From assembly GCF_020149915.1 (NCBI RefSeq), contig NZ_CP083760.1, positions 930,001 to 994,000 of the forward strand: DNA of 64,000 bases, in the 5' to 3' direction. Below are positions 1-64,000 of the stretch, in pieces (within the stretch, counting starts at the first letter, position 1; every line of letters begins with the position of its first letter). The stretch is from Candidatus Sulfidibacterium hydrothermale (GTDB lineage Bacteria; Bacteroidota; Bacteroidia; Bacteroidales; F082). Under the pieces are notes generated by a model. It worked only from the letters and a program-made list of their open reading frames with translations. It was not told the origin of the DNA and ran no database searches. The translations under genes were made by a program, and so were the position numbers.

Positions 1-31
1 AGAATCTCAAAAATAATCACGACTGTTCAAA

Positions 32-59
32 GAGATGCTTCACTGCGTTCAGCAGGACA
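32..59 (-). repeat. REP-like dispersed repeat, copy 1
   Basis: Reads GAGATGCTTCACTGCG followed by TTCAGCAGGACA on the plus strand. Its reverse complement matches the element at 215-242 at most positions (core CTGAACG.AGTGAAG.ATCTC). It resembles the widespread 'CCTGAACGAAGTGAAGGATCTC' type of bacterial intergenic repeat, which is recalled and not searched. Confidence 0.6.
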
Positions 60-147
60 AACTAGTTGATTTTTAGAATTTGGGATTTTTTTTGCGATTT
101 GATTTTTTGTTTTTTGGCATTTCCCACTTTAGGCATTCCTAACTTTT

Positions 148-168
148 GTCATTAGTCATTGGTCATTG
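148..168. repeat. 7-bp tandem repeat, three units
   Basis: GTCATTA, GTCATTG, GTCATTG in direct succession. It belongs to the low-complexity intergenic sequence seen on both sides and has no evident function. Confidence 0.6.
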
Positions 169-214
169 AAAAGAATGAGTTTAAGTGTGATTTACAGTTT
201 TCTGTATTTTTTGG

Positions 215-242
215 TGCCATCCTGAACGAAGTGAAGGATCTC
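215..242 (+). repeat. REP-like dispersed repeat, copy 2
   Basis: Reads TGCCATCCTGAACGAA followed by GTGAAGGATCTC. It is an inverted partner of 32-59, about 155 bp away. The two copies could pair in a transcript as a long imperfect stem. Confidence 0.65.
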
Positions 243-518
243 TGATGTATTGAATGGAAGGATGTTTCGTGTCGATAATGAGTGTAAAATAATAAATAGG
301 TGGTTTCAATAGTTTGGGATTTGTTTTTTTGTCATTTGGAATTTCAAACTTTAGTCACTTGAAGTACTTGAAATTACATCCCGTCGCGTTATCCGTTTGC
401 AGCAGATACTTTACAGTATAAATGCATGAGTGAAGGTGAATATTCAGCATTTTGCGTTTGGTATTTCTCTTTCAGGTCGGTACAATTCTTTAAACCGGTG
501 ACATTGTGTAACTTTTTT

Positions 519-526
519 TATCTTTG
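519..526 (+). promoter_or_regulatory. Bacteroidota -7 element
   Basis: TATCTTTG fits the TAnnTTTG consensus of the Bacteroidota primary sigma factor. It lies about 50 nt before the ATG at 577. No good -33 TTTG is visible at the usual 19-21 nt spacing. Confidence 0.6.
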
Positions 527-576
527 TAGATAAGGTGGAGAGGCTTTTGTTGTTTAATTTCTAAAATTTAATTCTC

Positions 577-2649
577 ATGAAAAGATTTGTGCTCTTTTGT
601 TTTTCTCTGTTTTTTCTTTTGCCAACCCTGTTGGCTGATGGGGTTAAAGGATTGACATGGCCTCGCGAAATTGTAAAAAACGGAACGGTAGTCGTTTTGT
701 ATCAGCCTCAGCTCGAAAAATTTGAAGGGAATATTTTGCAGGGCCGTATGGCTTTGTCGGTCACCCCGAAGGGCGAAGATATTGTTTTCGGGGCTTTATG
801 GTTTAAGGCCAGAATTTCTACAGATTATGACAAGCGTACAGCGACCCTTGAAAAAATAGATATTACCAGAATTCGTTTTCCCAACTTTACGGATACAGCA
901 AGGATAGAGCGATTTCGAAAATTATTGATTCAGGAAATAGAATCCTGGGATATGGTGATGTCTCTCGACCGGATTATGGCTGATTTAAAAAATACCGGCA
1001 ATTTAAAGGTGATGGCTCAAAAGCTGAATAACGCGCCTCCTGATATCTATTTTCGTACCGAACCGGCAGTTCTGATTAGTATTGACGGTGAACCGATTAT
1101 TAAAGAAATCCAGGGACAGAAATTTGATTATGTTGTCAATACCCCGTTTTTTATCGTAAAAAAAAGACATAAATATTATATAAAAGGGGGTAAATTCTGG
1201 TATGAATCATCCCAGCTGACTTCGGGATATAAACCGGTAACCAAAGTGCCTTCTGATATCAAAAAATTTGCTGATGAAAACATGCCGGAAACCGATCTCG
1301 ATTCAATTTCGGAAAAAATGAAAACGGCTCCCGAAATAATTGTTGTCACCAAACCGTCCGAATTGATCAGCACGGAGGGAAAGCCCAAATATGCCGCCAT
1401 CAACAATACCAATTTGTTGTTTGTTACCAATACTTCAAGCGATATTATCATGAATATCGATACGCAATATTATTATGTATTGCTTGCCGGTCGTTGGTAT
1501 AAATCAAAATCGCTGGAAGACGGGAGCTGGGTTTTTGTGGAGCCTTCGGCGTTGCCTGCCGATTTCTCTAAAATTCCAGAGGATTCAGGTATTGCAGATG
1601 TCCTTGCCAGTGTGCCCAACACTCCGGAAGCGCAGGATGCATTATTGGAGCAGGTTATTCCTCAAACGGCAACGATTGACAGGAAAACAGCTACAGTGGA
1701 AGTGAAATGGGATGGCGCTCCCCAATTCGAAAAGATAAAAGGTACGGAAATCGCTGCAGCCAAAAACAGTGACAAAACGGTTTTGCTCGTTGATAAAAAA
1801 TATTATGCCGTGGATGAAGGTGTTTGGTTTGTGTCTGATAACCCAACGGGCCCCTGGAAAGTTAGTGATAAACGGCCGGAGGGAGTTGATCAGATCCCGC
1901 CGGAATCCTATGCTTATAATGTGAAATATGTTTACGTGTACGAGTCAACACCGGATGTGGTGTATGTGGGTTACCTGCCGGGCTACAACTGGTCGTTTGC
2001 CTACAATGGTTGTGTGGTTTATGGTACCGGCTACCGGTATCATCCCTGGTATAACCATTATTATTATCCGCGACCGGTTACCTGGGGTTTTGGCGTACAT
2101 TGGAATCCGTATACCGGTTGGACTTTTTCATTTGGATTGAGTTTTGGCTGGATCGGGTGGCGTTTTCATCCTTATCGTGGTTGGTGGGGCCCGCGGGGTT
2201 TTTATCCCGGATATCGTCGCGGTTATCCCGGATACCATCGGGGACCTGGTCGCAGGATGGCTTACAACAACGTTTACCGGAGACGTCCTAATGGTGTCGT
2301 TCGTACCGGAACTCCCGGTGGAACCCGGAACCTTAACGGAAAAATGCGACCTTCAACCCGCCCAAATAATGTTTATACAGATAGAAAGGGAAATGTTTAT
2401 AAACGGGATAAAGGCGGTAACTGGATTCCTCAAAACAACAACCGTACCCGCCCGTCTGCTAAGCCGGCACAAAAGCCTCAGACCCGGCCGTCAACTTCAC
2501 CGTCCCGGCCATCCATGACTCCGCAGCAGCGTCAAAATCTGAACCGTTCATACCAAAGTCGTCGTCAGGGAGCGGCAAGGGTTAACCGAACGCGGTCTTT
2601 CGGTGGCGGATCCCGTGGCGGAGCCATGAGAGGCGGCGGAAGAAGATAG
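577..2649 (+). CDS. Secreted repeat protein with Gly/Tyr/Arg-rich tail
   Basis: A 690-residue protein with an N-terminal signal peptide (basic KR, then a Phe/Leu-rich core to about residue 20). The middle contains three related units of roughly 85-95 residues, starting near residues 155, 250 and 375. Each has a conserved opening (TEPAVLIS.DG.P, TKPSELIST.GKP, VKWDGAPQF), a Tyr-rich strand (YYIKGGKFWY, YYVLLAGRWY, YYAVDEGVWF) and a closing GPW or GSW. This is followed by a Tyr/Trp/Gly-rich region (about 460-560) with repeated HPWY/PYRGWWG motifs and a basic Arg/Asn/Pro/Gly-rich tail ending in RGG repeats. Similar proteins are often labelled 'carbohydrate-binding family V/XII', but no function is demonstrated. 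It stands alone, with the TATCTTTG promoter upstream. Export to the envelope is inferred from the signal peptide; the role is unknown. Confidence 0.85.
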   Translation: MKRFVLFCFSLFFLLPTLLADGVKGLTWPREIVKNGTVVVLYQPQLEKFEGNILQGRMALSVTPKGEDIVFGALWFKARISTDYDKRTATLEKIDITRIRFPNFTDTARIERFRKLLIQEIESWDMVMSLDRIMADLKNTGNLKVMAQKLNNAPPDIYFRTEPAVLISIDGEPIIKEIQGQKFDYVVNTPFFIVKKRHKYYIKGGKFWYESSQLTSGYKPVTKVPSDIKKFADENMPETDLDSISEKMKTAPEIIVVTKPSELISTEGKPKYAAINNTNLLFVTNTSSDIIMNIDTQYYYVLLAGRWYKSKSLEDGSWVFVEPSALPADFSKIPEDSGIADVLASVPNTPEAQDALLEQVIPQTATIDRKTATVEVKWDGAPQFEKIKGTEIAAAKNSDKTVLLVDKKYYAVDEGVWFVSDNPTGPWKVSDKRPEGVDQIPPESYAYNVKYVYVYESTPDVVYVGYLPGYNWSFAYNGCVVYGTGYRYHPWYNHYYYPRPVTWGFGVHWNPYTGWTFSFGLSFGWIGWRFHPYRGWWGPRGFYPGYRRGYPGYHRGPGRRMAYNNVYRRRPNGVVRTGTPGGTRNLNGKMRPSTRPNNVYTDRKGNVYKRDKGGNWIPQNNNRTRPSAKPAQKPQTRPSTSPSRPSMTPQQRQNLNRSYQSRRQGAARVNRTRSFGGGSRGGAMRGGGRR

Positions 2650-2713
2650 TTGTGGATATGTTTTATCGCTTTTCTGTGTCTTGCAAAGGCAAATTTTTGT
2701 CTGGACAATCTCT

Positions 2714-2742
2714 CTTTTCAGGTTGATCCAAAACCTGAAAAG
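2714..2742 (+). terminator. Hairpin after the secreted protein gene
   Basis: CTTTTCAGGTT and AACCTGAAAAG form a perfect 11-bp stem with a 7-nt loop, 65 nt after the stop codon. No strong T-tract follows, so it may be a transcript-end hairpin rather than a classic intrinsic terminator. Confidence 0.4.
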
Positions 2743-2774
2743 TGGAAAAATCAGGATAATGTTTATTGGAAATG

Positions 2775-2799
2775 CGTCCGCGTTTGACAAACGTGGACG
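2775..2799. other. 25-bp palindrome
   Basis: CGTCCGCGTTTG and CAAACGTGGACG are separated by one base and are complementary except for one G/T pair. With almost no loop it is better read as a DNA dyad (protein site) than as an RNA hairpin. It lies about 165 bp before the MarR operator. Confidence 0.5.
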
Positions 2800-2938
2800 A
2801 TGTGTGTGCTTGCGGAAGGCGAGTGAAGAATCTTTATGTTGTGTCGTTTAGATCTTGCACCGCACGGGCACTTTGTTTTCCGAAAGGGTAATACGCCAAA
2901 CATGGAATAACTTATCGGTTAATCGATATTAAATGAAA

Positions 2939-2977
2939 AAATTAGTTGCATAGTAAACTAATTTATTTTTATTTTTG
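2939..2977 (+). promoter_or_regulatory. MarR-type operator overlapping promoter
   Basis: A perfect 9-bp inverted repeat AAATTAGTT-N8-AACTAATTT (2939-2964) covers the -33 TTG (2946-2948). The -7 element TATTTTTG sits at 2970-2977 after a 21-nt spacer. MarR-family dimers bind palindromes of this size and block RNA polymerase, so autorepression of the downstream regulator/efflux operon is a direct inference. Confidence 0.75.
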
Positions 2978-3009
2978 CCGGTGGATTGATAATGTTTAAA
3001 GTTTTAATA

Positions 3010-3459
3010 ATGGATGAATCTTCATCACGGAATCGAATGAAAAGCTATGAGCCGGGTATCGGCCGGTTGATTGCAGGAATCCGGCAGCGAATTTATAATA
3101 TGGTTGCCAAGAAACTCAAAGATAGTGATTTGGATGTAGGGCAGTTTTTCTTTCTACACTTTATTTTGTGCCATGAAGGACAAACGCAAGAGCAGATTGC
3201 TTCGTCCCTTTTGTTGGATAAGGCAACAATTAGTAAAGGGGTGAAACGATTGGTGCAGTTGGGTTATGTTACTCGTAAAGTAAATGTTCGTGATAAAAGA
3301 GAGTATCTGATTTACCCGACGGATAAAGCCCTGGAACAAGCGCTTGAAATTGATGCTATTTTTTCAGATGTGCATCAGCGGCTTTACAAAAACCTGAATA
3401 AAAAGCAGGTTGAACAGTTGGAAATGTTGTTGACGCGAGTTTATAAAAATTTTGAGTAA
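3010..3459 (+). CDS. MarR-family transcriptional regulator
   Basis: A winged-helix regulator of about 149 residues. The DNA-binding part is recognisable in the middle (QEQIASSLLLDKATISKGV as recognition helices, then the wing with D.RDKR.YLI.PT, the usual D-x-R motif of MarR proteins). N- and C-terminal helices form the dimer interface. An ATG at 2992 is also in frame, but the predicted transcription start (about 2984) would leave only 8 nt of leader, so the ATG at 3010 is preferred. It is the first gene of an operon with EmrA, EmrB and TolC homologues, the usual arrangement of a ligand-responsive repressor of multidrug efflux. The operator is the palindrome at 2939-2964. The inducing ligand cannot be told from sequence. 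Confidence 0.9.
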   Translation: MDESSSRNRMKSYEPGIGRLIAGIRQRIYNMVAKKLKDSDLDVGQFFFLHFILCHEGQTQEQIASSLLLDKATISKGVKRLVQLGYVTRKVNVRDKREYLIYPTDKALEQALEIDAIFSDVHQRLYKNLNKKQVEQLEMLLTRVYKNFE

Positions 3460-3474
3460 AAACAGGTTGAAATA

Positions 3475-4464
3475 ATGGACAAAGAAAAGACTTTAACTTC
3501 GGAAAATGCCCCGGCATCTGTCGAAAAACAGAAGAAAAAGAAAAGTAAATGGGGAAGTATTCTTACCGGTGTGATTTTGATCGTGATCACGTTGGTTTCG
3601 GGTGGGTATTGGTATATCCAGAAAACCGGTTTTGTGGAAACCGACGATGCTTATGTAGATGCCAATAAGTTGAATTTAAGTCCGCAAATGATGGGGCGTG
3701 TGGTGGCTTTGTATGTAGACGAAGGGGATCACGTAAAAAAAGGACAACTGGTGGCGGTGCTGGATTCGTCTGATTTAGTGGCCCGTTTGCATCAGGCGGA
3801 AACTTCTTTGCATGTGGCCCGTTTGGGGATTGATTTGGCCAAAGTGCGGCTCGAGCAGGCAAAAATCAATCTCGACCGGGCAAAAATCCAGTTAAAAGGC
3901 AATGTTTTGCCGCAGGCAAAATATGACAATATTTTTAAACAGTATCAGGCGGCAAAAGTGGAATATGCCATGGCCAAAAGTAAAATAAACACGCTGACTT
4001 CGAGTATTCAGGTGATTAAAACCCAGCTTTCACATACTCGTTTGTACTCGGCTGTTTCCGGGGTCGTGGCCAAGCGCTGGATTTTGACCGGTGATGTGGT
4101 AGCTCCCGGACAAACCATTTTTACCATTTATAACCTGAAAAATGTCTGGGTAACTGCCATGCTGAAAGAAACGGATGTGGCTAAAGTTTCGCCGGGTGAT
4201 ACGGTTCAGATCCATGTGGATGCTTATCCGAAGGTGAAATTTACAGGGAGGATTTTTCAGGTGGGCAATAATACCGCAGCGCTATTTTCGTTGATCCCAC
4301 CTGATAATGCTTCGGGAAACTTCACTAAAGTAACCCAACGGATTCCGGTTAAAATATCCATCCATCCGGAGGGAAAAGAACCTTTAAAATATGGTCTGTT
4401 ACCAGGAATGTCGGTGGAAATTAAATTGAAACGGAGAGGTGAAAAAGGACTTGCAATTTGGTAA
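3475..4464 (+). CDS. emrA: EmrA/HlyD-family periplasmic adaptor
   Basis: A 329-residue membrane fusion protein linking the inner membrane pump to an outer membrane channel. It has a Lys-rich cytoplasmic start, one transmembrane helix (about residues 28-49), the EmrA signature FVETDDAYVDA (53-63), a biotinyl-lipoyl-like half (V.VDEGDHVKKGQLVAVLD), a helical hairpin (about 100-185), the second lipoyl half and a beta-barrel domain (LKETDVAKVSPGD). It lies 15 bp after the regulator and overlaps the next gene by 26 bp, which points to one mRNA and coupled translation. Probable role is multidrug efflux; substrates are unknown. Confidence 0.92.
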   Translation: MDKEKTLTSENAPASVEKQKKKKSKWGSILTGVILIVITLVSGGYWYIQKTGFVETDDAYVDANKLNLSPQMMGRVVALYVDEGDHVKKGQLVAVLDSSDLVARLHQAETSLHVARLGIDLAKVRLEQAKINLDRAKIQLKGNVLPQAKYDNIFKQYQAAKVEYAMAKSKINTLTSSIQVIKTQLSHTRLYSAVSGVVAKRWILTGDVVAPGQTIFTIYNLKNVWVTAMLKETDVAKVSPGDTVQIHVDAYPKVKFTGRIFQVGNNTAALFSLIPPDNASGNFTKVTQRIPVKISIHPEGKEPLKYGLLPGMSVEIKLKRRGEKGLAIW

Positions 4465-6025
4465 TTCTCCTGAAGTAACGTGGGAGACCGATGCTACCGA
4501 ACCCAATAAATGGTGGGTATTGGTAAGTATAATGATTGGCACGTTCATGGCCGTGCTCGATTCCACTATTGTGAGTGTGGCTTTTCCGAAAATGATGGCC
4601 GCCTTTGGCGTTAGTGTGGATCAGATCGAGTGGGTAATGACGGCTTATATGCTGGCTTTTGCCGTGATACTCCCTTCTTCCGGATGGCTTTCTGACCGGT
4701 TTGGCTATAAGAAAAGCTATATGTTCGGATTCTTTCTTTTCACCTTTGGCTCTTTGTTGTGCAGTCTTTCGTGGAATGAAGAAGTTCTGATTTTGTTTCG
4801 GGTTTTGCAGGGCGTGGGTGCCGGATTGATGATGCCGGTAGGTATGGCCATTGTTACGCGTGTTTTTCCTCCCAAAGAACGGGGAATTGCGTTGGGATTC
4901 TGGGGCATTGCAGCTGCAGCATCCATCTCGTTGGGACCACTCGCCGGAGGATATCTTGTGGATAATTTTTCGTGGCATGCCATTTTTGATATCAATGTTC
5001 CCATAGGCGTAATCGGACTTTTGGTGGTCTGGATTATTCAAAAAGAATATAAAGCTGAAGAGAGCACCCGTTTTGATATCGGCGGTTTTGTGACCATGAC
5101 CATTGCTCTTGGAGCTTTGTTGTTGGCTTTGTCAACCGCCAATTCCAGCTGGAATACCGATGGCTGGTCTTCGGTATTTATTCTTAGCTGTTTTTTTATT
5201 TCGGCGTTGAGTTTTGTGCTTTTCTTTTTGGTGGAAACGCTGGTGGAATATCCTATTGTGAATATCCGGCTTTTTAAAGACCGGAATTTCGGCTTGTCGT
5301 CCCTCATTATGTTTGTTTTTGGAATTGCTTTTTACGGCAACGCTTTTCTTTTACCGATTTATCTGCAAAATTCATTGTGCTATACGGCTTTACAGGCGGG
5401 ATTGGTATTTTTCCCGGTAGGGATTCTACAGGCTTTTGTATCTCCTCTGGCAGGAAAAATTACCGACAAAGTGAATCCTAAGATTCCGGCAATTTTCGGA
5501 ATGTTGTTAATGGCCCTTTCGTTGTATTTATTCAGCTTTTTCTCTTTGCAAACCATGCGTTCGCAGGTGATGCTCCCCATGTATATTCGGGGATTGGCTT
5601 TGGGATTTATTTTTACACCTATGACAACCATTGCCCTTTTTGATATTCCGAAAGCTCAGCTCGGCCAGGCTTCCGGACTATTTAATACGGTACGGCAGAT
5701 TGGCGGAAGTTTTGGTATTGCCGTATTGGGAACCTTGCTGACACAACGGGTAACTTTTCATACGCAGGTTTTTGGCGGACAGTTAGATGCGTATTCTCCC
5801 ACGTTCCAAAACGTGATGAAACATCTTGAAAACTTTGCCGGTTCGGCCGCCGGAGCTTCGCCTCATATAGCTGAACTGCAGGCGCAAATGTTAATATTAA
5901 AAAACGTAGTGGCACAGGCCTTTGTGCAGGGAATCAATGATGATTTTTATGTGGGAGCCGTGCTGACGGCTGCACTGATTATCCCCTTGTTGTTTTTAAA
6001 AACAAAAAGAGAAACTCATGAATAG
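4439..6025 (+). CDS. emrB: EmrB/QacA-family MFS drug transporter (DHA2)
   Basis: A 528-residue, 14-helix proton-drug antiporter. Diagnostic motifs are present: D1-like LDSTIVSVAFP in helix 1, motif A GWLSDRFGYKK between helices 2 and 3, motif B RVLQGVGAGLMMP in helix 4 and motif C-like GPLAGGYLVD in helix 5. It overlaps emrA at its start and the TolC-like gene at its end (ATGAATAG, 8 nt). With the adaptor and the outer membrane factor it forms a complete tripartite pump across both membranes. Some residues between helices 13 and 14 (Ala/Gly/Ser-rich) are typical of the family's periplasmic loop. Confidence 0.93.
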   Translation: MKKDLQFGNSPEVTWETDATEPNKWWVLVSIMIGTFMAVLDSTIVSVAFPKMMAAFGVSVDQIEWVMTAYMLAFAVILPSSGWLSDRFGYKKSYMFGFFLFTFGSLLCSLSWNEEVLILFRVLQGVGAGLMMPVGMAIVTRVFPPKERGIALGFWGIAAAASISLGPLAGGYLVDNFSWHAIFDINVPIGVIGLLVVWIIQKEYKAEESTRFDIGGFVTMTIALGALLLALSTANSSWNTDGWSSVFILSCFFISALSFVLFFLVETLVEYPIVNIRLFKDRNFGLSSLIMFVFGIAFYGNAFLLPIYLQNSLCYTALQAGLVFFPVGILQAFVSPLAGKITDKVNPKIPAIFGMLLMALSLYLFSFFSLQTMRSQVMLPMYIRGLALGFIFTPMTTIALFDIPKAQLGQASGLFNTVRQIGGSFGIAVLGTLLTQRVTFHTQVFGGQLDAYSPTFQNVMKHLENFAGSAAGASPHIAELQAQMLILKNVVAQAFVQGINDDFYVGAVLTAALIIPLLFLKTKRETHE

Positions 6026-7352
6026 AAAACAAAATATCATCCGGATGAAAACTTTTCTTTTGTCGATTGTTGTGGCTTTTATGCCTTTGTTTTCGCTGGC
6101 ACAAAGTCAAATCAATGATTCGTTAACACTGGAAAAAGCCATTCGTTTGGCGACCAATAACCAACCGTTACTACACGAAGCGGAAGATTATGTGAAGATG
6201 GCCGAAGGACGCGTAAAACAATCGGAAAGCAGCAAATATCCGCAGATCTCAGCCGATCTTTATTACGATTATATCGGGCCGGTTTCTTCTATTACGATGC
6301 CTTTCCCCGGCGGAGGATCGTTCGATTTGACTCCGGCACATAATTATGATGGTCATGTGAATGTGCAGTACCTGATTTTTGATTTTCACCGGCGTGATGA
6401 ATGGATACGCCTGATGCAATCGGCAAAGCTGGCCGAATCAGAGAAAATCAATTTGTTAAAAAACCAGTTGGCCTATCGTACCGTACAGGCTTTTTATTCT
6501 GTTTTGTTTTTGCAGGAGAGCCTGAAGGTAAAAGATGAACAGATTCACGACTTGTTGCAACATCTGGCTACAGCCAAAAAATTGGTGGAAACGGGTTCTG
6601 CAGTGAGTCTGGATACTTTGACCACGCGGGTGCGGGTAACAGCTGTTGAAACACAAAAAATCGGTATCGAAAATATGCTGAAACAAAACGAAATTGTTTT
6701 GAAGTCGTTGTTGAATTTTCATAAAGATACCCTGATTCATTTATCCGGCCGGTTTGTTAAAGCCGTTCCCCCGTTGTCGGTTGATTCGTTGATACAAACG
6801 GCTTTTGCCTATCGTGAAGAGATAAAACTGACAAAAATCAGCCAACAGTCGGCACAGATTCAAAAAAATCTGGCCCGTTTAAGTGCTGCGCCTACATTAA
6901 GTGCCATAGGAAGTTATGGGTTAAAAGACGGGTATCCCGAATCGTTGTACAAGTTACGGAGTAACTGGGTGCTCGGGATGGCGGCACATTTTCCCATTTT
7001 TGAAGGAAACCTGAAAAAGGCAAAAATGGAAACCGCCGACTGGCAGATTCAGGCATTACAAAACCATTTGTCGGCATTGCAAAAGACAATCAGCCGCCAG
7101 GTGCAGCAGGCCGAATCGGATTTAATGACCAGTGTTAAACAGCTGAAGATGGCCAAAGAAGAAATTATCAGTGCACAGGTAGCTGTGCAACAGGCCCGTG
7201 TGCAGTACAAAAGCGGATATGTAACTAACCTCGCTTTGCTGGATGCCGAAACATCGCTGACGCGTGCTAAACTGGCTTACCTTGCCGGTTTATATAAAAT
7301 TACACTGAATAAATACCGGTTAATGGAAACCATGGGATTGAGAATTTGGTGA
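6018..7352 (+). CDS. TolC-family outer membrane efflux protein
   Basis: About 435-444 residues. The ATG at 6018 overlaps the emrB stop. A second in-frame ATG at 6045 directly precedes a clean signal peptide (MKTFLLSIVVAFMPLFSLAQ) and is the more natural start. The mature part shows the two TolC-like repeats, with long helices rich in Gln/Ala/Glu, the opening LTLEKAIRLATNNQPLL and the later ARVQYKSGYVTNLALLDAE motif typical of outer membrane efflux proteins. It is the last gene of the MarR-EmrAB operon and supplies the outer membrane channel. No terminator is obvious; degenerate repeats follow at 7357. Confidence 0.92.
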   Translation: MNRKQNIIRMKTFLLSIVVAFMPLFSLAQSQINDSLTLEKAIRLATNNQPLLHEAEDYVKMAEGRVKQSESSKYPQISADLYYDYIGPVSSITMPFPGGGSFDLTPAHNYDGHVNVQYLIFDFHRRDEWIRLMQSAKLAESEKINLLKNQLAYRTVQAFYSVLFLQESLKVKDEQIHDLLQHLATAKKLVETGSAVSLDTLTTRVRVTAVETQKIGIENMLKQNEIVLKSLLNFHKDTLIHLSGRFVKAVPPLSVDSLIQTAFAYREEIKLTKISQQSAQIQKNLARLSAAPTLSAIGSYGLKDGYPESLYKLRSNWVLGMAAHFPIFEGNLKKAKMETADWQIQALQNHLSALQKTISRQVQQAESDLMTSVKQLKMAKEEIISAQVAVQQARVQYKSGYVTNLALLDAETSLTRAKLAYLAGLYKITLNKYRLMETMGLRIW

Positions 7353-7356
7353 CAAA

Positions 7357-7420
7357 TTTGAAGTGCCTAAAATTTGAAGTGTGAAGTACTTAAAGTTTGA
7401 AGTGCCTAAAATACTTAAAG
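7357..7420. repeat. Degenerate intergenic repeat
   Basis: TTTGAAGTGCCTAAAA occurs at 7357-7372 and again at 7396-7411, separated by related sequence (GAAGTGTGAAGTACTTAAAG). It resembles the stretch near 345-375. It lies between convergent genes. Confidence 0.6.
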
Positions 7421-7444
7421 TTAGGAGGTGTTTTGAGCCGGTAA

Positions 7445-10357
7445 CTATTTCATGTTAATTTCCACGGTTTTTCCCTGCCAAACAAAATTGATAACGATAC
7501 ATTTTTTGTTATGGTTGTAATACCAAACCGGTTTTTCTTTTTGGGTGGTGCGTAATCCGGTTTCCGGATGGGATTGACTTAACCGTTTTATTTTTATGGT
7601 TTTCCCGTTTTGGATCATTTTGTAAGTCCTTTTCCCGGGGTCGGTACGAAACATGATTTCCAATTGTATTTTCCGCTTTTCTGGCATTTTTTGGTAACCG
7701 CTACCGGTAAGGGTAAACCGGAAAATTTTATTGCCGGTACTTTGAAAATGTAAAAGCTGAAAAGCTCCTTTTTCGTAAGCCCCGTAAGTTTTTCCGTCAT
7801 CTTCATACATTTCTCCTTGGGCTTCTTTTTGATAGCTCGGATAGTACCGGATAGTTAGTTTGCGGGAAGTGTAATAATCGGTGCTTATATCTCCTTTTTC
7901 GTTGTGTGGAACAGGAACAAGAGGAATAAAACTTCCGGCTTTCACAAAAACCGGAATGGTTTGCAGGTTTACCGGAAGAACAATCCATTGTTTGCCGGTA
8001 TATTTTCTGCCGTTCCACCAATTGTACCAGACGCCTTCCGGAAGATATATCCTGCGGATTCGGATTTCTTTTTTCAAGACAGGAGCGATAAGAAAATCAT
8101 CTCCCCACAAGTATTCGTCCATAACAGAATAAGTGATGCTGTCGGCAGGAGACGCAAAAAAGAGCGGCCGTATGATGGGCGTTCCGTTTTTATGAGCCTT
8201 CCAGGCGGTGGTATAAAGATAAGGCAGCAGCCGGTAGCGTTCATCCATAAAATAGCGGACAATGCGCTGGGTGGTATCATCGAAAAATACCGGTTCTGAA
8301 GGGATTCCGGATCCGTGTGGCCGTAAGATGGGAGAAAAGCAGGCAAACTGCAGCCAGCGGGTGTAAAGCGTGTCGTCTTTGACTCCTTGTGCAAAACCAC
8401 CGGCATCGGCATGAATAAAAGGCATCCCGCTGAGACTCATGTGTATCATTACCGGAAGCTGTGCCTGTAAGCCGCCCCAGCTGCGGGCTACATCACCCGA
8501 CCACGGAAAAACCGACCAGCGCTGCGAACCGGCATAACCGGCCCGGTTCAAATCGAAAAGACGGGTTTGCGGATAGTATTTCCGGTAATTGTCGAAAAGC
8601 ATTTTTTCCCAGTAAAATCCATATACATTATGGATTTGCCAGGCACTGCCATTTATGCAGTATTGGTCAAAAGGATGACTTTCGGGTTCGCCCAGATCGC
8701 CCCACCATCCGGCTACGCCGATTTTAATCTGTTTCTGGTACTGTTGCCAGAACCATTGTCTGGCCCGGGGTTTGAAAATATCGATTAACGCTCCCGGACC
8801 AAAATAAAATTCATTGTTCACGTAAGTCTTTCCCAGACTGTCGGTGGCCAGAATATGCAAGCTGTCGGCAATGTGAAAGTTTTTCAGTGTGTCGAGAATG
8901 TAAGGCTCTGTGATAAGAATGGTTTTTACGCCTTCTTTTCTGAATTGGTGGATCATCTGTTGGGGATGCGGCCAGTGTGGTTTGTACCATGCCAGTCGTC
9001 CCATGGTTCCTTTGATGCTGTCGCCAAACCAATAAAAATCCAGAATGATGGCGTCGATAGGAAAACGTTTTTCGTGCATCAGCCGGACAATGGAATCGGT
9101 TTCCTTTTGGGTTCGGTAAGCCATGCGCGATTGCAGGTTGCCCAAGGCCCAACGTGGCGGCAGCGGTTGTGTTCCGGTAAGTTGTCCGTACGACCGGTAA
9201 AGGTCAGTGTAATTGTAACCGGCGATGAAAACATATTTCATCAGTCCGCCAATGGCGCCAAACTCTAATTGGTTTTTTATCGATTTGCCCAGGTCGGCGT
9301 AGCCTTTTTCATGATTGTCAAAAAAAAGCAGATACTTTTTTGATGAGAGTAAAATGGGAACCGAGAAATTCAAATTGGGTTCTCCAATTTGATAATTGTA
9401 GTGGGCCTGGTTAAACAGTTCAAAGTGTTTTCCTTTTAAATTGTCAACGGCCCGTTCGCCCAAACCATAGAAATGTTCTCCGGGTGCCATTTTAAATTGA
9501 AGTCCATTGTTATCCGAACGGCGGAAATAGCCTCTTGTTTCGCGTAGCAAAGTATCGTTGTGATACACAAATTCGATTTTCACCGGATTTTTATGGATGA
9601 TAACCTGCAAGCTGTCGGTGCTGAAAATCAAGCTGGTGTTGGTATTTTTCAAAGATGAAATTCCTTTGCGTGGCGATAAAATAATGGCCACGGATGAATC
9701 CGGGACATCGGGAGATGCTTTGAAATTTTTGATTTCAGCCACTTTAGGTGTATAAAAGGTAATTTGGGTAGAACCGTGGTCGGTTTTCAGGGTTAGAACG
9801 CCGTTTTTAAGAGAATAATGCTGGATTTTCCGGTTTTGGAACAGGTAAACGGCCTTTTTTTTCACCGGTGGTTTGTATCCAAAAACAGGGATCAGGAAGT
9901 CCTGCCCGTTTTTGTCTTTGGCTACTTTGGAACCATTGGTATTACGGAAAACAAAAGTGAGTTGTTGTACAACTTCATCTTTGTGCAGGTTGTAGAACTT
10001 TTGGATTACAAAATGGAAAGCATAAAGGTTTTTTCCTACCCGTTGCATGTGTACATGCGGATCGGCTTTGCCCCAGTTGCCGACCACATTTTTCCAACTG
10101 TGGCTGTCGAGACTTTTGTTGGTGATGACTCCGGCATGCAGATACACTTCGCCGTTATAGTTTTTCAGCGCCTGGTTTCCTTTGGAAGCATCAAAAAAGA
10201 GCGTAACGCTGTCGTTGGGTCCCGGGTTGGCCGGTTTAAGCCACACGGCCTGAGCCCAAAGTCCGTTTTCCATGAGGATCACAAAAAGAAACAGGATAAA
10301 AATTCCGGGTAACGATGAGGTTGTTCTTCGCGAAAAAATGTGAGGCATAATTTCCAT
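7445..10357 (-). CDS. Secreted GH31-family alpha-glycosidase
   Basis: About 970 residues. A signal/anchor segment (GIFILFLFVILMENGLWAQ) is followed by an Ig/CBM-like N-terminal domain of roughly 140 residues (AVWLKPANPGPNDSV..., PHVHMQRVGKNLYAFHF), then the GH31 N-terminal sandwich, the catalytic barrel and a C-terminal DUF5110-like beta domain (YEDDGKTYGAYEKG). The nucleophile is D554 in GWWGDLGEPE and the acid/base D622 in SGDVARSW. GH31 enzymes cleave alpha-glucosides or alpha-xylosides by retention; which one is not decidable here. A TTG nine bases upstream extends the frame, but ATG 10357 or 10348 is preferred. It lies 48 bp downstream of the sugar kinase gene on the same strand, suggesting periplasmic or surface sugar release coupled to phosphorylation. 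Confidence 0.9.
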   Translation of the reverse strand: MEIMPHIFSRRTTSSLPGIFILFLFVILMENGLWAQAVWLKPANPGPNDSVTLFFDASKGNQALKNYNGEVYLHAGVITNKSLDSHSWKNVVGNWGKADPHVHMQRVGKNLYAFHFVIQKFYNLHKDEVVQQLTFVFRNTNGSKVAKDKNGQDFLIPVFGYKPPVKKKAVYLFQNRKIQHYSLKNGVLTLKTDHGSTQITFYTPKVAEIKNFKASPDVPDSSVAIILSPRKGISSLKNTNTSLIFSTDSLQVIIHKNPVKIEFVYHNDTLLRETRGYFRRSDNNGLQFKMAPGEHFYGLGERAVDNLKGKHFELFNQAHYNYQIGEPNLNFSVPILLSSKKYLLFFDNHEKGYADLGKSIKNQLEFGAIGGLMKYVFIAGYNYTDLYRSYGQLTGTQPLPPRWALGNLQSRMAYRTQKETDSIVRLMHEKRFPIDAIILDFYWFGDSIKGTMGRLAWYKPHWPHPQQMIHQFRKEGVKTILITEPYILDTLKNFHIADSLHILATDSLGKTYVNNEFYFGPGALIDIFKPRARQWFWQQYQKQIKIGVAGWWGDLGEPESHPFDQYCINGSAWQIHNVYGFYWEKMLFDNYRKYYPQTRLFDLNRAGYAGSQRWSVFPWSGDVARSWGGLQAQLPVMIHMSLSGMPFIHADAGGFAQGVKDDTLYTRWLQFACFSPILRPHGSGIPSEPVFFDDTTQRIVRYFMDERYRLLPYLYTTAWKAHKNGTPIIRPLFFASPADSITYSVMDEYLWGDDFLIAPVLKKEIRIRRIYLPEGVWYNWWNGRKYTGKQWIVLPVNLQTIPVFVKAGSFIPLVPVPHNEKGDISTDYYTSRKLTIRYYPSYQKEAQGEMYEDDGKTYGAYEKGAFQLLHFQSTGNKIFRFTLTGSGYQKMPEKRKIQLEIMFRTDPGKRTYKMIQNGKTIKIKRLSQSHPETGLRTTQKEKPVWYYNHNKKCIVINFVWQGKTVEINMK

Positions 10358-10405
10358 GTTTATCAAAATACCGGAAGGTCCCGGCCTGGCAAATATAACG
10401 GTTTA

Positions 10406-11317
10406 TCAGGTAATAAAAGTTGATGGGATATAATTGTCTTTTGAAGCGCATACAGCAGCAGAAAAAGCAATGCCACTGTCGAGACAGGCTTCTAAATGTG
10501 CAGGTATATCTTCAAGTAGCCATTTTTCTCTTTCGATTTTTGCGATGAGTCCGGCATTAAAACCATCACCGGCACCAATGGTGCTGATCACATTGATTTT
10601 TTGTGCCGGCTTGTGTATTATTTTCTTTTTCCAGGCGGCCAAAGCCCCGTGTTCTCCCAGGGTGATAAAGATAATGGCTTCAGGATTGATCTGTTGCAAA
10701 GCCGAAACCTGTTCTTCCGGTGTGTTTGGCCCGAAAATAGCGTGAAAATCTTCATCGGAACCTTTGATAATGTTTGCGGATTTCAGGTTGTTCAAGAGCG
10801 CTTCACGGCGGAATTTGTCTGCAAGCTTTTCTGCCAACCGGATGTTGGGATCGTAAACAATGCGGGTTCCTGCTTTTTGTGCTGCATGAAGAATTTTTTC
10901 TATCTCCGGGCGGATAGCCGGATCCAGAGCATATAATGAGCCAAATAACAAGATGTCAGAAGCGCTAAATTTTTTAGGAGAGCGTAATCTGCGTTGTTTG
11001 GGGTAGTGTTTCCGGAAGGTGTAGACCGGTTTTTTCCGGAGATCCAATTTTGCCAGTGCTACCGAAGTGCGATGTTTGCGATACTGTTGAATATAGGATG
11101 TATTTACCTGATTGTTTTTCAAAAACCGGATGAGATAAGCTCCTATGGCATCATCCCCGGATTCTGAAATCAGCGCGGTTTTTATGTGGGCACGTGCCAG
11201 CGAAACGGCCACGTTGAGCATGGCACCTCCGGCATGGCCAAAAGAAAGATACTTTTCCGGAGGAATCTCCTCTTTTACCAGAACATCCAATAGCATTTCG
11301 CCCAGAGCATACACCAT
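10406..11317 (-). CDS. PfkB-family carbohydrate kinase (fructokinase-like)
   Basis: A 303-residue cytoplasmic ribokinase-fold kinase. It begins MVYALGEMLLDVL, has the N-terminal Gly-rich FGHAGGAMLNVAVSLAR motif and the C-terminal PfkB signature TIGAGDGFNAGLI, whose Asp is the catalytic base. This matches the fructokinase branch in length. The frame remains open upstream to 11728, but that part overlaps the divergent gene and carries no homology. The ATG at 11317 lies about 20 nt after a good promoter (-7 TATCTTTG, complement of 11337-11344). It is probably co-transcribed with the GH31 gene. The substrate is probably fructose or another hexose (inference). Confidence 0.9.
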   Translation of the reverse strand: MVYALGEMLLDVLVKEEIPPEKYLSFGHAGGAMLNVAVSLARAHIKTALISESGDDAIGAYLIRFLKNNQVNTSYIQQYRKHRTSVALAKLDLRKKPVYTFRKHYPKQRRLRSPKKFSASDILLFGSLYALDPAIRPEIEKILHAAQKAGTRIVYDPNIRLAEKLADKFRREALLNNLKSANIIKGSDEDFHAIFGPNTPEEQVSALQQINPEAIIFITLGEHGALAAWKKKIIHKPAQKINVISTIGAGDGFNAGLIAKIEREKWLLEDIPAHLEACLDSGIAFSAAVCASKDNYIPSTFIT

Positions 11318-11336
11318 AAGGCAGCATAGTTTTTTA

Positions 11337-11344
11337 CAAAGATA
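11337..11344 (-). promoter_or_regulatory. -7 element of the sugar kinase/GH31 operon
   Basis: Complement reads TATCTTTG (TAnnTTTG). A TTG at the complement of 11362-11364 gives a -33 candidate with a 17-nt spacer. Confidence 0.6.
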
Positions 11345-11524
11345 AAAATAAGACTGCTGTGCAAGAACTTCCGTGTTCAGTATTTTGTTTTTACCTGTTC
11401 CTTTTTTAGGCTTTTGTTTCCCTGAAAAGACATTCTTGTTAGAAAATAAAGCCGGGTTATGTCCCGGAAAAAGAGTTTCGGTTTGTATAAGGGCTCCGGG
11501 AAAATGATTCTCAACCTTTTTCTC

Positions 11525-11532
11525 TACTTTTG
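11525..11532 (+). promoter_or_regulatory. -7 element before the rRNA methyltransferase
   Basis: TACTTTTG fits TAnnTTTG. The transcription start it predicts is close to 11539, which argues for a downstream start codon (11569) unless the message is leaderless. Confidence 0.5.
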
Positions 11533-11568
11533 CCGGGCATGAAACCATTAAAAAAATTTGAAAAAGGC

Positions 11569-12720
11569 ATGGACCTGACGGCCAAAACCTTTGCCGGGCT
11601 TGAAGGGGTACTGGCCAGTGAGCTGGAAAGCCTGGGGGCTGTATCGGTTGAAACGGGTAAAAGAGTAGTCTATTTTCGCGGTGAAAAGGACTTGTTGTAC
11701 AAGGTAAATTACTTGTGCCGTACGGCATTGCGGATATTAAAGCCGGTGGGGGTTTTTACCGTGCGAAATGAAAAAGAGTTGTACGATAAAGTGAAACGCA
11801 TTGACTGGCCGGCACTTTTTGATGTGCGGAAAAAATTTGTTGTTTCGGCATCGGTTTTTCATTCTTCACTTACCCATTCTCATTATGTGGCATTAAAAAC
11901 CAAAGATGCTATTGCCGACCTGTTTCGCGAGAAAACCGGAAAACGGCCTTTTGTGAGTAAAGAAAACCCGCAGATCTATATTGATGTCCATATCAGTCAG
12001 GATAAGTGCACGATTTCGCTGGACAGCTCGGGAGAATCGTTGCACAAACGCGGTTACCGGATAGCAGCTGACAAGGCACCGCTGAATGAGGTGCTGGCAG
12101 CCGGAATGATACGGCTCAGCGGCTGGAAAAAAGAGGGCGATTTTATTGATCCGATGTGTGGGTCGGGAACGCTTCCGATTGAAGCGGCCATGGAAGCCAT
12201 GCAGATTCCGGCCGGTTATTATCGAAAGCATTTTGCTTTTGAAGACTGGAAAGATTTTGAACCGGATTTATGGGAAAACGTAAAACAGGATGCCGCCGGA
12301 CAAATTACAGAATACGATTATCCGATTATTGCTTCCGATAAATCATACAAAGCTTTTGGAATGGCCCGTATGAATCTGAGAAATGCGGGCTTGCACAAAG
12401 ATGTGGTGTTGTTAAACAAACCTTTTGAAAAAGTAAATCCCGAAAGCGGAAAAGGAATCCTGATGTTTAATCCGCCTTACGGTATCCGGCTGGAAGATCG
12501 GGATTTGATTGAGCTATACCGGCATATTGGCGATGTGCTGAAAACGAAATTCCAGGGGTATGAGGCATGGATTATTACCGGTAATCCGGAAGTTGCCAAG
12601 TTTATCGGATTAAAGCCCTCGCGAAAAATTGTTCTGTACAATGGCGCCATTGAAAGCCGACTGATTCAGTTTGAGCTATATGCCGGCAGCCGGAGAAAAA
12701 GAAAAAACAGGGATGAGTAA
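11569..12720 (+). CDS. THUMP-domain class I rRNA methyltransferase (RlmL/YcbY-like)
   Basis: About 383 residues. The N-terminal part (LTAKTFAGLEGVLASELESLGA) leads into a THUMP RNA-binding domain (roughly 45-150). A Rossmann methyltransferase domain follows with the AdoMet motif FIDPMCGSGTLPIEAA and the catalytic NPPYG motif of N2-guanine/N6-adenine methyltransferases. This matches the N-terminal half of E. coli RlmL, which makes m2G2445 in 23S rRNA; many Bacteroidota encode it as a separate protein. ATG codons at 11539 and 11569 are both possible. 11569 is chosen because the -7 element ends at 11532 and homologues start just before the AKTF motif. Stand-alone gene. Confidence 0.88.
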   Translation: MDLTAKTFAGLEGVLASELESLGAVSVETGKRVVYFRGEKDLLYKVNYLCRTALRILKPVGVFTVRNEKELYDKVKRIDWPALFDVRKKFVVSASVFHSSLTHSHYVALKTKDAIADLFREKTGKRPFVSKENPQIYIDVHISQDKCTISLDSSGESLHKRGYRIAADKAPLNEVLAAGMIRLSGWKKEGDFIDPMCGSGTLPIEAAMEAMQIPAGYYRKHFAFEDWKDFEPDLWENVKQDAAGQITEYDYPIIASDKSYKAFGMARMNLRNAGLHKDVVLLNKPFEKVNPESGKGILMFNPPYGIRLEDRDLIELYRHIGDVLKTKFQGYEAWIITGNPEVAKFIGLKPSRKIVLYNGAIESRLIQFELYAGSRRKRKNRDE

Positions 12721-12788
12721 ACAGGATGGGCGTTCGTTATGTCCGTAAGATTCTCCGAATGGTATTTATGTCTTAGAGCCGGCCACTT

Positions 12789-12833
12789 TTCAAGTCGGAC
12801 AACATAAGTCCATTGTCCGGGTGGACACTTGAA
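12789..12833. other. Two-part intergenic hairpin
   Basis: TTCAAGT + CGGACAA pairs with TTGTCCG + (7-nt bulge) + ACTTGAA around a 10-nt loop (12803-12812). It lies between the methyltransferase gene and the next promoter, with no T-tract. It could be a transcript-end structure or a repeat. Confidence 0.5.
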
Positions 12834-12883
12834 CGATGGGGCTAAACGATTAACCCGAATATAAACCAGAGTGATGTTATTCG

Positions 12884-12915
12884 TTTGAATGATTGGGCAG
12901 AGTTGTTTATTTTTG
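12884..12915 (+). promoter_or_regulatory. Complete Bacteroidota promoter
   Basis: -33 TTTG at 12884-12887, 20-nt spacer, -7 TATTTTTG at 12908-12915. It excludes the in-frame ATG at 12885 as a start for the lactonase gene and supports the ATG at 12936. Confidence 0.75.
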
Positions 12916-12935
12916 AAAAAGTAAACGAAAGAAAA

Positions 12936-14060
12936 ATGAAAACGATTTATGCTGTTTTTGCCGGCTTCTTGTTGCTTTTACCGGGATTTTTGAAGGCGCA
13001 GAAAAATAACACAGAAAACCGTTCGTATGTTTTTTATTTGGGAACGTATACACAGGGTTCAAGCCGCGGGATTTACAAGTATCGTTTAACAGAAGACGGC
13101 ATTCTTCATCCGGAAGGCCTTCAGGCAAAAACATCCAATCCGAGTTATTTGACGTTTGGTGACGGGGAGCGTTTTTTGCTGGCGGTAAACGAAAATAATC
13201 CCGGAACGGTAAGCTCATTTGCCGTTTATGCCGATACGTTGGCTTTTTTAGGACAAAGCCGTTCCGGCGGAGATGCGCCCTGTTATGTTTCGGTAAGTCC
13301 TTCCGGTTGGGTGTTAACGGCGAATTACGGCAGTGGCACGGTAGGATTGTTAAAGTTAAAAGCAAATGGAAAACTTTCGCCGTTATTGTTTACGCAGAAG
13401 CATTTTTCGGCATTACGCACCCCTCATGCACATGCGGCAAAATTTATTCCGGGAACCAACCAGGTGGTGGCTACCGATTTAGGGACCGATCAGCTGTGGT
13501 TTTCGCAACTCGATCCGGTGAAAAAACGGCTGATTGCCGGTTCGCCGGCAACGTTGGCGCTGTCTAAAGGCTCCGGTCCGCGTCACTTTGTGTTTTACCG
13601 CGGGAATAAATCGCTGTTTGTGGTGGGAGAAGAAGGGAATTCGGTGACCCTGGTAAAAAAAGAATCTGACGGGCATTGGAAACCGGTTCGTACCTGGGCT
13701 ACTTTGCCCAAAGATTTTCATGGAAAGAGTTATGCGGCGGACATCCATTTTTCTCCTGACTACCGGTTTTTGTATGTTTCAAACCGGGGCAGCAATACGC
13801 TGGTTGTATTTAGAGTAACCGACAATGGAAACGTTTTGCAGCCGGTAGCCTGGGAACCGGTTCGGGGAAACTGGCCGCGGAATTTTGCCCTTACACCTGA
13901 CGGGAAGTATTTGGTGGTAGCCAACCAGAAGTCGAACAACCTGGTCGTATTTCGTCGGGATGCGGTTACCGGGAAATTGAAATTTGTCAGCGAAACCCAA
14001 GCCGGTTCGCCGGTATGTGTTTTGTTCTGTTCGCAAAACGGAAAACCGGATAAGCCTTAA
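12936..14060 (+). CDS. Exported lactonase-family seven-bladed beta-propeller protein
   Basis: 374 residues with a signal peptide (MKTIYAVFAGFLLLLPGFLKAQ). The mature part is a Lactonase-family (PF10282) propeller: YFLGTYTQGSSRGIYKYRL at the start, RTPHAHAAKF, SKGSGPRHFVF, HFSPDYRFLYVSNRGSNTL and FALTPDGKYLVVANQKSNNLVVF near the end, the usual blade signatures of 6-phosphogluconolactonase (YbhE type). The reaction for the family is hydrolysis of 6-phosphogluconolactone, but a signal peptide makes a cytosolic pentose-phosphate role doubtful, so the substrate is open. It is convergent with the next gene; the two stop codons overlap. Confidence 0.87.
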   Translation: MKTIYAVFAGFLLLLPGFLKAQKNNTENRSYVFYLGTYTQGSSRGIYKYRLTEDGILHPEGLQAKTSNPSYLTFGDGERFLLAVNENNPGTVSSFAVYADTLAFLGQSRSGGDAPCYVSVSPSGWVLTANYGSGTVGLLKLKANGKLSPLLFTQKHFSALRTPHAHAAKFIPGTNQVVATDLGTDQLWFSQLDPVKKRLIAGSPATLALSKGSGPRHFVFYRGNKSLFVVGEEGNSVTLVKKESDGHWKPVRTWATLPKDFHGKSYAADIHFSPDYRFLYVSNRGSNTLVVFRVTDNGNVLQPVAWEPVRGNWPRNFALTPDGKYLVVANQKSNNLVVFRRDAVTGKLKFVSETQAGSPVCVLFCSQNGKPDKP

Positions 14061-14818
14061 ATTTCGATGGTCAGTCGGTCGTAAGCCAGGTGAATAAAAT
14101 CAGGTAATTCTTTTTCTACTTCGTCGTGGAAACCCATTAAATGGCTGATGTGGGTGATGTATCCTTGTTCAGGGCGAAGGAATTCAAGTGCCTTTATGGC
14201 TTCGGAGAGACAAAAATGGGAAGGATGGGGTTTTTTCCGTAAGGCATTGATAACAATTACTTTGCTGCCTGCCATGCGGGCAAGTGTTTCCCCCGGAATG
14301 TAATTGGTGTCGGTCAGATAAGAGAAGTCGCCGATGCGAAAACCCAATACTTCCATTTTCATGTGTAATGCGGGCAGCGGAATAATTTCGAGATCTTTAA
14401 TGTAAAACGGGTCGTGGTTGATGGGAATTGTCTTGAACTCAGGAACCCCGCGATAGCGGGTTTCAGCAAAAGCATAGGAAAATTCGCGATGGATGGCTTC
14501 GATGTCGCGTGGAAGTGCATAAATCGGCATGGCCATTTTGTAGAGGTAATTGAATGACCGTACATCGTCGAGTCCGGCAATATGGTCTTTATGACAGTGG
14601 GTGATGAGTACGCCATCGAGTTGTTTGATGTTTTCGCGCAGTAATTGATAACGGAAATCGGGTCCGGCGTCAATGTTGAGATGAAGGCCGTGGTGTTCGA
14701 TATGAACAGAGCTGCGCAGCCGGTGATCTTTTTTTGTGCCCTGTGTGCATACAGGACAGGGGCAGGCAATAACGGGAACGCCCTGAGATGTACCGGTGCC
14801 GAGAAAAGTGACCTTCAT
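14057..14818 (-). CDS. MBL-fold metallohydrolase, PhnP-like
   Basis: 253 residues, cytoplasmic. The start MKVTFLGTGTSQGVPVIACPCPVC gives the GTGTS strand and the CPCPVC cysteines that bind a structural zinc in PhnP-like enzymes. ITHCHKDHIAGLDD is the HxHxDH dinuclear metal motif; LTDTNY and THISHLMGFHDE supply the later ligands. Relatives act as phosphodiesterases on cyclic phosphate substrates (PhnP, RNase Z superfamily). This subfamily is near-universal in Bacteroidota, but its physiological substrate is not established, and no phosphonate genes are nearby. The promoter -7 TACCTTTG is the complement of 14840-14847. Confidence 0.87.
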   Translation of the reverse strand: MKVTFLGTGTSQGVPVIACPCPVCTQGTKKDHRLRSSVHIEHHGLHLNIDAGPDFRYQLLRENIKQLDGVLITHCHKDHIAGLDDVRSFNYLYKMAMPIYALPRDIEAIHREFSYAFAETRYRGVPEFKTIPINHDPFYIKDLEIIPLPALHMKMEVLGFRIGDFSYLTDTNYIPGETLARMAGSKVIVINALRKKPHPSHFCLSEAIKALEFLRPEQGYITHISHLMGFHDEVEKELPDFIHLAYDRLTIEI

Positions 14819-15244
14819 TTTTATGTTTTAATGACGGGGCAAAGGTAGGATTTTCGCAGGAAAATAATCACCGGGTTTATAATACTGATTGAAAATCAAA
14901 ATGGGCTTTTGGGATTGAAATGAACCCAAAGTGCTTTGATTTAATATCGGCATTTACCATTGTAGATTTTAAAATACAATTGGTATAATTTCGCACACGG
15001 GATGGCAGTGGCAGCGCCCGGCAGCAGAAGCGGATGTAGTGCCTGTTGAAACCGGGGATGGCCCGGCTGCAGCGACCAAAGGAAGCTCGCAGCCGGCTGT
15101 GGCAATACACCGCCTCTGCTGCCGGGACTATAACGGACAGCCCGATAGGCGGCCCTGCGGGATAGCGTGCCCTGAAAAAAGGATAAAAACGCCTGAAAAA
15201 TTGCCTATTTTTGCATGAGATACGCATAACAAAAATTTACAGAC
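14819..15244. other. Intergenic region with GC-rich structured element
   Basis: Between divergent genes. It carries the MBL gene promoter (complement of 14840-14847), a small inverted repeat ATTGTA-N10-TACAAT near 14960, a GC-rich nested inverted repeat (15017-15126) with a conserved-looking 3' flank to about 15175, and the promoter of the DUF3127 gene (-7 TATTTTTG at 15206-15213). No ORF with homology was found. Confidence 0.65.
15017..15175. ncRNA. Candidate structured RNA or palindromic repeat element (copy A)
   Basis: Outer arms 15017-15043 (CCCGGCAGCAGAAGCGG...) and 15101-15126 (...CCGCCTCTGCTGCCGGG) are imperfectly complementary over about 26 bp. A second stem lies inside (CCCGGCTGC at 15062-15070 with GCAGCCGG from 15089). 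Downstream is TATAACGGACAGCCCG (15129-15144) and a GGCCCTGCGGG...GTGCCC segment. The 16-mer recurs almost unchanged at 56750-56765. The element is much richer in G+C than its flanks. Whether it is a transcribed RNA or a mobile palindromic element cannot be told here. Confidence 0.4.
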
Positions 15245-15610
15245 ATGAGTGTAGAGTTAAAAGGCCGGCTGATCAAAAAGTTGCCGGTGGTTTCGGGGGA
15301 GAGCCGTAACGGGAATAAATGGGAAAAGCAGGAATTTGTGATTGAGACGGAGGAACAATATCCGCGGAAAGTCTGCATCAGCTTGTGGGGCGACCGGGTG
15401 AGAGAACTGGAAAAATACCAGGAAGGCGATATGATCATTGCTTCGGTAAATATTGAGTCGCGCGAATATAACGAGCGGTGGTACACGGATGTACGTGCCT
15501 GGCGTTTGCAGCGCGATGAGGCCGGAAGTACTTTGCCGCCTGTTCCGCCGGAAGCCCAGCAGGACGATTCGAACCTGATGGATGAAGGTGCGGATGACCT
15601 TCCGTTTTAG
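15245..15610 (+). CDS. DUF3127 protein with SSB-like C-terminal tip
   Basis: 121 residues, a small Bacteroidota-specific family (DUF3127). The body is predicted beta-rich and OB-fold-like (ELKGRLIKKLPVVSG, KQEFVIETEEQYPRKVCISLWGD, GDMIIASVNIESREYNERWYTDVRAW). A Pro/Gln/Asp-rich linker leads to the acidic tip GADDLPF, closely resembling the DDDIPF tip with which single-stranded DNA-binding protein recruits repair and replication partners. A role with nucleic acid is therefore inferred, not known. The ATG at 15245 lies 31 nt after a TATTTTTG -7 element. The DMT transporter gene follows after 21 bp, probably on the same mRNA. Confidence 0.88.
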   Translation: MSVELKGRLIKKLPVVSGESRNGNKWEKQEFVIETEEQYPRKVCISLWGDRVRELEKYQEGDMIIASVNIESREYNERWYTDVRAWRLQRDEAGSTLPPVPPEAQQDDSNLMDEGADDLPF

Positions 15611-15631
15611 GCACTTACCGGTGTTTGGCGG

Positions 15632-16531
15632 ATGAAAAGAGAAAACCTTTCTGCCCATTTTGCGGTGCTGGGGGCCAATGTGATTTTTGGCCTGAATTAC
15701 GTGATTGCCAAAGGGATCATGCCGGTGTGGATGGCGCCGCGGGCCATTATTTTTTTACGGGTGACAGGTGCGGCGGCTGCTTTTTGGCTGACGACGATTT
15801 GGGTGAAAAAGGAAAAAGTAGCCCGTGCCGATTTGAAGCGCATGTTTGTGGCGGCTTTCTTCGGGGTGGCCCTGAATCAGATTCTGTTTTTTGAAGGACT
15901 TAATCTGACCACGCCCATCAACGCTTCCATTATTATGGTAGGAACGCCTATTTTGGTGTTGGTGATGTCGCATTTTATCATCAAGGAGTCTGTTTCGGGG
16001 ATGAAGATGGCCGGCATTTTACTCGGATTTAGCGGGGCGGCATTTCTGATCTTGCGTAACGGCCAGTTTTCGCTTCGTTCGGATACTACCCTGGGTAATT
16101 TGCTGGTGTTGATTAATGCGGCTTCGTACGGTTTGTTTTTGGTACTGGTGAAACCGCTGATGTCGCGTTACCGGCCACTCACCGTGATGCGGATTGTTTT
16201 TTCTTTCGGACTGATCTTTGTCATTCCGGTGACGATTGGTCCTTTTCTGCACACCGATTTTCGGGTTATTCCGTTAAACATTTGGCTTTCGATTATTTAT
16301 GTGGTGATTTTTACCACCATTCTGGCTTATTTGCTGAACAACTATTCGTTAAAGAAAATTTCGCCTTCGGCCAATAGTTCTTACATTTACCTGCAGCCGG
16401 TGATGGCTTCGCTGGTGGCTATTGCTGCCGGAAAAGACCGGTTGACGTTAACGGAAGTCCTGGCTTCATTGCTTATTTTTGCCGGAGTTTATTTTGTGAA
16501 TGCCGGCAGACGAAAGAAACACTTGGCGTAA
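15632..16531 (+). CDS. EamA/DMT-family transporter
   Basis: 299 residues with about ten transmembrane helices in two EamA repeats (first from AHFAVLGANVIFGLNYVIAKG, second from GNLLVLINAASYGLFLVLVKP). Family members export or exchange metabolites such as amino acids; the substrate is unknown. The helix-3/4 region (PINASIIMVGTPILVLVMSHFIIKE) and the C-terminal SPSANSSYIYLQPVMASLVA segment are characteristic. Inner membrane. It probably sits in an operon with the DUF3127 gene, though no functional link is apparent. Confidence 0.9.
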   Translation: MKRENLSAHFAVLGANVIFGLNYVIAKGIMPVWMAPRAIIFLRVTGAAAAFWLTTIWVKKEKVARADLKRMFVAAFFGVALNQILFFEGLNLTTPINASIIMVGTPILVLVMSHFIIKESVSGMKMAGILLGFSGAAFLILRNGQFSLRSDTTLGNLLVLINAASYGLFLVLVKPLMSRYRPLTVMRIVFSFGLIFVIPVTIGPFLHTDFRVIPLNIWLSIIYVVIFTTILAYLLNNYSLKKISPSANSSYIYLQPVMASLVAIAAGKDRLTLTEVLASLLIFAGVYFVNAGRRKKHLA

Positions 16532-16572
16532 ACGGGACATGGTCCTTCCTTAACGGATTGTCGTTTGTCTGG

Positions 16573-17952
16573 TCATTTCTTCTTGAAATTCAGACAGTAA
16601 TGATGAAAGGTGTTGCTGACAAAGGTGTTGCCGTAGCCATACGGTGCCAGGTTAATGTCGTCTTGTAGCCAGAAAAATTCCGGAAGAAGAACAAACTTTT
16701 TACTGAGCGCTTTGGCCAAATCCCAGGCGAATGGATAATTTACTCCTTTTTTCTTGATGTTTTTTACAATGATGGTCATGTATCCGTTCGGTTTGAGTTG
16801 TCCGGCCAGGTGAAAATAGATGTTCACCAGCTCAGAAAGAAACCGGTCGTAATCTTCCATATTGCCCAGATCGCCGGCATCGTCAGAGTAGTTTACCCTC
16901 AATCCTTTTTGTTTTCTTTTGGCCTGGTTTTCGGCTCCTTTCATGTTCAGCATGTTCCAGTAAGGTGGTGAAGTAATGATGTAGTCGAAAGCCGGAAAAT
17001 CGTTTTTTCCGATGTCACGGGCATCTTTGTTCAGAATTTTGTAGTCGGGTTGTTCGGTTTTTTGTGAAAACAGCGACGGTGAAAGAAATTCTTGTAACCG
17101 GTTGTTGGCAATCCGGGTAAAGAATGAGCTTAGTTCGGTGCCGTAAGCGTTTCTGCCCAGTTGAACAGCTGCCAGCTGGGTAGAGCCGGTTCCGGTCATG
17201 GGATCAAAAACATTATCATTTTCGCGGGTGTAAAAGGAGATGAAGTCTTTGATGAGGTTTTCCGGAAACTTGGCCGGATGGAGAATCTCAGTTTTGTCGC
17301 GTGGCGGGGGTTTAATGATGCCCCACTGCCGGGGAAAACATTCTTTTTTCGAAACCGGCGCCGTTTCCCAATGAATGGTTTCACTTTCAAACCGGCCGTT
17401 GGCCCGATCGTCTTTTCGGAAATTGATGACGTAGAAAATGCCGTTTTCAAAATGTGGATCTGTGTTTTCGGGCAGGCATCCTATTTTTTCATCTTTCAGG
17501 CTCAATCCTGTGGCGATGGAATAAGCCAAATCCCATGCTGCAGGGAAATAATGATCTTGTAAAAAGTGATTGGGAATGAGAATGGTAATAAACCTTTTGG
17601 GCGTAAGCAGCGGATAAAGCTGTTTGGCCATGGAAAGGATTTGTGCCTTCAGGGTTTCCCACTCTTCGATGGTCCGGATTTCCTGAACGGTTTTTCTGAC
17701 ATCAATCAATGCATACTGAACCGGTTCGTCGAAGCCGGAAACAATACGGGCTCCGTTTTTTTCGGCTACGCGCAACAGGCTTTCTTTGTTTTTACCGTAG
17801 TAAAACAGGGTAGGGGCGTGTTCCGGATCGTCATATTTTATAAAAAACCGGATGTGTTTTTCATAAAGGGTTTCGGTACTGTCAGACAAAAACCATGATT
17901 TTTGAAACGGCAGCCACTCTTTGGATGAGATGTTATTGAACCGGTTTTTCAT
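16573..17952 (-). CDS. Orphan DNA methyltransferase (N4/N6 family) with N-terminal extension
   Basis: 459 residues. The C-terminal half is a DNA methyltransferase of the N6_N4_Mtase type: HPAKFPENLI (motif X), NVFDPMTGTGSTQLAAVQLGR (AdoMet motif I) and TSPPYW (catalytic motif IV, SPPYW at 328-332), in the beta-class order. SPPYW is usual for N4-cytosine or N6-adenine enzymes. The first 200 residues (from KEWLPFQKSWFLSD) have no family I recognise and could give target recognition. No restriction endonuclease or specificity gene lies beside it, so a regulatory or anti-restriction methylase is likely. The promoter -7 TACTTTTG is the complement of 18004-18011. Confidence 0.85.
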   Translation of the reverse strand: MKNRFNNISSKEWLPFQKSWFLSDSTETLYEKHIRFFIKYDDPEHAPTLFYYGKNKESLLRVAEKNGARIVSGFDEPVQYALIDVRKTVQEIRTIEEWETLKAQILSMAKQLYPLLTPKRFITILIPNHFLQDHYFPAAWDLAYSIATGLSLKDEKIGCLPENTDPHFENGIFYVINFRKDDRANGRFESETIHWETAPVSKKECFPRQWGIIKPPPRDKTEILHPAKFPENLIKDFISFYTRENDNVFDPMTGTGSTQLAAVQLGRNAYGTELSSFFTRIANNRLQEFLSPSLFSQKTEQPDYKILNKDARDIGKNDFPAFDYIITSPPYWNMLNMKGAENQAKRKQKGLRVNYSDDAGDLGNMEDYDRFLSELVNIYFHLAGQLKPNGYMTIIVKNIKKKGVNYPFAWDLAKALSKKFVLLPEFFWLQDDINLAPYGYGNTFVSNTFHHYCLNFKKK

Positions 17953-18036
17953 TCAGATCAATTTGACAGGAACAGGATTGCAAAAATTCGTTTAACTTGC
18001 GGGCAAAAGTAAACAATTCCTGTAAATTATATTGTA

Positions 18037-18807
18037 TTGATTGATAGTGAATTAAAAGGTATTCTTGAACGTAAGGTATTGTTATATAATACGCCGGAAT
18101 TTATTGCACCGGATCCGGTGAGTATTCCGCATGGTTTTACCCGAAAGGAAGATATTGAAATTGCCGGTTTTTTGACGGCATTGATTTCGTGGGGGCGGCG
18201 ACCGGCTATTTTAAAAGCTGCTTCCCGGATGATGCATGCCATGGATAATGCACCCTACGAATTTGTAACCGGATATTCGGATGATGATTTGAAACGGTTG
18301 GCAGGTTTTGTTTATCGTACTTTCAATGATTCGGATTTGTTGTTTCTGGTGGAAGCATTGCGATGGCTTTACCGGGAAAAGGGCGGACTGGAAACGGTTT
18401 GTACCGCATATTTTAACCGGCAGGGCTTGATAAAAGATGCCATTACGGGCTTACGAAAAGAATTGCTCAGGGTGCCTCATCTCAGTCGTTCAGAAAAGCA
18501 CCTGGCTGCCCCTGAAAAAGGTTCGGCAGCCAAGCGGATAAATATGTTTCTGCGCTGGATGGTGCGAAAAGATAACCGCGGGGTGGACTTCGGATTGTGG
18601 AAGCAAATTCCACCCCGGGCACTGATGATCCCTCTGGATGTTCACTCGGGAAATACCGCGCGGAAACTGGGATTGCTAAAACGAAAACAAAACGACTGGA
18701 AAGCCGTGGAAGAACTTACGGCCCGGTTACGCATTTTTGATGCAGCCGATCCGGTGAAATATGATTATGCCCTGTTTGGTACCGGGATCTACGAAAAATG
18801 GCCGTAA
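18037..18807 (+). CDS. TIGR02757 family protein (DUF2400)
   Basis: 256 residues. Matches the TIGR02757 family by its hallmark opening NTPEFIAPDPVSIPHGF followed by EDIEIAGFLTALISWGRR, the WMVRKDNRGVDFGLWKQI motif and PLDVHSGNTARKLGLLKRKQNDWKAVEELT. The last part resembles the helical region of HhH-GPD DNA glycosylases (an aspartate after a helix-hairpin-helix-like segment), so a base-excision-like role is possible but unproven. The only fitting start is TTG at 18037, since no ATG lies before the conserved core; this is unusual for the phylum. It ends 2 bp from the convergent fabI stop. Confidence 0.85.
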   Translation: MIDSELKGILERKVLLYNTPEFIAPDPVSIPHGFTRKEDIEIAGFLTALISWGRRPAILKAASRMMHAMDNAPYEFVTGYSDDDLKRLAGFVYRTFNDSDLLFLVEALRWLYREKGGLETVCTAYFNRQGLIKDAITGLRKELLRVPHLSRSEKHLAAPEKGSAAKRINMFLRWMVRKDNRGVDFGLWKQIPPRALMIPLDVHSGNTARKLGLLKRKQNDWKAVEELTARLRIFDAADPVKYDYALFGTGIYEKWP

Positions 18808-18809
18808 AT

Positions 18810-19667
18810 CTACTCCAGATCTTCGGGCAACTCAATGCCTAAATCGATCCCCAGACTTTTGTTGTACATGGCCATGGCTTTCAGGCTCATTCCCATGCTG
18901 GAAAATCCGCCATCATGATACAGGTTTTGCATGGTTACTTTGCGCGTCAGATCGCTGAACATCACCACGCAGTAATTGGCACATTCTTCGGCATCGGCGT
19001 TGCCTAATGGCGACATGCGATGAGTGAAGTCCATCAATCCGTCGAAACCTTTTACCCCGGAACCTGCCGTGGTTTTGGTGGGTGATTGCGAGATGGTGTT
19101 TACTCTGACTTTTCTTTCACGACCGTAAATGTAACCGAAGCTGCGGGCAATGGATTCGAGCAAAGCTTTGGCATCGGCCATATCGTTATAACCGTAAAGT
19201 ACACGTTGGGCTGCAATATAGGAAAGCGCTACCACCGAACCCCATTCGTTAATGGCATCCAGTTTGTACGCTACCTGCAGCATTTTATGGAAAGAGATGG
19301 CTGAAATATCCAGCGTTTTTTGAAGGTAATTGTAATTCAAATCGTTATAAACCCGTTTTTTGCGCACATTGAGTGACATGCCAATGGAATGCAGCACAAA
19401 ATCTACTTTTCCGCCCAAAACTTCCATGGAACGTTCAAAAACATGCATCAAATCATCCACGTTGGTGGCGTCGGCAGCAATGACTTCGGCATTGCATTTC
19501 TCTGCCAGTTCGTTCAGCTGACCAAAACGCAAAGCTGTGGGCGTGTTGCTCAGGGTAAAAACGGCGCCTTCTTCATAAGCCTTTTCGGCTGTTTTCCAGG
19601 CAATGGAATTTGAATCGAGTGCACCGAAAATAATTCCTTTTTTTCCTTTTAATAAATTGTATGACAT
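18810..19667 (-). CDS. fabI: Enoyl-[acyl-carrier-protein] reductase FabI
   Basis: 285 residues, cytoplasmic. It reduces trans-2-enoyl-ACP to acyl-ACP with NAD(P)H, the last step of each fatty-acid elongation round. It has an atypical short-chain dehydrogenase fold: nucleotide-binding KKGIIFGALDSNSIAW, then SYIAAQRVLYGYNDMADAK with the catalytic Tyr-x6-Lys of FabI, and the substrate-loop region NTISQSPTKTTAGSGVKGF. The C-terminal extension (MAMYNKSLGIDLG) is of the longer Bacteroidota type. The -7 TATCTTTG promoter is the complement of 19695-19702, 27 nt before the ATG. Probably the essential housekeeping copy. Confidence 0.95.
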   Translation of the reverse strand: MSYNLLKGKKGIIFGALDSNSIAWKTAEKAYEEGAVFTLSNTPTALRFGQLNELAEKCNAEVIAADATNVDDLMHVFERSMEVLGGKVDFVLHSIGMSLNVRKKRVYNDLNYNYLQKTLDISAISFHKMLQVAYKLDAINEWGSVVALSYIAAQRVLYGYNDMADAKALLESIARSFGYIYGRERKVRVNTISQSPTKTTAGSGVKGFDGLMDFTHRMSPLGNADAEECANYCVVMFSDLTRKVTMQNLYHDGGFSSMGMSLKAMAMYNKSLGIDLGIELPEDLE

Positions 19668-19788
19668 TTCCGCTGATTAAGTTGTTTACCGCGGCAAAGA
19701 TAAAAGTTTTTAGAATTTTAAAGCCGGAAAGTCAGTTTTTGACGATGGAAAAGCAAGGCCGGAAAATAACAAGTAGAGTTACAGGATA

Positions 19789-20376
19789 TTATGATTTGAT
19801 GTGCTCCTGAAGAAACCGGATGAGTTTGACCATGGCACGTCCACGATGGCTGATCTTGTTTTTGGTTTCCAAAGGCATCAGGGCAAAAGTTTCCTGATAT
19901 CCGTCGGGAAGGAAAACCGGATCGTAACCAAAACCTCCGTTGCCGGTGCGATGAGGTAAAATGATTCCCTCTACTTTTCCTTCAAAAAAGTATTCTTTCC
20001 CGTCCAGAATTAATGAAACAACTGTTTTAAAGCAGGCTTTTCGGTTTTCAATTCCCTGAAGTTCTTTTAAGAGTTTTTCGGTGTTTTGTTCGTAAGTGGC
20101 GTTTTCTCCGGCATACCGGGCAGAATAAACGCCGGGGGCTCCGCCAAGGGCCTCTACTTCCAGTCCGGTATCGTCTGCAAAGCAATCCTGACCATATTTT
20201 TCATAAATGAAACGGGCTTTTTGGGAAGCGTTTTCGGCAAGGGTTTGGCCTGTTTCAGGAATTGTTCCCTGGAATCCCAATTCCTTTAATGAGATGATTT
20301 CAATCAGTCCCTGTGAAAGGGCTTTTACTTCATCCAGTTTGTGTTGGTTGTTGGTGGCAAAAATAATTCTCTTCAT
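19789..20376 (-). CDS. rdgB: XTP/dITP pyrophosphatase RdgB/HAM1
   Basis: 195 residues. It hydrolyses non-canonical purine triphosphates (dITP, XTP) to monophosphates, keeping them out of DNA and RNA. Family motifs: the N-terminal ATNNQHKLDEV, the catalytic FADDTGLEVEALGGAPGVYSARYAG, then GNGGFGYDPVF and the C-terminal KNKISHRGRA. Full length for the family, cytoplasmic. Promoter: complement of 20441-20448 (TATCTTTG), with a GC-rich palindrome (about 20411-20427) in the leader. Confidence 0.95.
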   Translation of the reverse strand: MKRIIFATNNQHKLDEVKALSQGLIEIISLKELGFQGTIPETGQTLAENASQKARFIYEKYGQDCFADDTGLEVEALGGAPGVYSARYAGENATYEQNTEKLLKELQGIENRKACFKTVVSLILDGKEYFFEGKVEGIILPHRTGNGGFGYDPVFLPDGYQETFALMPLETKNKISHRGRAMVKLIRFLQEHIKS

Positions 20377-20474
20377 GAATGGTTTATTTTCTTTTTGGTA
20401 ACCACGTTAAACCCCCCGGGCGGGTTTGTACGTTTTGGGGCAAAGATACTTCTTCTTTTTTCAGGTGAAAGCAT

Positions 20475-20513
20475 AAAAAAAGGCCTCCCATTTCAAAAAT
20501 GAAACAGGAAGCC
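20475..20513 (-). terminator. Terminator of the tandem DUF2202 gene
   Basis: GGCCTCCCATTTC (20482-20494) and GAAACAGGAAGCC (20501-20513) form an interrupted stem around a 6-nt loop. The A-run at 20475-20481 becomes a T-tract on the minus strand, downstream of the gene that ends at 20540. Confidence 0.75.
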
Positions 20514-20539
20514 AAAAAGTGGACAGGTTTTATCGTTTA

Positions 20540-21799
20540 TTATCTGCCGCAGTGTTCTCCACTGCTGTTAATAATGTCGTCGAATTCTTCCTGGGAGATG
20601 TAAGCCGGAGTGTAGGTAGCTCCATTAGCTGTCAGTTGCGATACGAAAGCCCGCATGTGATTGCGTGAACCGCAGGTGAGGCGGCTAAATGTTGCCAGGA
20701 TAGCTTCGTTGGTTGTTTTTGTACTGAATTCTTCCAGGTCATAGATATCAAGATCTTCGATGGTGGCACCTACGGTTAAGGCATCTACCAGTGATGTTGA
20801 ACCTTTTTCAACTAAGGTTTGGTAAAGATCCTGCAAGGTACTGTTGCTAAACTCACCCGGTTCGGGTAAAGCCGGATCCGGAATGTTGTAAGCTTCGAGA
20901 AGGCTCAAAATAGCATCCATGTGTGTTTGTTCAGCATTTGAGATGTTGTCGAATACCTGAGCACCCCATTTTTCGTACAATGCATCATAAACATCACGGG
21001 CCAGTTTTTCTTCTTCACGCATTTGCAGTAACATGACGGAATCTTCAGGAGTCAGCGGAGCATAAACCAAGGTGTCAGAGGAGTAGTAATTGGAGCTGTC
21101 GCAGTTATAGGAAGATGAGGAAGAAAAAGAAGAAGAAAATGAGAGCCCGCAACGTTCATGTGCACTGTTAATGATGTCATCAAACTCTGTTTGGGAAATA
21201 TATGATGGGGTATAAGTTTCGCCTTCTGCTGCCAGTTGCGATACGAAAGCCCGCATGTGGTTACGTGAGCCACAGGTCAAAAACTGAAATACTTCCTGAA
21301 TCAGTTCGTTATCGGTTTCCTGGACAAATTTTTCCAGATCGTAAATATCGAGATCTTCAATGGTAGCACCTACTTTCAACGCATCAACCAATGAGGTGCT
21401 GCCCTGATTAACAAGCGTAGTGTACAGGTCCTGTAATTCAGGATTGGAGAATTGACCAGGTTCTGGCAAAGCAGGATCAGGAATACCTAATGTATCTAAC
21501 AACATTTTAACGGCATCCATGTGTTTTTGTTCAGCATTGGAAATATTATCAAAGACTTTAGCTCCCCATTTTTCATACAAAGCATCATATACGTCTCGTG
21601 CCAGTTTTTCTTCTTCACGCATTTGCAGAAGCATGGTGGAGTCGTCGCTGGTAACAACTTCACTCTTTTCAGTAAGAGTGGAAAGGTCAACGCTGTCAGA
21701 AGTTTTGTCGCAGCTTGTGATAAATACGCTACTACCGATAAACAGTATACCGGTGAATAAGAGGGAGAATACCTTTTTCATTTTCTGTAACTTTTTCAT
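20540..21799 (-). CDS. Lipoprotein with two tandem DUF2202 domains
   Basis: 419 residues. A signal peptide ends in a lipobox (FITSC), so it is probably membrane-anchored. Two DUF2202 domains follow (about 50-215 and 250-415), nearly duplicated: each has MLLQMREEEKLARDVYDALYEKWGA, FDNISNAEQ.HMDA, GATIEDLDIYDLE, LTCGSRNHMRAFVSQL and EFDDIIN. The Glu/His pattern is that of a ferritin-like four-helix fold able to bind metal; DUF2202 proteins have no established function. A Ser-rich linker (SSSFSSSSS) joins the units. A 19-mer containing a response-regulator-type direct repeat lies 87-103 bp upstream (21886-21902). A second, single-domain DUF2202 lipoprotein gene follows at 22325-22966. See the regulon finding. 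Confidence 0.9.
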   Translation of the reverse strand: MKKLQKMKKVFSLLFTGILFIGSSVFITSCDKTSDSVDLSTLTEKSEVVTSDDSTMLLQMREEEKLARDVYDALYEKWGAKVFDNISNAEQKHMDAVKMLLDTLGIPDPALPEPGQFSNPELQDLYTTLVNQGSTSLVDALKVGATIEDLDIYDLEKFVQETDNELIQEVFQFLTCGSRNHMRAFVSQLAAEGETYTPSYISQTEFDDIINSAHERCGLSFSSSFSSSSSYNCDSSNYYSSDTLVYAPLTPEDSVMLLQMREEEKLARDVYDALYEKWGAQVFDNISNAEQTHMDAILSLLEAYNIPDPALPEPGEFSNSTLQDLYQTLVEKGSTSLVDALTVGATIEDLDIYDLEEFSTKTTNEAILATFSRLTCGSRNHMRAFVSQLTANGATYTPAYISQEEFDDIINSSGEHCGR

Positions 21800-21883
21800 G
21801 ATTTTTTATTTTTAATGATTGAATAAATTTTTCTTCTGCCCCCTGTATGTCAAAAAGGCTGCCAAAAATTTTTTCGGGCCGGG

Positions 21884-21902
21884 TTTTTAAGAAAATCTTA
21901 AG
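21884..21902. promoter_or_regulatory. Putative response-regulator box, site 1
   Basis: TTTTTAAGAAAATCTTAAG. The two half-sites TTAAG start at 21887 and 21898, an 11-bp period as bound by tandem OmpR/PhoB-family dimers. The identical 19-mer recurs at 25459-25477. It lies upstream of the tandem DUF2202 gene. Confidence 0.6.
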
Positions 21903-22272
21903 AAAACAACCGGTTGTTTGAATGGGGTTTCTTGCGGCTGTTTTTTAGAAAACAAAGAAAATTTCCATGTTTATAATTGGTTGTTTTTCAATATTTTATT
22001 GTGTAATTTTTCTGACCGTAATAAAAGTGTTGGCACGAGGCCTGGCGGGTGTTTTAAAGCCGGAAAAATTTTTTTAGAAAAAATTTCTTTATTTTTTCTT
22101 TCCCCGGATTGGGTTTTTTATTTCTGCGTTGCTGGTCGAAGAATACGACCGTTTGGGCGAATTGTTTGGAGAAAGATTAATATCCTTTATCTTTTTGGGA
22201 GGCGTCTGAAACAAAAATCAGATAAAGATGTTTTGAAATGCCCGGATAATGTAGAATGAAATGGGAAAAACG

Positions 22273-22303
22273 AAAAAAGCTTCCCGGAGAGGGAAGCTTT
22301 TTT
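22273..22303. terminator. Bidirectional intrinsic terminator
   Basis: AAAAAAGCTTCCC and GGGAAGCTTTTTT are perfectly complementary over 13 bp around a GGAGA loop, with T-tracts on both strands. It lies 22 bp beyond the stop of the second DUF2202 gene. Confidence 0.9.
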
Positions 22304-22324
22304 GAAGGTTGATGTTGTATCAGG

Positions 22325-22966
22325 TTATTGCAGTCCGCATTGCTCGCTGGGACTGTTAATGATATCGTCAAATTCGGTTTGTGAAATGTACACCGGAGTA
22401 TAGGTGATGTCGTAAACCTGTAATTGGGAAACAAAAGAACGCATATGGTTACGTGAGCCACAGGTCAGAAACTGGAAAGTATTTAGAATATCCTGATTGG
22501 TGGTTTTACTCATATACTCTTCCAGGTCGTAGATGTCTAAGTCTTCAATGGTTGCTCCCACCAACAAGCTGTTGGTGAGGGAACTGTCGCCTTTGGCTAC
22601 CAGACTGGTATATAATGCCTGTAAATCCGGATTGTTAAACTTGCCGGGTTCGCTGCTGGCCGGATCGGGAATGCCATATTTGTTTAAAAGTTTTAGTACT
22701 TCATCCATGTGGGTTTGCTCACTGCGGGCAATATTGGTAAAAACCCGTAATCCCCATTTGTCGTATAAGGCCGTGTATACATCGCGGGCCAGCTTTTCTT
22801 CTTCACGCATGTGAACTACCATGGTAGAATCCTCTGCGTTGAGTTTAGGGGTTGGGTTGTCGGAAGAATCATCACATCCTGAAAACAAGAAGGTGTTTCC
22901 TATAATTAAGGCAAGCAGGATGGAAGGTATTATGCTCCACAACTTTGAATACTTTAAACTTTTCAT
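22325..22966 (-). CDS. Single-domain DUF2202 lipoprotein
   Basis: 213 residues. The hydrophobic signal ends in a lipobox (LFSGC), followed by an Asp/Ser/Pro linker and one DUF2202 domain (about 50-210): MREEEKLARDVYTALYDKWG, NIARSEQTHMDEV, GATIEDLDIYDLEEYM, LTCGSRNHMRSF and EFDDIIN. It is closest to the repeats of the neighbouring tandem protein, so the two genes are likely paralogues. The divergent region to the response-regulator gene contains a TTTAAG-N5-TTTAAG repeat (23044-23060), 78 bp before this ATG. Probable envelope metal-binding or stress role (inference). Confidence 0.9.
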   Translation of the reverse strand: MKSLKYSKLWSIIPSILLALIIGNTFLFSGCDDSSDNPTPKLNAEDSTMVVHMREEEKLARDVYTALYDKWGLRVFTNIARSEQTHMDEVLKLLNKYGIPDPASSEPGKFNNPDLQALYTSLVAKGDSSLTNSLLVGATIEDLDIYDLEEYMSKTTNQDILNTFQFLTCGSRNHMRSFVSQLQVYDITYTPVYISQTEFDDIINSPSEQCGLQ

Positions 22967-23042
22967 GACTTTATTGTTTTAACGTTGTTATTATGGTGCT
23001 AAAATATTTTTAATTTCCATCTCCCGGTGAATGTTGGTTGTA

Positions 23043-23060
23043 TTTTAAGCTGATTTTAAG
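23043..23060. promoter_or_regulatory. Putative response-regulator box, site 2
   Basis: TTTTAAG at 23043-23049 and again at 23054-23060, 11-bp period. It lies in the divergent region between the DUF2202 lipoprotein gene (start 22966) and the response-regulator gene (start 23149), so it could serve both, including autoregulation. Confidence 0.55.
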
Positions 23061-23148
23061 ATAAAAACGTGTTTTATTTGATAAAAATACTGTTTTTTTG
23101 CATTTTAGATAAAAGTACATAAAATATTATAAAGGCCGTAAAAAAATT

Positions 23149-23838
23149 GTGAAAAAAATATTGATTATAGAAGACGAACCCGGTATCAGCACCTTTTTAA
23201 AAGAAGGGCTGGAAGAAGAAGGTTATCAGATTGAAATTGCTGAAGAAGGGGAGTCCGGACTGAAAAAAGCATTGTCCGGAAAATTTGATTTGATTCTGAT
23301 GGACTGGATGCTTCCCGGATTGAGTGGCCTGGAAATTACAAATAAGCTTCGCGAAACAGATGTGGTTACCCCGATCATTTTTTTAACGGCTAAAGATACG
23401 GTGCAGGATACCATTCTTGGGCTTCGTTCCGGTGCCAACGATTACCTGAAAAAGCCGTTTAGCTTCGAAGAACTTCTTGAACGTATTCATGTTCAGTTCA
23501 GAAAACCTCATGCGAAAACTACGGTATTTCGCCATGGGCCTTTGACCATTGACGATGCTAAACATGAAGTGAAATGGTTTGATAAAACTGTTTCGTTAAC
23601 GCAAAAAGAATATGACCTTTTACTTTTCCTGATTAAGAACAAAAACCGGATATGTACCCGTAAAGAAATCCTGAAGAAAGTATGGGACATTCATTTTGAA
23701 TACAGTTCGGGGGTTATTGATGTGTATATTAACTCGCTGCGGAAAAAGCTTCCTGCTGAAAACAACGGAGAACTGATTGAAACGGTCAGAGGGATTGGTT
23801 ATATCATTAAAGATAAAGAAGATGAAAGCGGGATTTAA
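23149..23838 (+). CDS. OmpR/PhoB-family response regulator
   Basis: 229 residues. A receiver domain (1-120) carries the acidic pair E8-D9, phospho-acceptor D52 (LILMDWMLPGLSG), the conserved Thr and Lys (FLTAK and LKKPF). A C-terminal winged helix (about 130-225) shows LTQKEYDLLLFLIKNKNRICTRKEIL and the wing VRGIGYII. The start is GTG at 23149. Its reading frame overlaps the histidine kinase start (ATG 23822) by 17 bp, so translation is coupled. Its likely targets are the three 11-bp direct repeats at 21886, 23044 and 25461. It resembles metal-responsive regulators of the CusR/BasR kind by neighbourhood. Confidence 0.93.
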   Translation: MKKILIIEDEPGISTFLKEGLEEEGYQIEIAEEGESGLKKALSGKFDLILMDWMLPGLSGLEITNKLRETDVVTPIIFLTAKDTVQDTILGLRSGANDYLKKPFSFEELLERIHVQFRKPHAKTTVFRHGPLTIDDAKHEVKWFDKTVSLTQKEYDLLLFLIKNKNRICTRKEILKKVWDIHFEYSSGVIDVYINSLRKKLPAENNGELIETVRGIGYIIKDKEDESGI

Positions 23839-25213
23839 GGAGCGACTGGCTTTTTTGTACCTGATCAGTACAGCAGGAATTATTTCCATCTTGTTTGTGG
23901 TGATTACTTTTAAGGTGAAAAAAAGTGTTTTTCAGCATCTTGACCATGATATATACATAGAGGCTGTAAAACATTCAAACGATATTTATATCCATAAAGG
24001 AAAGCTTCGCTTTAACCGAAGTGCCTGGTTGGAACGGGAACATCAAATGGTTCAGGTGAATCCGGTTTTTGTTGAAGCTGTTGATAGTAACGGGGAAGTC
24101 ATTGCCCGTTCTCCTAATTTAAAAGAAGACTCCCTCCGGTTTTTACCGGAATATGTCGGGAAATACCGGAACACGACCCTGGCTAACGGGCCGGTTCGTC
24201 AATATCAGTATGCTATTCGGAAAAACGGAAAGACGTATGGATATTTGCTGGTCGCCATGTCACTCGACAGTGCACAAATGGTGCTGAAAAAATTGAAAAC
24301 CACCTTGCTTATTGCTTTTCCGGTGGTGCTGATCATATTGTTTTTCTGGGCGCGTTTTATTGCCGGGAAAAGCATTCGTCCGGTGATGGCCATTATTGAA
24401 ACGTCAGATAAAATTACCCGGACCAACCTGCATCAGCGGGTGCCGTTGCCGGGAAACAAGGATGAATTGTATTTGTTATCCACTACCATCAACCGCTTGC
24501 TCGATCGTATTGAGCAGGCTATGGAGCGTGAAAAACAATTTACTTCTGATGCGGCTCATGAGTTAAAAACCCCGCTTCAGGTGATGAAAGGTAATATGGA
24601 AATTCTGATCCGGAAACCGCGAAATCCTGAAGAATACCAAAGCAAAATTAAAAGTTGTTTGCACGAAATCAATCGCATGGCGCATCTGGTAGACCAGTTG
24701 TTGTTGCTGGCCCGTTTTGAAAGTCAGCGTGAAGCGCTGGATATCCGTGAAGTACCGTTGGATGAACTTGTTGAACAGGTTATTCAGAAAAAATTATGGC
24801 AAATTGAAGAGAAAAAAATCAACCTGAAAGTTGATATTCAGGAATTGGTAACCGTGAAAAGTGATCCGTATCTTTTGCACATCATTTTTGAAAATGTGTT
24901 GTCCAATGCCATAAAATATACCCCTGAAAAGGGTACGGTTACCGTGAATATGGGGAAAGAAAATCATAAGCCTTTCTTGAGTATTCAGGATTCAGGACCG
25001 GGAATCAAACCGGAAGATCTGGATAAAATTTTCGATCGCTTTTACCGTTCCGATCCCTTAAAACATCCGCATATCAAAGGAACCGGGTTGGGACTTTCCA
25101 TTGTAAAACGGTTGAGCGAAATCCTGCATCTTGAATTTGTTCTGAAAAGTAATCCGGGAGAAGGTTTGTTGGTTTACATTGCTTTTCCGGAGAAAGAACC
25201 GGTAGAAGCTTAA
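23822..25213 (+). CDS. Sensor histidine kinase of the metal/stress two-component system
   Basis: 463 residues with two membrane helices (about 9-30 and 160-180) flanking a periplasmic sensor of about 130 residues. A HAMP linker follows, then the phospho-acceptor H246 in AAHELKTPLQVMKG, the N box ENVLSNAIKYTP, G1 DSGPGI, F box FDRFYR and G2 GTGLGLSIV. An earlier in-frame start would overlap the regulator by much more; ATG 23822 gives a normal membrane-proximal start. The sensor domain sequence (LDHDIYIEAVKHSNDIYIHKG) is of no family I can name, so the stimulus is inferred from the adjacent RND pump genes. Confidence 0.93.
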   Translation: MKAGFKERLAFLYLISTAGIISILFVVITFKVKKSVFQHLDHDIYIEAVKHSNDIYIHKGKLRFNRSAWLEREHQMVQVNPVFVEAVDSNGEVIARSPNLKEDSLRFLPEYVGKYRNTTLANGPVRQYQYAIRKNGKTYGYLLVAMSLDSAQMVLKKLKTTLLIAFPVVLIILFFWARFIAGKSIRPVMAIIETSDKITRTNLHQRVPLPGNKDELYLLSTTINRLLDRIEQAMEREKQFTSDAAHELKTPLQVMKGNMEILIRKPRNPEEYQSKIKSCLHEINRMAHLVDQLLLLARFESQREALDIREVPLDELVEQVIQKKLWQIEEKKINLKVDIQELVTVKSDPYLLHIIFENVLSNAIKYTPEKGTVTVNMGKENHKPFLSIQDSGPGIKPEDLDKIFDRFYRSDPLKHPHIKGTGLGLSIVKRLSEILHLEFVLKSNPGEGLLVYIAFPEKEPVEA

Positions 25214-25458
25214 GGGTAAATCCGGTTGTAAAACGGACTGTTGGTTTCTGGCGGATGAAGTTGCCCGACGGTTTGTGGCTTTCTTTTTTGAACTTGTACA
25301 ATTCCGGCACATCATCGTTTTTCCATTCTGGTATTTTCTGGGTTAGTGAATTTGTTATTTTCTGTGTAATCCGGTTTTTCGTTGTTTTTCGGTAATTTTT
25401 ACAAGTAAACAAAAACAACTCAACGGCTCTTAATTTCTATCTTTTTGATACATAATTA

Positions 25459-25477
25459 TTTTTAAGAAAATCTTAAG
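25459..25477. promoter_or_regulatory. Putative response-regulator box, site 3
   Basis: TTTTTAAGAAAATCTTAAG, identical to site 1. Half-sites are at 25462 and 25473. The box is centred about 45 bp before the -7 element, with no good -33 TTTG, the geometry expected for activation. Confidence 0.6.
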
Positions 25478-25509
25478 GATAAAAAAGGCAATTGAAAAAA
25501 GCGGTTTAT

Positions 25510-25517
25510 TACTTTTG
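25510..25517 (+). promoter_or_regulatory. -7 element of the RND efflux operon
   Basis: TACTTTTG. It places the transcription start near 25524 and rules out a TTG at 25515 as start codon, leaving the ATG at 25542. Confidence 0.6.
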
Positions 25518-25541
25518 CCATATCATATATCTCCCAAAAAT

Positions 25542-28500
25542 ATGTTAGAAAAAATTATTCAATTCAGCTTGAAAAACAAGCTGATCGTCATTCTCTTTAC
25601 GCTGACGGTCGTAGGATTTGGTTTATTTGCCATTTCTCAGATTCCCATCGGGGCAGTTCCCGATATTACTAATAACCAGGTGCAGGTGATTACTACCTCG
25701 CGAGATCTGGCCACCCAGGATGTGGAACAATTCATTACTTATCCCATTGAGCTGGAACTATCGAATGTTCCGGGGGTAAAAGAAATTCGTTCGGTATCCA
25801 AATTTGGATTGTCGGTGGTTACCGTGGTATTTGACGATGCCATGGGAACTTATCTGCCGCGGCTGCTGATCAGCGAGAAGTTAAAAAATGCAGAGGAAAA
25901 AATTCCGAAAAAGTTTGGAACGCCTCAATTAGGCCCCATTACCACCGGATTGGGTGAGATTTATCAGTATATTCTGGATACTAAGCCGGGATATGATACA
26001 CTGTATTCGGTGCAGGAATTGCGTACGATCCAGGACTGGATTGTTAAACGGCAATTAGCCGGGATTCCCGGAGTGGTGGAAATCAATACCTGGGGCGGTT
26101 ATCTGAAACAATATGAAGTAGCGGTAGATCCGCAAAAACTCCGGGCGATGAATACTACCATTGTGGAAGTGTTTGATGCCCTGGAAAAAAACAATGCCAT
26201 TGCCGGCGGAAGTTATATTGAAAAAGGAGCCCAGAGTTATTTTATCCGTGCAGACGGTTTGGCCAAATCATTAAAAGATATTGGCAATATTGTGGTAAAA
26301 AATGTAAACGGTGTACCAGTGCTGATTAAAGATGTGGCACAGGTCAAACTGGGACATGCCAATCGTTTCGGCGCCATTACCGGTAACGGACAGGGCGAGA
26401 AGGTGATGGGACAAATCATGATGCTGAAAGGAGCCAATTCGAAAAAGGTAATCGAAGCGGTAAAAAAACGGATTGCCAAAGTGCAAAAGAATTTGCCCGA
26501 AGGCGTGTACATTAATCCTTTTCTGGAAAGAAGCGAATTGGTAAACAAAACAACGTTTACTGTAGCCGAAAACCTGATTCTGGGATTTATTATTGTTCTG
26601 GGTGTGGTTATCCTGTTGTTGGGTAACCTTCGGTCGGGTTTGCTGATTGCATCGGTAATTCCTTTGGCTTTGCTGTTTACGCTTTCGTTGATGTATATCT
26701 TTGGTGTGGATGCCAACCTGATGAGTCTGGGTGCCATCGACTTCGGGATTATTATTGACGGATCAGTAATTATTGTGGAGTTTATCAGCCTTCAAATTCT
26801 GCGAAAGTGGGATACGCTGAAAATGATGCCCAAAGAGAACCGGCAAAAGGAGATAGATGAGATAACCTTTAAAAGTACCAACAAAATGATGCACTCGGCA
26901 GTGTTTGGCCAGCTCATTATTTTGATTGTGTTTATCCCGGTGTTGACACTTACCGGGGTGGAAGGGAAGATGTTCCGGCCTATGGCATTGACGTTTTCTT
27001 TTGCCTTGCTCGGCGCCATGCTGTTTGGGTTTACTTATGTTCCGGTGGCGGCTTCTCTTTTCCTGAAACCGGCCAAAAACCCGAAAAACTTCTCCTTCCG
27101 AATGATTGAATGGTTAAAAGGATTGTATATTCCCAGCATCAAATTTGCCTTAAAACACAAAGCGCTTGTGTTATCGGTTTCGGCAGTTTTGTTGATTATC
27201 TCGGTTATCACTTTTGGCCGGATGGGGGGTGAGTTTGTTCCGACACTGGATGAAGGCGACTTTGTGATACAACCGATCCTGAAAACAGGAACCTCATTGA
27301 GTAAAACCATTGAAACAACGACGCGCATTGAACGTATTTTGCTGAAACAGTTTCCGAATGAGGTTGATCAGGTGGTCAGCCGTATCGGAGCAGCTGAGGT
27401 GCCTACTGATCCCATGTCGATGGAAGATGCGGATATTATTATTAAGCTGAAAGACAAAAAGAACTGGACAAAAGCCCATACGAAGGACGAATTGGCCAAT
27501 GAGTTTAAAAAAGCACTCGAAGTGATTCCCGGTGTGGGATATGAATTTACCCAGCCGATTGAAATGCGCTTTAATGAATTGATTACCGGGGTGCGGGCCG
27601 ACATTGCCGTGAAAATTTACGGAGAAGATCTGGCCATCCTGAACCAGAAAGCCAAAGAAGCCCGTAATCTGATTGAAGGGATTCCCGGAGCTGCTGATAT
27701 CAGCGTGGAAAAAGTAGAAGGTCTGCCCCAGATCAGCATTAAATACGACCGGCAAAAACTGGCTAAATTCGGAATGAATGTGGACGAACTGGATAAAATT
27801 GTTTCACTGGCTTTTGCCGGTGTGAAAGCCGGTGTGATTTTTACCGGAGAAAAGAATTTTGACCTGGTAGTCCGTTATCAAAATGATTTTAAAAAGAATA
27901 TCGAAAATGTAAAAGACCTGCGTGTAAAACTGCCTTCCGGAAACAGTATTCCGTTTACCGAATTGGCAGACATTACTTATACCGAAGGTCCGGCAAAAAT
28001 ATCGCGTGACAATACCAAACGGAGAATTGTAGTGGGAATTAATGTCCGTGACCGTGACCTGGAGTCGGTAGTGAAAGATATTCAGAAAAAACTGGGAGCT
28101 AACTTGCATTTGCCTTCAGGATATTACATCGAATATGGCGGTCAGTTTGAGAATCTGCGTACGGCAAAAAAACGGCTTACTATTGCCATTCCGGTGGCTT
28201 TATTGCTCATCTTCATTCTGTTGCACTTTGCGTTTCAGTCTATCAAAGAGGCCATTATGGTTTATACAGCCATTCCGCTGTCGGCTGTCGGAGGCGTTTT
28301 CCTGCTGTGGTTGCGTGATATGCCGTTCAGCATTTCTGCCGGTGTAGGTTTTATTGCCTTGTTTGGTATTGCGGTGCTCAACGGAATTGTACTCATTGAG
28401 CATTATAAGAGTCTGAAGGCACAAGGAATGACGAATGTGGATGAACGAATTATCAAAGGTTCGTCTGAACGGTTACGCCCGGTATTGTTGACAGCTGCTG

Positions 28501-29888
28501 CTGCCGCACTTGGATTCTTCCCCATGGCTTTTTCTCATAATGTGGGAGCCGAAGTACAACGTCCTTTGGCTACAGTGGTCATCGGCGGATTGTTTACTGC
28601 CACCCTGCTGACCATGATTGTCTTGCCTGTTCTCTATTCTATTTTTGATAAACCGTTAAAAATCAAAAAAATGAAAAAACCTGCTGGTACGGTTATGCTG
28701 ATTATTCTGATGCTTGGAATCTTTTACCCGTCAAGCGGATACAGCCAGTCACAACCGGAAGGATTAAAACTTTCGGCCGCGATTGACAGTGCGCTGATTC
28801 ATAATCAAAATTTTCAGTCGGCCGTGAGTATGACCAAAGAACGGAAGGCGATGATTGGCACTGCCGTTGATTTTGGTAAAACGGATATTTATTATTCGGT
28901 AGATGAAAACAATCAGGCAGAACAAGGGTTGCCCTTGCATGTGATGGGCGTTCAGCAGACCTTTGCCTATCCGGGAGTTTATTCGGCCCGGAAAAAGGCA
29001 CTGAAGAAATCTTACGAAGCCGGACAGGCTGCTTTGAATATTTCCAAAAACAGATTGAAAAAAGAAGTGTCTTCGGTTTATTATCTGATTGTTTATTATC
29101 AGAATAAGCTGGAAGCCTACCGCTTTTTGGACAGCCTTTATACCCGTTTTTCGACAGCAGCCGGAAAAAAACTGAAAGCCGGCGAAGGAAATTATCTGGA
29201 GAAATTAACGGCAATGTCTAAAAAACAGGAAATCCATACCCGGCGGCTTCAGATCGAAAAAGAACTGGAGATCGCTTACCAGGAATTGTATAAACTGATG
29301 GGTGTTCAGCCCTCGGCCCGGATTACCATTACCAAAATGGAGCCGTTGCCCTACCGCGATCAGAGTCTTAGCACCAATCCGTTTTTGCTGAAATTGCAAA
29401 AGGAACGTGAAGCGACCTTGTATTTGCATAAAACAGAAAACCGGAAACTGGTTCCGGACCTGAAACTGGAATATTTTACGGGAAAAACCACGGTAGCTGA
29501 TGCCAAATGGTATCAGGGCTTTACGGTGGGGTTGGCTATCCCGTTGTGGTTTGGTCCGCAAAAATCGCGGGCCAAAGCTACCGGTTTAATGTACCAGGCC
29601 GTACAGCAAAAAGAGGTCTATCAGCAAAAAGCGTTGGAAACCAAAAAGAAACAGCTAAAGCAAAAGCTGGAAAAATACCTGGAAGCCATTCGTTATTATC
29701 AGGAAAACGGAAAAAAACTGTCGCGGACGCTGCTGCGTACAGCCGACAAGAGTTTTATGGCCGGCGAAATCAATTATTTTCAGTTTATTCAGAGTATGAA
29801 AGCCGCTACCGATATCCGTTTGAATTATCTGGATAACCTGCAACAATACAATCAAACCGTTTTAGAACTTCAATACATCGAATTATAA
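25542..29888 (+). CDS. CusA/CzcA-family RND transporter fused to a TolC-like outer membrane factor
   Basis: 1448 residues. Residues 1 to about 1030 are a complete heavy-metal RND pump: MLEKIIQFSLKNKLIVIL (helix 1), helix-4 signature DFGIIIDGSVIIVE with proton-relay D400, porter-domain segments, and 12 transmembrane helices ending VLPVLYSIFDKP. From residue 1044 a second N-terminus appears (MKKPAGTVMLIILMLGIF...SGYSQ), a signal-peptide-like segment, then about 390 residues with TolC-family helices (AVQQKEVYQ, NQTVLELQ). Such CusA-OMF fusions are known in Bacteroidota. Metals are not decided by sequence. A CusB-like adaptor follows 10 bp later. The response-regulator box and promoter lie directly upstream. 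Confidence 0.9.
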   Translation: MLEKIIQFSLKNKLIVILFTLTVVGFGLFAISQIPIGAVPDITNNQVQVITTSRDLATQDVEQFITYPIELELSNVPGVKEIRSVSKFGLSVVTVVFDDAMGTYLPRLLISEKLKNAEEKIPKKFGTPQLGPITTGLGEIYQYILDTKPGYDTLYSVQELRTIQDWIVKRQLAGIPGVVEINTWGGYLKQYEVAVDPQKLRAMNTTIVEVFDALEKNNAIAGGSYIEKGAQSYFIRADGLAKSLKDIGNIVVKNVNGVPVLIKDVAQVKLGHANRFGAITGNGQGEKVMGQIMMLKGANSKKVIEAVKKRIAKVQKNLPEGVYINPFLERSELVNKTTFTVAENLILGFIIVLGVVILLLGNLRSGLLIASVIPLALLFTLSLMYIFGVDANLMSLGAIDFGIIIDGSVIIVEFISLQILRKWDTLKMMPKENRQKEIDEITFKSTNKMMHSAVFGQLIILIVFIPVLTLTGVEGKMFRPMALTFSFALLGAMLFGFTYVPVAASLFLKPAKNPKNFSFRMIEWLKGLYIPSIKFALKHKALVLSVSAVLLIISVITFGRMGGEFVPTLDEGDFVIQPILKTGTSLSKTIETTTRIERILLKQFPNEVDQVVSRIGAAEVPTDPMSMEDADIIIKLKDKKNWTKAHTKDELANEFKKALEVIPGVGYEFTQPIEMRFNELITGVRADIAVKIYGEDLAILNQKAKEARNLIEGIPGAADISVEKVEGLPQISIKYDRQKLAKFGMNVDELDKIVSLAFAGVKAGVIFTGEKNFDLVVRYQNDFKKNIENVKDLRVKLPSGNSIPFTELADITYTEGPAKISRDNTKRRIVVGINVRDRDLESVVKDIQKKLGANLHLPSGYYIEYGGQFENLRTAKKRLTIAIPVALLLIFILLHFAFQSIKEAIMVYTAIPLSAVGGVFLLWLRDMPFSISAGVGFIALFGIAVLNGIVLIEHYKSLKAQGMTNVDERIIKGSSERLRPVLLTAAAAALGFFPMAFSHNVGAEVQRPLATVVIGGLFTATLLTMIVLPVLYSIFDKPLKIKKMKKPAGTVMLIILMLGIFYPSSGYSQSQPEGLKLSAAIDSALIHNQNFQSAVSMTKERKAMIGTAVDFGKTDIYYSVDENNQAEQGLPLHVMGVQQTFAYPGVYSARKKALKKSYEAGQAALNISKNRLKKEVSSVYYLIVYYQNKLEAYRFLDSLYTRFSTAAGKKLKAGEGNYLEKLTAMSKKQEIHTRRLQIEKELEIAYQELYKLMGVQPSARITITKMEPLPYRDQSLSTNPFLLKLQKEREATLYLHKTENRKLVPDLKLEYFTGKTTVADAKWYQGFTVGLAIPLWFGPQKSRAKATGLMYQAVQQKEVYQQKALETKKKQLKQKLEKYLEAIRYYQENGKKLSRTLLRTADKSFMAGEINYFQFIQSMKAATDIRLNYLDNLQQYNQTVLELQYIEL

Positions 29889-29898
29889 TATCATCATC

Positions 29899-31050
29899 AT
29901 GAAAAAAAGAAATATTTTAATCATAGCTGTTCTTGCCATTTTTACCCTGGCTTCCTGTGGTTCTTCGTCAACAGAAAAAGAAGCTGCACAAAAACAGACA
30001 GCAGAAAAAACAGAGAAAAAAAATCCGGATCAGTTTCTGATTACCGACAAGCAACTGAAAGATTCCGGAATGGCACTGGCCAAAGTAAAAACCGATACTT
30101 TTCATTACCAGGTTTCGGCTCAGGGCTCGTTGGAAGTTCCTCCGTACAACAAAGCAAAGATCAGTACGTTTATGCCCGGAAAAGTGGAAGATTTACATCT
30201 TCTGGCCGGCGATCATGTTAAAAAAGGAGAGCGGTTGATGGTGATCAATAATCCGGATTTTCTGATAATGCAACAGAATTATCTGAAAGCAAAAGAAGAT
30301 TTGGTTTATTTGAAAAAAGAATACCAGCGTCAGCAATCACTGGCGGCAGACAGCATTACTTCACAAAAAAAGTTGCAGAAAAGCCGGAACAGCTATTTGA
30401 ATACGCTGGCTAACTACCAGACTTTAAAACAGCAATTAAAATTATTGCATTTTGACCTGAAACAGATTGAACAAGGGCATTTTTCAGCTTCAGCACCGTT
30501 GTATGCGCCCATAAGCGGTTATGTTACCATGCTGAATGTAACCCGAGGCTCGCATGTGAACCCGTCGGATGTAATCATGGAAATTATTGACGATTCGCAT
30601 ATTCATCTTGAATTGAAAGTTTTTGAAAAAGATGTTTTAAAGCTGAAACCGGGGCAGAAGATCGAATTTATGATTCCGGATATGGGTAATCAGACTTTTT
30701 GGGGATATGTGCATCTTATCGGGAAAAAAATTGACCCGGAAAGCCGGACGGTTGTAGTACACGGCCATTTAACCGGCAAGCATCCGGCTTTTATTACCGG
30801 AATGTATGTGGAAGCCAAAATTTTGACAGGGAGTTTTACGGGATTATCGGTTCCGACTACGGCCATTATCAAACAGGAAGAAAATTATTTTATCCTGAAA
30901 CTGTTGAAAAAGGATGATAAAGGATATCATTTTGAGAAAGTTCAGGTGATGCCCGGACTGGTAAAAGGAAAAGAAACTCAGATTAAAGCCAATTCGATGA
31001 TCAAATCCGGGGATACCATTCTTGGCAAAGGCGCTTTCTTCCTTTTGTAA
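29899..31050 (+). CDS. CusB/HlyD-family RND adaptor lipoprotein
   Basis: 383 residues. Lipoprotein signal with lipobox LASC (about residues 17-20), a Lys/Glu-rich linker, then the membrane fusion fold: beta-barrel/lipoyl half (PGKVEDLHLLAGDHVKKGERLMVI), helical hairpin (about 125-185), lipoyl second half (APLYAPISGYVTMLNVTRGSHV), barrel (FEKDVLKLKPGQKIEFMI) and a membrane-proximal domain. It connects the inner membrane pump to the outer membrane portion of the preceding fusion. No His/Met-rich metal-binding N-terminal stretch as in E. coli CusB is present. Last gene of the operon, ended by the terminator at 31070. Confidence 0.92.
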   Translation: MKKRNILIIAVLAIFTLASCGSSSTEKEAAQKQTAEKTEKKNPDQFLITDKQLKDSGMALAKVKTDTFHYQVSAQGSLEVPPYNKAKISTFMPGKVEDLHLLAGDHVKKGERLMVINNPDFLIMQQNYLKAKEDLVYLKKEYQRQQSLAADSITSQKKLQKSRNSYLNTLANYQTLKQQLKLLHFDLKQIEQGHFSASAPLYAPISGYVTMLNVTRGSHVNPSDVIMEIIDDSHIHLELKVFEKDVLKLKPGQKIEFMIPDMGNQTFWGYVHLIGKKIDPESRTVVVHGHLTGKHPAFITGMYVEAKILTGSFTGLSVPTTAIIKQEENYFILKLLKKDDKGYHFEKVQVMPGLVKGKETQIKANSMIKSGDTILGKGAFFLL

Positions 31051-31069
31051 GAACTTGTTTTACAGAATC

Positions 31070-31106
31070 AAAAAAGCCGGCAGATATTGTTCTTGCCGGC
31101 TTTTTT
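31070..31106. terminator. Bidirectional intrinsic terminator
   Basis: AAAAAAGCCGGCA and TGCCGGCTTTTTT form a perfect 13-bp stem around an 11-nt loop, between the convergent adaptor and serine hydrolase genes. Confidence 0.92.
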
Positions 31107-31127
31107 TGATTTTAAGTAGAGAAAATT

Positions 31128-32699
31128 CTATTCCTTCACCCGGAAAAGATCCAAATCCTGAAAGTCAAAACTAAAGTCGGTAAGCGGAGAGATGGCTTTC
31201 ATTTTTATTTCCGAAGGGATACCCTGAAAATTGGATTGGAAAAGAACAAAAGCATCGGCATGCATACTGCGGTCCTGCCATTTGGCAATAAAAACATGAT
31301 CTTTATACCACAACAGCTGTCCTGCCATGCGGGGCGAACGTTTGGATGCCAGCCAAAGGGTATCGTTTTTAAGACTGACGGTTACATCACCAAACCAACG
31401 ATCGCGGTAAGTTCCGGTAAACATTTTTAAATCGGGGGCTTTCTGTCCGGTTTTTTGCTGCGCTTTGATTTTTTCCCATACCGCTTGGGTAATGGCACGA
31501 GCCCGTTTTTCGGCCTTGTCGGTCTTTTGTTTGTATAGCGCTACTCTGTCTATGCCGTGAACGCCGACGTATCCGTCAATAATCTGGTCGCTGACCGCAT
31601 AAAAGGCTGCACCCGATTCCTGGTTGGTAAGTACAATGATGCCCAGTTTAAGCTCAGGAATCATAACAATTTCCGTAACCATGCCGGCCAGTCCGCCGGT
31701 GTGCCAGATTTCTTTGTATCCTTTTACGTCTTTCATAAACCATCCCAGCCCGTAATCAAAAAAATGGGTGTGGTAAATGGTGTCTTTTCTTACGTGAAGA
31801 ATGGTTTGTGGCGAAAACATTTCATGAGCCTGTTTTTCACTAAAAAGATGATATTGGAGATTGTTCCCGTAACGGCCGTCATTTAACCGGCACTGTACCC
31901 ATTTGATCAGGTCATGAATGTTTGAGTTAATACCTCCGGCCGGATCGGTCAACGGAAGGTTATAGCGTTCCACAATGGTCAGTTTCCCGTTGGCAAAGGC
32001 ATGGGCTTCGGCCAGGTCTGACCGGTCTTTTACCCGCTGCAGGCTGGGCGCGCTTTCGGTCATTCCCAGCTTGTCGAAAATATTCTTTTGAACGAAATCT
32101 TCCCAACTCAACCCGCTGACGCGATGAACGATTTCTCCGGCAACAACGTACAGCAGGTTGTCGTAAGCAAATGTACTCCGGAAAGGTGTAACCTGCCGGA
32201 GGTAACGAAGATTATGAATGAGTTCGGGAAGGGTGAAGTTATTCCCGTCCGGAAAAATCATAAAATCACCGGCCCCCAGTCCCAGTCCGCTACGGTGTGT
32301 AACCAAATCGCGAATCCGGAAATCATGAGAAACATACGCACTGTAGAGCTGAAACTCAGGAATGTATTTTTGTACCCGGTCGTCCCAGCTGATTTTTCCC
32401 TGATCCACTAAAATGGCCAGAGCCGCTGTGGTAAAAGCTTTGCTGTTGGAAGCAATGGCAAAAAGTGTGTGGGTATCTACTTTTTTCCCGGTTTTAATGG
32501 AACGTACGCCGTAACCTTTGGCAAGAAGAACTTTTCCGTCTTTGATGACGGCTACTGCCATGCCGGGCACATCAAAGGTTTTCATGGAACGTTGAACCAG
32601 CTGATCGATTTGATGAACCGAAAGGGGTTGCGCCTGACTGATGGTAAAAAGGCCATTGAAAAACAGGGCCAGAATAAAAAAGCGTAAAGTAAACTTCAT
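31128..32699 (-). CDS. Secreted serine hydrolase, class C beta-lactamase/PBP4 fold
   Basis: 523 residues. Signal peptide MKFTLRFFILALFFNGLFTISQAQ, with the ATG at 32699 chosen because it starts the signal directly. A beta-lactamase-fold domain (about 25-395) carries the nucleophile motif SNSK (Ser-x-x-Lys), the Tyr-x-Asn motif as YDN and HTGG in place of KTG. An additional C-terminal domain of about 100 residues (FTGTYRDRWFGDVTVSLKNDTLW) is like the DUF3471 lipocalin-type extension. These enzymes are usually esterases or D-amino peptidases, not true beta-lactamases. Stand-alone gene; substrate unknown. Confidence 0.9.
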   Translation of the reverse strand: MKFTLRFFILALFFNGLFTISQAQPLSVHQIDQLVQRSMKTFDVPGMAVAVIKDGKVLLAKGYGVRSIKTGKKVDTHTLFAIASNSKAFTTAALAILVDQGKISWDDRVQKYIPEFQLYSAYVSHDFRIRDLVTHRSGLGLGAGDFMIFPDGNNFTLPELIHNLRYLRQVTPFRSTFAYDNLLYVVAGEIVHRVSGLSWEDFVQKNIFDKLGMTESAPSLQRVKDRSDLAEAHAFANGKLTIVERYNLPLTDPAGGINSNIHDLIKWVQCRLNDGRYGNNLQYHLFSEKQAHEMFSPQTILHVRKDTIYHTHFFDYGLGWFMKDVKGYKEIWHTGGLAGMVTEIVMIPELKLGIIVLTNQESGAAFYAVSDQIIDGYVGVHGIDRVALYKQKTDKAEKRARAITQAVWEKIKAQQKTGQKAPDLKMFTGTYRDRWFGDVTVSLKNDTLWLASKRSPRMAGQLLWYKDHVFIAKWQDRSMHADAFVLFQSNFQGIPSEIKMKAISPLTDFSFDFQDLDLFRVKE

Positions 32700-33007
32700 G
32701 ATGAATAATTTTTTAAGTACCATACAAACATACGAAATAAGCAAAAGCAGGGATGATGTAGAACGACGAAGCTTTCATACACCATTTCTGCCTGATAACC
32801 GGGTAAATTGTTGTTTTAATGTAATGTTTCTGAAAGAAAACCAGGCCTGCAGATAAGCAACTGGTGGTAACTTCACTCGTTTGCATCGGGCTTTTCATCA
32901 ACCGGAAGAAATGAATTGATGTGCTGGATGCTGAACAGCTTGTTCTTTTATTGTAGTACTGCAAAATAATTCTCACTTTTGCATGGTAAACCTGAAAATC
33001 TGAATTT
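32700..33007. other. Divergent intergenic region
   Basis: 308 bp between the serine hydrolase and the GH65 fusion. Only the promoter of the latter is recognisable (32951-32981). Translations of the rest show no homology. Confidence 0.6.
32951..32981 (+). promoter_or_regulatory. Promoter of the GH65 fusion gene
   Basis: -33 TTG (32951-32953), 20-nt spacer, near-consensus -7 CACTTTTG (32974-32981; one mismatch to TAnnTTTG). The ATG at 33008 follows with a leader of about 20 nt. Confidence 0.55.
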
Positions 33008-36000
33008 ATGTCTTCAACTGCTTTTGATGCTGTCATTTTTGACCTTGACGGTGTAATAACCCAAACAGCTACGGTGCACAGCCGGGCCTGGAAAAAGATG
33101 TTTGATGAGTACCTGAAAGCCCGTGCAGAAAAAACCGGCGAACCGTTTCGCGAATTTACCCAAGAAGATTATCTGGCTTATGTGGATGGAAAACCGCGTT
33201 ATGACGGAGTAAAAAGCTTTTTGGAATCTCGTGGTATTCAGCTTCCAATGGGTACGCCGGAGGATGCCCCGGACAAAGAAACCATCTGTGGGTTAGGAAA
33301 CAAAAAAAATGAAGATTTTAATGAAGTGTTGCGTAACGAAGGCGTGGAAGTTTATCCTTCCACCGTCGAATTTATGAAGTCTCTGAAAGAAGCGGGAATT
33401 CATATTGGTGTAGCATCGTCAAGCAAAAACTGTGAAGCTGTGCTAAAAGCGGCCAAGCTGGAGTATCTTGTGGAGACACGGGTTGACGGTGTGGTATCGG
33501 CAGCATTGCATTTGCAGGGTAAACCGGCTCCGGATATTTTTTTGAAAGCTGCTGAAAATCTTGGGGTGAAACCGTACCGTGCTGTAGTAGTGGAAGATGC
33601 TGTTTCGGGCGTAGCTGCCGGAAAAAACGGAAATTTCGGATTGGTTCTTGGCGTAGCCCGCGAAGACAACCGGCAGGCTTTACGGCAAAATGGCGCAGAC
33701 ATTGTCGTTGCTGATCTGGCGGAGATCTCGATTGAAAAAATATCCGATTGGTTTAAAAACGGATTGGTCGCCGATAGTTGGAAACTGGAATATTTTGATT
33801 ACGATACACAAAAAGAACGTTCACGTGAGGCGTTGCTCACGGTAGGAAACGGCTATTTTGGTACACGCGGAGCGATGGAAGAAGCGGATGCCAATGCGGT
33901 AAATTATCCGGGAACCTACATTGCCGGGGTGTACAACCGGCTGGTGACTCCGGTTGCCGGAAAGGATGTGGAAAATGAAGACTTTGTCAATTGTCCCAAT
34001 TGGTTGCCGGTACGGTTTAAAGTGGAAGATGGTCCCTGGCTGGATGTAAATAAAGCAGAAATTCTGGAGATTCATCGCGTGCTGGATTTTAAAACCGGGC
34101 TTTTCAAAAGAAGTATGTTGGTAAAAGACGAAGAAGGCCGTGTTAGCCGCGTGGAGTCGGAACGGTTTGCCAGCATGGATAATCCGCATATTGCCGGTTT
34201 GCGTTACCGGATTATTCCTCAGAATTATTCCGGAAACATTACTTTTATGAGCGCGTTGAACGGGGCCATTGAGAATGCCGGAGTGGAACGCTACAAGGAT
34301 TTGAAATCGAAACATTTGAAACCCCTGGAGCAGGGTAGTGACGGAGAAATTGCTTACCTGAAAGTAAAAACGGTACAATCCGACATTGAAATTGCTGAAA
34401 GTGCCCGGTTACGCCTTACCAAAAACGGAGCTTTTATCGATGATAATCTGGTACATACCACCGAAAACGGAATGGTTTTTTCGTTTGGTGATCAGTATAT
34501 TGCGCAGGGCGATGTTTTTGAGATGGAGAAAATCGTCACGATTTTCACTACCCGCGAAGAGCGAAATCCATTGATATCCAGCCTTTCGGCGGCTAAGGCA
34601 GCCGGAACTTTTGATGAATTGTTTGCCGATTCTGTCCGACAGTATCAGAAAATCTGGAACGAAATAGATGTTCGTGTTGAAGGAAATCGTCTTTCGCAAA
34701 AGCTGTTGCGGATGCATTTATATCATCTGATGGTGTCGGCTTCGCCGCATAATGAAAAACTGGATGCCGGCGTGACAGCACGCGGATTACATGGCGAGGC
34801 CTATCGTGGACACATCTTTTGGGATGAATTGTTTATTCTGCCGTTTTATGATATTCATTTTCCAAAAACAGCCCGGTCGTTGTTGATGTATCGTTACCGC
34901 CGGCTGGATAAAGCCCGTGAATATGCCCGCGAATACGGATATAAAGGCGCGATGTTCCCTTGGCAAAGTGGTAGCGATGGCAGCGAAGAAACCCAGGTGA
35001 TGCACCTGAATCCGGTTTCCGGTGAATGGGGCCCGGATCATTCTTCATTGCAAAGGCATGTCTCGCTGGCTGTGGCGTATAATGTGTGGCAATACTTCCA
35101 TATTTCCAACGACAAAGCTTTTCTGGAACAGTACGGAATGGAAATGATTCTGGAAATTTGTCGTTTCTGGGAAAGCAAAGCCCGGTGGGACGAAAAAACC
35201 GGTCGTTATAGCATAGACAAAGTGATGGGCCCCGATGAGTTTCATGAAAAATATCCGGACAGCGACGAAGGCGGATTAAAAGATAATGCCTATACCAACG
35301 TGATGACGGCCTGGCTGTTTAAGATGGCCCGTAAATTATGGAACGGGATAAGTGCTGATGCCAAAGAAAAACTCAAACAGTCCATCCATTTTGATGAAAA
35401 AGAATTGAATCAGTGGGAAAAAATCCGGAAAAAATTACGGCTGGTGATTTCTGAAGAAGGCATCATTGCACAATACGATGGTTATTTTCAGCTGAAAGAA
35501 CTCGACTGGGACTATTACCGGAAGAAATACGGCAATGTGTATCGTATGGACCGGTTGCTGAAAGCCGAAGGGAAATCGGCAGATGAGTACAAAGTAGCCA
35601 AACAGGCCGATACGCTCATGATATTTTATAACCTAGAGAAGGAAGAAGTGGATGCCCTGCTTGCAGAAATGGGATATACGCTTCCGGAAGATTATCTGCA
35701 GAAAAATCTGGAGTATTATCTGGCCCGCACTTCTCATGGTTCTACACTTAGCCGGGTTGTCCATGCGCAATTGGCACAAATGACCGGTAATGAGCAGCTG
35801 GCCTGGGAATTGTATTCGGATGCTTTGGCCAGCGATTACAATGATATTCAGGGCGGTACGACAGGTGAAGGAATTCATGTAGGAGTTATGGCCGGAACGG
35901 TGATGATTGCGCTCAACACGTATGGAGGGATTAACCTGAAGAAAGAAACCCTGGAGGTTAATCCGCACTTGCCCGAAAGCTGGGATCGGCTGGTTTGTCG

Positions 36001-36130
36001 GTTTCATTTCAAAGAAACGGCATTTGATGCAGATATCCGGCGAAATCAGGTGAAACTTTCTGCCAGCCGGAAAACCACGGTGAAAATAGCTGAAAAGGAT
36101 GTGGTAATTGAAAAAGACTACGCTGGATAA
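33008..36130 (+). CDS. Fused beta-phosphoglucomutase and GH65 disaccharide phosphorylase
   Basis: 1040 residues. Residues 1-235 are a HAD-type beta-phosphoglucomutase: FDLDGVI with D12 and D14, VASSSKN, GKPAPDIF and VVEDAVSG. From about 255 a GH65 phosphorylase begins (LTVGNGYFGTRGAMEE), with PWQSGSDGSEETQ, the general acid E744 in GPDEFHE and the phosphate-binding HGSTLS motif at 910. GH65 enzymes phosphorolyse maltose, trehalose, kojibiose or nigerose to beta-glucose 1-phosphate plus glucose, which the mutase then converts to glucose 6-phosphate, so the fusion would channel the product. Which disaccharide is used cannot be read here; the TreS-like and cyclomaltodextrinase genes nearby favour maltose or trehalose. 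Cytoplasmic, no signal peptide. Confidence 0.92.
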   Translation: MSSTAFDAVIFDLDGVITQTATVHSRAWKKMFDEYLKARAEKTGEPFREFTQEDYLAYVDGKPRYDGVKSFLESRGIQLPMGTPEDAPDKETICGLGNKKNEDFNEVLRNEGVEVYPSTVEFMKSLKEAGIHIGVASSSKNCEAVLKAAKLEYLVETRVDGVVSAALHLQGKPAPDIFLKAAENLGVKPYRAVVVEDAVSGVAAGKNGNFGLVLGVAREDNRQALRQNGADIVVADLAEISIEKISDWFKNGLVADSWKLEYFDYDTQKERSREALLTVGNGYFGTRGAMEEADANAVNYPGTYIAGVYNRLVTPVAGKDVENEDFVNCPNWLPVRFKVEDGPWLDVNKAEILEIHRVLDFKTGLFKRSMLVKDEEGRVSRVESERFASMDNPHIAGLRYRIIPQNYSGNITFMSALNGAIENAGVERYKDLKSKHLKPLEQGSDGEIAYLKVKTVQSDIEIAESARLRLTKNGAFIDDNLVHTTENGMVFSFGDQYIAQGDVFEMEKIVTIFTTREERNPLISSLSAAKAAGTFDELFADSVRQYQKIWNEIDVRVEGNRLSQKLLRMHLYHLMVSASPHNEKLDAGVTARGLHGEAYRGHIFWDELFILPFYDIHFPKTARSLLMYRYRRLDKAREYAREYGYKGAMFPWQSGSDGSEETQVMHLNPVSGEWGPDHSSLQRHVSLAVAYNVWQYFHISNDKAFLEQYGMEMILEICRFWESKARWDEKTGRYSIDKVMGPDEFHEKYPDSDEGGLKDNAYTNVMTAWLFKMARKLWNGISADAKEKLKQSIHFDEKELNQWEKIRKKLRLVISEEGIIAQYDGYFQLKELDWDYYRKKYGNVYRMDRLLKAEGKSADEYKVAKQADTLMIFYNLEKEEVDALLAEMGYTLPEDYLQKNLEYYLARTSHGSTLSRVVHAQLAQMTGNEQLAWELYSDALASDYNDIQGGTTGEGIHVGVMAGTVMIALNTYGGINLKKETLEVNPHLPESWDRLVCRFHFKETAFDADIRRNQVKLSASRKTTVKIAEKDVVIEKDYAG

Positions 36131-36193
36131 ATTCAGGGATAAGACTGCTCTGAATGAGTTCAGAAACAACAATCGAGTCGTCTCTCCGGGACT

Positions 36194-36250
36194 CGGGATG
36201 CGGAATCCCGTAGGGATGATTCAACAAGAATCAGGGAATTTATTCCCTGA
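36194..36250. other. Two intergenic hairpins
   Basis: CGGGAT-GCGGA-ATCCCG at 36194-36210 and TCAGGGAAT-TT-ATTCCCTGA at 36231-36250, in the gap between the phosphorylase fusion and the P-loop kinase. There are no T-tracts, so they may be transcript-processing or attenuating structures rather than terminators. Confidence 0.45.
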
Positions 36251-36298
36251 AAAGACTTAGAGTAGAACACAGATACACAAATCAAAAAATAAAAAATC

Positions 36299-36940
36299 AT
36301 GTTAGAAGATGTTTTGTTAATTCAGGATAAACACCGTCGCGTGGGGAATGCCATTGTGGACGAGATTTTAAAGAACAAAAAAGACAAGTTTATTATTGCC
36401 ATTTCCGGAGAATCGGGTTCCGGAAAATCGGAGCTGACCCATGTGATAGCCAAGTCGTTGCGTCAATATGATATTTTTGCCAAACCGGTGCATCTCGATA
36501 ATTTCTTTAAAACACTGCCTTTGGAAAGACGGGCCTGGCGCGAAAAACATGGTATTGAGAAAGTCGTGGGAATTCAGGAAATTGACTGGGATGCCGTGCA
36601 AAAAACGGTAGATGATTTTAAACACGGACGGACTTCTTCCATGCCGTGTGTGGATTTGGTGACCGAACAGGTAGATACGCTGATCACCGATTTTAAAAAT
36701 ATTGACATGCTGGTATTGGATGGTTTGTATGCTATGCATACCGAAGGAGTGGATTTGCATGTTTTTATCGATCTGACCTATCACGAAACAAAAAAAGCAC
36801 AAACGGCCCGTGGCAAGGAAAAAACCGATGAAAACCGGATGCGTACACTGGAAGCTGAACACAAAGCTGTCCGGTCGCTTCGTCCCAAAGCCGATTTGCT
36901 GGTAACCAAAGCATACGAATTAGAAAAAGTCAAAAAGTAA
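36299..36940 (+). CDS. P-loop kinase of the uridine kinase/phosphoribulokinase family
   Basis: 213 residues, cytoplasmic. The Walker A motif is GESGSGKS (about residues 36-43), preceded by FIIAIS, as in uridine kinase and phosphoribulokinase proteins. Walker-B-like MLVLDGLYAMH follows. The middle (VHLDNFFKTLPLERR, VVGIQEIDWDAV) corresponds to the substrate-binding and lid region, and the end has RMRTLEAEHKAVRSL. The 168-bp gap from the GH65 fusion and the same strand suggest co-expression. True uridine kinase is one option; a sugar or nucleoside kinase acting within the disaccharide pathway is another. Neither can be chosen from sequence. Confidence 0.82.
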   Translation: MLEDVLLIQDKHRRVGNAIVDEILKNKKDKFIIAISGESGSGKSELTHVIAKSLRQYDIFAKPVHLDNFFKTLPLERRAWREKHGIEKVVGIQEIDWDAVQKTVDDFKHGRTSSMPCVDLVTEQVDTLITDFKNIDMLVLDGLYAMHTEGVDLHVFIDLTYHETKKAQTARGKEKTDENRMRTLEAEHKAVRSLRPKADLLVTKAYELEKVKK

Positions 36941-36943
36941 ACC

Positions 36944-36972
36944 ACGCTTGTTGTTGGTGAAACAACAAGCGT
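36944..36972. terminator. Hairpin between convergent genes
   Basis: ACGCTTGTTGTT and AACAACAAGCGT form a perfect 12-bp stem with a GGTGA loop, between the kinase gene and the convergent GH13 gene. No long T-tract; probably a shared transcript end. Confidence 0.6.
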
Positions 36973-36996
36973 TAAAGGTGTGTCCGGTATTTTCCG

Positions 36997-38718
36997 TTAC
37001 AATACACCAAGCCACACAAAACCGTGAGGCTCAAGGGTAAAGGTGTGTTTGTCTTCGTTGTAGGCAAAACCATTCAGATTCAGCACAAAAACATGATTGT
37101 CCGGTAACGGATGGTTGACTTCCACCGTTTTATCCGACAAGTTGTTTAAAACCAGAATATTTTCTTCCGGGGTTGTTCGTAAATAAGCCAGAATATTTTC
37201 GGCAGGTTGTCCGTCAGCACTTAAAACCTCTAAAAATTGGGTTTCTCCTCTGCCAAAAGCCGGATGTTCTTTCCGGGTATTTAACAGTGATTTAATGGTT
37301 TGGTAAACTTTTGCATGAAAGTTTTCCGGATCTTTTAAATCGTTTTCCAGTTTTTGCCAGTCAATACGTCCGCGTACCAAAAAGCGGGTATCATCTTTTC
37401 CGGTTTTTTGAATTTGTTCGCGGTAATACGCTTCATCATTCAACTTCCCGAATTCATCGCCGTAGTAAACTACCGGGCTGCCGGTGATGGTGAGCATCAA
37501 CGAGTAAGAAAGTGCAATTTTTCGTTCGTCACGCTGGAAGAGCTCCGACAGCCGGGCTGATATACCTTCGCCTACGCGGAAATCCCATTCGGGTTTGTGG
37601 CAATAGTGTTCGTGGATATATTTCCGGTCTTCTTCACTTACGTAAACCAATTCAAGACTCAGTTCGTCGTGGACACGCAAAAAGGTAAGCCATTGGCCAA
37701 TAGCCGGAATTTCGGGGGTGACTTCCGGACTCAGGGTGTGTATGATAGGCTGCCGGTTTCCCATGGCAATGGCTTTGAACATCATGGGCATTAACGGAAA
37801 ATGATAAGCAGCATGACATTCATCGCCGTTGCCCATGTATTTGACCACTTCTTTGGGCTTTTGGCAGGCCTCGGCCAGCAACAGCGACCCGGGCTGCACA
37901 TAGTCAAGGATAGCCCGGAAAAATTTGACGATGGTATGGGTTTTGGGAAGATTCTCGCAAGAGGTTCCTTTTTCTTTCCAGAGGTAAGGGATGGCATCGG
38001 CACGAAATCCGTCTACTCCCATGCTTTGCCAGTACAACAAATTCTTAGACATGGCCAGCAACACATCCGGGTTTTTGTAGTTCAAATCGGGCTGAAAGCT
38101 AAAAAACCGGTGAAAATAATACCAGTCGCCCAGTGGTTCCCAGTTACTGTCTTCAATGCCTTTGAAAAGCAAACGGGCTTCTCCGTACAAGCTGGTATCT
38201 TTGCTCCAGATGTAATAATTACGGTAAGGATTGTCTTCTGATTTTTTGGCTTCCTGAAACCATGGATTTTGGTCAGAAGTATGGTTAATGGCCACATCAA
38301 AAATTACCCGGATACCGCGGGAATGGGCTTCTTTCAGGAAATTTCCAAAAACAGCTTCTTGTTCTTCTTTCTCAAAGTTTTCGGGTAAGCCCAGCAGATC
38401 GGCACGGATACGGTCGTAATTCCGGATGTCAAAACCGGCATCCCGCATAGGCGAGTCCAGAATGGGTAACAGCCAGAGGCAATTTACGCCTAAATCTTCA
38501 AGATAATCGAGTTTGTCGATTAGTCCCGAAAAATCTTTATTGAACAAGTCAACGTAAAGAGAGTAGATTACTGCATCTTTATACCAATCGGTTGGTTCTT
38601 CTTCTCCGGATGAGGTTTTTCTGTTGAGTTCCGAAAGAAAATCATCCAGTTTTACGGTTGTGTTTTCAGGATACAGTTCCCTCCAAAGGGTGTATAAACG
38701 TTCTTTGTTATTTGTCAT
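36997..38718 (-). CDS. treS: Trehalose synthase-like GH13 enzyme (TreS, GH13_16)
   Basis: 573 residues, no signal peptide. TreS signatures are close to the family's: DWYKDAVIYSLYVDLF at the start, the nucleophile D241 in FRADAIPYL, the acid E283 in LLAEACQKPKEVVKYMGNGD and DECHAAYHFPLMPMMFKA, RVHDELSLELV and GSPVVYYGDEFG. TreS isomerises maltose and trehalose; some relatives act as amylosucrase-like or sucrose enzymes, so the assignment is on motif similarity. The ATG at 38718 is taken because the longer frame to 38793 has no homology. Convergent with the P-loop kinase and divergent to the cyclomaltodextrinase, it supports a maltose/trehalose pathway feeding the GH65 fusion. Confidence 0.85.
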   Translation of the reverse strand: MTNNKERLYTLWRELYPENTTVKLDDFLSELNRKTSSGEEEPTDWYKDAVIYSLYVDLFNKDFSGLIDKLDYLEDLGVNCLWLLPILDSPMRDAGFDIRNYDRIRADLLGLPENFEKEEQEAVFGNFLKEAHSRGIRVIFDVAINHTSDQNPWFQEAKKSEDNPYRNYYIWSKDTSLYGEARLLFKGIEDSNWEPLGDWYYFHRFFSFQPDLNYKNPDVLLAMSKNLLYWQSMGVDGFRADAIPYLWKEKGTSCENLPKTHTIVKFFRAILDYVQPGSLLLAEACQKPKEVVKYMGNGDECHAAYHFPLMPMMFKAIAMGNRQPIIHTLSPEVTPEIPAIGQWLTFLRVHDELSLELVYVSEEDRKYIHEHYCHKPEWDFRVGEGISARLSELFQRDERKIALSYSLMLTITGSPVVYYGDEFGKLNDEAYYREQIQKTGKDDTRFLVRGRIDWQKLENDLKDPENFHAKVYQTIKSLLNTRKEHPAFGRGETQFLEVLSADGQPAENILAYLRTTPEENILVLNNLSDKTVEVNHPLPDNHVFVLNLNGFAYNEDKHTFTLEPHGFVWLGVL

Positions 38719-38948
38719 AAATGCTGTTTCTGAAAATGAAAATTTGTGGAGCAAAAATAAAGAAATAGCCTGTGGAAAAGAAGATTGCCGCATAACAGAT
38801 GGACTGTTGCCGAAAAATCAAATAGTTTTTCAACCGGGGTTCATATTTCAAACGTTTGTTGAAAGGGGTTTCCGGGACCTATGCAATTTCTTTTTGTTAA
38901 ATACCGGGTTTCCGGCATTGATTTTTACGACAGTAAGGGCATTTGGCG

Positions 38949-38956
38949 TATTTTTG
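38949..38956 (+). promoter_or_regulatory. -7 element of the cyclomaltodextrinase gene
   Basis: TATTTTTG, 27 nt before the ATG at 38983. It supports that start over the earlier in-frame ATG at 38881. Confidence 0.6.
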
Positions 38957-38982
38957 ATTTTCCAAATATTAATCCGTTTACC

Positions 38983-40839
38983 ATGAAAATCAAATCTGTT
39001 CTGTTTATTTTGCTGTTACTTGGAAGCAGCCTGTTTTCTTATGCTCAAAAAATTCATGTCAACCGGGTAGATCCCCCTTCGTGGTGGACCGGTATGCACA
39101 ACCCTCATTTGCAACTATTGGTTTTTGGCCCGAAAATTTCGGAGACGCAGCCGGTAATCGATTATGACGGTATTCGGCTTGCAGAAGTTATTCATGTGGC
39201 CAGTCCTGATTACCTGTTTCTGAACCTTGTCATTTCTCCCAAAACACAGCCGGGCACTTTTACCATTCGTTTCAAAAAAGGCAAAAAAGAAATCACAAGT
39301 TATCAATACACGCTTAACAAAAGAGATAAAAATCCCAAGCTTCATCAGGGTTTTGACAATTCGGATGTCATTTATTTGCTGATGCCCGATCGTTTTGCCA
39401 ATGGCGATACCACCAACGATAACATGCCCGGCATGCTCGAAAAAGCTGACCGCAGCAATCCCAATGGCCGTCATGGTGGCGATATTAAAGGCATCGAAGA
39501 TCATTTGGATTATCTGAAAGATCTGGGGATTACCACCATCTGGAGTACCCCGTTGATGGAAGACAATTTACCGACGTATTCGTATCATGGCTATGCTCAA
39601 ACGGATTACTACAAAGTCGATCCGCGGTTTGGTACCAATCAGGATTACAAAAATCTGGTACAGGAAGCGCATCGGAAAGGACTGAAAGTAATTCAGGATA
39701 TGGTTTTTAATCATTGTGGCACCAATTATTTCTGGAAAAATGATTTGCCCACTCCCGACTGGTATCATCAGTGGCCGAAGTTTACCCGTTCAAATTATCA
39801 TGGCGGAGTAGTGTCTGATCCGCATGCATCAAAATATGATTATCACCGTATGGTAGCCGGTTGGTTTGATACTAGCATGCCCGATTTGAATCAGGACAAT
39901 CCGCTGGTGGCCAATTATCTTATTCAGAACAGCATCTGGTGGATCGAATATGCCGGTTTGGATGGCGTAAGGCAAGATACGTATCCTTATCCGTACAAAG
40001 ATTTTATGGCAAAATGGATGCAGCGTATTCTGGAAGAATATCCTCACTTTAATGTGGTGGGTGAAACCTGGTTTTCCTATCCGGCCACCGTGGCGTATTG
40101 GCTCGAAAACAACCGCAACAAAGATGGCTATCATTCGCATTTGACCAATGTGTTTGATTTTCCGCTGATGTACGCCATTAACCGTGCGTTTAACGAAAAA
40201 CCCGGTTGGGATACCGGATTGGCCCGTTTGTATGAAGTGATTTCACAGGATTTTGTTTACAACGACCCGATGAAACTGGGAATCTTTTGCGGGAATCACG
40301 ACAGCAACCGTATCTTTTCTTCACTGCACGAAAACCTGAAAGCCTGGAAAATGGCCATGGCTTTTTTGATGACGACCCGCGGGATCCCGGAAATTTATTA
40401 CGGAGATGAAATTTTGATGACCGGTGAAAAATCAAAAGGTGACGGTAACCTGCGTAAAGATTTTCCTGGTGGCTGGCCTGGTGACCAAATGAATGCTTTT
40501 ACTCCCCAGGGCAGAACGGCAGAACAAAATGATGCGTTTAATTATTTGAGAAAATTACTTCACTGGCGTAAAAATACACCGGCAGTCCAATACGGAAAAC
40601 TCACCCATTACATTGTGGAAAACGGGATTTATGTTTATTTCCGTTCGTACAAAGGACAAAGAGTAATGGTGATGCTGAACAATAACAATAAGCCGGTTAC
40701 GGTGGATATGGCCCGTTTTGCCGAAGATTTGAACGGATTTTCAAAAGGAAAAGATGTTATCAGCGGGAAAGTTCTGAATTCATTGAACCGTATAGTCATG
40801 CCGGCAAAGTCACCGTTGATTGTGGAACTGATGAAATAG
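38983..40839 (+). CDS. Secreted cyclomaltodextrinase/neopullulanase (SusA-like GH13)
   Basis: 618 residues. Signal peptide MKIKSVLFILLLLGSSLFSYAQ, an N-terminal beta-domain (about 25-125; IHVNRVDPPSWWTGMHNPHLQ, the cyclomaltodextrinase-type opening), then the GH13 barrel: DVIYLLMPDRFANGD, GGDIKGI, the nucleophile D332 in GVRQDTYPY, the acid E361 in VVGETW, CGNHDSNRI, RGIPEIYYGDEI, and a C-terminal beta domain. This is the arrangement of periplasmic neopullulanase SusA, which opens cyclodextrins and pullulan-type oligosaccharides to maltose and panose. It probably supplies disaccharide to the phosphorylase fusion. No SusC/SusD pair is in the window. Confidence 0.9.
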   Translation: MKIKSVLFILLLLGSSLFSYAQKIHVNRVDPPSWWTGMHNPHLQLLVFGPKISETQPVIDYDGIRLAEVIHVASPDYLFLNLVISPKTQPGTFTIRFKKGKKEITSYQYTLNKRDKNPKLHQGFDNSDVIYLLMPDRFANGDTTNDNMPGMLEKADRSNPNGRHGGDIKGIEDHLDYLKDLGITTIWSTPLMEDNLPTYSYHGYAQTDYYKVDPRFGTNQDYKNLVQEAHRKGLKVIQDMVFNHCGTNYFWKNDLPTPDWYHQWPKFTRSNYHGGVVSDPHASKYDYHRMVAGWFDTSMPDLNQDNPLVANYLIQNSIWWIEYAGLDGVRQDTYPYPYKDFMAKWMQRILEEYPHFNVVGETWFSYPATVAYWLENNRNKDGYHSHLTNVFDFPLMYAINRAFNEKPGWDTGLARLYEVISQDFVYNDPMKLGIFCGNHDSNRIFSSLHENLKAWKMAMAFLMTTRGIPEIYYGDEILMTGEKSKGDGNLRKDFPGGWPGDQMNAFTPQGRTAEQNDAFNYLRKLLHWRKNTPAVQYGKLTHYIVENGIYVYFRSYKGQRVMVMLNNNNKPVTVDMARFAEDLNGFSKGKDVISGKVLNSLNRIVMPAKSPLIVELMK

Positions 40840-40928
40840 AGAAACGGCAGTAAATTGATCCTGCAGGAGATAAGTGTTGCTGTCTGCTTTTTTAAGGCTG
40901 CGGTACTCAGAGAAAGCGGTAACTTTTC

Positions 40929-40936
40929 TATATTTG
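40929..40936 (+). promoter_or_regulatory. -7 element before the protease/propeller gene
   Basis: TATATTTG ends only 5 nt before the ATG at 40941, which implies a leaderless or nearly leaderless message if it is used. Confidence 0.4.
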
Positions 40937-40940
40937 GCTT

Positions 40941-43766
40941 ATGAAAAAGCAATGGTTTTTCTCCCTGGCATGGCTTTTTGTATTGCTTTTGGGAACAACA
41001 AATGTGAAAGCCCAATATTATCTTACCGGGCAGGATCCGGCTTCGGTAAAATGGCAACAGATCACAACCAAAGAATTCCGGATTGTTTTCCCGGAAGGAT
41101 ACCGCAAAGTGGCCAATGAGTACATGAATTTGTTACAGCTTTCTGCGCCATACATTAATACGCCGTATCATGCCAAACTACGGCGTTTGAATGTTGTGTT
41201 GCACAATCTCTCCACTACTTCCAATGCCATGGTGTCGCCGGTACCGTTTCATGCTGATTTTTTTGAAATGCCGGCACAGGAAACGTATGCACAAAGGTGG
41301 CAAAAACAGCTGACGCTTCACGAATTCCGGCATGCCGTTCAGATGGATAAAATGCGGCAGGGATTTGGAAATTTTATGTATTATTTTTTGGGAGAGCAGG
41401 GAACTGCCGCTATTTTCGGCGCTTACTTGCCCTTGTGGTTCATCGAGGGCGATGCGGTGTGGAGCGAAACAGTGCACAGCAACAGCGGCCGGGGACGGCA
41501 GCCTTTTTTTATTTACCCGCTGAAAGCCCAGGTGCTGGATAAAGGAATTTATAAATACGATAAAGCCCAGTTTGGCTCGTACAAGAATTTTGTGCCCGAT
41601 CATTATACGTTGGGTTATCAGCTTTTTCTCGAAGGAGTGAAAAATTATGGGACCGGCCTTTGGAACGATGTGCTGAATCAGGTAGCCCGTAAAGGATATA
41701 CCCTGGTGCCGTTTACCCACCGGCTGAAAAAAAATACGGGAAACAAAAAGGTGAAGTTTTATCATGCTGCCATGAACGATTTAAAAAATCAATGGAAAAA
41801 AGCAGATACGACATCCGCACTGAAAGGAAAAATATGGCCGGTTTCCGATAAATTTTATACCAGTTATCTTTTTCCCCGGATGCTGAAAAACGGGTACATC
41901 ATTGCCGAAAAAGTATCCATTGATGATGTTCATCGTTTTGTGAAAATTTCTCCTGACGGGAAAGTAACCCGTTTGTTTACCCCCGGTTTGGATTTTGCCG
42001 AGTCGTTGTCGGCCAACGACAGCCTGCTATGCTGGAATGAAAAGACGTTTGATCCGCGCTGGAGCAACCGCGATTATTCGGTGATCAAAATTTACAACTA
42101 TAAAACAAAAAAACTCCGGCAAATCACCCGCAAGAGCCGTTATTTTGCTCCGGCACTGTCGCCTGACGGAAAAATGGTTGTTGCTGTACGGATAGATGAA
42201 CAGCAAAGATATTTTCTCGATTTTCTGGATGCAGTTACCGGAAAGAAGATCAAAACATTTCACACGCCGGACAATCTTTTTTTTATGACCCCGCACTGGT
42301 CGGCCGACGGAAAAAAAGTGGTGGTAACCGTTTTGGGCAATAAGGGGAAATCCATTCTGTTGCTCAACAGCCATACGCTTCAATCGCGTTTGCTGCTTCC
42401 TTTTTCTTTTGCCGACCTAAAATGGCCGGTGATCCGTGGCAATCAGGTGGTTTACACTTCCAGTTATGAAGGGAAAGATAATTTGTATGTTTTGAATATT
42501 CAAAGCGGGAAAACATCCCGGGTTTACAACAGCCGTTTTGGTGCCACGGGACCTGTTTTTTCGCCTAACGGACAAAAGTTGTTTTTTAGTTTGTACACTG
42601 CCGACGGGTTTAAACCGGCTGATGTAAAATGGCATCCGGACACTTTTGTTCCTTTATCGGTTTCACAAAAGCATTACACTTATCCTGTTGACCGGTTGAT
42701 TCCTCCCAAAACCTTTAATCTGGACGATTCCATTGTGCCGGATTCCCTTTATCCGGAAAAAAAATACAGCCGGATTGGTCATTTTTTTAATCCACATTCG
42801 TGGTCGCTTCTTTCGCTGGATTTGGACAGTTATACCCTTAGGCCGGGAGTTATGGTACTGTCGCAAAATGTGTTAAGTACGGCAGTGGCGATGGCTGGCT
42901 GGACGTATAACCGGAATGAAGAAGCCGGGCAATTTAACCTTGGCCTGCGTTATCTGGGGTGGTATCCGACGCTTGGAATGGATTTTACTTACGGAAACCG
43001 TCATGGGTATTACATGGATACAACGGGTTATTACTATCTGTCGTGGCACGAAACGAACCTGTCGTTAAATACCAGTGTGCCTTTGAACTTTACCCGAGGG
43101 AAATGGTTTTTTGGCGTTCGTCCGTACGTGGAGTTTACAGAAAAATTTCTGGATATGTTCAATGGATCTCCTTTTGAATTTCAGGACGATCATATTGTTA
43201 CCATGCAGTACGAGTTGTATTTATATAATCAAAGCAAACGGTCGGCAAAAGATTTGTATCCCCAATGGGGACAGAGTATTTGGGCCGATTATGAAAATAC
43301 GCCTTTTCTTGACCGGCCCACCGAACAATTTGCCGTGCAAGGCTATTTGTATTTTCCGGGGTTCGTCCGCCATCAGAGTCTGGTCATTTACGGTGGATAC
43401 AATTACCAGAAAAAGGAAGATTATTATTTCAGCACTTTGGTGGATATTCCGCGGGGATATTCCAATCTTTATGACGACCGGATGACGGTACTGAAAACCG
43501 ATTATGTTTTTCCTATTGCTTATCCGGACATGGACTGGCAAAGTGTGATGTATTTAAAACGGATTTACGGGCATGTTTTTTACGATTATATGCGGGGTGA
43601 AACGGCCGGAAAAATACATTATTATACCAGCGTGGGGGCAGAGTTGCATACCGACTGGCACTTCTTGGGGTGGTTTCCGACGGTGACCATGGGCTTGCGT
43701 TACTCGTATGCTATCGACCGGGAAACCAGCGTGTTTGATGTTTTAATTGGAATGCGGTTTTATTAA
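40941..43766 (+). CDS. Metalloprotease-like, TolB-propeller, outer membrane barrel fusion protein
   Basis: 941 residues. Signal peptide (MKKQWFFSLAWLFVLLLG...KAQ). Residues 30-280 form a zincin-type domain: HEFRH (H127, E128, H131) and E169 in LWFIEGDA, the HExxH...E pattern of gluzincins. The middle, about 285-580, has TolB/PD40-type propeller strands (FAPALSPDGKMVVAV, MTPHWSADGKKVVV, TGPVFSPNGQKLFFS). The last 300 residues are Tyr/Trp-rich strands ending SYAIDRETSVFDVLIGMRFY, as in an outer membrane beta-barrel with a C-terminal aromatic. A surface protease or assembly factor is inferred from this order; the substrate is unknown. Stand-alone gene. Confidence 0.85.
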   Translation: MKKQWFFSLAWLFVLLLGTTNVKAQYYLTGQDPASVKWQQITTKEFRIVFPEGYRKVANEYMNLLQLSAPYINTPYHAKLRRLNVVLHNLSTTSNAMVSPVPFHADFFEMPAQETYAQRWQKQLTLHEFRHAVQMDKMRQGFGNFMYYFLGEQGTAAIFGAYLPLWFIEGDAVWSETVHSNSGRGRQPFFIYPLKAQVLDKGIYKYDKAQFGSYKNFVPDHYTLGYQLFLEGVKNYGTGLWNDVLNQVARKGYTLVPFTHRLKKNTGNKKVKFYHAAMNDLKNQWKKADTTSALKGKIWPVSDKFYTSYLFPRMLKNGYIIAEKVSIDDVHRFVKISPDGKVTRLFTPGLDFAESLSANDSLLCWNEKTFDPRWSNRDYSVIKIYNYKTKKLRQITRKSRYFAPALSPDGKMVVAVRIDEQQRYFLDFLDAVTGKKIKTFHTPDNLFFMTPHWSADGKKVVVTVLGNKGKSILLLNSHTLQSRLLLPFSFADLKWPVIRGNQVVYTSSYEGKDNLYVLNIQSGKTSRVYNSRFGATGPVFSPNGQKLFFSLYTADGFKPADVKWHPDTFVPLSVSQKHYTYPVDRLIPPKTFNLDDSIVPDSLYPEKKYSRIGHFFNPHSWSLLSLDLDSYTLRPGVMVLSQNVLSTAVAMAGWTYNRNEEAGQFNLGLRYLGWYPTLGMDFTYGNRHGYYMDTTGYYYLSWHETNLSLNTSVPLNFTRGKWFFGVRPYVEFTEKFLDMFNGSPFEFQDDHIVTMQYELYLYNQSKRSAKDLYPQWGQSIWADYENTPFLDRPTEQFAVQGYLYFPGFVRHQSLVIYGGYNYQKKEDYYFSTLVDIPRGYSNLYDDRMTVLKTDYVFPIAYPDMDWQSVMYLKRIYGHVFYDYMRGETAGKIHYYTSVGAELHTDWHFLGWFPTVTMGLRYSYAIDRETSVFDVLIGMRFY

Positions 43767-43779
43767 AAATCAGAACAAG

Positions 43780-43825
43780 ATACTTCCGGCTTCAGACTTC
43801 CTGCTTCCCTCTTCTTAACTTCTCA
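43780..43825. repeat. CTTC-rich imperfect tandem repeat
   Basis: ACTTCCGGCTTCAGACTTCC followed by TGCTTCCCTCTTC: repeats of about 7 bp around CTTC, of the same low-complexity intergenic kind as at 148-168 and 7357-7420. Directly follows the protease gene. Confidence 0.4.
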
Positions 43826-43856
43826 CAAGAAAATCACCTATTTACCTATTTTCTGC

Positions 43857-43864
43857 TAAATTTG
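43857..43864 (+). promoter_or_regulatory. -7 element of the small membrane protein gene
   Basis: TAAATTTG (TAnnTTTG), 27 nt before the ATG at 43892. No clear -33 was found. Confidence 0.5.
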
Positions 43865-43891
43865 CAGGAGTACCATTAAAATCGTAAAACC

Positions 43892-44254
43892 ATGATGTAT
43901 TCTATTTTGAAGTTTTTAAGTACAGTTGTTTCTATATTGATCATCAGTGCTTTGTTGCCCGGTGTGCACATCCGGGGAAAATCATTTTGGACAGCTGCAC
44001 TTATTGCTGTGGTGCTGGCCGTACTGAATTTTTTGGTTTATCCTTTTATGCTTATCATTACGCTTCCGATCACCTTGCTTACTTTCGGGTTGTTTTTGCT
44101 GGTAATCAATGCGTTTATTATTCAGTTGGCCGCCTGGATGGTTCCTGATTTTCAGGTGGATAATTTTTGGTGGGCCTTGTTGTTTAGTATTTTGCTGAGT
44201 CTGGTCACGCTGTTTTTCGAGATGGTACTTTTTCCGGTGAGCATCTTTTCGTAA
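43892..44254 (+). CDS. Small membrane protein, Phage_holin_4_2-like (PF04020)
   Basis: 120 residues with four predicted helices: IISALLPGVHI, the second from WTAALIAVVLAVLNFLVYPF, a third LLTFGLFLLVINAFIIQLAAW and a fourth WWALLFSILLSLVTLFFEM. The spacing and the VLNFLVYPFMLIITLPITLLTFGLFLLVINA segment are characteristic of the PF04020 family, which is found across bacteria without phage context and has no settled function. A second ATG at 43895 is equally possible. No phage genes lie nearby, so holin activity should not be assumed. Confidence 0.88.
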   Translation: MMYSILKFLSTVVSILIISALLPGVHIRGKSFWTAALIAVVLAVLNFLVYPFMLIITLPITLLTFGLFLLVINAFIIQLAAWMVPDFQVDNFWWALLFSILLSLVTLFFEMVLFPVSIFS

Positions 44255-44273
44255 ACCGAAGATTCTGATGCAA

Positions 44274-44942
44274 TTATAATGCCGATCCGGTTTTTAAATG
44301 GTTGTAATATTTCAGCACCCGGACCAGATCATTGATATTGTAAAAGTTGATGTTGTTTTGCCTTAGCCACGCCTCCAATGGTTTGTTTTCATCCGATAAA
44401 ACGGCCAGAATGCTTTTTTGGTTTCTTTTTACTTCTACGGCCGGATGATTTCCTTTTTGGATAAAATAGGTTTCGTGAACTGTTTCGAAAGGCGCATAGC
44501 CGTAAAGTCCTTTTTTGCCTGCTTTGCGCAAAACATTCCGGCGCAGTAGCAAATGGGTATCTCCTTCCGAAAGGAGTTGAAAATAAGATTCTTTGATAGC
44601 TCCGTCTTTGGTTTGGTACGATGTGTAAACAAACACTTTTCCATCGATGTTGATACGCCGGACCACTTTCGGATTCACCACGGAAACAATTTCGAATTGT
44701 CCGGTGCTGATATTATAGCGTAATTTTACCGGATTGAGCTTGGTGTTTTGCGTCGTAATGATCGATCCTGTTTTCCATTCGCTGTTCAGATAACGGTCCG
44801 GGAATCCCGGCGTGGCATTTTCCGGCATTGTGCTCAAATAGAGGGTGGATGAGCCGCTGCCAACATATACATTATGTACCTGTGCTGTACCAAGGAAAGA
44901 AATCAAAATAAAAATGACGGATAATAAAAGTTGTTTTAACAT
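44274..44942 (-). CDS. Hypothetical exported protein
   Basis: 222 residues. It starts with a signal peptide (MLKQLLLSVIFILISFLGTAQ); the longer frame to 44999 adds polar residues without homology. The mature part is a mixed alpha/beta sequence (YLNSEWKTGSIITTQNTKL, VKLRYNISTGQFEIV, YAPFETVHETYFIQKG, a C-terminal helix WLRQNNINFYNINDLVRVLKYYNHLK). I do not recognise a family. Such proteins are common in Bacteroidota as exported proteins of unknown role. Convergent with the small membrane protein gene, ending 20 bp from it. Confidence 0.8.
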   Translation of the reverse strand: MLKQLLLSVIFILISFLGTAQVHNVYVGSGSSTLYLSTMPENATPGFPDRYLNSEWKTGSIITTQNTKLNPVKLRYNISTGQFEIVSVVNPKVVRRINIDGKVFVYTSYQTKDGAIKESYFQLLSEGDTHLLLRRNVLRKAGKKGLYGYAPFETVHETYFIQKGNHPAVEVKRNQKSILAVLSDENKPLEAWLRQNNINFYNINDLVRVLKYYNHLKTGSAL

Positions 44943-45115
44943 AATGGGTTTTGTTTTTGGGGATTGTTCATAATGATCGGAATTGAACTTTTGCTGCAAC
45001 GGATACGGCTATGGTACGTGCTGCTTTTTATTGCTTGATTTTCGCATTTGTCAATAGATTAATTATCTTATTTACAATTATTTGCGTGTGTGGTATGACT
45101 GATGTTGCAGCCGGT

Positions 45116-46172
45116 TTATTCATTTTTCAATTCATATTTTGTACTTCTTCCCCCAGAATTTGATTTGATTAATATTCCTTTATCAATCAAATCTTGTATA
45201 TCTCGTAATGCTGTGTCTTGTGAACATTTTGCAATTTTAGCCCATTTGGAAGTTGTTAAATTGCCTATAAATCCATCGAATAATTTATTCAATATCTTTT
45301 TTTGCCTTTCATTTTTTATTTTCGTTCCGTAAGTATTCCAAAATTTATGCTTTTTAATCACTAACGAAACATTCTGTGATGTCGAGGTTTCCCTTTTGTG
45401 TTTTTTCAAGTATGTCGTAATATGATTTTCTCTCTTTTTGTATTTGAGAAGACATGCTGTAAAATCTTTGTGGAAGCCCATCTGAACGGGCAAGCAACAT
45501 ATCGGTAATCGCTCTGGTTATTCTTCCGTTTCCATCTTCGAATGGGTGTAACGTTACAAACCATAAATGTGCAATACTGGCTTTTAAAACCAAATCAATG
45601 TCTGTTTTGTTATTAAACCAGTCTAAAAATCTATTCATTTCATCATCAATCACCTTTGCAGGGGGCGCTTCATAATGAACCTTTTCTTTTCCCATAGCAC
45701 CGGAAACAACTTGCATTGGCCCGGTAGAATCATCTCGCCATTTCCCAACAATGATTTCATACATTCCGCTTCTCCCCATCGGAAACATAGCGTAATGCCA
45801 GTCAAATAGTCTTTTTTTTGTTAGCGGCTTCTCGAAATTCTTTGTTGCATCAAACATCATATCAACAATTCCCTCGATATTTCTGTTGATAGGCGGCAAA
45901 CCACCTAAATCAATTCCTAATCTTCGGGCAATAGACGAACGAACTTCTTCCTTATTCAGGATAATACCTTCGATCTCATTTGATTTTAATATATCTACCG
46001 TTAATGTTTCAAGGAAAGCCTCATTTTGCAAATGAAACCCCAATGCTTCCATTTTCCCTATTAGCCGGCCTTGTTTGTTTCTTACTTCGGCTAACAAATC
46101 CGATAGTTTGTTAATGTCCCAAGTAAAATTTGGCCAATTTTCCTGCTGATATATGTATGCTTTTCTATTCAT
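45116..46172 (-). pseudogene. Fic-domain adenylyltransferase disrupted near its C-terminus
   Basis: Residues 1-272 (46172 to 45354) are a Fic protein: N-terminal alpha-inhibitory helix motif S64-x3-E68-G69 (class II, self-inhibited) and the catalytic motif HPFEDGNGRITR (209-220), with MSSQIQKERKSYYDIL following. Normal homologues continue through a helical linker to a winged helix. Here the frame ends at DITECFVSD and the stop. The missing C-terminal part (NERQKKILNKLFDGFIGNLTTSKWAKIAKC..., GGRSTKYELKNE) is intact in another frame (45116 to about 45372). A deletion of roughly 15-20 codons plus a frameshift near 45358-45372 explains this. Catalysis may survive, but the DNA-binding domain is detached. 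Fic enzymes AMPylate target proteins. Operator-like repeats lie upstream. Confidence 0.8.
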
Positions 46173-46175
46173 TTA

Positions 46176-46222
46176 TATTCTCCGCATTATTTGCGGCAAA
46201 TATACCTATTATTCTCCGCAAA
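46176..46222 (-). promoter_or_regulatory. Fic promoter with operator-like repeats
   Basis: -7 TATATTTG is the complement of 46197-46204. An 11-bp direct repeat TATTCTCCGCA occurs at 46176-46186 and 46210-46220. The palindrome CCGCA-TTATT-TGCGG spans 46182-46196. The arrangement brackets the -7 element and suggests autorepression by the winged helix of the Fic protein (inference). Confidence 0.5.
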
Positions 46223-46387
46223 TTGCCATCTTATTTTTTTTCAAGTTGCTACAACGTACAGGGTTATACGATGTGCCACAATTGGTTTTCTTTTTCTGGT
46301 TGTAAATATTCTCAAATTTACGATTTATTTTCAATTTTAGTACAATTTGCGGCATGCACTATGAGCCGCTGTTAGGCACTGTGGTTA

Positions 46388-47425
46388 TTAATATGGCCAT
46401 GCATAAGGAAATATTTTTATATGTCTTGGGTTGAAAGGTAATGGTAAATGTTCAGTAATAAAACCTTCTTTCATGTTATTTTTACCAATTTCATTTATTC
46501 TCAAAGTAGATTTGAAACTATGTGAAACAATGTCATATGCTGATTTTGTAAAAAAATTCTTATGCCACTTTTTTTTGCCTATAATTTCAACAAATTGGTC
46601 AATTGACCGGGGAATAATTTCTCCTTCAACTATTTTTAGTGGTGTATTTTCTTCTATAAGTTGAATCGCAATTTTTTCTAATATTGATATGTTCTCAAAA
46701 ATCTCAAGATTGAGTTTGCGAGTTCTTTGACTTGAGCCATGGGCTAGTTTTCCTCTTATAGCTCTACACTTGTTAAATACTTTATTGTTATATCCATTTT
46801 TTATAAAAAATTCCCTCATCTTACTTCCAGTAGCTTTAAGAGGAATTTCATTTATCGCTCCACAAGACTTGCATTTGTAATTAACATTTTCTGTTGTTAA
46901 AAATTGAGCTATCCTTTCAATACAATTATAGTAATGTTGGAACTTTTGATAAATCGAAGAGTTGTTAATCGCCAAACTAAATTCACTAATACAATCATTT
47001 ATGTCTTGTTCATCAATATTCGAAAATAAAAATGGATAATTTTGGGCACTAAATGCTTTTATCTTTGGCTGCACAATAAAATTAGCAGTAAGTAACATGG
47101 TGAAATTTTCATTTTTCTCTGCTCTAAATTGGGTTACACTAATGGGTGAAACAATCTTACATGACCTAAAAGTTGCTATTGAAATTCTATCAAGCACTTT
47201 ATTTAGAATATCTAAAGAATTATGAAAAGCAGTTTCATTGTCTGAATATTTAGATCTAAATGAATAAACCTCTGCAACACATAGATCCTGAATTCTTCTA
47301 TCACTAGGTTTGAAAATCCTAATATAGTGTTCATTAAATTGTATTTGTTGTTCTTCTATGTTTTCTATTCCTAGATCAACAACAGCACAAAATTTCCAAT
47401 CTTTAGATGTGATTTGTTTTTCCAT
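46388..47425 (-). CDS. HEPN-like protein of unknown function
   Basis: 345 residues, no signal peptide. The C-terminal third contains KCRAIRGKLAHGSS with R224-x4-H229, the R-x4-H catalytic pattern of HEPN RNases (Apea/abortive-infection type). A CxxC pair (C185, C188) just upstream may bind zinc. The first half (FNEHYIRIFKPSDRRIQDLCVAEV, YSFRSKYSDNE) has no family I can name. Base composition is clearly more AT-rich than in neighbouring genes (one sampled 60-base line is 28 percent G+C). A strong Shine-Dalgarno sequence sits at the start. These traits point to recent transfer and a possible defence or toxin role, which is inferred only. Confidence 0.72.
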   Translation of the reverse strand: MEKQITSKDWKFCAVVDLGIENIEEQQIQFNEHYIRIFKPSDRRIQDLCVAEVYSFRSKYSDNETAFHNSLDILNKVLDRISIATFRSCKIVSPISVTQFRAEKNENFTMLLTANFIVQPKIKAFSAQNYPFLFSNIDEQDINDCISEFSLAINNSSIYQKFQHYYNCIERIAQFLTTENVNYKCKSCGAINEIPLKATGSKMREFFIKNGYNNKVFNKCRAIRGKLAHGSSQRTRKLNLEIFENISILEKIAIQLIEENTPLKIVEGEIIPRSIDQFVEIIGKKKWHKNFFTKSAYDIVSHSFKSTLRINEIGKNNMKEGFITEHLPLPFNPRHIKIFPYAWPY

Positions 47426-47434
47426 TGTGGCTAA

Positions 47435-47452
47435 CTCCTTATATCAAACATA
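47435..47452 (-). promoter_or_regulatory. Shine-Dalgarno and -7 element of the HEPN-like gene
   Basis: Complement reads AAGGAG at 47440-47435, 9 nt before the ATG at 47425. The -7 TATGTTTG is the complement of 47445-47452. A real Shine-Dalgarno sequence is unusual in this phylum and unique in this window. Confidence 0.6.
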
Positions 47453-47701
47453 TTTGTTTATTATCTTGTTCCGGCAGGAATTTTTGTAAGGGAAAGGAAC
47501 AACCCTATGGATGATAATCATACCGGGTTTTTATGCCTGTAAAGTTAAGAAAATTTGATGGATCGGGCAGTCGAGAGGTTGTCCCGGTTTTTGTATTCAG
47601 AAGATATGCCAAAGCCGATGATAATTGTTTCATCCGGGGGCGGCGAAATTCTTTTTTGAGGATATTTTGCCGGTAAAAGTATCCGTTTTTCAATTAATTC
47701 C

Positions 47702-47709
47702 TATTTTTG
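47702..47709 (+). promoter_or_regulatory. -7 element of the DUF349 gene
   Basis: TATTTTTG, 55 nt before the ATG at 47764. No convincing -33. Confidence 0.5.
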
Positions 47710-47763
47710 CAAGCCTTGAAACGCTCCTACCGGCAAAATGGCCGGATATGTAAAAATGGTATT

Positions 47764-49884
47764 ATGGAAAAGAAAGATCAAACCAATCAAAATCCTGTAA
47801 ATGTGCAGGAGGAGAAGTCCGGGACAGAAAATGCCCCTGTTGTGAAACAAAATGAACAACAGTTAAGTGAAAAGGATAAAGAGAAGATCAAATCGCTGAT
47901 TCAGGCTTCCGCACCGGAAGAGAAGACAAAAAAGACATCTCCGGGCCGCCCGAAAAAGCAAATTAACAAGGCATTAAAGACCAGGATATTGCATCTTTTA
48001 CGGGATGGGGTTCCTGTCCGCACAACTTCCCCGGTTCCGGATAAACCGAAAAAGGAGGCGAAAACGACCGTAATGAGTGAAACGGAACGCCTTTTTGTTT
48101 TGAACCTGTTGCGTGATACGGCTAAAAAACAACAGGAGAATAAAGAAACAGCGGTACAGGAAGAGATTGATTATGATCAATTGAATAAGCAGGAGCTGGT
48201 GGAAATGCTGGAAGAAGTGGTCCAGGAAAAAGATATCACGCAGATAAAAGAAAAAGTAGCCAAGATCAAACTGGCTTTTCATCGTCTGAACAAGGAAGAG
48301 ATCGACCATCAAAAACAGGCGTTCCTGGCCAATGGCGGAAAAGAAGAAGATTTCAAACATATTCCTGATCCGCTCGAAAAACGTTTTGATGAAGCTTTTG
48401 CCACTTACCGGCATAACCGGGCCAAATATTCGGAAGAACTTGAAAGGGAAAAACAGCAAAACCTGAAAAAGAAGCTGGAGATTCTCGAAGAACTGAAACA
48501 GCTGATTGCTTCCGAAGAAACATTGAAAAAAACATACGATGAGTTTCGCCGGCTGCAGGAAAAGTGGAAAGAAATTGGCGTGGTGCCGGCTTCCGAACTT
48601 AATAATCTGTGGCAGAATTACCACTTCCTGGTCGAGAAGTTTTTTGACAAGGTACGTATTAACAAAGAGCTTCGTGATCTGGACCTGAAGAAAAATATGG
48701 AGCAAAAGCTGGCACTTTGTGAAAAAGCGGAGGCTTTGCTCGAAGAAAAATCCATTCTCGGATCGTTTAAGAAACTTCAACAATATCATGATGAGTGGCG
48801 GGAGATCGGTCCGGTGCCCCGCGATATGAAAGAACCTTTGTGGGAACGCTTTAAAGCGGCTACCGATAAGATCAACCAAAAAAGACGGGAGCACTACAAA
48901 GAGTTGCATCAGGAGCAGGAAAAAAATTACGAAGCCAAAGTGGCGCTTTGCGAAGAAGCCGAAAAGCTTTTGGCCGAAGAACAGCCGTCCCGCATTAAAG
49001 AGTGGCAGAAAGCGACCGAGAAGTTTAACGATCTGTTAACCCGCTGGAAAAGTATCGGACGGGCTCCCAAATCGAAAAACGATCAGGTCTGGAAACGTTT
49101 CAAAACGACACTCGATACCTTTTATGCCAATAAACGGGCTTTTTTCCAGGCGCTGAAAGAGAGCCAGATGGAAAATTACAGCAAAAAGCTGAAATTGTGC
49201 GAACAGGCTGAAGCCATAAAAGACAGTACGGACTGGAGAAAAACGACCAACGAACTGATTCAGCTGCAAAAGAAATGGAAAGAAATTGGTCCGGTACCGC
49301 GGAAATATTCCGATAAGATATGGAAAAGATTCCGGGCTGCCTGTGATGAGTTTTTTAACCGGAAATCGGAATTCTATAAAAACAGCCATCAGGAAGAAGA
49401 AGAAAACCTGAAAAAGAAAGAAGCCCTGATTGAATCGATGCTGAATCATGAAGTGTCTGAAAACAAGGAAGAAAACCTGTCGGCATTAAAGGCTTTTCAA
49501 CAACAATGGCTGGAAATTGGTCATGTTCCGTTTCATGCCAAAGATAAGATCTACAAAAAGTACCACGATGCATACGAAAAGCTTCTGAAAAAGATGCATC
49601 TTTCGCAGGCCGAGCTTTCGGCTCAGGGATTTGCCACCAAGCTGGAAGCTTTGAAGAAATCGCCGGAAGGTGAACACCGGCTGTTGCGCGAACGCTCGGC
49701 ACTGGTAGCCAAAATGAAAAAATTGCAGGAAGATATCACCCTGTGGGAAAATAATATTGGCTTCTTCTCCAGCTCCAAAGCCAGCGAACTGGTGAGCGGT
49801 TTTGAGAAAAAAATCGAACGGGCTAAAAAAGACCTTTCTCTGCTCAAAGAGAAAATCCGGTTGATAGACAAAGAATTGCGTTAA
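47764..49884 (+). CDS. DUF349 repeat protein
   Basis: About 706 residues, cytoplasmic and highly charged. An N-terminal Glu/Lys-rich region with a basic patch (SPGRPKKQINKALKTRIL) precedes five DUF349 units in the C-terminal two thirds. Each shows a helix ending in W..IG.VP (KWKEIGVVP, EWREIGPVP, RWKSIGRAP, KWKEIGPVP, QWLEIGHVP) and then WKRF.A..D.F. The repeats are predicted helical bundles. Proteins of this family are widespread in Bacteroidota, with no established activity (a ribosome- or nucleic-acid-linked role has been suggested for some). An earlier in-frame ATG at 47707 lies inside the -7 element and is not used. Confidence 0.88.
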   Translation: MEKKDQTNQNPVNVQEEKSGTENAPVVKQNEQQLSEKDKEKIKSLIQASAPEEKTKKTSPGRPKKQINKALKTRILHLLRDGVPVRTTSPVPDKPKKEAKTTVMSETERLFVLNLLRDTAKKQQENKETAVQEEIDYDQLNKQELVEMLEEVVQEKDITQIKEKVAKIKLAFHRLNKEEIDHQKQAFLANGGKEEDFKHIPDPLEKRFDEAFATYRHNRAKYSEELEREKQQNLKKKLEILEELKQLIASEETLKKTYDEFRRLQEKWKEIGVVPASELNNLWQNYHFLVEKFFDKVRINKELRDLDLKKNMEQKLALCEKAEALLEEKSILGSFKKLQQYHDEWREIGPVPRDMKEPLWERFKAATDKINQKRREHYKELHQEQEKNYEAKVALCEEAEKLLAEEQPSRIKEWQKATEKFNDLLTRWKSIGRAPKSKNDQVWKRFKTTLDTFYANKRAFFQALKESQMENYSKKLKLCEQAEAIKDSTDWRKTTNELIQLQKKWKEIGPVPRKYSDKIWKRFRAACDEFFNRKSEFYKNSHQEEEENLKKKEALIESMLNHEVSENKEENLSALKAFQQQWLEIGHVPFHAKDKIYKKYHDAYEKLLKKMHLSQAELSAQGFATKLEALKKSPEGEHRLLRERSALVAKMKKLQEDITLWENNIGFFSSSKASELVSGFEKKIERAKKDLSLLKEKIRLIDKELR

Positions 49885-49998
49885 TTCTTGCCGTTGCCGG
49901 ATTGTGTTGGATTTTTCTTTCCTTTTGAGAGGAAGGACCGCTTGTCTTCTTTGCAGGAAACGGTGTTTGACGGCGTACCGTAAAATAATACCGAACCG

Positions 49999-50901
49999 AT
50001 GGAACAAATTGAACTAACCGGCAACTTTGAAGTTTCGCGGATGGCTATGGGATTCTGGCGACTGAAAGAATGGAACCTGTCGCCTTCTGCATTGCTTGAT
50101 TTTGTGGAGACTTTGCTGGATTGGGGCATCACCACTTTTGATCATGCTGATATTTACGGCGACTATTCGTGTGAATTGCTTTTTGGGGAAGTTTTAAAAC
50201 AAAAACCGGAGCTGCGTCAGCAGATGCAGCTGGTTTCCAAATGCGGTATTTTGTTGCCTTCGGAGAAGTTTCCCGGGCGAAAGATCAATTTTTATGATAC
50301 CGGATACGACCACATTATGGAGAGTGTGGAACGCTCATTAAAAAATCTGCACACCAATCATCTGGATTTGCTGTTGATCCACCGGCCCGATCCTTTGATG
50401 AATCCGGCGGAAACAGCCCGTGCTTTTGAAGCGTTGCATCGTGCGGGAAAAGTACTGCATTTTGGCGTTTCTAATTTTACACCGGCCGACACCGAAATGC
50501 TTCAGGCGCATCTTTCTTTGCCGTTGGTTACCAATCAGGTGGAGATCTCCCCTTTACAGCTGGAGCATTTTGAAAACGGAAATATGGCCTGGTTCCGGAA
50601 AACAGGAATGCATCCCATGGCCTGGTCGCCTTTGGGCGGCGGAAAGCTTTTTAATCCGGAAGATGAAAGAGGACTTACGCTTTACAATACTCTTTTTGAA
50701 ATCGCTTCGCAGAAAAATACCCGCAACCTGACGGCAATTGTCCTGGCCTGGTTACTGAAACATCCGGCCGGAATAATTCCGGTATTGGGTTCCGGAAAAT
50801 TAAACCGCATAAAAGAAGCGTTGCAGGCTTTTGATTTGTCCCTTTCACAGGAAGAATGGTTTGAGATCTTGGTGGCAGCTCAGGGGCACCGCATGCCCTG
50901 A
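49999..50901 (+). CDS. Aldo/keto reductase (YdhF-like)
   Basis: 300 residues. An NADPH-dependent (beta/alpha)8 oxidoreductase. The catalytic tetrad is visible: Asp and Tyr in TTFDHADIYG, Lys in LVSKCGI, His in LLIHRPD. SNFTPADTEML and NQVEISPLQ, then PVLGSGKLNRI for the cofactor phosphate, are standard. Closest to the YdhF group of small-molecule reductases; the substrate is unknown. The gene stands 115 bp after the DUF349 gene and is convergent to the next operon. Confidence 0.92.
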   Translation: MEQIELTGNFEVSRMAMGFWRLKEWNLSPSALLDFVETLLDWGITTFDHADIYGDYSCELLFGEVLKQKPELRQQMQLVSKCGILLPSEKFPGRKINFYDTGYDHIMESVERSLKNLHTNHLDLLLIHRPDPLMNPAETARAFEALHRAGKVLHFGVSNFTPADTEMLQAHLSLPLVTNQVEISPLQLEHFENGNMAWFRKTGMHPMAWSPLGGGKLFNPEDERGLTLYNTLFEIASQKNTRNLTAIVLAWLLKHPAGIIPVLGSGKLNRIKEALQAFDLSLSQEEWFEILVAAQGHRMP

Positions 50902-50909
50902 AAAAGGGA

Positions 50910-51470
50910 TTACGCTGAAACAGCATCTTTGCCCGGCTTTAAGAAAAAGTCCAGAATGATTCCCTGTAATACGGAAACCAATACGGTTACCAAAGTCAGT
51001 ACAATCACGTATTTCATCCCGAAATAAAGCATCATCAAAGGCAACCAGTTTAATTTTATACCGCGATTGTACAGAAATACGGCAATTAGTCCGGGTTTAA
51101 CGCCTTTGTCCATAAGGGTTTTCAGGATAGGAAACCACATGTAAATGGCACCAATGGATAAAATTCCGGTGAGGATGGAGATGATCCAGCCTTTAATGCC
51201 GGAATCTTTTCCCATATATTTCAGCAGGATTTCCGTTTTCAGAAACAGGTTGATCAGGGTCATCAAAACAAAGACAACCAAAAGGAGTGGTGCAATTTCC
51301 AGGACCAGGTGAATAAAACGCTCCCCGGCTTCCTGGGCTTTTCCACTATTGAAAAGAGCTGTCAACAAATATAAAAGTCCGGTTGCCGCTAAAAAAATCC
51401 ACGGGCCTTTTCGCGGGCGTTTCTTCCCGGGCTTTTGTTGTTTATTTTTTACCGGTTGATTGGGTTTCAT
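50910..51470 (-). CDS. Permease subunit, C-terminal half (split PF03773-like)
   Basis: 186 residues. Lys/Pro-rich cytosolic start, then about five transmembrane helices (FLAATGLLYLLTALF, EIAPLLLVVFVLMTLINLFL, IISILTGILSIGAIYMWFPI, GLIAVFLYNRGIKLNWLPL, MKYVIVLTLVTVLVSVLQG). The GI.GAIYMWFP..K.L and YNRGIKL segments resemble the ArsP/DUF318 permease family. Its ATG overlaps the preceding gene by 4 bp (ATGA). It is the partner of the 51467-51880 product; both halves together would make a full permease of about 320 residues. The transported substrate is unknown. Confidence 0.75.
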   Translation of the reverse strand: MKPNQPVKNKQQKPGKKRPRKGPWIFLAATGLLYLLTALFNSGKAQEAGERFIHLVLEIAPLLLVVFVLMTLINLFLKTEILLKYMGKDSGIKGWIISILTGILSIGAIYMWFPILKTLMDKGVKPGLIAVFLYNRGIKLNWLPLMMLYFGMKYVIVLTLVTVLVSVLQGIILDFFLKPGKDAVSA

Positions 51471-51880
51471 ATTATAGACAGTATAAGAACGGTTAAAACA
51501 GCCACAACCAGTGAGAGAACGAAAGCACTCAGGTTGCGGAGCAAAGCAAATTTTTTCCCGAAGAACTGAATTTCTATGGGAAGTTGTATTACTCCAACAG
51601 TTACCCATGCCGTAAGAAAAGCGGTAACCGTAAGCAGACTGATGCCTTGTCGGAGCAAGTCACCGGAGATGATGTAACTGGTTACCGGATTTCCGGCAAC
51701 CACGCTTCCGAGTATAGCGCCCAAGAGCGGATCAAAAGCGGTGCCCCGAAATAAGATGCGATAGGAAGAAACCGGTACCAACGTGTTGAACAGGCTGATC
51801 AGCATTAGTATTCCCAGAATCATGGGAATGGCAGTGCCCAGCGTTTGGGCCGATTTCCGGATAGCGGTTTTTAAATTCAT
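51467..51880 (-). CDS. Permease subunit, N-terminal half (split PF03773-like)
   Basis: 137 residues with about four helices: TAIPMILGILMLISLF, PLLGAILGSVVAGNPVTSYII, LLTVTAFLTAWVTVGVIQL and LSAFVLSLVVAVLTVLIL. The GS.VAGNPVTSYIISGDLL motif is characteristic of ArsP/DUF318-type permeases. It overlaps the glycosyltransferase gene at its start and the second permease half at its end by 4 bp each, so the two halves are probably translated in a fixed ratio. Not a frameshift: each half has its own start codon and a natural end. Confidence 0.78.
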   Translation of the reverse strand: MNLKTAIRKSAQTLGTAIPMILGILMLISLFNTLVPVSSYRILFRGTAFDPLLGAILGSVVAGNPVTSYIISGDLLRQGISLLTVTAFLTAWVTVGVIQLPIEIQFFGKKFALLRNLSAFVLSLVVAVLTVLILSII

Positions 51881-53085
51881 TTTCTTTTTTTCAAAATATC
51901 CTGATAAATTTTGACCAGCATTTGTCCGGTAGCTTCCGGAGAAAAGTGCTGCCGGGCAAATTGTTTGATCTTTTTTTTGTCAAAAGTAAACTTTCCATCT
52001 AAAAAGTCGGCCAAAACTTTTTTAAGCGCTTCTTCATCCCCACGGGGAACAAGCCGTCCGTTGTTCTCATTGATCATCTCGTCAATTCCTCCCACACGGG
52101 TTGAAAAAACAGGAACCCCGAGAACAAAGCTTTCGTTAATCACCACCGGCATGTTTTCATAATGGCTGAAAAGTACCAGGGCATCGGCTTGCGCCATGGT
52201 TTCGGCCAGTGCTTTTCCTTCCAGTAATCCGGTAAAGGTTAATGCTTTATCCGGAATGTTAAGCATTAAAGCTTCCTGTTTCATTTGCTCAAGATCAGCA
52301 CCTTCACCTACCAGGGTGAAATGAAAATCGCTTCTTTCCTGCGCAAGTTTTTGTATCACCCGAAGCAGCCCGCTGATGTTTTTCTGTACATCGGTAAAAC
52401 AGCTGACATGAACCAGTTCTTTGATTGCTTTGTTTTTATCCTTTTGTTTGTCAGGTTCTGTGGTGAAGAATACCGGATCCACCACATTGTAAACCACCCG
52501 GTAATCGGGATGCGGCAGCCCGCTTTGTTTCATGGCTCGGGTTAAATCTTTTGAAACCGTGGTAACTACCGATGCTTTTTTAATGACCTGCCGGGTGAGT
52601 TTTTTTCGCCACCAGCCGTTAAATTCATTTCTTACCGGCAAATAACGTGTCCAGTGTTCGGTAATGATATAAGGCGTGTTGTGGCGCCATTTGTAAAAAA
52701 GGGCCACCATTCCAAGCCGGGTCAACACATGTACATGAAGGACATCGAAATTTTCTCCGGCAGGCTTTACTTTTTTGATGCCTTTAAACAGGGCTCTGTA
52801 AAATCGCCACAAGCCGATGGCGGAAGAGACAAAAGACAACCGGATACGGGGAAGCCGGTAGTAAACCCGGGCGGTACGAACACCGTTTTTTTCTTCGTAT
52901 TGTACGTCGTACAACGGAACAGAAGTTTTTGCTGGAAGACCATGAGCATAAACCAAAGCTGCATCGGCATATAATGCGGTAGATTCGGCATGCTTTTGAA
53001 TAAAAAGTCCGGGCATGGGATCGGTCCGGTTGGGATACCACCGGGCCAGATGAAGAATATGTAGCCTGGATTTTTTATTGCTCAT
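51877..53085 (-). CDS. GT4-family glycosyltransferase
   Basis: 402 residues, cytoplasmic GT-B fold. The N-terminal Rossmann half begins ILHLARWYPNRTDPMPGLFI. The C-terminal donor-binding half has HVSCFTDVQKNISGLL, FTLVGEGADLEQMK and the GT4 signature with ENMPVVINESFVLGVPVFSTRVGGIDEMI (E-x7-E). Donor and acceptor are unknown; surface polysaccharide or lipid glycosylation is the usual role. It overlaps the kinase gene before it and the permease gene after it by 4 bp each, in an overlapping operon of otherwise unrelated functions. Confidence 0.92.
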   Translation of the reverse strand: MSNKKSRLHILHLARWYPNRTDPMPGLFIQKHAESTALYADAALVYAHGLPAKTSVPLYDVQYEEKNGVRTARVYYRLPRIRLSFVSSAIGLWRFYRALFKGIKKVKPAGENFDVLHVHVLTRLGMVALFYKWRHNTPYIITEHWTRYLPVRNEFNGWWRKKLTRQVIKKASVVTTVSKDLTRAMKQSGLPHPDYRVVYNVVDPVFFTTEPDKQKDKNKAIKELVHVSCFTDVQKNISGLLRVIQKLAQERSDFHFTLVGEGADLEQMKQEALMLNIPDKALTFTGLLEGKALAETMAQADALVLFSHYENMPVVINESFVLGVPVFSTRVGGIDEMINENNGRLVPRGDEEALKKVLADFLDGKFTFDKKKIKQFARQHFSPEATGQMLVKIYQDILKKRK

Positions 53086-53600
53086 GATGCCAGCATTTCA
53101 TCCACAAAAATACAGGCATTTTTTAAACGCACATTTCCAAGTCCTTTTACAATACGAAAAGGCAGTTCGTTTTTCTTCAAGATGTCCAGATAGATCCCGA
53201 AAAGTTCTTCCCGGTTATCCGGATTTTCACGCAACGGATCCGGCTCCCACGGAATGTCCGGAAAAGAGAGCAGGTATAGATCGTACCGGTGTTGACGGAA
53301 TTGTTGGTCAATCCAATGGGGGCACTTCCCGAAGACCACCTCGCACCATACTTTGGTAACCAATAAATCGGTATCGCAAAAAAGTAATTTGCGGGCTTTA
53401 CCGGCCAGCCGGTTTTCTTTTTCCAGTTGTCCCCGAGCAATGGCTTCCACATCATTTAAAGTGTAATGCGGCCCTTTTTTTTCAAGATATTCGCGGGCAT
53501 ACTCGGGTACCCAGACAGTTTGGTATTCTTTAGCCAGCTGGCTGGCCAGCCAGGTTTTTCCCGTAGATTCCGGACCGGTGATGGAAACCCGTTTAAGCAT
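53082..53600 (-). CDS. NadR-like P-loop nucleoside kinase
   Basis: 172 residues. Starts MLKRVSITGPESTGKTWLA, with the Walker A GPESTGKT as in the ribosylnicotinamide kinase domain of NadR, then VPEYAREYLEKKGPHYTLNDV and QLEKENRLAGKARKLLFCDTDLL, another NadR-kinase signature, and a C-terminal GLGNVRLKNA. There is no adenylyltransferase domain, so it is a stand-alone kinase. With PnuC directly upstream it would phosphorylate imported nicotinamide riboside to NMN, trapping it; a role with thiamine is an alternative given the neighbouring thiamine-binding protein. The ATG at 53600 overlaps the pnuC end by 8 bp; the longer frame to 53915 is antisense-free but has no homology. Confidence 0.87.
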   Translation of the reverse strand: MLKRVSITGPESTGKTWLASQLAKEYQTVWVPEYAREYLEKKGPHYTLNDVEAIARGQLEKENRLAGKARKLLFCDTDLLVTKVWCEVVFGKCPHWIDQQFRQHRYDLYLLSFPDIPWEPDPLRENPDNREELFGIYLDILKKNELPFRIVKGLGNVRLKNACIFVDEMLAS

Positions 53601-54237
53601 GGATTTCCAGATTTTCTTTGGCCAGGCGTCGCCATTCGAAATAACCCAATACTGCCAAAACCAGAAAAACAAAATATTGCAAACTGGTAAATACCAGTCC
53701 TTTGTAAAGGTATAGCGGAACGGAAACAACGTCGGCAGCAATCCAGAACAACCAGTTTTCCACTTTTTTGACCGCCATGAGCCACATGCCCACGATGGCG
53801 ACTGCTGTGGTAAAAGTATCGGTGTAAGGAACAAAAGAAGACCAGTACACCGTATCGCCGGCTTTAAAAATGCGTAACAGGATCTGAATGACGACCAGCG
53901 ACAGCAGAAATACACCGATGCTGATCATCCATGTTTTTTTATCCGAATAGGTTACCGGAAGCTCTTCTTTATTTTCATCTTTTTTTGACCACATAATCCA
54001 GCCGTACACGCTGAAAACGAAGTAATAGGCATTGATGCCCATATCGGCATACAACTGCGCATTATAACAAATGTACACGTATATTAAAACGCTGACGATT
54101 CCTGTTGGATAAACCAGGATGTTGGCCTTACGCGCATACCATACACTCAAAATTCCCAATGCGGCCGCTACAATCTCCAGCCACGACGAATCCATAATAT
54201 TTTGATAAAGCAGCTGGAGGTAATAATGTATATCCAT
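53593..54237 (-). CDS. pnuC: PnuC-family vitamin transporter
   Basis: 214 residues, seven or eight helices. Recognised by AALGILSVWYARKANILVYPTGIVSVLIY, INAYYFVFSVYGWIMW, DTFTTAVAIVGMWLMA, NWLFWIAADVVSVPLYLYKGL and FVFLVLAVLGYFEWRR. PnuC proteins facilitate diffusion of nicotinamide riboside; near relatives (PnuT, PnuX) carry thiamine or riboflavin. The NadR-like kinase downstream favours nicotinamide riboside, while the thiamine-binding protein 5 bp upstream leaves thiamine possible. No TPP riboswitch was seen. Confidence 0.92.
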   Translation of the reverse strand: MDIHYYLQLLYQNIMDSSWLEIVAAALGILSVWYARKANILVYPTGIVSVLIYVYICYNAQLYADMGINAYYFVFSVYGWIMWSKKDENKEELPVTYSDKKTWMISIGVFLLSLVVIQILLRIFKAGDTVYWSSFVPYTDTFTTAVAIVGMWLMAVKKVENWLFWIAADVVSVPLYLYKGLVFTSLQYFVFLVLAVLGYFEWRRLAKENLEIHA

Positions 54238-54242
54238 TGTAT

Positions 54243-54509
54243 TTATTCTTTTACCACGTGATTTAAATCGGTATTAATAATCTTTAAAATGAATACCGAA
54301 TGAGGAAGTTCAAAACTTTTATGGATTTCGTTGGTGATGGCTTTCATTACCTCGAAATATTCACCAAAAACCTGGGTGCTCATCCCGTTGGTCTTTACCA
54401 CCAGTCCTTCGTAACGATGCAAACGATCAATAAAATCTTTTATCGGGGGAATAAATTCCTCTTTCAACGGATAATAACTAATATCAACAGATGTTTTCAT
54501 GACAGACAT
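54243..54509 (-). CDS. MTH1187/YkoF-family thiamine-binding protein
   Basis: 88 residues. A small ferredoxin-like protein of the Thiamine_BP/DUF77 family: VDISYYPLKEEFIPPIKDFIDRL, GLVVKTNGMSTQVFGEYFEVMKAI, then SVFILKIINTDL. The fold makes tetramers binding thiamine or related ligands. ATG codons at 54509 and 54500 are both possible. The -7 TACCTTTG (complement of 54522-54529) gives a leader of about 5-10 nt to 54509 and somewhat more to 54500. First gene of the six-gene overlapping operon ending at 50910. Its place before pnuC suggests vitamin salvage. Confidence 0.85.
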   Translation of the reverse strand: MSVMKTSVDISYYPLKEEFIPPIKDFIDRLHRYEGLVVKTNGMSTQVFGEYFEVMKAITNEIHKSFELPHSVFILKIINTDLNHVVKE

Positions 54510-54521
54510 TTTTAATTCGGG

Positions 54522-54529
54522 CAAAGGTA
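54522..54529 (-). promoter_or_regulatory. -7 element of the vitamin salvage operon
   Basis: Complement reads TACCTTTG. It appears to be the single promoter for the minus-strand operon from 54509 to 50910, as the downstream genes overlap or nearly touch. Confidence 0.55.
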
Positions 54530-54766
54530 CATTTTTTTGATTTTTTCATTTTTCCTGCCCGGAGTATCTCCCTTTAACGAAATCTGTTCCGGTTTATTTT
54601 GAATGGTTTGGCCAGATAGCGGATCAAGGCGGAGCGGAGCATCTGTTTTTTGTTTTGGAAGTAGATTTACAGCAAATTTCCGGGAGGTTTTAATCGTTTT
54701 AAAAAGAAGAAGATAACTTTCTTTGTGTTATCCGGTCAAGGTGGTTATTCGTCTTAATATTCCCCG

Positions 54767-54774
54767 TACCTTTG
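54767..54774 (+). promoter_or_regulatory. -7 element of typA
   Basis: TACCTTTG, 31 nt before the ATG at 54805. No clear -33. The remaining divergent region from 54530 holds nothing recognisable. Confidence 0.55.
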
Positions 54775-54804
54775 CAGCCCGAAATTTTTAGCACATAAAC
54801 GACG

Positions 54805-56607
54805 ATGGAAGAAATCAAAAACATTGCCATTATAGCACACGTTGACCACGGAAAAACAACGTTGGTTGACCGGATTCTTTACCAGGTGAAACTTTTTAGA
54901 GAAAACCAGAATATGGGAAACCTCATTCTTGACAACAACGATTTGGAGCGGGAAAGAGGCATTACCATTTTGTCAAAGAATGTATCGGTTCGGTATAAAG
55001 GCGTTAAAATCAATATTATTGATACTCCGGGGCACTCTGATTTTGGCGGAGAAGTGGAACGGGTCTTGAATATGGCTGACGGAGTTTTGTTGGTGGTGGA
55101 TGCTTTTGAAGGTCCCATGCCTCAAACCCGGTTTGTCCTTCAAAAAGCCATTAACCTGAACCTTATTCCGGTGGTGGTGATTAATAAAGTGGATAAGCCC
55201 AACTGTCGCCCTGAAGAAGTGCAGGAAGCGGTTTTTGATTTGATGTTTAATCTGGGAGCCAGCGAAAAACAACTCGACTTTCCTACAGTTTACGGTTCAT
55301 CCAAACAAGGATGGATGGGCCCCGACTGGAAAACTCCGACTTCAGATGTTTCGTATCTTTTGGATGTTATTTTGGAACATATTCCTTCGGCAAAATATGT
55401 GGAAGGAACCCCGCAAATGCAAATTACTTCGCTCGATTATTCGTCTTATGTCGGACGTATTGCTGTGGGCAGGCTGCTTCGCGGCAAGCTGAAAGCCGAT
55501 ATGAATGTGTCGTTGGTAAAACGGGACGGAAGTATTGTGAAATCGAGAATTAAAGAATTATACCGTTTTGAAGGCCTGGGAAAAGAAAAGTATAAAGGAG
55601 AAGTGTATGCCGGTGACATTATCGCACTGATGGGACTGGACGACTTTGAAATTGGCGATACGGTGGCCGATTACGATGAGCCTGAAGGGTTGCCTCCCAT
55701 CAAAATTGATGAGCCGACCATGAGCATGTTGTTTACGATTAATAATTCGCCGTTTTTTGGAAAAGAAGGAAAGTATGTGACTTCGCGCCATCTGCGTGAT
55801 CGTCTTTTTCACGAAACGGAAAAAAACCTGGCACTGCGGGTAGAAGAAACCGAATCACCCGATGCGTATCTTGTATATGGCCGTGGCATTTTGCATTTGT
55901 CTATTTTGGTAGAAACCATGCGCCGTGAAGGGTATGAGTTTCAGTTGGGACAGCCCCGGGTAATCATTAAAGAGATTGACGGGGTGAAAAATGAGCCGAT
56001 TGAAGGACTGACGGTTTTGGTTCCGGAAGATTTTTCCGGCCGGGTGATTGACATGGTAACCCAGCGGAAAGGTGATTTTGTGAATATGGAGCCTAAAAAC
56101 GACCGGATGATGCTGGAATTTAATATTCCGTCACGTGGAATTATCGGATTGCGAAATGCCATTTTAACGGCTACCGAAGGCGAAGCCATTATTGCTCACC
56201 GTTTTAAACAGTTTGAACCCTGGAAAGGGGAGTTTGAAACCCGTAACAACGGGGCGCTGATTTCCATGGAAACCGGTACAGCGGTGGCTTATGCCATTTG
56301 GAAACTGATTGACCGTGGCCGTTTTTATATTTCGCCTAACGACCAGGTGTATGCCGGACAGGTGATTGGCGAAAGCAATCGTGATAAAGATATTGTGGTG
56401 AATGTGAATAAGGGGAAAAAACTGACCAACATGCGGGCTTCCGGTTCCGACAATAAAGTGTTGATTCCGCCGGCGGTAAAATTCTCGCTGGAAGAGTACA
56501 TGGAAATTATCCGGAAAGACGAATATCTGGAAGTAACCCCACGCTCGCTCAGGCTGCGTAAAATTATTCTGGACGAAACCCAACGCAAAAGAGCCAATAA
56601 AAACTAA
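54805..56607 (+). CDS. typA: Ribosome-associated GTPase BipA/TypA
   Basis: 600 residues, full length for the family. A translational GTPase: G1 [10 protein letters not shown]2 with the RERGITI segment, G3 [12 protein letters not shown]4 NKVD, then domains II, III and V and the BipA-specific C-terminal domain ([38 protein letters not shown]). It acts on 50S assembly and stress- or cold-related translation. Cytoplasmic, monocistronic. It is followed by a GC-rich structured intergenic element. Confidence 0.96.
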
Positions 56608-56672
56608 TTGGCAACAGGATTTCTTACTTTTTTCTCACATTAGGTTTTGCCTTTGTTTGTCGGGGCAATGGA

Positions 56673-56800
56673 ATAATTCTGCACCAGACTCCGCAGGAGT
56701 TCCTTTGAAGGGGGGTACAGAATTAGCCGATACGGCTTTTGACCAAGGGTATAAACGACAGCCCGTTTGAATGACGCAGCCGGGCAGGCCCGTTCGGTGC
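56673..56800. ncRNA. Candidate structured RNA or palindromic element (copy B)
   Basis: ATTCTGCACC...GGTACAGAAT arms enclose a perfect ACTCC-GCA-GGAGT hairpin. Downstream is TATAAACGACAGCCCG (56750-56765), matching copy A at 14 of 16 bases, then CGGGC-AG-GCCCG and GTGCCC. Elevated G+C. Nature unknown; see the finding on the shared motif. Confidence 0.4.
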
Positions 56801-56879
56801 CCAAAAGAATTTGCATTCCCTCTGTGGATTTTGTTTCCTTTTGTCGTGTTGTTTCCTACCGGTAAGCCATAGAATTTAT

Positions 56880-56887
56880 TACTTTTG
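56880..56887 (+). promoter_or_regulatory. -7 element of the ffh operon
   Basis: TACTTTTG, 20 nt before the ATG at 56908. Confidence 0.6.
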
Positions 56888-56907
56888 CCCACCTAAATCA
56901 AAGCACT

Positions 56908-58236
56908 ATGTTTGAAGGATTAAGTGACAGACTGGACCGCTCGTTTAAAATATTAAAAGGACAGGGGCGGATTACCGAAATTAACGTAGCCGAGTCGGTG
57001 AAAGAGATTCGGAAAGCGCTTATTGAAGCGGATGTGAGCTATAAAATTGCCAAGCAGTTTACCAACGAAGTAAAAGAAAAAGCACTGGGACAGAATGTGC
57101 TTACCGCGGTGAAACCGGGCGAACTGATGGTGAAAATCGTTCATGATGAGCTGGCAAAACTGATGGGTGGCGAGCATGTGGACATTAACCTGAAAGGAAG
57201 TCCTGCCGTGATCCTGATTGCCGGTTTGCAAGGTTCCGGTAAAACCACTTTTTCTGCAAAACTGGCAAATTACCTGAAAAACAAAAGATCCAAGCATCCG
57301 TTGCTGGTGGCTGGTGACGTTTATCGTCCGGCTGCTATTGAGCAGTTGAAAGTACTCGGCGAACAAATTGATGTGGAAGTTTATACCGAAGAAGACAATA
57401 AAGATCCGGTAAAAATTGCCAAGAATGCCATCAAGCATGCCCGTGAGAGCGGAAGGAACGTGGTTATTATTGATACCGCCGGTCGTTTGGCTGTGGATGA
57501 GCAAATGATGAAAGAGATTGCGGCCATTAAAGAAGCAGTAAAACCTACGGAAACACTTTTTGTGGTGGATGCCATGACCGGTCAGGATGCGGTAAATACC
57601 GCCAAGGCATTTAACGAAAGGCTTGATTTTGACGGTGTTGTACTGACTAAGTTGGATGGGGATACCCGTGGCGGAGCTGCGTTGACTATTCGTTCTGTGG
57701 TGCAAAAGCCCATTAAGTTTGTGGGGATTGGCGAAAAAATGGATGCCCTGGACTTGTTTCACCCCACACGTATGGCCGACCGGATTCTCGGAATGGGTGA
57801 TATTGTTACCTTGGTGGAAAAAGCCCAGGAACAATTTGATGAAGAAGAAGCCCGGAAGCTGCAAAAGAAAATTGCCAAAAATCAATTCAATTTTGATGAT
57901 TTCCTGAAACAAATTCAGCAAATCAAAAAAATGGGAAACATCAAAGATCTGATGGCGATGATTCCAGGCATGGGGAAAGCCATTAAAGATCTGGACATTG
58001 ATGATGATGCATTTAAAAGCATCGAAGCCATCATCCATTCCATGACGCCGGAAGAACGGGCTAACCCGCGTTTACTGAACGGCTCGCGACGGAAACGGAT
58101 TGCCCGGGGCAGCGGAACGACCATACAGGAAGTCAACCGGCTGATCAAACAATTTGGTGAAACCAGCAAAATGATGAAAAAAATGACTACCGGTCGTGGA
58201 AAAAATATGATGCGTATGATGGGAGGAGCCCGGTAA
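56908..58236 (+). CDS. ffh: Signal recognition particle GTPase Ffh/SRP54
   Basis: 442 residues. An N domain, then the SRP GTPase G domain: P-loop GLQGSGKTT, DVYRPAA, DTAGRLAVD, TKLDGDTRGGAA and GIGEKMDALD. The Met-rich M domain (about 330-442; MKKMTTGRGKNMMRMMGG at the end) binds SRP RNA and signal sequences. It targets membrane proteins to FtsY and SecYEG. First gene of an operon with folD, a propeller gene and queE. Conserved family length. Confidence 0.97.
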   Translation: MFEGLSDRLDRSFKILKGQGRITEINVAESVKEIRKALIEADVSYKIAKQFTNEVKEKALGQNVLTAVKPGELMVKIVHDELAKLMGGEHVDINLKGSPAVILIAGLQGSGKTTFSAKLANYLKNKRSKHPLLVAGDVYRPAAIEQLKVLGEQIDVEVYTEEDNKDPVKIAKNAIKHARESGRNVVIIDTAGRLAVDEQMMKEIAAIKEAVKPTETLFVVDAMTGQDAVNTAKAFNERLDFDGVVLTKLDGDTRGGAALTIRSVVQKPIKFVGIGEKMDALDLFHPTRMADRILGMGDIVTLVEKAQEQFDEEEARKLQKKIAKNQFNFDDFLKQIQQIKKMGNIKDLMAMIPGMGKAIKDLDIDDDAFKSIEAIIHSMTPEERANPRLLNGSRRKRIARGSGTTIQEVNRLIKQFGETSKMMKKMTTGRGKNMMRMMGGAR

Positions 58237-58263
58237 ACCTTTCATTTAAAAATATTACAAACC

Positions 58264-59163
58264 ATGGCAAAGAAAAAACAAACCGTTATCATTGACGGGC
58301 GTCAGGTAGCTGCTGACGTAAAAGAGTCGATTAAAAAAGAAGTGGCACAAATAATCGACCGGGGCGAAGATGGCCCTCATCTTGCTGCTGTGTTGGTGGG
58401 GAATGACCCGGCCAGCGAAACGTATGTGGCCAGTAAAGAAAAAGCAGCCCATGCCGTGGGAATGATGTCATCTACTTATCGTTATCCGGCGGATATTACG
58501 GAGAAAGAATTGCTTGAAGTAATTGACTATCTGAATAACGATGAGGAGATAGATGGTTTTATTGTGCAACTTCCTTTGCCTCCGCATATTGATGAGGATA
58601 AGATTATCCGGCATATTCATCCGGCCAAAGATGTGGATGGTTTTACCCCTGAGAATGTGGGGAAAATGGTTCTCGGACAACCGGCTTTTCTTTCGGCTAC
58701 ACCTGCCGGAATTATGGAGTTGCTGAAATATTATAAAATTCCGGTTGCCGGAAAACATGTGGTTGTTTTAGGCCGTTCCAATATTGTGGGGCGTCCCATG
58801 AGTATCCTGCTCTCGCAGAAATCAGAGGACGCTAATGCTACGGTTACCCTTTGCCACAGTGGTACCAAAAATCTTGAAGAGATTACCCGCTCTGCCGATA
58901 TTCTCATCGTGGCCATTGGAAAACCGCAGTTTGTTACGGCTGATATGGTAAAAGAAGGTGCTGTGGTGATTGATGTGGGCATTCACCGTTTACAAGATGC
59001 TACAGCCAAAAAAGGGTATCGTCTGGTAGGCGATGTTGATTTTAACGAAGTGGCCAAAAAAGCGTCGTTTATTACGCCTGTACCAGGAGGCGTTGGCCCG
59101 ATGACAATTGCCATGTTGTTGAAAAACACCTTGTTGGCCCATAAAAAAGAAATTTATTCGTAA
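58264..59163 (+). CDS. folD: Methylenetetrahydrofolate dehydrogenase/cyclohydrolase FolD
   Basis: 299 residues, cytosolic, bifunctional: oxidises 5,10-methylene-THF and hydrolyses the methenyl product to 10-formyl-THF. Motifs: YVASKEKAA with the cyclohydrolase Lys, GFIVQLPLPPHI, KDVDGFTPENVG, VVVLGRSNIVGRPM for the cofactor, and TPVPGGVGPMT. Starts 28 bp after ffh and precedes the next gene by 10 bp, so one mRNA is likely. Slightly longer at the N-terminus than E. coli FolD. Confidence 0.96.
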   Translation: MAKKKQTVIIDGRQVAADVKESIKKEVAQIIDRGEDGPHLAAVLVGNDPASETYVASKEKAAHAVGMMSSTYRYPADITEKELLEVIDYLNNDEEIDGFIVQLPLPPHIDEDKIIRHIHPAKDVDGFTPENVGKMVLGQPAFLSATPAGIMELLKYYKIPVAGKHVVVLGRSNIVGRPMSILLSQKSEDANATVTLCHSGTKNLEEITRSADILIVAIGKPQFVTADMVKEGAVVIDVGIHRLQDATAKKGYRLVGDVDFNEVAKKASFITPVPGGVGPMTIAMLLKNTLLAHKKEIYS

Positions 59164-59173
59164 GTCAATTAAA

Positions 59174-60103
59174 ATGCAATTTATTTTTTCTTTTATAAGA
59201 AAGGGAATCCCCTTTCTGCTCGTAAGCCTGACGCTGGTAGCGTCGGCACAGAATCGTGTACCTCAGGAGTTCAAACCGAAAGTGGTTTGTCATCTGCCGA
59301 AAGAAGTAGATGAAACTTCGGGATTGATATTTTGGCGTAACAGCCTTTGGACCCATAATGACAGTGGCGGACTTCCGGTAATTTATCGCCTGGATACGGC
59401 AACCGGAAAAGTTGTTCAGCGGATTACCATTGCTGGTGCAGTAAATCATGATTGGGAAGATATTTCTCAGGATGAAAAATATATTTACATCGGCGATATG
59501 GGAAATAATTCCGGAAATCGTCATAACCTTTGTATTTATCGCGTCAAAAAATCAGACATTCCGGATCATGGTGATGTCTCGGTGCCGGCAGAAAAGATTG
59601 CCTTTTCTTATCCGGATTATAAAAGACCGGTAAAAAACAGAAGAGAGAACAACTTTGATGATGAAGCTTTGATGGCTTATGGCGATTCGCTTTATCTTTT
59701 TTCCAAAGACTGGAAGGATCAGCAAACGCGTTTGTATGCTTTGCCCAAAACTCCCGGAACGTGGACGGCTCGTCTTTTGCTGCAGTATAATGTTCAGGGA
59801 CTGATTACCGGAGCCGATCATTTAGGCAGCCGGACGGTTTTGCTGACCGGTTACACCCGTGGTACCTGGAAACCTTTTCTGGTTTTGCTGACCAATTTTT
59901 CCGGTTCAAACTTTTTCTCAGGAAACGTACAAAGGATCAATTTACGGGCTAAGGCTACACAAATTGAAGCGGTGGCTTTTGCCGGGAAAAACCGGGTTTT
60001 TCTTTCGTCTGAAGGTCGTATGCCGGCTTATAAACAAACCTTGTATGTTTTTGACCTCAATCAATTGCCAAGCGGAGAAAAGAATGGAAAATCCGGAAAC
60101 TGA
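59174..60103 (+). CDS. Hypothetical exported beta-propeller-like protein
   Basis: 309 residues. Signal peptide (MQFIFSFIRKGIPFLLVSLTLVASAQ). The mature part has repeated beta-strand units such as LDTATGKVVQRITIAG, DWEDISQDEKYIYIGDMGNNSG, FDDEALMAYGDSLYLFSKDW and TQIEAVAFAGKNRVFLSSEG, resembling YVTN-like or SdiA-regulated-type propellers. I do not recognise a named family beyond that. It sits between folD and queE; queE starts inside its last 20 bp. A role linked to either is not apparent. Confidence 0.8.
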   Translation: MQFIFSFIRKGIPFLLVSLTLVASAQNRVPQEFKPKVVCHLPKEVDETSGLIFWRNSLWTHNDSGGLPVIYRLDTATGKVVQRITIAGAVNHDWEDISQDEKYIYIGDMGNNSGNRHNLCIYRVKKSDIPDHGDVSVPAEKIAFSYPDYKRPVKNRRENNFDDEALMAYGDSLYLFSKDWKDQQTRLYALPKTPGTWTARLLLQYNVQGLITGADHLGSRTVLLTGYTRGTWKPFLVLLTNFSGSNFFSGNVQRINLRAKATQIEAVAFAGKNRVFLSSEGRMPAYKQTLYVFDLNQLPSGEKNGKSGN

Positions 60104-60716
60104 CGTGTTGGACGGTGGCCGGAAACTGCCGGTGATGGAGAGGTTTTATACCCTGCAGGGCGAAGGTTTTAACATGGGTCGTGCGGCTTATTTTGTTCGC
60201 ATCGGTGGATGTGATGTGGGCTGTTCGTGGTGCGATAGTAAAGAATCGTGGAATGCAAAACTTTTTCCGCCTGTGCCTGTTGAAGATGTGGTAAAAGAAG
60301 CGGTTGCCGTGCCTGCCCAAACGGTGGTGGTTACCGGCGGTGAGCCTTCGCTTTATCCGTTGGATATTTTTACCGATGCTTTGCGCGAAAAGGGAATAAA
60401 AACCATGGTGGAGACCTCCGGTGCACATCCATTATCCGGCAAATGGGACTGGATCTGTCTTTCTCCCAAGAAAAATTCACCGCCACGGGCTGATATTTTT
60501 CCTCTCGCCCACGAGCTGAAGGTTATTATTCAGGATGATTCGGACTTTTTGTGGGCCGAAGAAAATGCTGCCCGGGTAACTCCGCAGTGCCATCTTTTTT
60601 TACAACCTGAGTGGAGTGTGGCGCCAAAAATTATGGAAAGCCTGACCCGTTATGTGATGGAACATCCCCAATGGCGCATCTCGCTGCAGGCACATAAATA
60701 CATGGGGATTCCGTAA
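60084..60716 (+). CDS. queE: 7-carboxy-7-deazaguanine synthase QueE
   Basis: 210 residues, a small radical SAM enzyme that rearranges 6-carboxytetrahydropterin to 7-carboxy-7-deazaguanine in the queuosine pathway. Signature: TLQGEGFNMGRAAYFVRIGGCD, the cluster cysteines of C-x3-C-x2-C in CDVGCSWCDS, then VVVTGGEPSLYPL and the C-terminal QAHKYMGIP. The ATG at 60084 overlaps the previous gene by 20 bp; the longer frame to 59964 lies inside that gene. Other queuosine genes are not in this window. Confidence 0.94.
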   Translation: MENPETDVLDGGRKLPVMERFYTLQGEGFNMGRAAYFVRIGGCDVGCSWCDSKESWNAKLFPPVPVEDVVKEAVAVPAQTVVVTGGEPSLYPLDIFTDALREKGIKTMVETSGAHPLSGKWDWICLSPKKNSPPRADIFPLAHELKVIIQDDSDFLWAEENAARVTPQCHLFLQPEWSVAPKIMESLTRYVMEHPQWRISLQAHKYMGIP

Positions 60717-60746
60717 AAAAGAATGGTTTTTCCTTTTGCTTTTCGT

Positions 60747-60754
60747 TACTTTTG
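60747..60754 (+). promoter_or_regulatory. -7 element of the porE-like gene
   Basis: TACTTTTG, 31 nt before the ATG at 60785. It rules out the TTG at 60752 within the element as a start. Confidence 0.6.
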
Positions 60755-60784
60755 TCTTTTCTACCTATACTGATTTTGTCTGAC

Positions 60785-62764
60785 ATGGAATATCCGGTCT
60801 TTTGTCGGCCTTTTTTTGCTGCGGTTTCTTTTTTGCTCCATAAGGCGCGAAAGTTCCGGGTTTTGTCTCTTCTTTGGGTTTTTCTTTTTTCTCCGGTTTT
60901 TTTGTTGCCGGTAAGAGCACAACAGGAAGTGCCTAAAAAAACACGGAAAATTTTTCTGCAGGCTGAAACATTTTATCAGCAAAACCGGCTTGACCAGGCG
61001 GCGCAGATGGTAGAAAAAGTACTTCAGCGAAGCCCAGATTTTGTAAAAGCTTATTTCTTGCAGGGTGATATCTTGGCTGCCCGGAAACACTTATCGGCAT
61101 CCATAAAAAGTTACCGGAAAGGATTGTCTATTGATTCGGTTTCCTGGCCATCGGCTTATTATGTTTTGGCTTTAAGAGAATACAAAACCGGCGATTATGC
61201 AGCGGCCTTGCAGCATATCCGTCATTTTTTGCAATTGAAAAATAATCCGGTTTTTCCGGAAGCCATGCATTTGCAGCAGGCTGCAGCTTTTGCGTTGCAG
61301 GCAGAAAAGTATCCGGAAAAAACCCGGTTGATCAGGCTGGATAGCCTGATCAATACAACAGCTGATGAATATGTCAATTTTGTGAATGAGAACCAATCAG
61401 AGATGATTTTTACCCGGAAAAAATTCTTTTTGAAGAATGGACGGAAAACATTCCGGGAAACTTTTTATGCATCGGTCTGGAAATCCGGTTTTTGGCAAAA
61501 GCCACAAAGAATGCTTTTCCCCTGGGATTCTACTTTGAATATGGGAGCGATGAGTTTATCGGTTGACGGACGGACAATGTATTTTACCGGTTGCTCGTGG
61601 CCGGGAGGTTATGGCCGTTGTGATATTTATGTGAACCGCAAACGGGGAAGAAAATGGTTGTATCCGGAACATCTTGACCGGAATGTGAATACTTCATCGT
61701 GGGAAGCACAGGCGGTTGTTTCGGCAGATGGGAAAAAGTTGTTTTTTGCATCGAACCGTCCGGGGGGAAAAGGCGGGTCCGATCTCTGGATGTGCTATCG
61801 AAACCCGGATGGCCGCTGGGGAAAAGCCATTAATTTGGGAGACAGTATCAATACTTCCGGAAATGAAATGGCCCCATTCCTGCATCCCGATGGAAGAACG
61901 CTTTATTTTTCTTCCAACGGTCGTCCGGGTTTGGGCGGATATGATTTATATATGTCGCGGCTCGATGCTGCCGGCCATTGGTCTAAAGCGGTCAATCTGG
62001 GGTATCCTGTAAATACCAAAGCCGACGAAATTAATCTCTTTGTAAGTCTTGATGGCCGCCGGGCATGGTTGTCATCGGACCGGGATACAACGCATACCGG
62101 ATATGATATTTATACTTTTCCGGTTTATAAAAAGATGGCGCCTCGTAAAGTGCTTTTTGTGAAAGGGGTGGTCAAAGATTCCCTTTCCGGGAAAAAACTG
62201 TCGGCAGCAGTGGTACTTACCGATTTGTCTTCCGGAAAAACGGTGGATTCTTTGATGTCTGATCCGGTTAACGGTACGTTTTTGGTTGTGTTACAGGATA
62301 GTGCCGATTATGCTTTTCATATCCTGAAGAAAGGATATCTGATTTATTCGGAAAACATAAACCTTAAACAATTTCCTGCCGAAACATCGGTAAACCGGAC
62401 TTTTTTCCTCCAACCGGTGAAGAAAGGAGCTGTTATGCGGCTTGAAAATATTCGTTTTGCTTTTGATCAGGCGGTATTGTCTGCCTCTGCCTATCCCGAG
62501 TTGAACCGGTTGGTCCGGTTTTTAAAAGAGAATCCCCGGCTTGACGTGTTGATCGTCGGTTATACCGATAATGCCGGATCTCCGGCTTATAATCTGAAAC
62601 TGTCGCAGGCCCGGGCCAAAGTGGTTTATGATTATCTCGTTTCGAAAGGAATTGACAGGGCGCGTTTAAAATACAAGGGATTGGGTAATCAGCATCCGGT
62701 GGCCTCCAATGCCACAGCCCGCGGGCGTGCTGTCAACCGGAGAACAGAAATCATTATCCGGTAG
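60785..62764 (+). CDS. porE: PorE-like type IX secretion protein (TPR, propeller, CRD, OmpA)
   Basis: 659 residues. Hydrophobic N-terminal signal, TPR helices (about 50-170; ETFYQQNRLDQAAQMVEKVLQ, ALREYKTGDYAAALQHI), PD40-type propeller (about 215-440; SVDGRTMYFTGCSWPGG, SADGKKLFFASNRPGG, HPDGRTLYFSSNGRPG), a carboxypeptidase-regulatory-like domain (450-540; KGVVKDSLSGKKLSAAVVLTD) and an OmpA domain (550-659) with peptidoglycan-binding YTDNAG and LS.ARAK...YL. This is exactly the domain order of PorE (PG1058) of Porphyromonas gingivalis, a T9SS subunit that bridges peptidoglycan and the machinery. Length fits. No other T9SS genes are nearby, as usual for scattered por genes. Confidence 0.8.
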   Translation: MEYPVFCRPFFAAVSFLLHKARKFRVLSLLWVFLFSPVFLLPVRAQQEVPKKTRKIFLQAETFYQQNRLDQAAQMVEKVLQRSPDFVKAYFLQGDILAARKHLSASIKSYRKGLSIDSVSWPSAYYVLALREYKTGDYAAALQHIRHFLQLKNNPVFPEAMHLQQAAAFALQAEKYPEKTRLIRLDSLINTTADEYVNFVNENQSEMIFTRKKFFLKNGRKTFRETFYASVWKSGFWQKPQRMLFPWDSTLNMGAMSLSVDGRTMYFTGCSWPGGYGRCDIYVNRKRGRKWLYPEHLDRNVNTSSWEAQAVVSADGKKLFFASNRPGGKGGSDLWMCYRNPDGRWGKAINLGDSINTSGNEMAPFLHPDGRTLYFSSNGRPGLGGYDLYMSRLDAAGHWSKAVNLGYPVNTKADEINLFVSLDGRRAWLSSDRDTTHTGYDIYTFPVYKKMAPRKVLFVKGVVKDSLSGKKLSAAVVLTDLSSGKTVDSLMSDPVNGTFLVVLQDSADYAFHILKKGYLIYSENINLKQFPAETSVNRTFFLQPVKKGAVMRLENIRFAFDQAVLSASAYPELNRLVRFLKENPRLDVLIVGYTDNAGSPAYNLKLSQARAKVVYDYLVSKGIDRARLKYKGLGNQHPVASNATARGRAVNRRTEIIIR

Positions 62765-62767
62765 CCG

Positions 62768-63988
62768 TTAATTTTTACAGTTAAGCTTGTAAATAAAGAA
62801 AAGAGAAGAAAGCACCAGGATCATAAAAAGTCCGAAAAAAGGAAGAAATCCCAGGTGTTTGATAATCCATCCGCCGGCCAGTGGAAAAATAGCCGGTAAG
62901 ATACTGCCTGCACCGGCAATGCCGGTATATAGTGTACGGTTTTCCGTACCGGAAATTTCCAGTAAAACGCCATTCATTGAAATGCTGTACGAAGTATACA
63001 CGATTCCTCCAATGAAGAAAATGACGGCCAGTGCCGGAATGTGAAAAGGCAAAAGCATCAGAAGCGGTAAAAGAAAAGCCAGTACAGCACCTCCGTACAA
63101 AAGCGAACGGTATTTGTATTTCCCGGCCAGGAAAAACAAGGTGAGCGCCGTAATAACGCTGCCGGTGATCTTTACCAGTAAAAACCATCCGGTAGAACCT
63201 CCCTGGGTGTGATAAACTTCTTTCCCGTAAAGGATAATGAATGGCAACAGGGTAATGCTAACGCCCATGGTGTTGATAAAACCGAGAAAATATTTTAACC
63301 GCGGGTTGTCTTTTAACTCGGTACGGACAAGCCGGATAAAATGTTTGGGCCCTTTTACTGTCAGTTTGGACGGAATAATCTCTTTCAGGTTCCAGAATCC
63401 CAGCGAAGCGGTAAGCAGCGCTCCGAAGGCGATAAAATACATGATGGCATAATTTCGCGGATAGTCGTAGGCCGAAAGAACCTGCTTGGCAGCCAGTGCT
63501 GCTAAAAATAAAACCACACCGTTGATGGCTTGTCGTAAAGAGAAAAAAGGTTTCCGTGACTCCGGCAAAACCGATTTGCCAAAAATATCCATGTAGCTGA
63601 CATTGGCAAATGCCCCGCTGAAAGAAAAAATGGTGATCAGTACAAAAATGAGCCAAATGATCATTTGCGGTTGCAGTAAGGAAGAAAAATAGAGCATCAG
63701 CCCCATGCCAAGCAGGGCCATAACCCGCAAATTAATCCCTAATAGCAGAAATCCTTTTTTGTAATGGAAATTACTGACAAACGGCGCAAAAAACAACTGG
63801 GTCAGGCTGGCACCACCTACCATGATGGCCGTCATAATACCAATTTGCACGGCTGTTCCGCCGGCATCCACCAGCATGGAAGGAATGACGGTGTCGGTAT
63901 CCATAAAGGGTCTCGACAAAGCAAGAAAAGCCGAATGCCAAACCAGCGAATAAAAGTTCCGTTTGGATATTTTGGGCGTTAAAGTCAT
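62768..63988 (-). CDS. MFS transporter
   Basis: 406 residues, about twelve helices. N-terminal: AFLALSRPFMDTDTVIPSMLVDAGGTAVQIG, motif-A-like FVSNFHYKKGFLLLG, helices to YNYAIMYFIAFGALLTASLG. C-terminal: PLLMLLPFHIPALAVIFFIGGIVYTSYSISMNGVLLEISGTENRTLYTGIAGAGSILP. The sequence resembles an uncharacterised MFS group (permease) common in Bacteroidota; the substrate cannot be inferred. ATG at 63988. Convergent with porE-like, ending 3 bp from it. The rest of the window holds only its upstream flank. Confidence 0.9.
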   Translation of the reverse strand: MTLTPKISKRNFYSLVWHSAFLALSRPFMDTDTVIPSMLVDAGGTAVQIGIMTAIMVGGASLTQLFFAPFVSNFHYKKGFLLLGINLRVMALLGMGLMLYFSSLLQPQMIIWLIFVLITIFSFSGAFANVSYMDIFGKSVLPESRKPFFSLRQAINGVVLFLAALAAKQVLSAYDYPRNYAIMYFIAFGALLTASLGFWNLKEIIPSKLTVKGPKHFIRLVRTELKDNPRLKYFLGFINTMGVSITLLPFIILYGKEVYHTQGGSTGWFLLVKITGSVITALTLFFLAGKYKYRSLLYGGAVLAFLLPLLMLLPFHIPALAVIFFIGGIVYTSYSISMNGVLLEISGTENRTLYTGIAGAGSILPAIFPLAGGWIIKHLGFLPFFGLFMILVLSSLFFIYKLNCKN

Positions 63989-64000
63989 TGATGCTAAATT

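Follow-up and report, generated by a model that had tools for sequence, protein, structure and literature searches.

The locus examined here lies in a window of 64,000 nt, the whole stretch of DNA analysed, and raises the question of whether three copies of the direct repeat YTTAAG-N5-YTTAAG mark the operators of one regulon, and which of the surrounding genes, coding for two DUF2202 proteins, a two-component system and a metal RND pump, would belong to it.

Position and rarity of the three boxes

The first-pass annotation of this DNA had placed the repeats at 21886-21902, 23044-23060 and 25461-25477, and all three were found there as perfect matches; they are the only perfect copies in the window and fall within 3.6 kb. 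The 19-mer said to be common to sites 1 and 3 is indeed identical (21884-21902 and 25459-25477). Specifically, 87 bp separate box 1 (21884..21902, minus strand) from the tandem DUF2202 gene downstream of it; no other gene start was found in the vicinity, and the box matches 11/12 motif positions in the direction of that gene and 12/12 on the plus strand. Box 2 (23044..23060, plus strand) occupies the divergent region between the second DUF2202 gene (DUF2202b) and the response regulator gene, and three congeners (G147, G148 and G149) share both this gene order and a perfect box at the same place. Box 3 (25459..25477, plus strand) maps upstream of the pump operon, and is again perfect and in the same place in the two congeners whose contigs reach there (G147 and G148).

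The genome-wide scan that the annotation called for returned only four perfect sites in 3,266,086 bases, all on the forward strand, while the reversed control pattern gave eight. The chance of finding three of the four inside 3.6 kb is about 1.5e-5, a value to be read knowing that the motif was picked post hoc; for this reason conservation was taken as the independent test, and boxes 2 and 3 are strongly conserved. With up to two mismatches allowed, 17 sites were found in the window against 25.6 expected, which is no enrichment. The sole perfect site beyond the window (G000:C1:1119197) is near an AhpC gene; in the orientation of that gene the match is only 10/12, and TATTTTTG lies at a distance of 36 bp. 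No ahpC gene is found at the further perfect sites in G147 and G148 (L235, L242, L244), and on both grounds the site was set aside as a doubtful regulon member. In addition, sites 1 and 3 read 11/12 on the minus strand as well, because CTTAAG is its own reverse complement. An inverted repeat was considered and set aside, since site 2 and the relatives favour a direct-repeat reading, which rests on them given that sites 1 and 3 are near-palindromic.

Co-occurrence of the box with one response regulator clade

The regulator encoded between the sites (23149..23838, plus strand) carries a receiver domain (PF00072, 8.8e-30) and a winged-helix Trans_reg_C domain (PF00486, 6.2e-25), as expected of the OmpR/PhoB family. 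Its best NCBIfam model is TIGR01387 (CztR/SilR/CopR), with 206.9 bits, below the cut-off of 279.2; likewise, the sensor histidine kinase (23822..25213, plus strand) best matches TIGR01386 (CztS/SilS/CopS) with 238.3 bits, below the cut-off of 292.55. The box-bearing regulators (n = 40) form one clade in the tree (99/97), beside which E. coli CusR, BasR and QseB branch with long branches.

A box of at least 11/12 was found upstream of the regulator or RND gene in 35 of the 40 loci of this clade, and a perfect one in 30, compared with 27/800 in shuffled sequence of unchanged single-base composition. Two of the five loci without it have perfect boxes elsewhere in the locus. The same search gave 0/30 at control regulator loci, which were the best NF053854 (PhoB) matches in 40 genomes and, as only four genomes pass the PhoB cut-off, stand for OmpR-family paralogues rather than proven PhoB. 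Perfect pairs at the 40 loci numbered 56 with the N5 spacer, none with N4 and one with N6 (first 29 plus next 11 loci: 43+13, 0+0 and 1+0), counts that include some pairs from overlapping arrays and some loci from related species, which are not independent of one another. No perfect N5 pair occurred in 283 kb from 18 DUF2202 loci of the family lacking the regulator clade, or in 106 kb of control regulator loci; two loci, L043 and L044 (from G009 and G150), were left out of both sets in the first spacing comparison. At least one perfect site is present in 100 of 173 genomes of the family. Plasmid carriage of the regulator was also considered, and was dropped when tblastn at 1e-60 matched none of 72,556 records.

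The first-pass annotation had put 45 bp between box 3 and the -7 element of the pump operon; the actual distance is 32 bp from the end of the box to TACTTTTG (25510..25517, plus strand). The pattern TTAAG-N6-TTAAG-N20-34-TAnnTTTG has a single match in the whole genome, at this promoter. The -7-like element of the regulator gene, TTTTTTTG (23093..23100, plus strand), is likewise 32 bp from box 2, and is an inexact TAnnTTTG. Across relatives, 44 of 52 distances between a box and TAnnTTTG, the Bacteroidota -7 element, were 21-22 bp (8 pairs), 31-33 bp (31), 43 bp (3) or 54 bp (2), so that box and -7 element are phased in 11-bp steps.

All together, these data support a box that follows the regulator clade across the sampled Bacteroidota and is absent from the control regulator loci; to judge from the sequences, the boxes are real and look like a genuine genetic switch in many Bacteroidota. 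The proposal that tandem sites one helical turn apart belong with the OmpR/PhoB-family regulator encoded between them is supported by the clade-wide box, the phasing and the null controls, and that of a regulon including the metal pump by the recurrence of the box upstream of regulator or RND genes. Conservation in relatives is shown for boxes 2 and 3, in congeners and in the clade, and not for box 1: G147-G149 lack a tandem DUF2202 gene next to the system, and the two-domain DUF2202 gene of G150, a congener with no match to the regulator, has 49% identity, is cut by a contig end and has a site of only 10/12 upstream.

The motif corresponds to a published operator that the annotation had missed, the PmrA box (C/T)TTAA(G/T)-N5-(C/T)TTAA(G/T) (PMC10729948; PMC3973317; PMC10927774), and the window boxes conform to this consensus, YTTAAK-N5-YTTAAK. 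PmrA/BasR-PmrB (BasS) of enterobacteria also relies on head-to-tail sites for an OmpR/PhoB-family regulator. Identity of the window regulator with PmrA was rejected, as it scores 134.2 bits on the equivalog model NF007928 against a cut-off of 330. The base contacts of PmrA include Asn188, His193 and His195 (PMC3973317), where the window regulator has Gly, Tyr and Asn; with Thr187 added and Lys153 left out, the window residues are Ser, Gly, Tyr and Asn. In the alignment of the 40 regulators, the positions of His193 and His195 hold Tyr/Phe (once Asn) and Asn, respectively. The box is similar to that of PmrA and, by alignment, the recognition helix partly different, and the box-linked genes, a metal pump and ferritin-like proteins, are unlike the PmrA regulon. 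PmrA and a regulator that is not PmrA, with recognition residues that differ in part, would apparently read one and the same DNA box. Among the matches listed by our literature search, no paper dealt with the YTTAAG box or its regulator in Bacteroidota.

DUF2202 proteins as genus-level candidate targets

The tandem DUF2202 gene (20540..21799, minus strand) codes for two ferritin-like domains, matched by PF09968 in two stretches (6.4e-119), and DUF2202b (22325..22966, minus strand) for one protein matching PF09968 at 1.4e-58 and MJ0754 at 6.8e-55; the PF09968 scores are 393.9 and 197.7 bits, with a gathering cut-off of 22. The AlphaFold2 model of DUF2202b (pLDDT 85.4) has PDB 3q4r as its best match and aligns with the MJ0754 structures at 54-55% identity, TMt 0.95-0.97 and E 1e-14, followed by weak matches (E about 0.01-0.1) to bacterioferritins and aldehyde-deformylating oxygenases. 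E55-E57, E83, H86, E141 and H174 are invariant in 60-61 DUF2202 domains. On the model, with its helical-bundle fold and the conserved Glu/ExxH positions, DUF2202 is predicted to be ferritin-like. A solved relative of the same family and fold, MJ0754 (PDB 3q4n, 3q4r), had been overlooked by the annotation; unlike it, the window proteins have a signal/lipobox-like N-terminus, judged by eye in both, one copy is tandem and both lie beside a two-component box. The title of 3q4r reads 'with Zn2+', the sole mention of Zn2+, and a literature search for DUF2202 and MJ0754 found nothing by name.

Membership of DUF2202 in the regulon is supported within the genus, where all four genomes carrying the regulator (window included) have both the divergent DUF2202 gene and the box. 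Outside the genus, 0 of 73 DUF2202 loci had a promoter-positioned box matching 11/12 or better, and a general DUF2202 regulon was dropped on this result. An HME-RND gene neighbours DUF2202 in 4/54 order and phylum loci versus 0/60 comparison loci, and in 0/19 loci of the rest of its own family; a scan of genome contigs gave six DUF2202 loci, two of which (L005 and L006) are the G149 and G148 records and were counted once. The proposed link of DUF2202 to metal or envelope stress hence narrows to the sharing of boxes with the pump system in this genus, and is not supported as a general property of the family.

The DUF2202 promoters differ in geometry. In four of five in the genus, a -7-like element is placed 14-15 bp from the box, versus 21 or 32 bp elsewhere; among these four elements only TAATTTTG is an exact TAnnTTTG, the others being AATTTTTG, TATTTTGG and TGAGTTTG. 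In the window, the weak and inexact AATTTTTG (21863..21870, minus strand) is 15 bp from box 1 toward the tandem gene, and the DUF2202b side of box 2 has no such element at 14-15 bp.

The pump, its metal and the proposed switch

The permease (25542..29888, plus strand) is a CzcA/ZneA-type HME-RND protein fused to an outer-membrane efflux domain (PF00873 and PF02321), scoring 1144.3 bits on TIGR00914 (CusA/CzcA; cut-off 701.45), and is followed by the periplasmic adaptor, or membrane fusion protein, of the pump (29899..31050, plus strand; TIGR01730, 136.1 bits, cut-off 94.9). At the methionine ligands of CusA (573, 623 and 672), the window pump has Q, D and E, unlike the Cu/Ag branch. Its TMH4 reads DFGIIIDG, close to that of ZneA (PDB 4k0e), the CzcA-like HME-RND that is its best solved relative and that lacks the C-terminal outer-membrane fusion, and DFG(I/L)I(I/V)DG is kept in 27/27 pumps at the regulator loci. 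These features favour a divalent metal, as predicted from the sequence, and led us to drop the copper or silver specificity that the annotation had entertained. With CzcRS- and CusRS-type systems the locus shares TIGR01387 and TIGR01386 as the best matches of regulator and kinase, and an adjacent HME-RND operon; unlike them, the window proteins score under both curated cut-offs, and the locus has the YTTAAG direct repeat, the permease fusion and a ferritin-like partner gene.

We consider it probable that the locus is a self-regulated two-component metal-stress switch, with the pump and, in the genus, DUF2202 as predicted targets. The kinase would sense a metal, or damage caused by it, outside the inner membrane; once phosphorylated, the regulator would dimerise and bind YTTAAG-N5-YTTAAG head to tail. 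From a box about 21 or 32 bp ahead of the -7 element, it may activate its own operon and, with the same geometry, the divalent-cation RND efflux operon. In the genus, the same boxes may also control the ferritin-like DUF2202 lipoproteins; if exported, these could bind or oxidise extracytoplasmic metal as the pump clears it. The boxes, their conservation in the regulator clade, the -7 phasing, the gene order, the ferritin-like fold and the divalent-type pump were shown by computation and form the basis of this reading. The first-pass interpretation as a whole is partly supported.

Four other explanations were weighed. That the boxes are chance AT-rich repeats would agree with the absence of window enrichment at two mismatches and with how many family genomes hold a perfect site; it is hardly credible in view of the N5-only spacing peak, the empty control loci, the phasing, the restriction to one regulator clade and the conservation of boxes 2 and 3, box 1 being a 19-base copy of box 3 with no conservation itself. 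A copper or silver signal read by a CusRS-like system is improbable: the heavy-metal NCBIfam models are the best matches of both proteins and E. coli CusR branches beside the clade, with BasR and QseB and on long branches, but the three CusA methionines are replaced, the ZneA-like TMH4 signature is shared by all 27 pumps at the regulator loci, and the kinase sensor region retains a Glu-His pair, kept in 40/40 relatives (window included).

The remaining two concern DUF2202. The regulator might govern nothing beyond its own gene and the pump, with box 2 serving the regulator promoter and DUF2202b a bystander in a shared intergenic region. The 32-bp distance to the regulator -7-like element, common in the clade, the bare DUF2202b side in the window, the unboxed genes outside the genus and the 10/12 site in G150 all speak for this; we nevertheless regard it as unlikely, since the one gene start found around box 1, a 19-mer copy of the pump box, is that of the tandem DUF2202 gene, the divergent gene accompanies the regulator in every genus genome that has it, and three congeners place a -7-like element 14-15 bp on the DUF2202 side. 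Slightly less doubtful is a regulon of opposite sign, in which the phosphorylated regulator would repress DUF2202 and activate the pump. Repression is proposed on the ground that, in the DUF2202 promoters, the -33 region lies under the box, and the 14-15 bp spacing is out of phase with the 21/32/43 series; against it, three of the four elements depart from TAnnTTTG. Some OmpR/PhoB-family activators bind over the -35 region too, and box position alone hence does not give the sign.

For a metal-response system in Bacteroidota, the proposed metal-stress switch supplies a regulator together with its candidate binding site, a promoter geometry and a list of targets; it ties the pump to little-studied ferritin-like proteins in the host genome, and offers a testable hypothesis for DUF2202 as an extracytoplasmic ferritin-like protein co-controlled with metal efflux. 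More tentatively, and with somewhat less than even confidence, a Bacteroidota-wide envelope metal/redox stress system, made of one regulator clade and a PmrA-like box phased to the -7 element in 11-bp steps, may have repeatedly recruited extracytoplasmic ferritin-like di-metal proteins (DUF2202, rubrerythrin) alongside RND efflux; a redox-relevant metal, possibly iron, would be oxidised or sequestered in the periplasm and the rest exported. Loci combining rubrerythrin, DUF2231 and a paralogous regulator-kinase pair (L134-L137, L139, L287) show no RND pump within the stretches examined, and their ferritin-like family is other than DUF2202; the regulators are related, and in six of seven such loci the same box precedes the rubrerythrin gene.

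The boxes and their conservation with the response regulator

A motif scan of the window bore out the first-pass annotation, which had placed three perfect copies of YTTAAG-N5-YTTAAG (the box) at 21886–21902 (box 1, on the side of the tandem DUF2202 gene), 23044–23060 (box 2) and 25461–25477 (box 3, on the pump side). The first and the third lie within an identical 19-mer, at 21884–21902 and 25459–25477. These are three of the four perfect boxes in the 3.27-Mb single-contig genome, in which a reversed control pattern occurs 8 times. With up to two mismatches allowed, the motif is not enriched in the window (17 observed vs. 25.6 expected), so that what carries the signal is the perfect sites, together with their conservation. 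In the family, 100 of 173 genomes have one perfect site or more; a lone site therefore means little, and clusters are informative. The fourth box (G000:C1:1119197–1119213 in the window's genome; L064:5198–5214 in the fetched locus) has norB (nitric oxide reductase) on one side and, on the other, the gene of an AhpC-type peroxiredoxin, of which it lies about 113 bp upstream; read toward the peroxiredoxin gene, it scores 10/12, with TATTTTTG at 36 bp.

Close relatives of the OmpR/PhoB-family response regulator (RR; 23149–23838, plus strand) were found in four of the 12 genus genomes searched, the window's included (the others being G147, G148 and G149; 66–100% identity, E ≤ 1.1e-95), and a second paralogue of 51% identity in G147 and G148. 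All four carry a DUF2202 gene divergent from the RR gene with a perfect box between them; the probability of four out of four given 5/12 is 0.01, the kinship of the genomes being ignored. A perfect box also precedes the RND gene in G147 and G148, and the G149 contig stops within the kinase gene. Another congener, G150, gave no match in the RR search; its two-domain DUF2202 gene, truncated at the contig end, has an upstream site of only 10/12; seven of the 12 genomes gave neither RR nor DUF2202.

Beyond the genus, we collected all 17 further family matches at E ≤ 1e-60, all 8 phylum matches at E ≤ 1e-80 (sample of 395 genomes) and 11 new class matches at E ≤ 1e-70 (sample of 295 genomes), making 40 RR loci with the four of the genus. 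Of the perfect N5 pairs, 43 came from a first set of 29 loci (519 kb) and 13 from a further set of 11 (215 kb). The same two sets gave 0 and 0 pairs at N4, 1 and 0 at N6, and 9 and 5 at N16, which fits runs of three half-sites; a reversed half-site at N5 occurred twice in the first 29. Neither 18 family DUF2202 loci lacking the RR (283 kb) nor 30 control RR loci (106 kb) held a perfect N5 pair. Upstream of the RR gene, within about 700 bp, 32/40 loci have a box scoring 11/12 or better (25 perfect); of the 27 loci possessing an RND gene, 17 have such a box ahead of it (15 perfect). The conservation in relatives that the first-pass annotation had called for was thus found with the RR clade: 35 of 40 loci have such a box ahead of one gene or the other (30 perfect), compared with 0/30 control RR loci and 27/800 shuffles. 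The five exceptions are L124, L125 and L128, all of one genus and without an RND gene in the stretch fetched, and L147 and L279, where perfect boxes occur at other places in the locus.

The 40 box RRs group as a single clade (99/97) in a tree of 75 sequences, separate from 31 control RRs. Adjoining this clade are CusR, BasR and QseB of E. coli, on long branches flagged as unsure by the program. The genus RRs cluster with those of a class-level family, f7 (96/93), and not with the RRs found elsewhere in their own family, a grouping that may reflect horizontal transfer. An array of four half-sites was seen between divergent RND and RR genes (L142:9416–9454). In genus g12, which gave no RR match at 1e-60, TTTAAGYGAGA units occur in four genomes (G102:C167, G103:C61, G104:C41, G109:C26), as 11-bp-period repeats in three of them, and possibly form the array of another regulator.

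Taken as a whole, the earlier observation was confirmed and its interpretation partly supported: the pump and self-regulation parts of a conserved regulon signature find strong support in these comparisons, and the inclusion of DUF2202, under positive or negative control, good support within one genus.

Promoter geometry and the DUF2202 genes

The distance from the end of a box (at least 11/12) to the Bacteroidota −7 element TAnnTTTG was measured for 52 pairs within 90 bp, which are not independent events, since a single array can yield several pairs and related species recur. It was 32 bp in 19 pairs, 33 in 10, 31 in two, 21 in five, 22 in three, 43 in three, 54 in two and other values in eight; such 11-bp steps would hold the regulator on one helix face relative to the polymerase. 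In the window, both the pump promoter (TACTTTTG; gene 25542–29888, plus strand) and the RR promoter (a looser TTTTTTTG) stand 32 bp from their box. The pattern TTAAG-N6-TTAAG-N20-34-TAnnTTTG matches the window's genome once, at the pump promoter, and gave 57 matches in 27 of 38 genomes vs. 20 for the reversed control. Five f7 genomes have a conserved TTAAG pair with TATTTTTG at 24 bp, off the 21/32 series (L312, L315, G256:C3, G240:C7, G429:C45); in L312 and L315, the two loci read, the gene downstream of it carries a c-type haem motif (by eye).

Both DUF2202 genes of the window, the tandem copy (20540–21799) and the single copy opposite the RR gene across box 2 (22325–22966), lie on the minus strand. 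In the direction of DUF2202, four of the five genus promoters have a box of 11/12 and the fifth, that of the window's divergent copy, one of 10/12. The same four show a −7-like element 14–15 bp from the box: at 15 bp for the window's tandem gene (AATTTTTG) and G148 (TATTTTGG), and at 14 bp for G149 (TGAGTTTG) and G147 (TAATTTTG, the sole exact TAnnTTTG); no such element stands at that distance before the window's divergent copy. As this spacing does not fall in phase with the series of 21, 32 and 43 bp, the regulator may either activate DUF2202 from a position over the −33 region or repress it.

The best evidence for DUF2202 as a putative target is the siting of box 1, near which the only gene start is that of the tandem gene. 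This gene is absent at the corresponding place in G147–G149 and, the two-domain gene of G150 having only a 10/12 site, conservation of box 1 itself was not seen. None of 73 DUF2202 loci beyond the genus had a box of 11/12 or better in promoter position (19 from the family, 29 from the order and 25 from the phylum, the last two being part of all matches there; L057 and L100 have less than 300 bp upstream, and three weak phylum matches without a blastp match were excluded). An HME-RND gene (TIGR00914 best match) adjoins DUF2202 in 4/54 order and phylum loci (G664, G638, G330, G516), in 0/19 other family loci and in 0/60 comparison loci (about 3 kb each), pointing to a weak link between the families, independent of the box.

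DUF2202 had been called uncharacterised, which holds for its function and not for its fold: the structure of a relative, MJ0754 (6.8e-55), has been solved, the AlphaFold2 model of DUF2202 (pLDDT 85.4) matches 3q4r, titled 'with Zn2+' (TMt 0.97), and residues E55, E56, E57, K58, Y64, E83 and H86 (61/61 domains) and E141, D144, D147 and H174 (60/60) are invariant. Weaker model matches are bacterioferritins and aldehyde-deformylating oxygenases (E ~0.01–0.1). The tandem fusion (window:20540–21799) has a serine-rich linker between its domains. Further frames with two domains were seen in G150 and, within genus g16, in G168 and G170–G172, that of G169 having an internal stop.

Relation to known systems and the probable metal

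The best NCBIfam matches of the RR and of the histidine kinase (23822–25213, plus strand) are the heavy-metal models TIGR01387 (206.9 bits, under the cut-off of 279.2) and TIGR01386 (238.3 bits, under 292.55). The box fits the PmrA consensus as it stands in excerpts of three papers (PMC10729948, PMC3973317, PMC10927774). However, identity of the RR with PmrA was rejected (134.2 bits vs. the model cut-off of 330): the contact residues listed in one excerpt (PMC3973317), Thr187, Asn188, Glu191, Val192, His193 and His195, are Ser, Gly, Asp, Val, Tyr and Asn here, only Val192 being identical. Arg198 is kept, and Lys153 falls outside the comparison. The system thus resembles PmrA at the DNA and CzcRS at the pump. 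Among the matches listed in the open-licence full-text literature, no Bacteroidota paper on this box or RR was found.

The pump TMH4, SLGAIDFGIIIDGSVIIVE, is near that of ZneA (SLGAIDFGIIVDGAIVVME) and unlike that of CusA, and DFG(I/L)I(I/V)DG is kept in 27/27 pumps at RR loci. Gln, Asp and Glu align with the CusA methionines, which we take to be Met573, Met623 and Met672, and a Glu-His pair in the kinase sensor is kept in 40/40. Together, the TMH4 signature, the methionine replacement and the Glu-His pair favour Zn, Co, Cd, Ni or Fe, and the metal is probably divalent.

Paralogous loci and other box-linked genes

Seven loci carry a paralogous RR of 48–52% identity (L134–L139, L287); the stretches fetched for them contain no RND pump. 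In six of the seven loci, a gene located after the kinase gene and preceded by a box of 11/12 or better encodes a rubrerythrin (PF02915) with a signal-like N-terminus (by eye), and a second box precedes a small membrane protein gene before the RR gene (DUF2231 by Pfam for L134, the others alike by eye). The order box-DUF2231-like-RR-kinase-box-rubrerythrin, a paralogue of the window system, spans L134:7859–11219 and recurs in L135, L136, L137, L139 and L287; the open-licence full-text literature yielded no paper on DUF2231 with a two-component system. In an excerpt of one study, a P. gingivalis rubrerythrin gene is down 46-fold under low iron, which would make iron a fair candidate for the rubrerythrin branch; the same source, which does not concern this RR, has B. 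thetaiotaomicron CusA/CzcA pumps shifting both up and down (PMC10434189).

Other box-linked genes encode a catalase (L142) and a Rieske protein with ApbE nearby (L145), and some have no evident metal or redox function; the common theme seen would be extracytoplasmic metal and redox handling. A box also lies between a sulfatase-family membrane protein gene and a divergent thioredoxin-like/ApbE/DUF4266/DUF3570 group, where seen, in one class-level family (by Pfam for L281 and L147, with L144, L285 and L288 alike by eye). An alkaline-phosphatase-superfamily enzyme is reportedly a PmrA target in enterobacteria.
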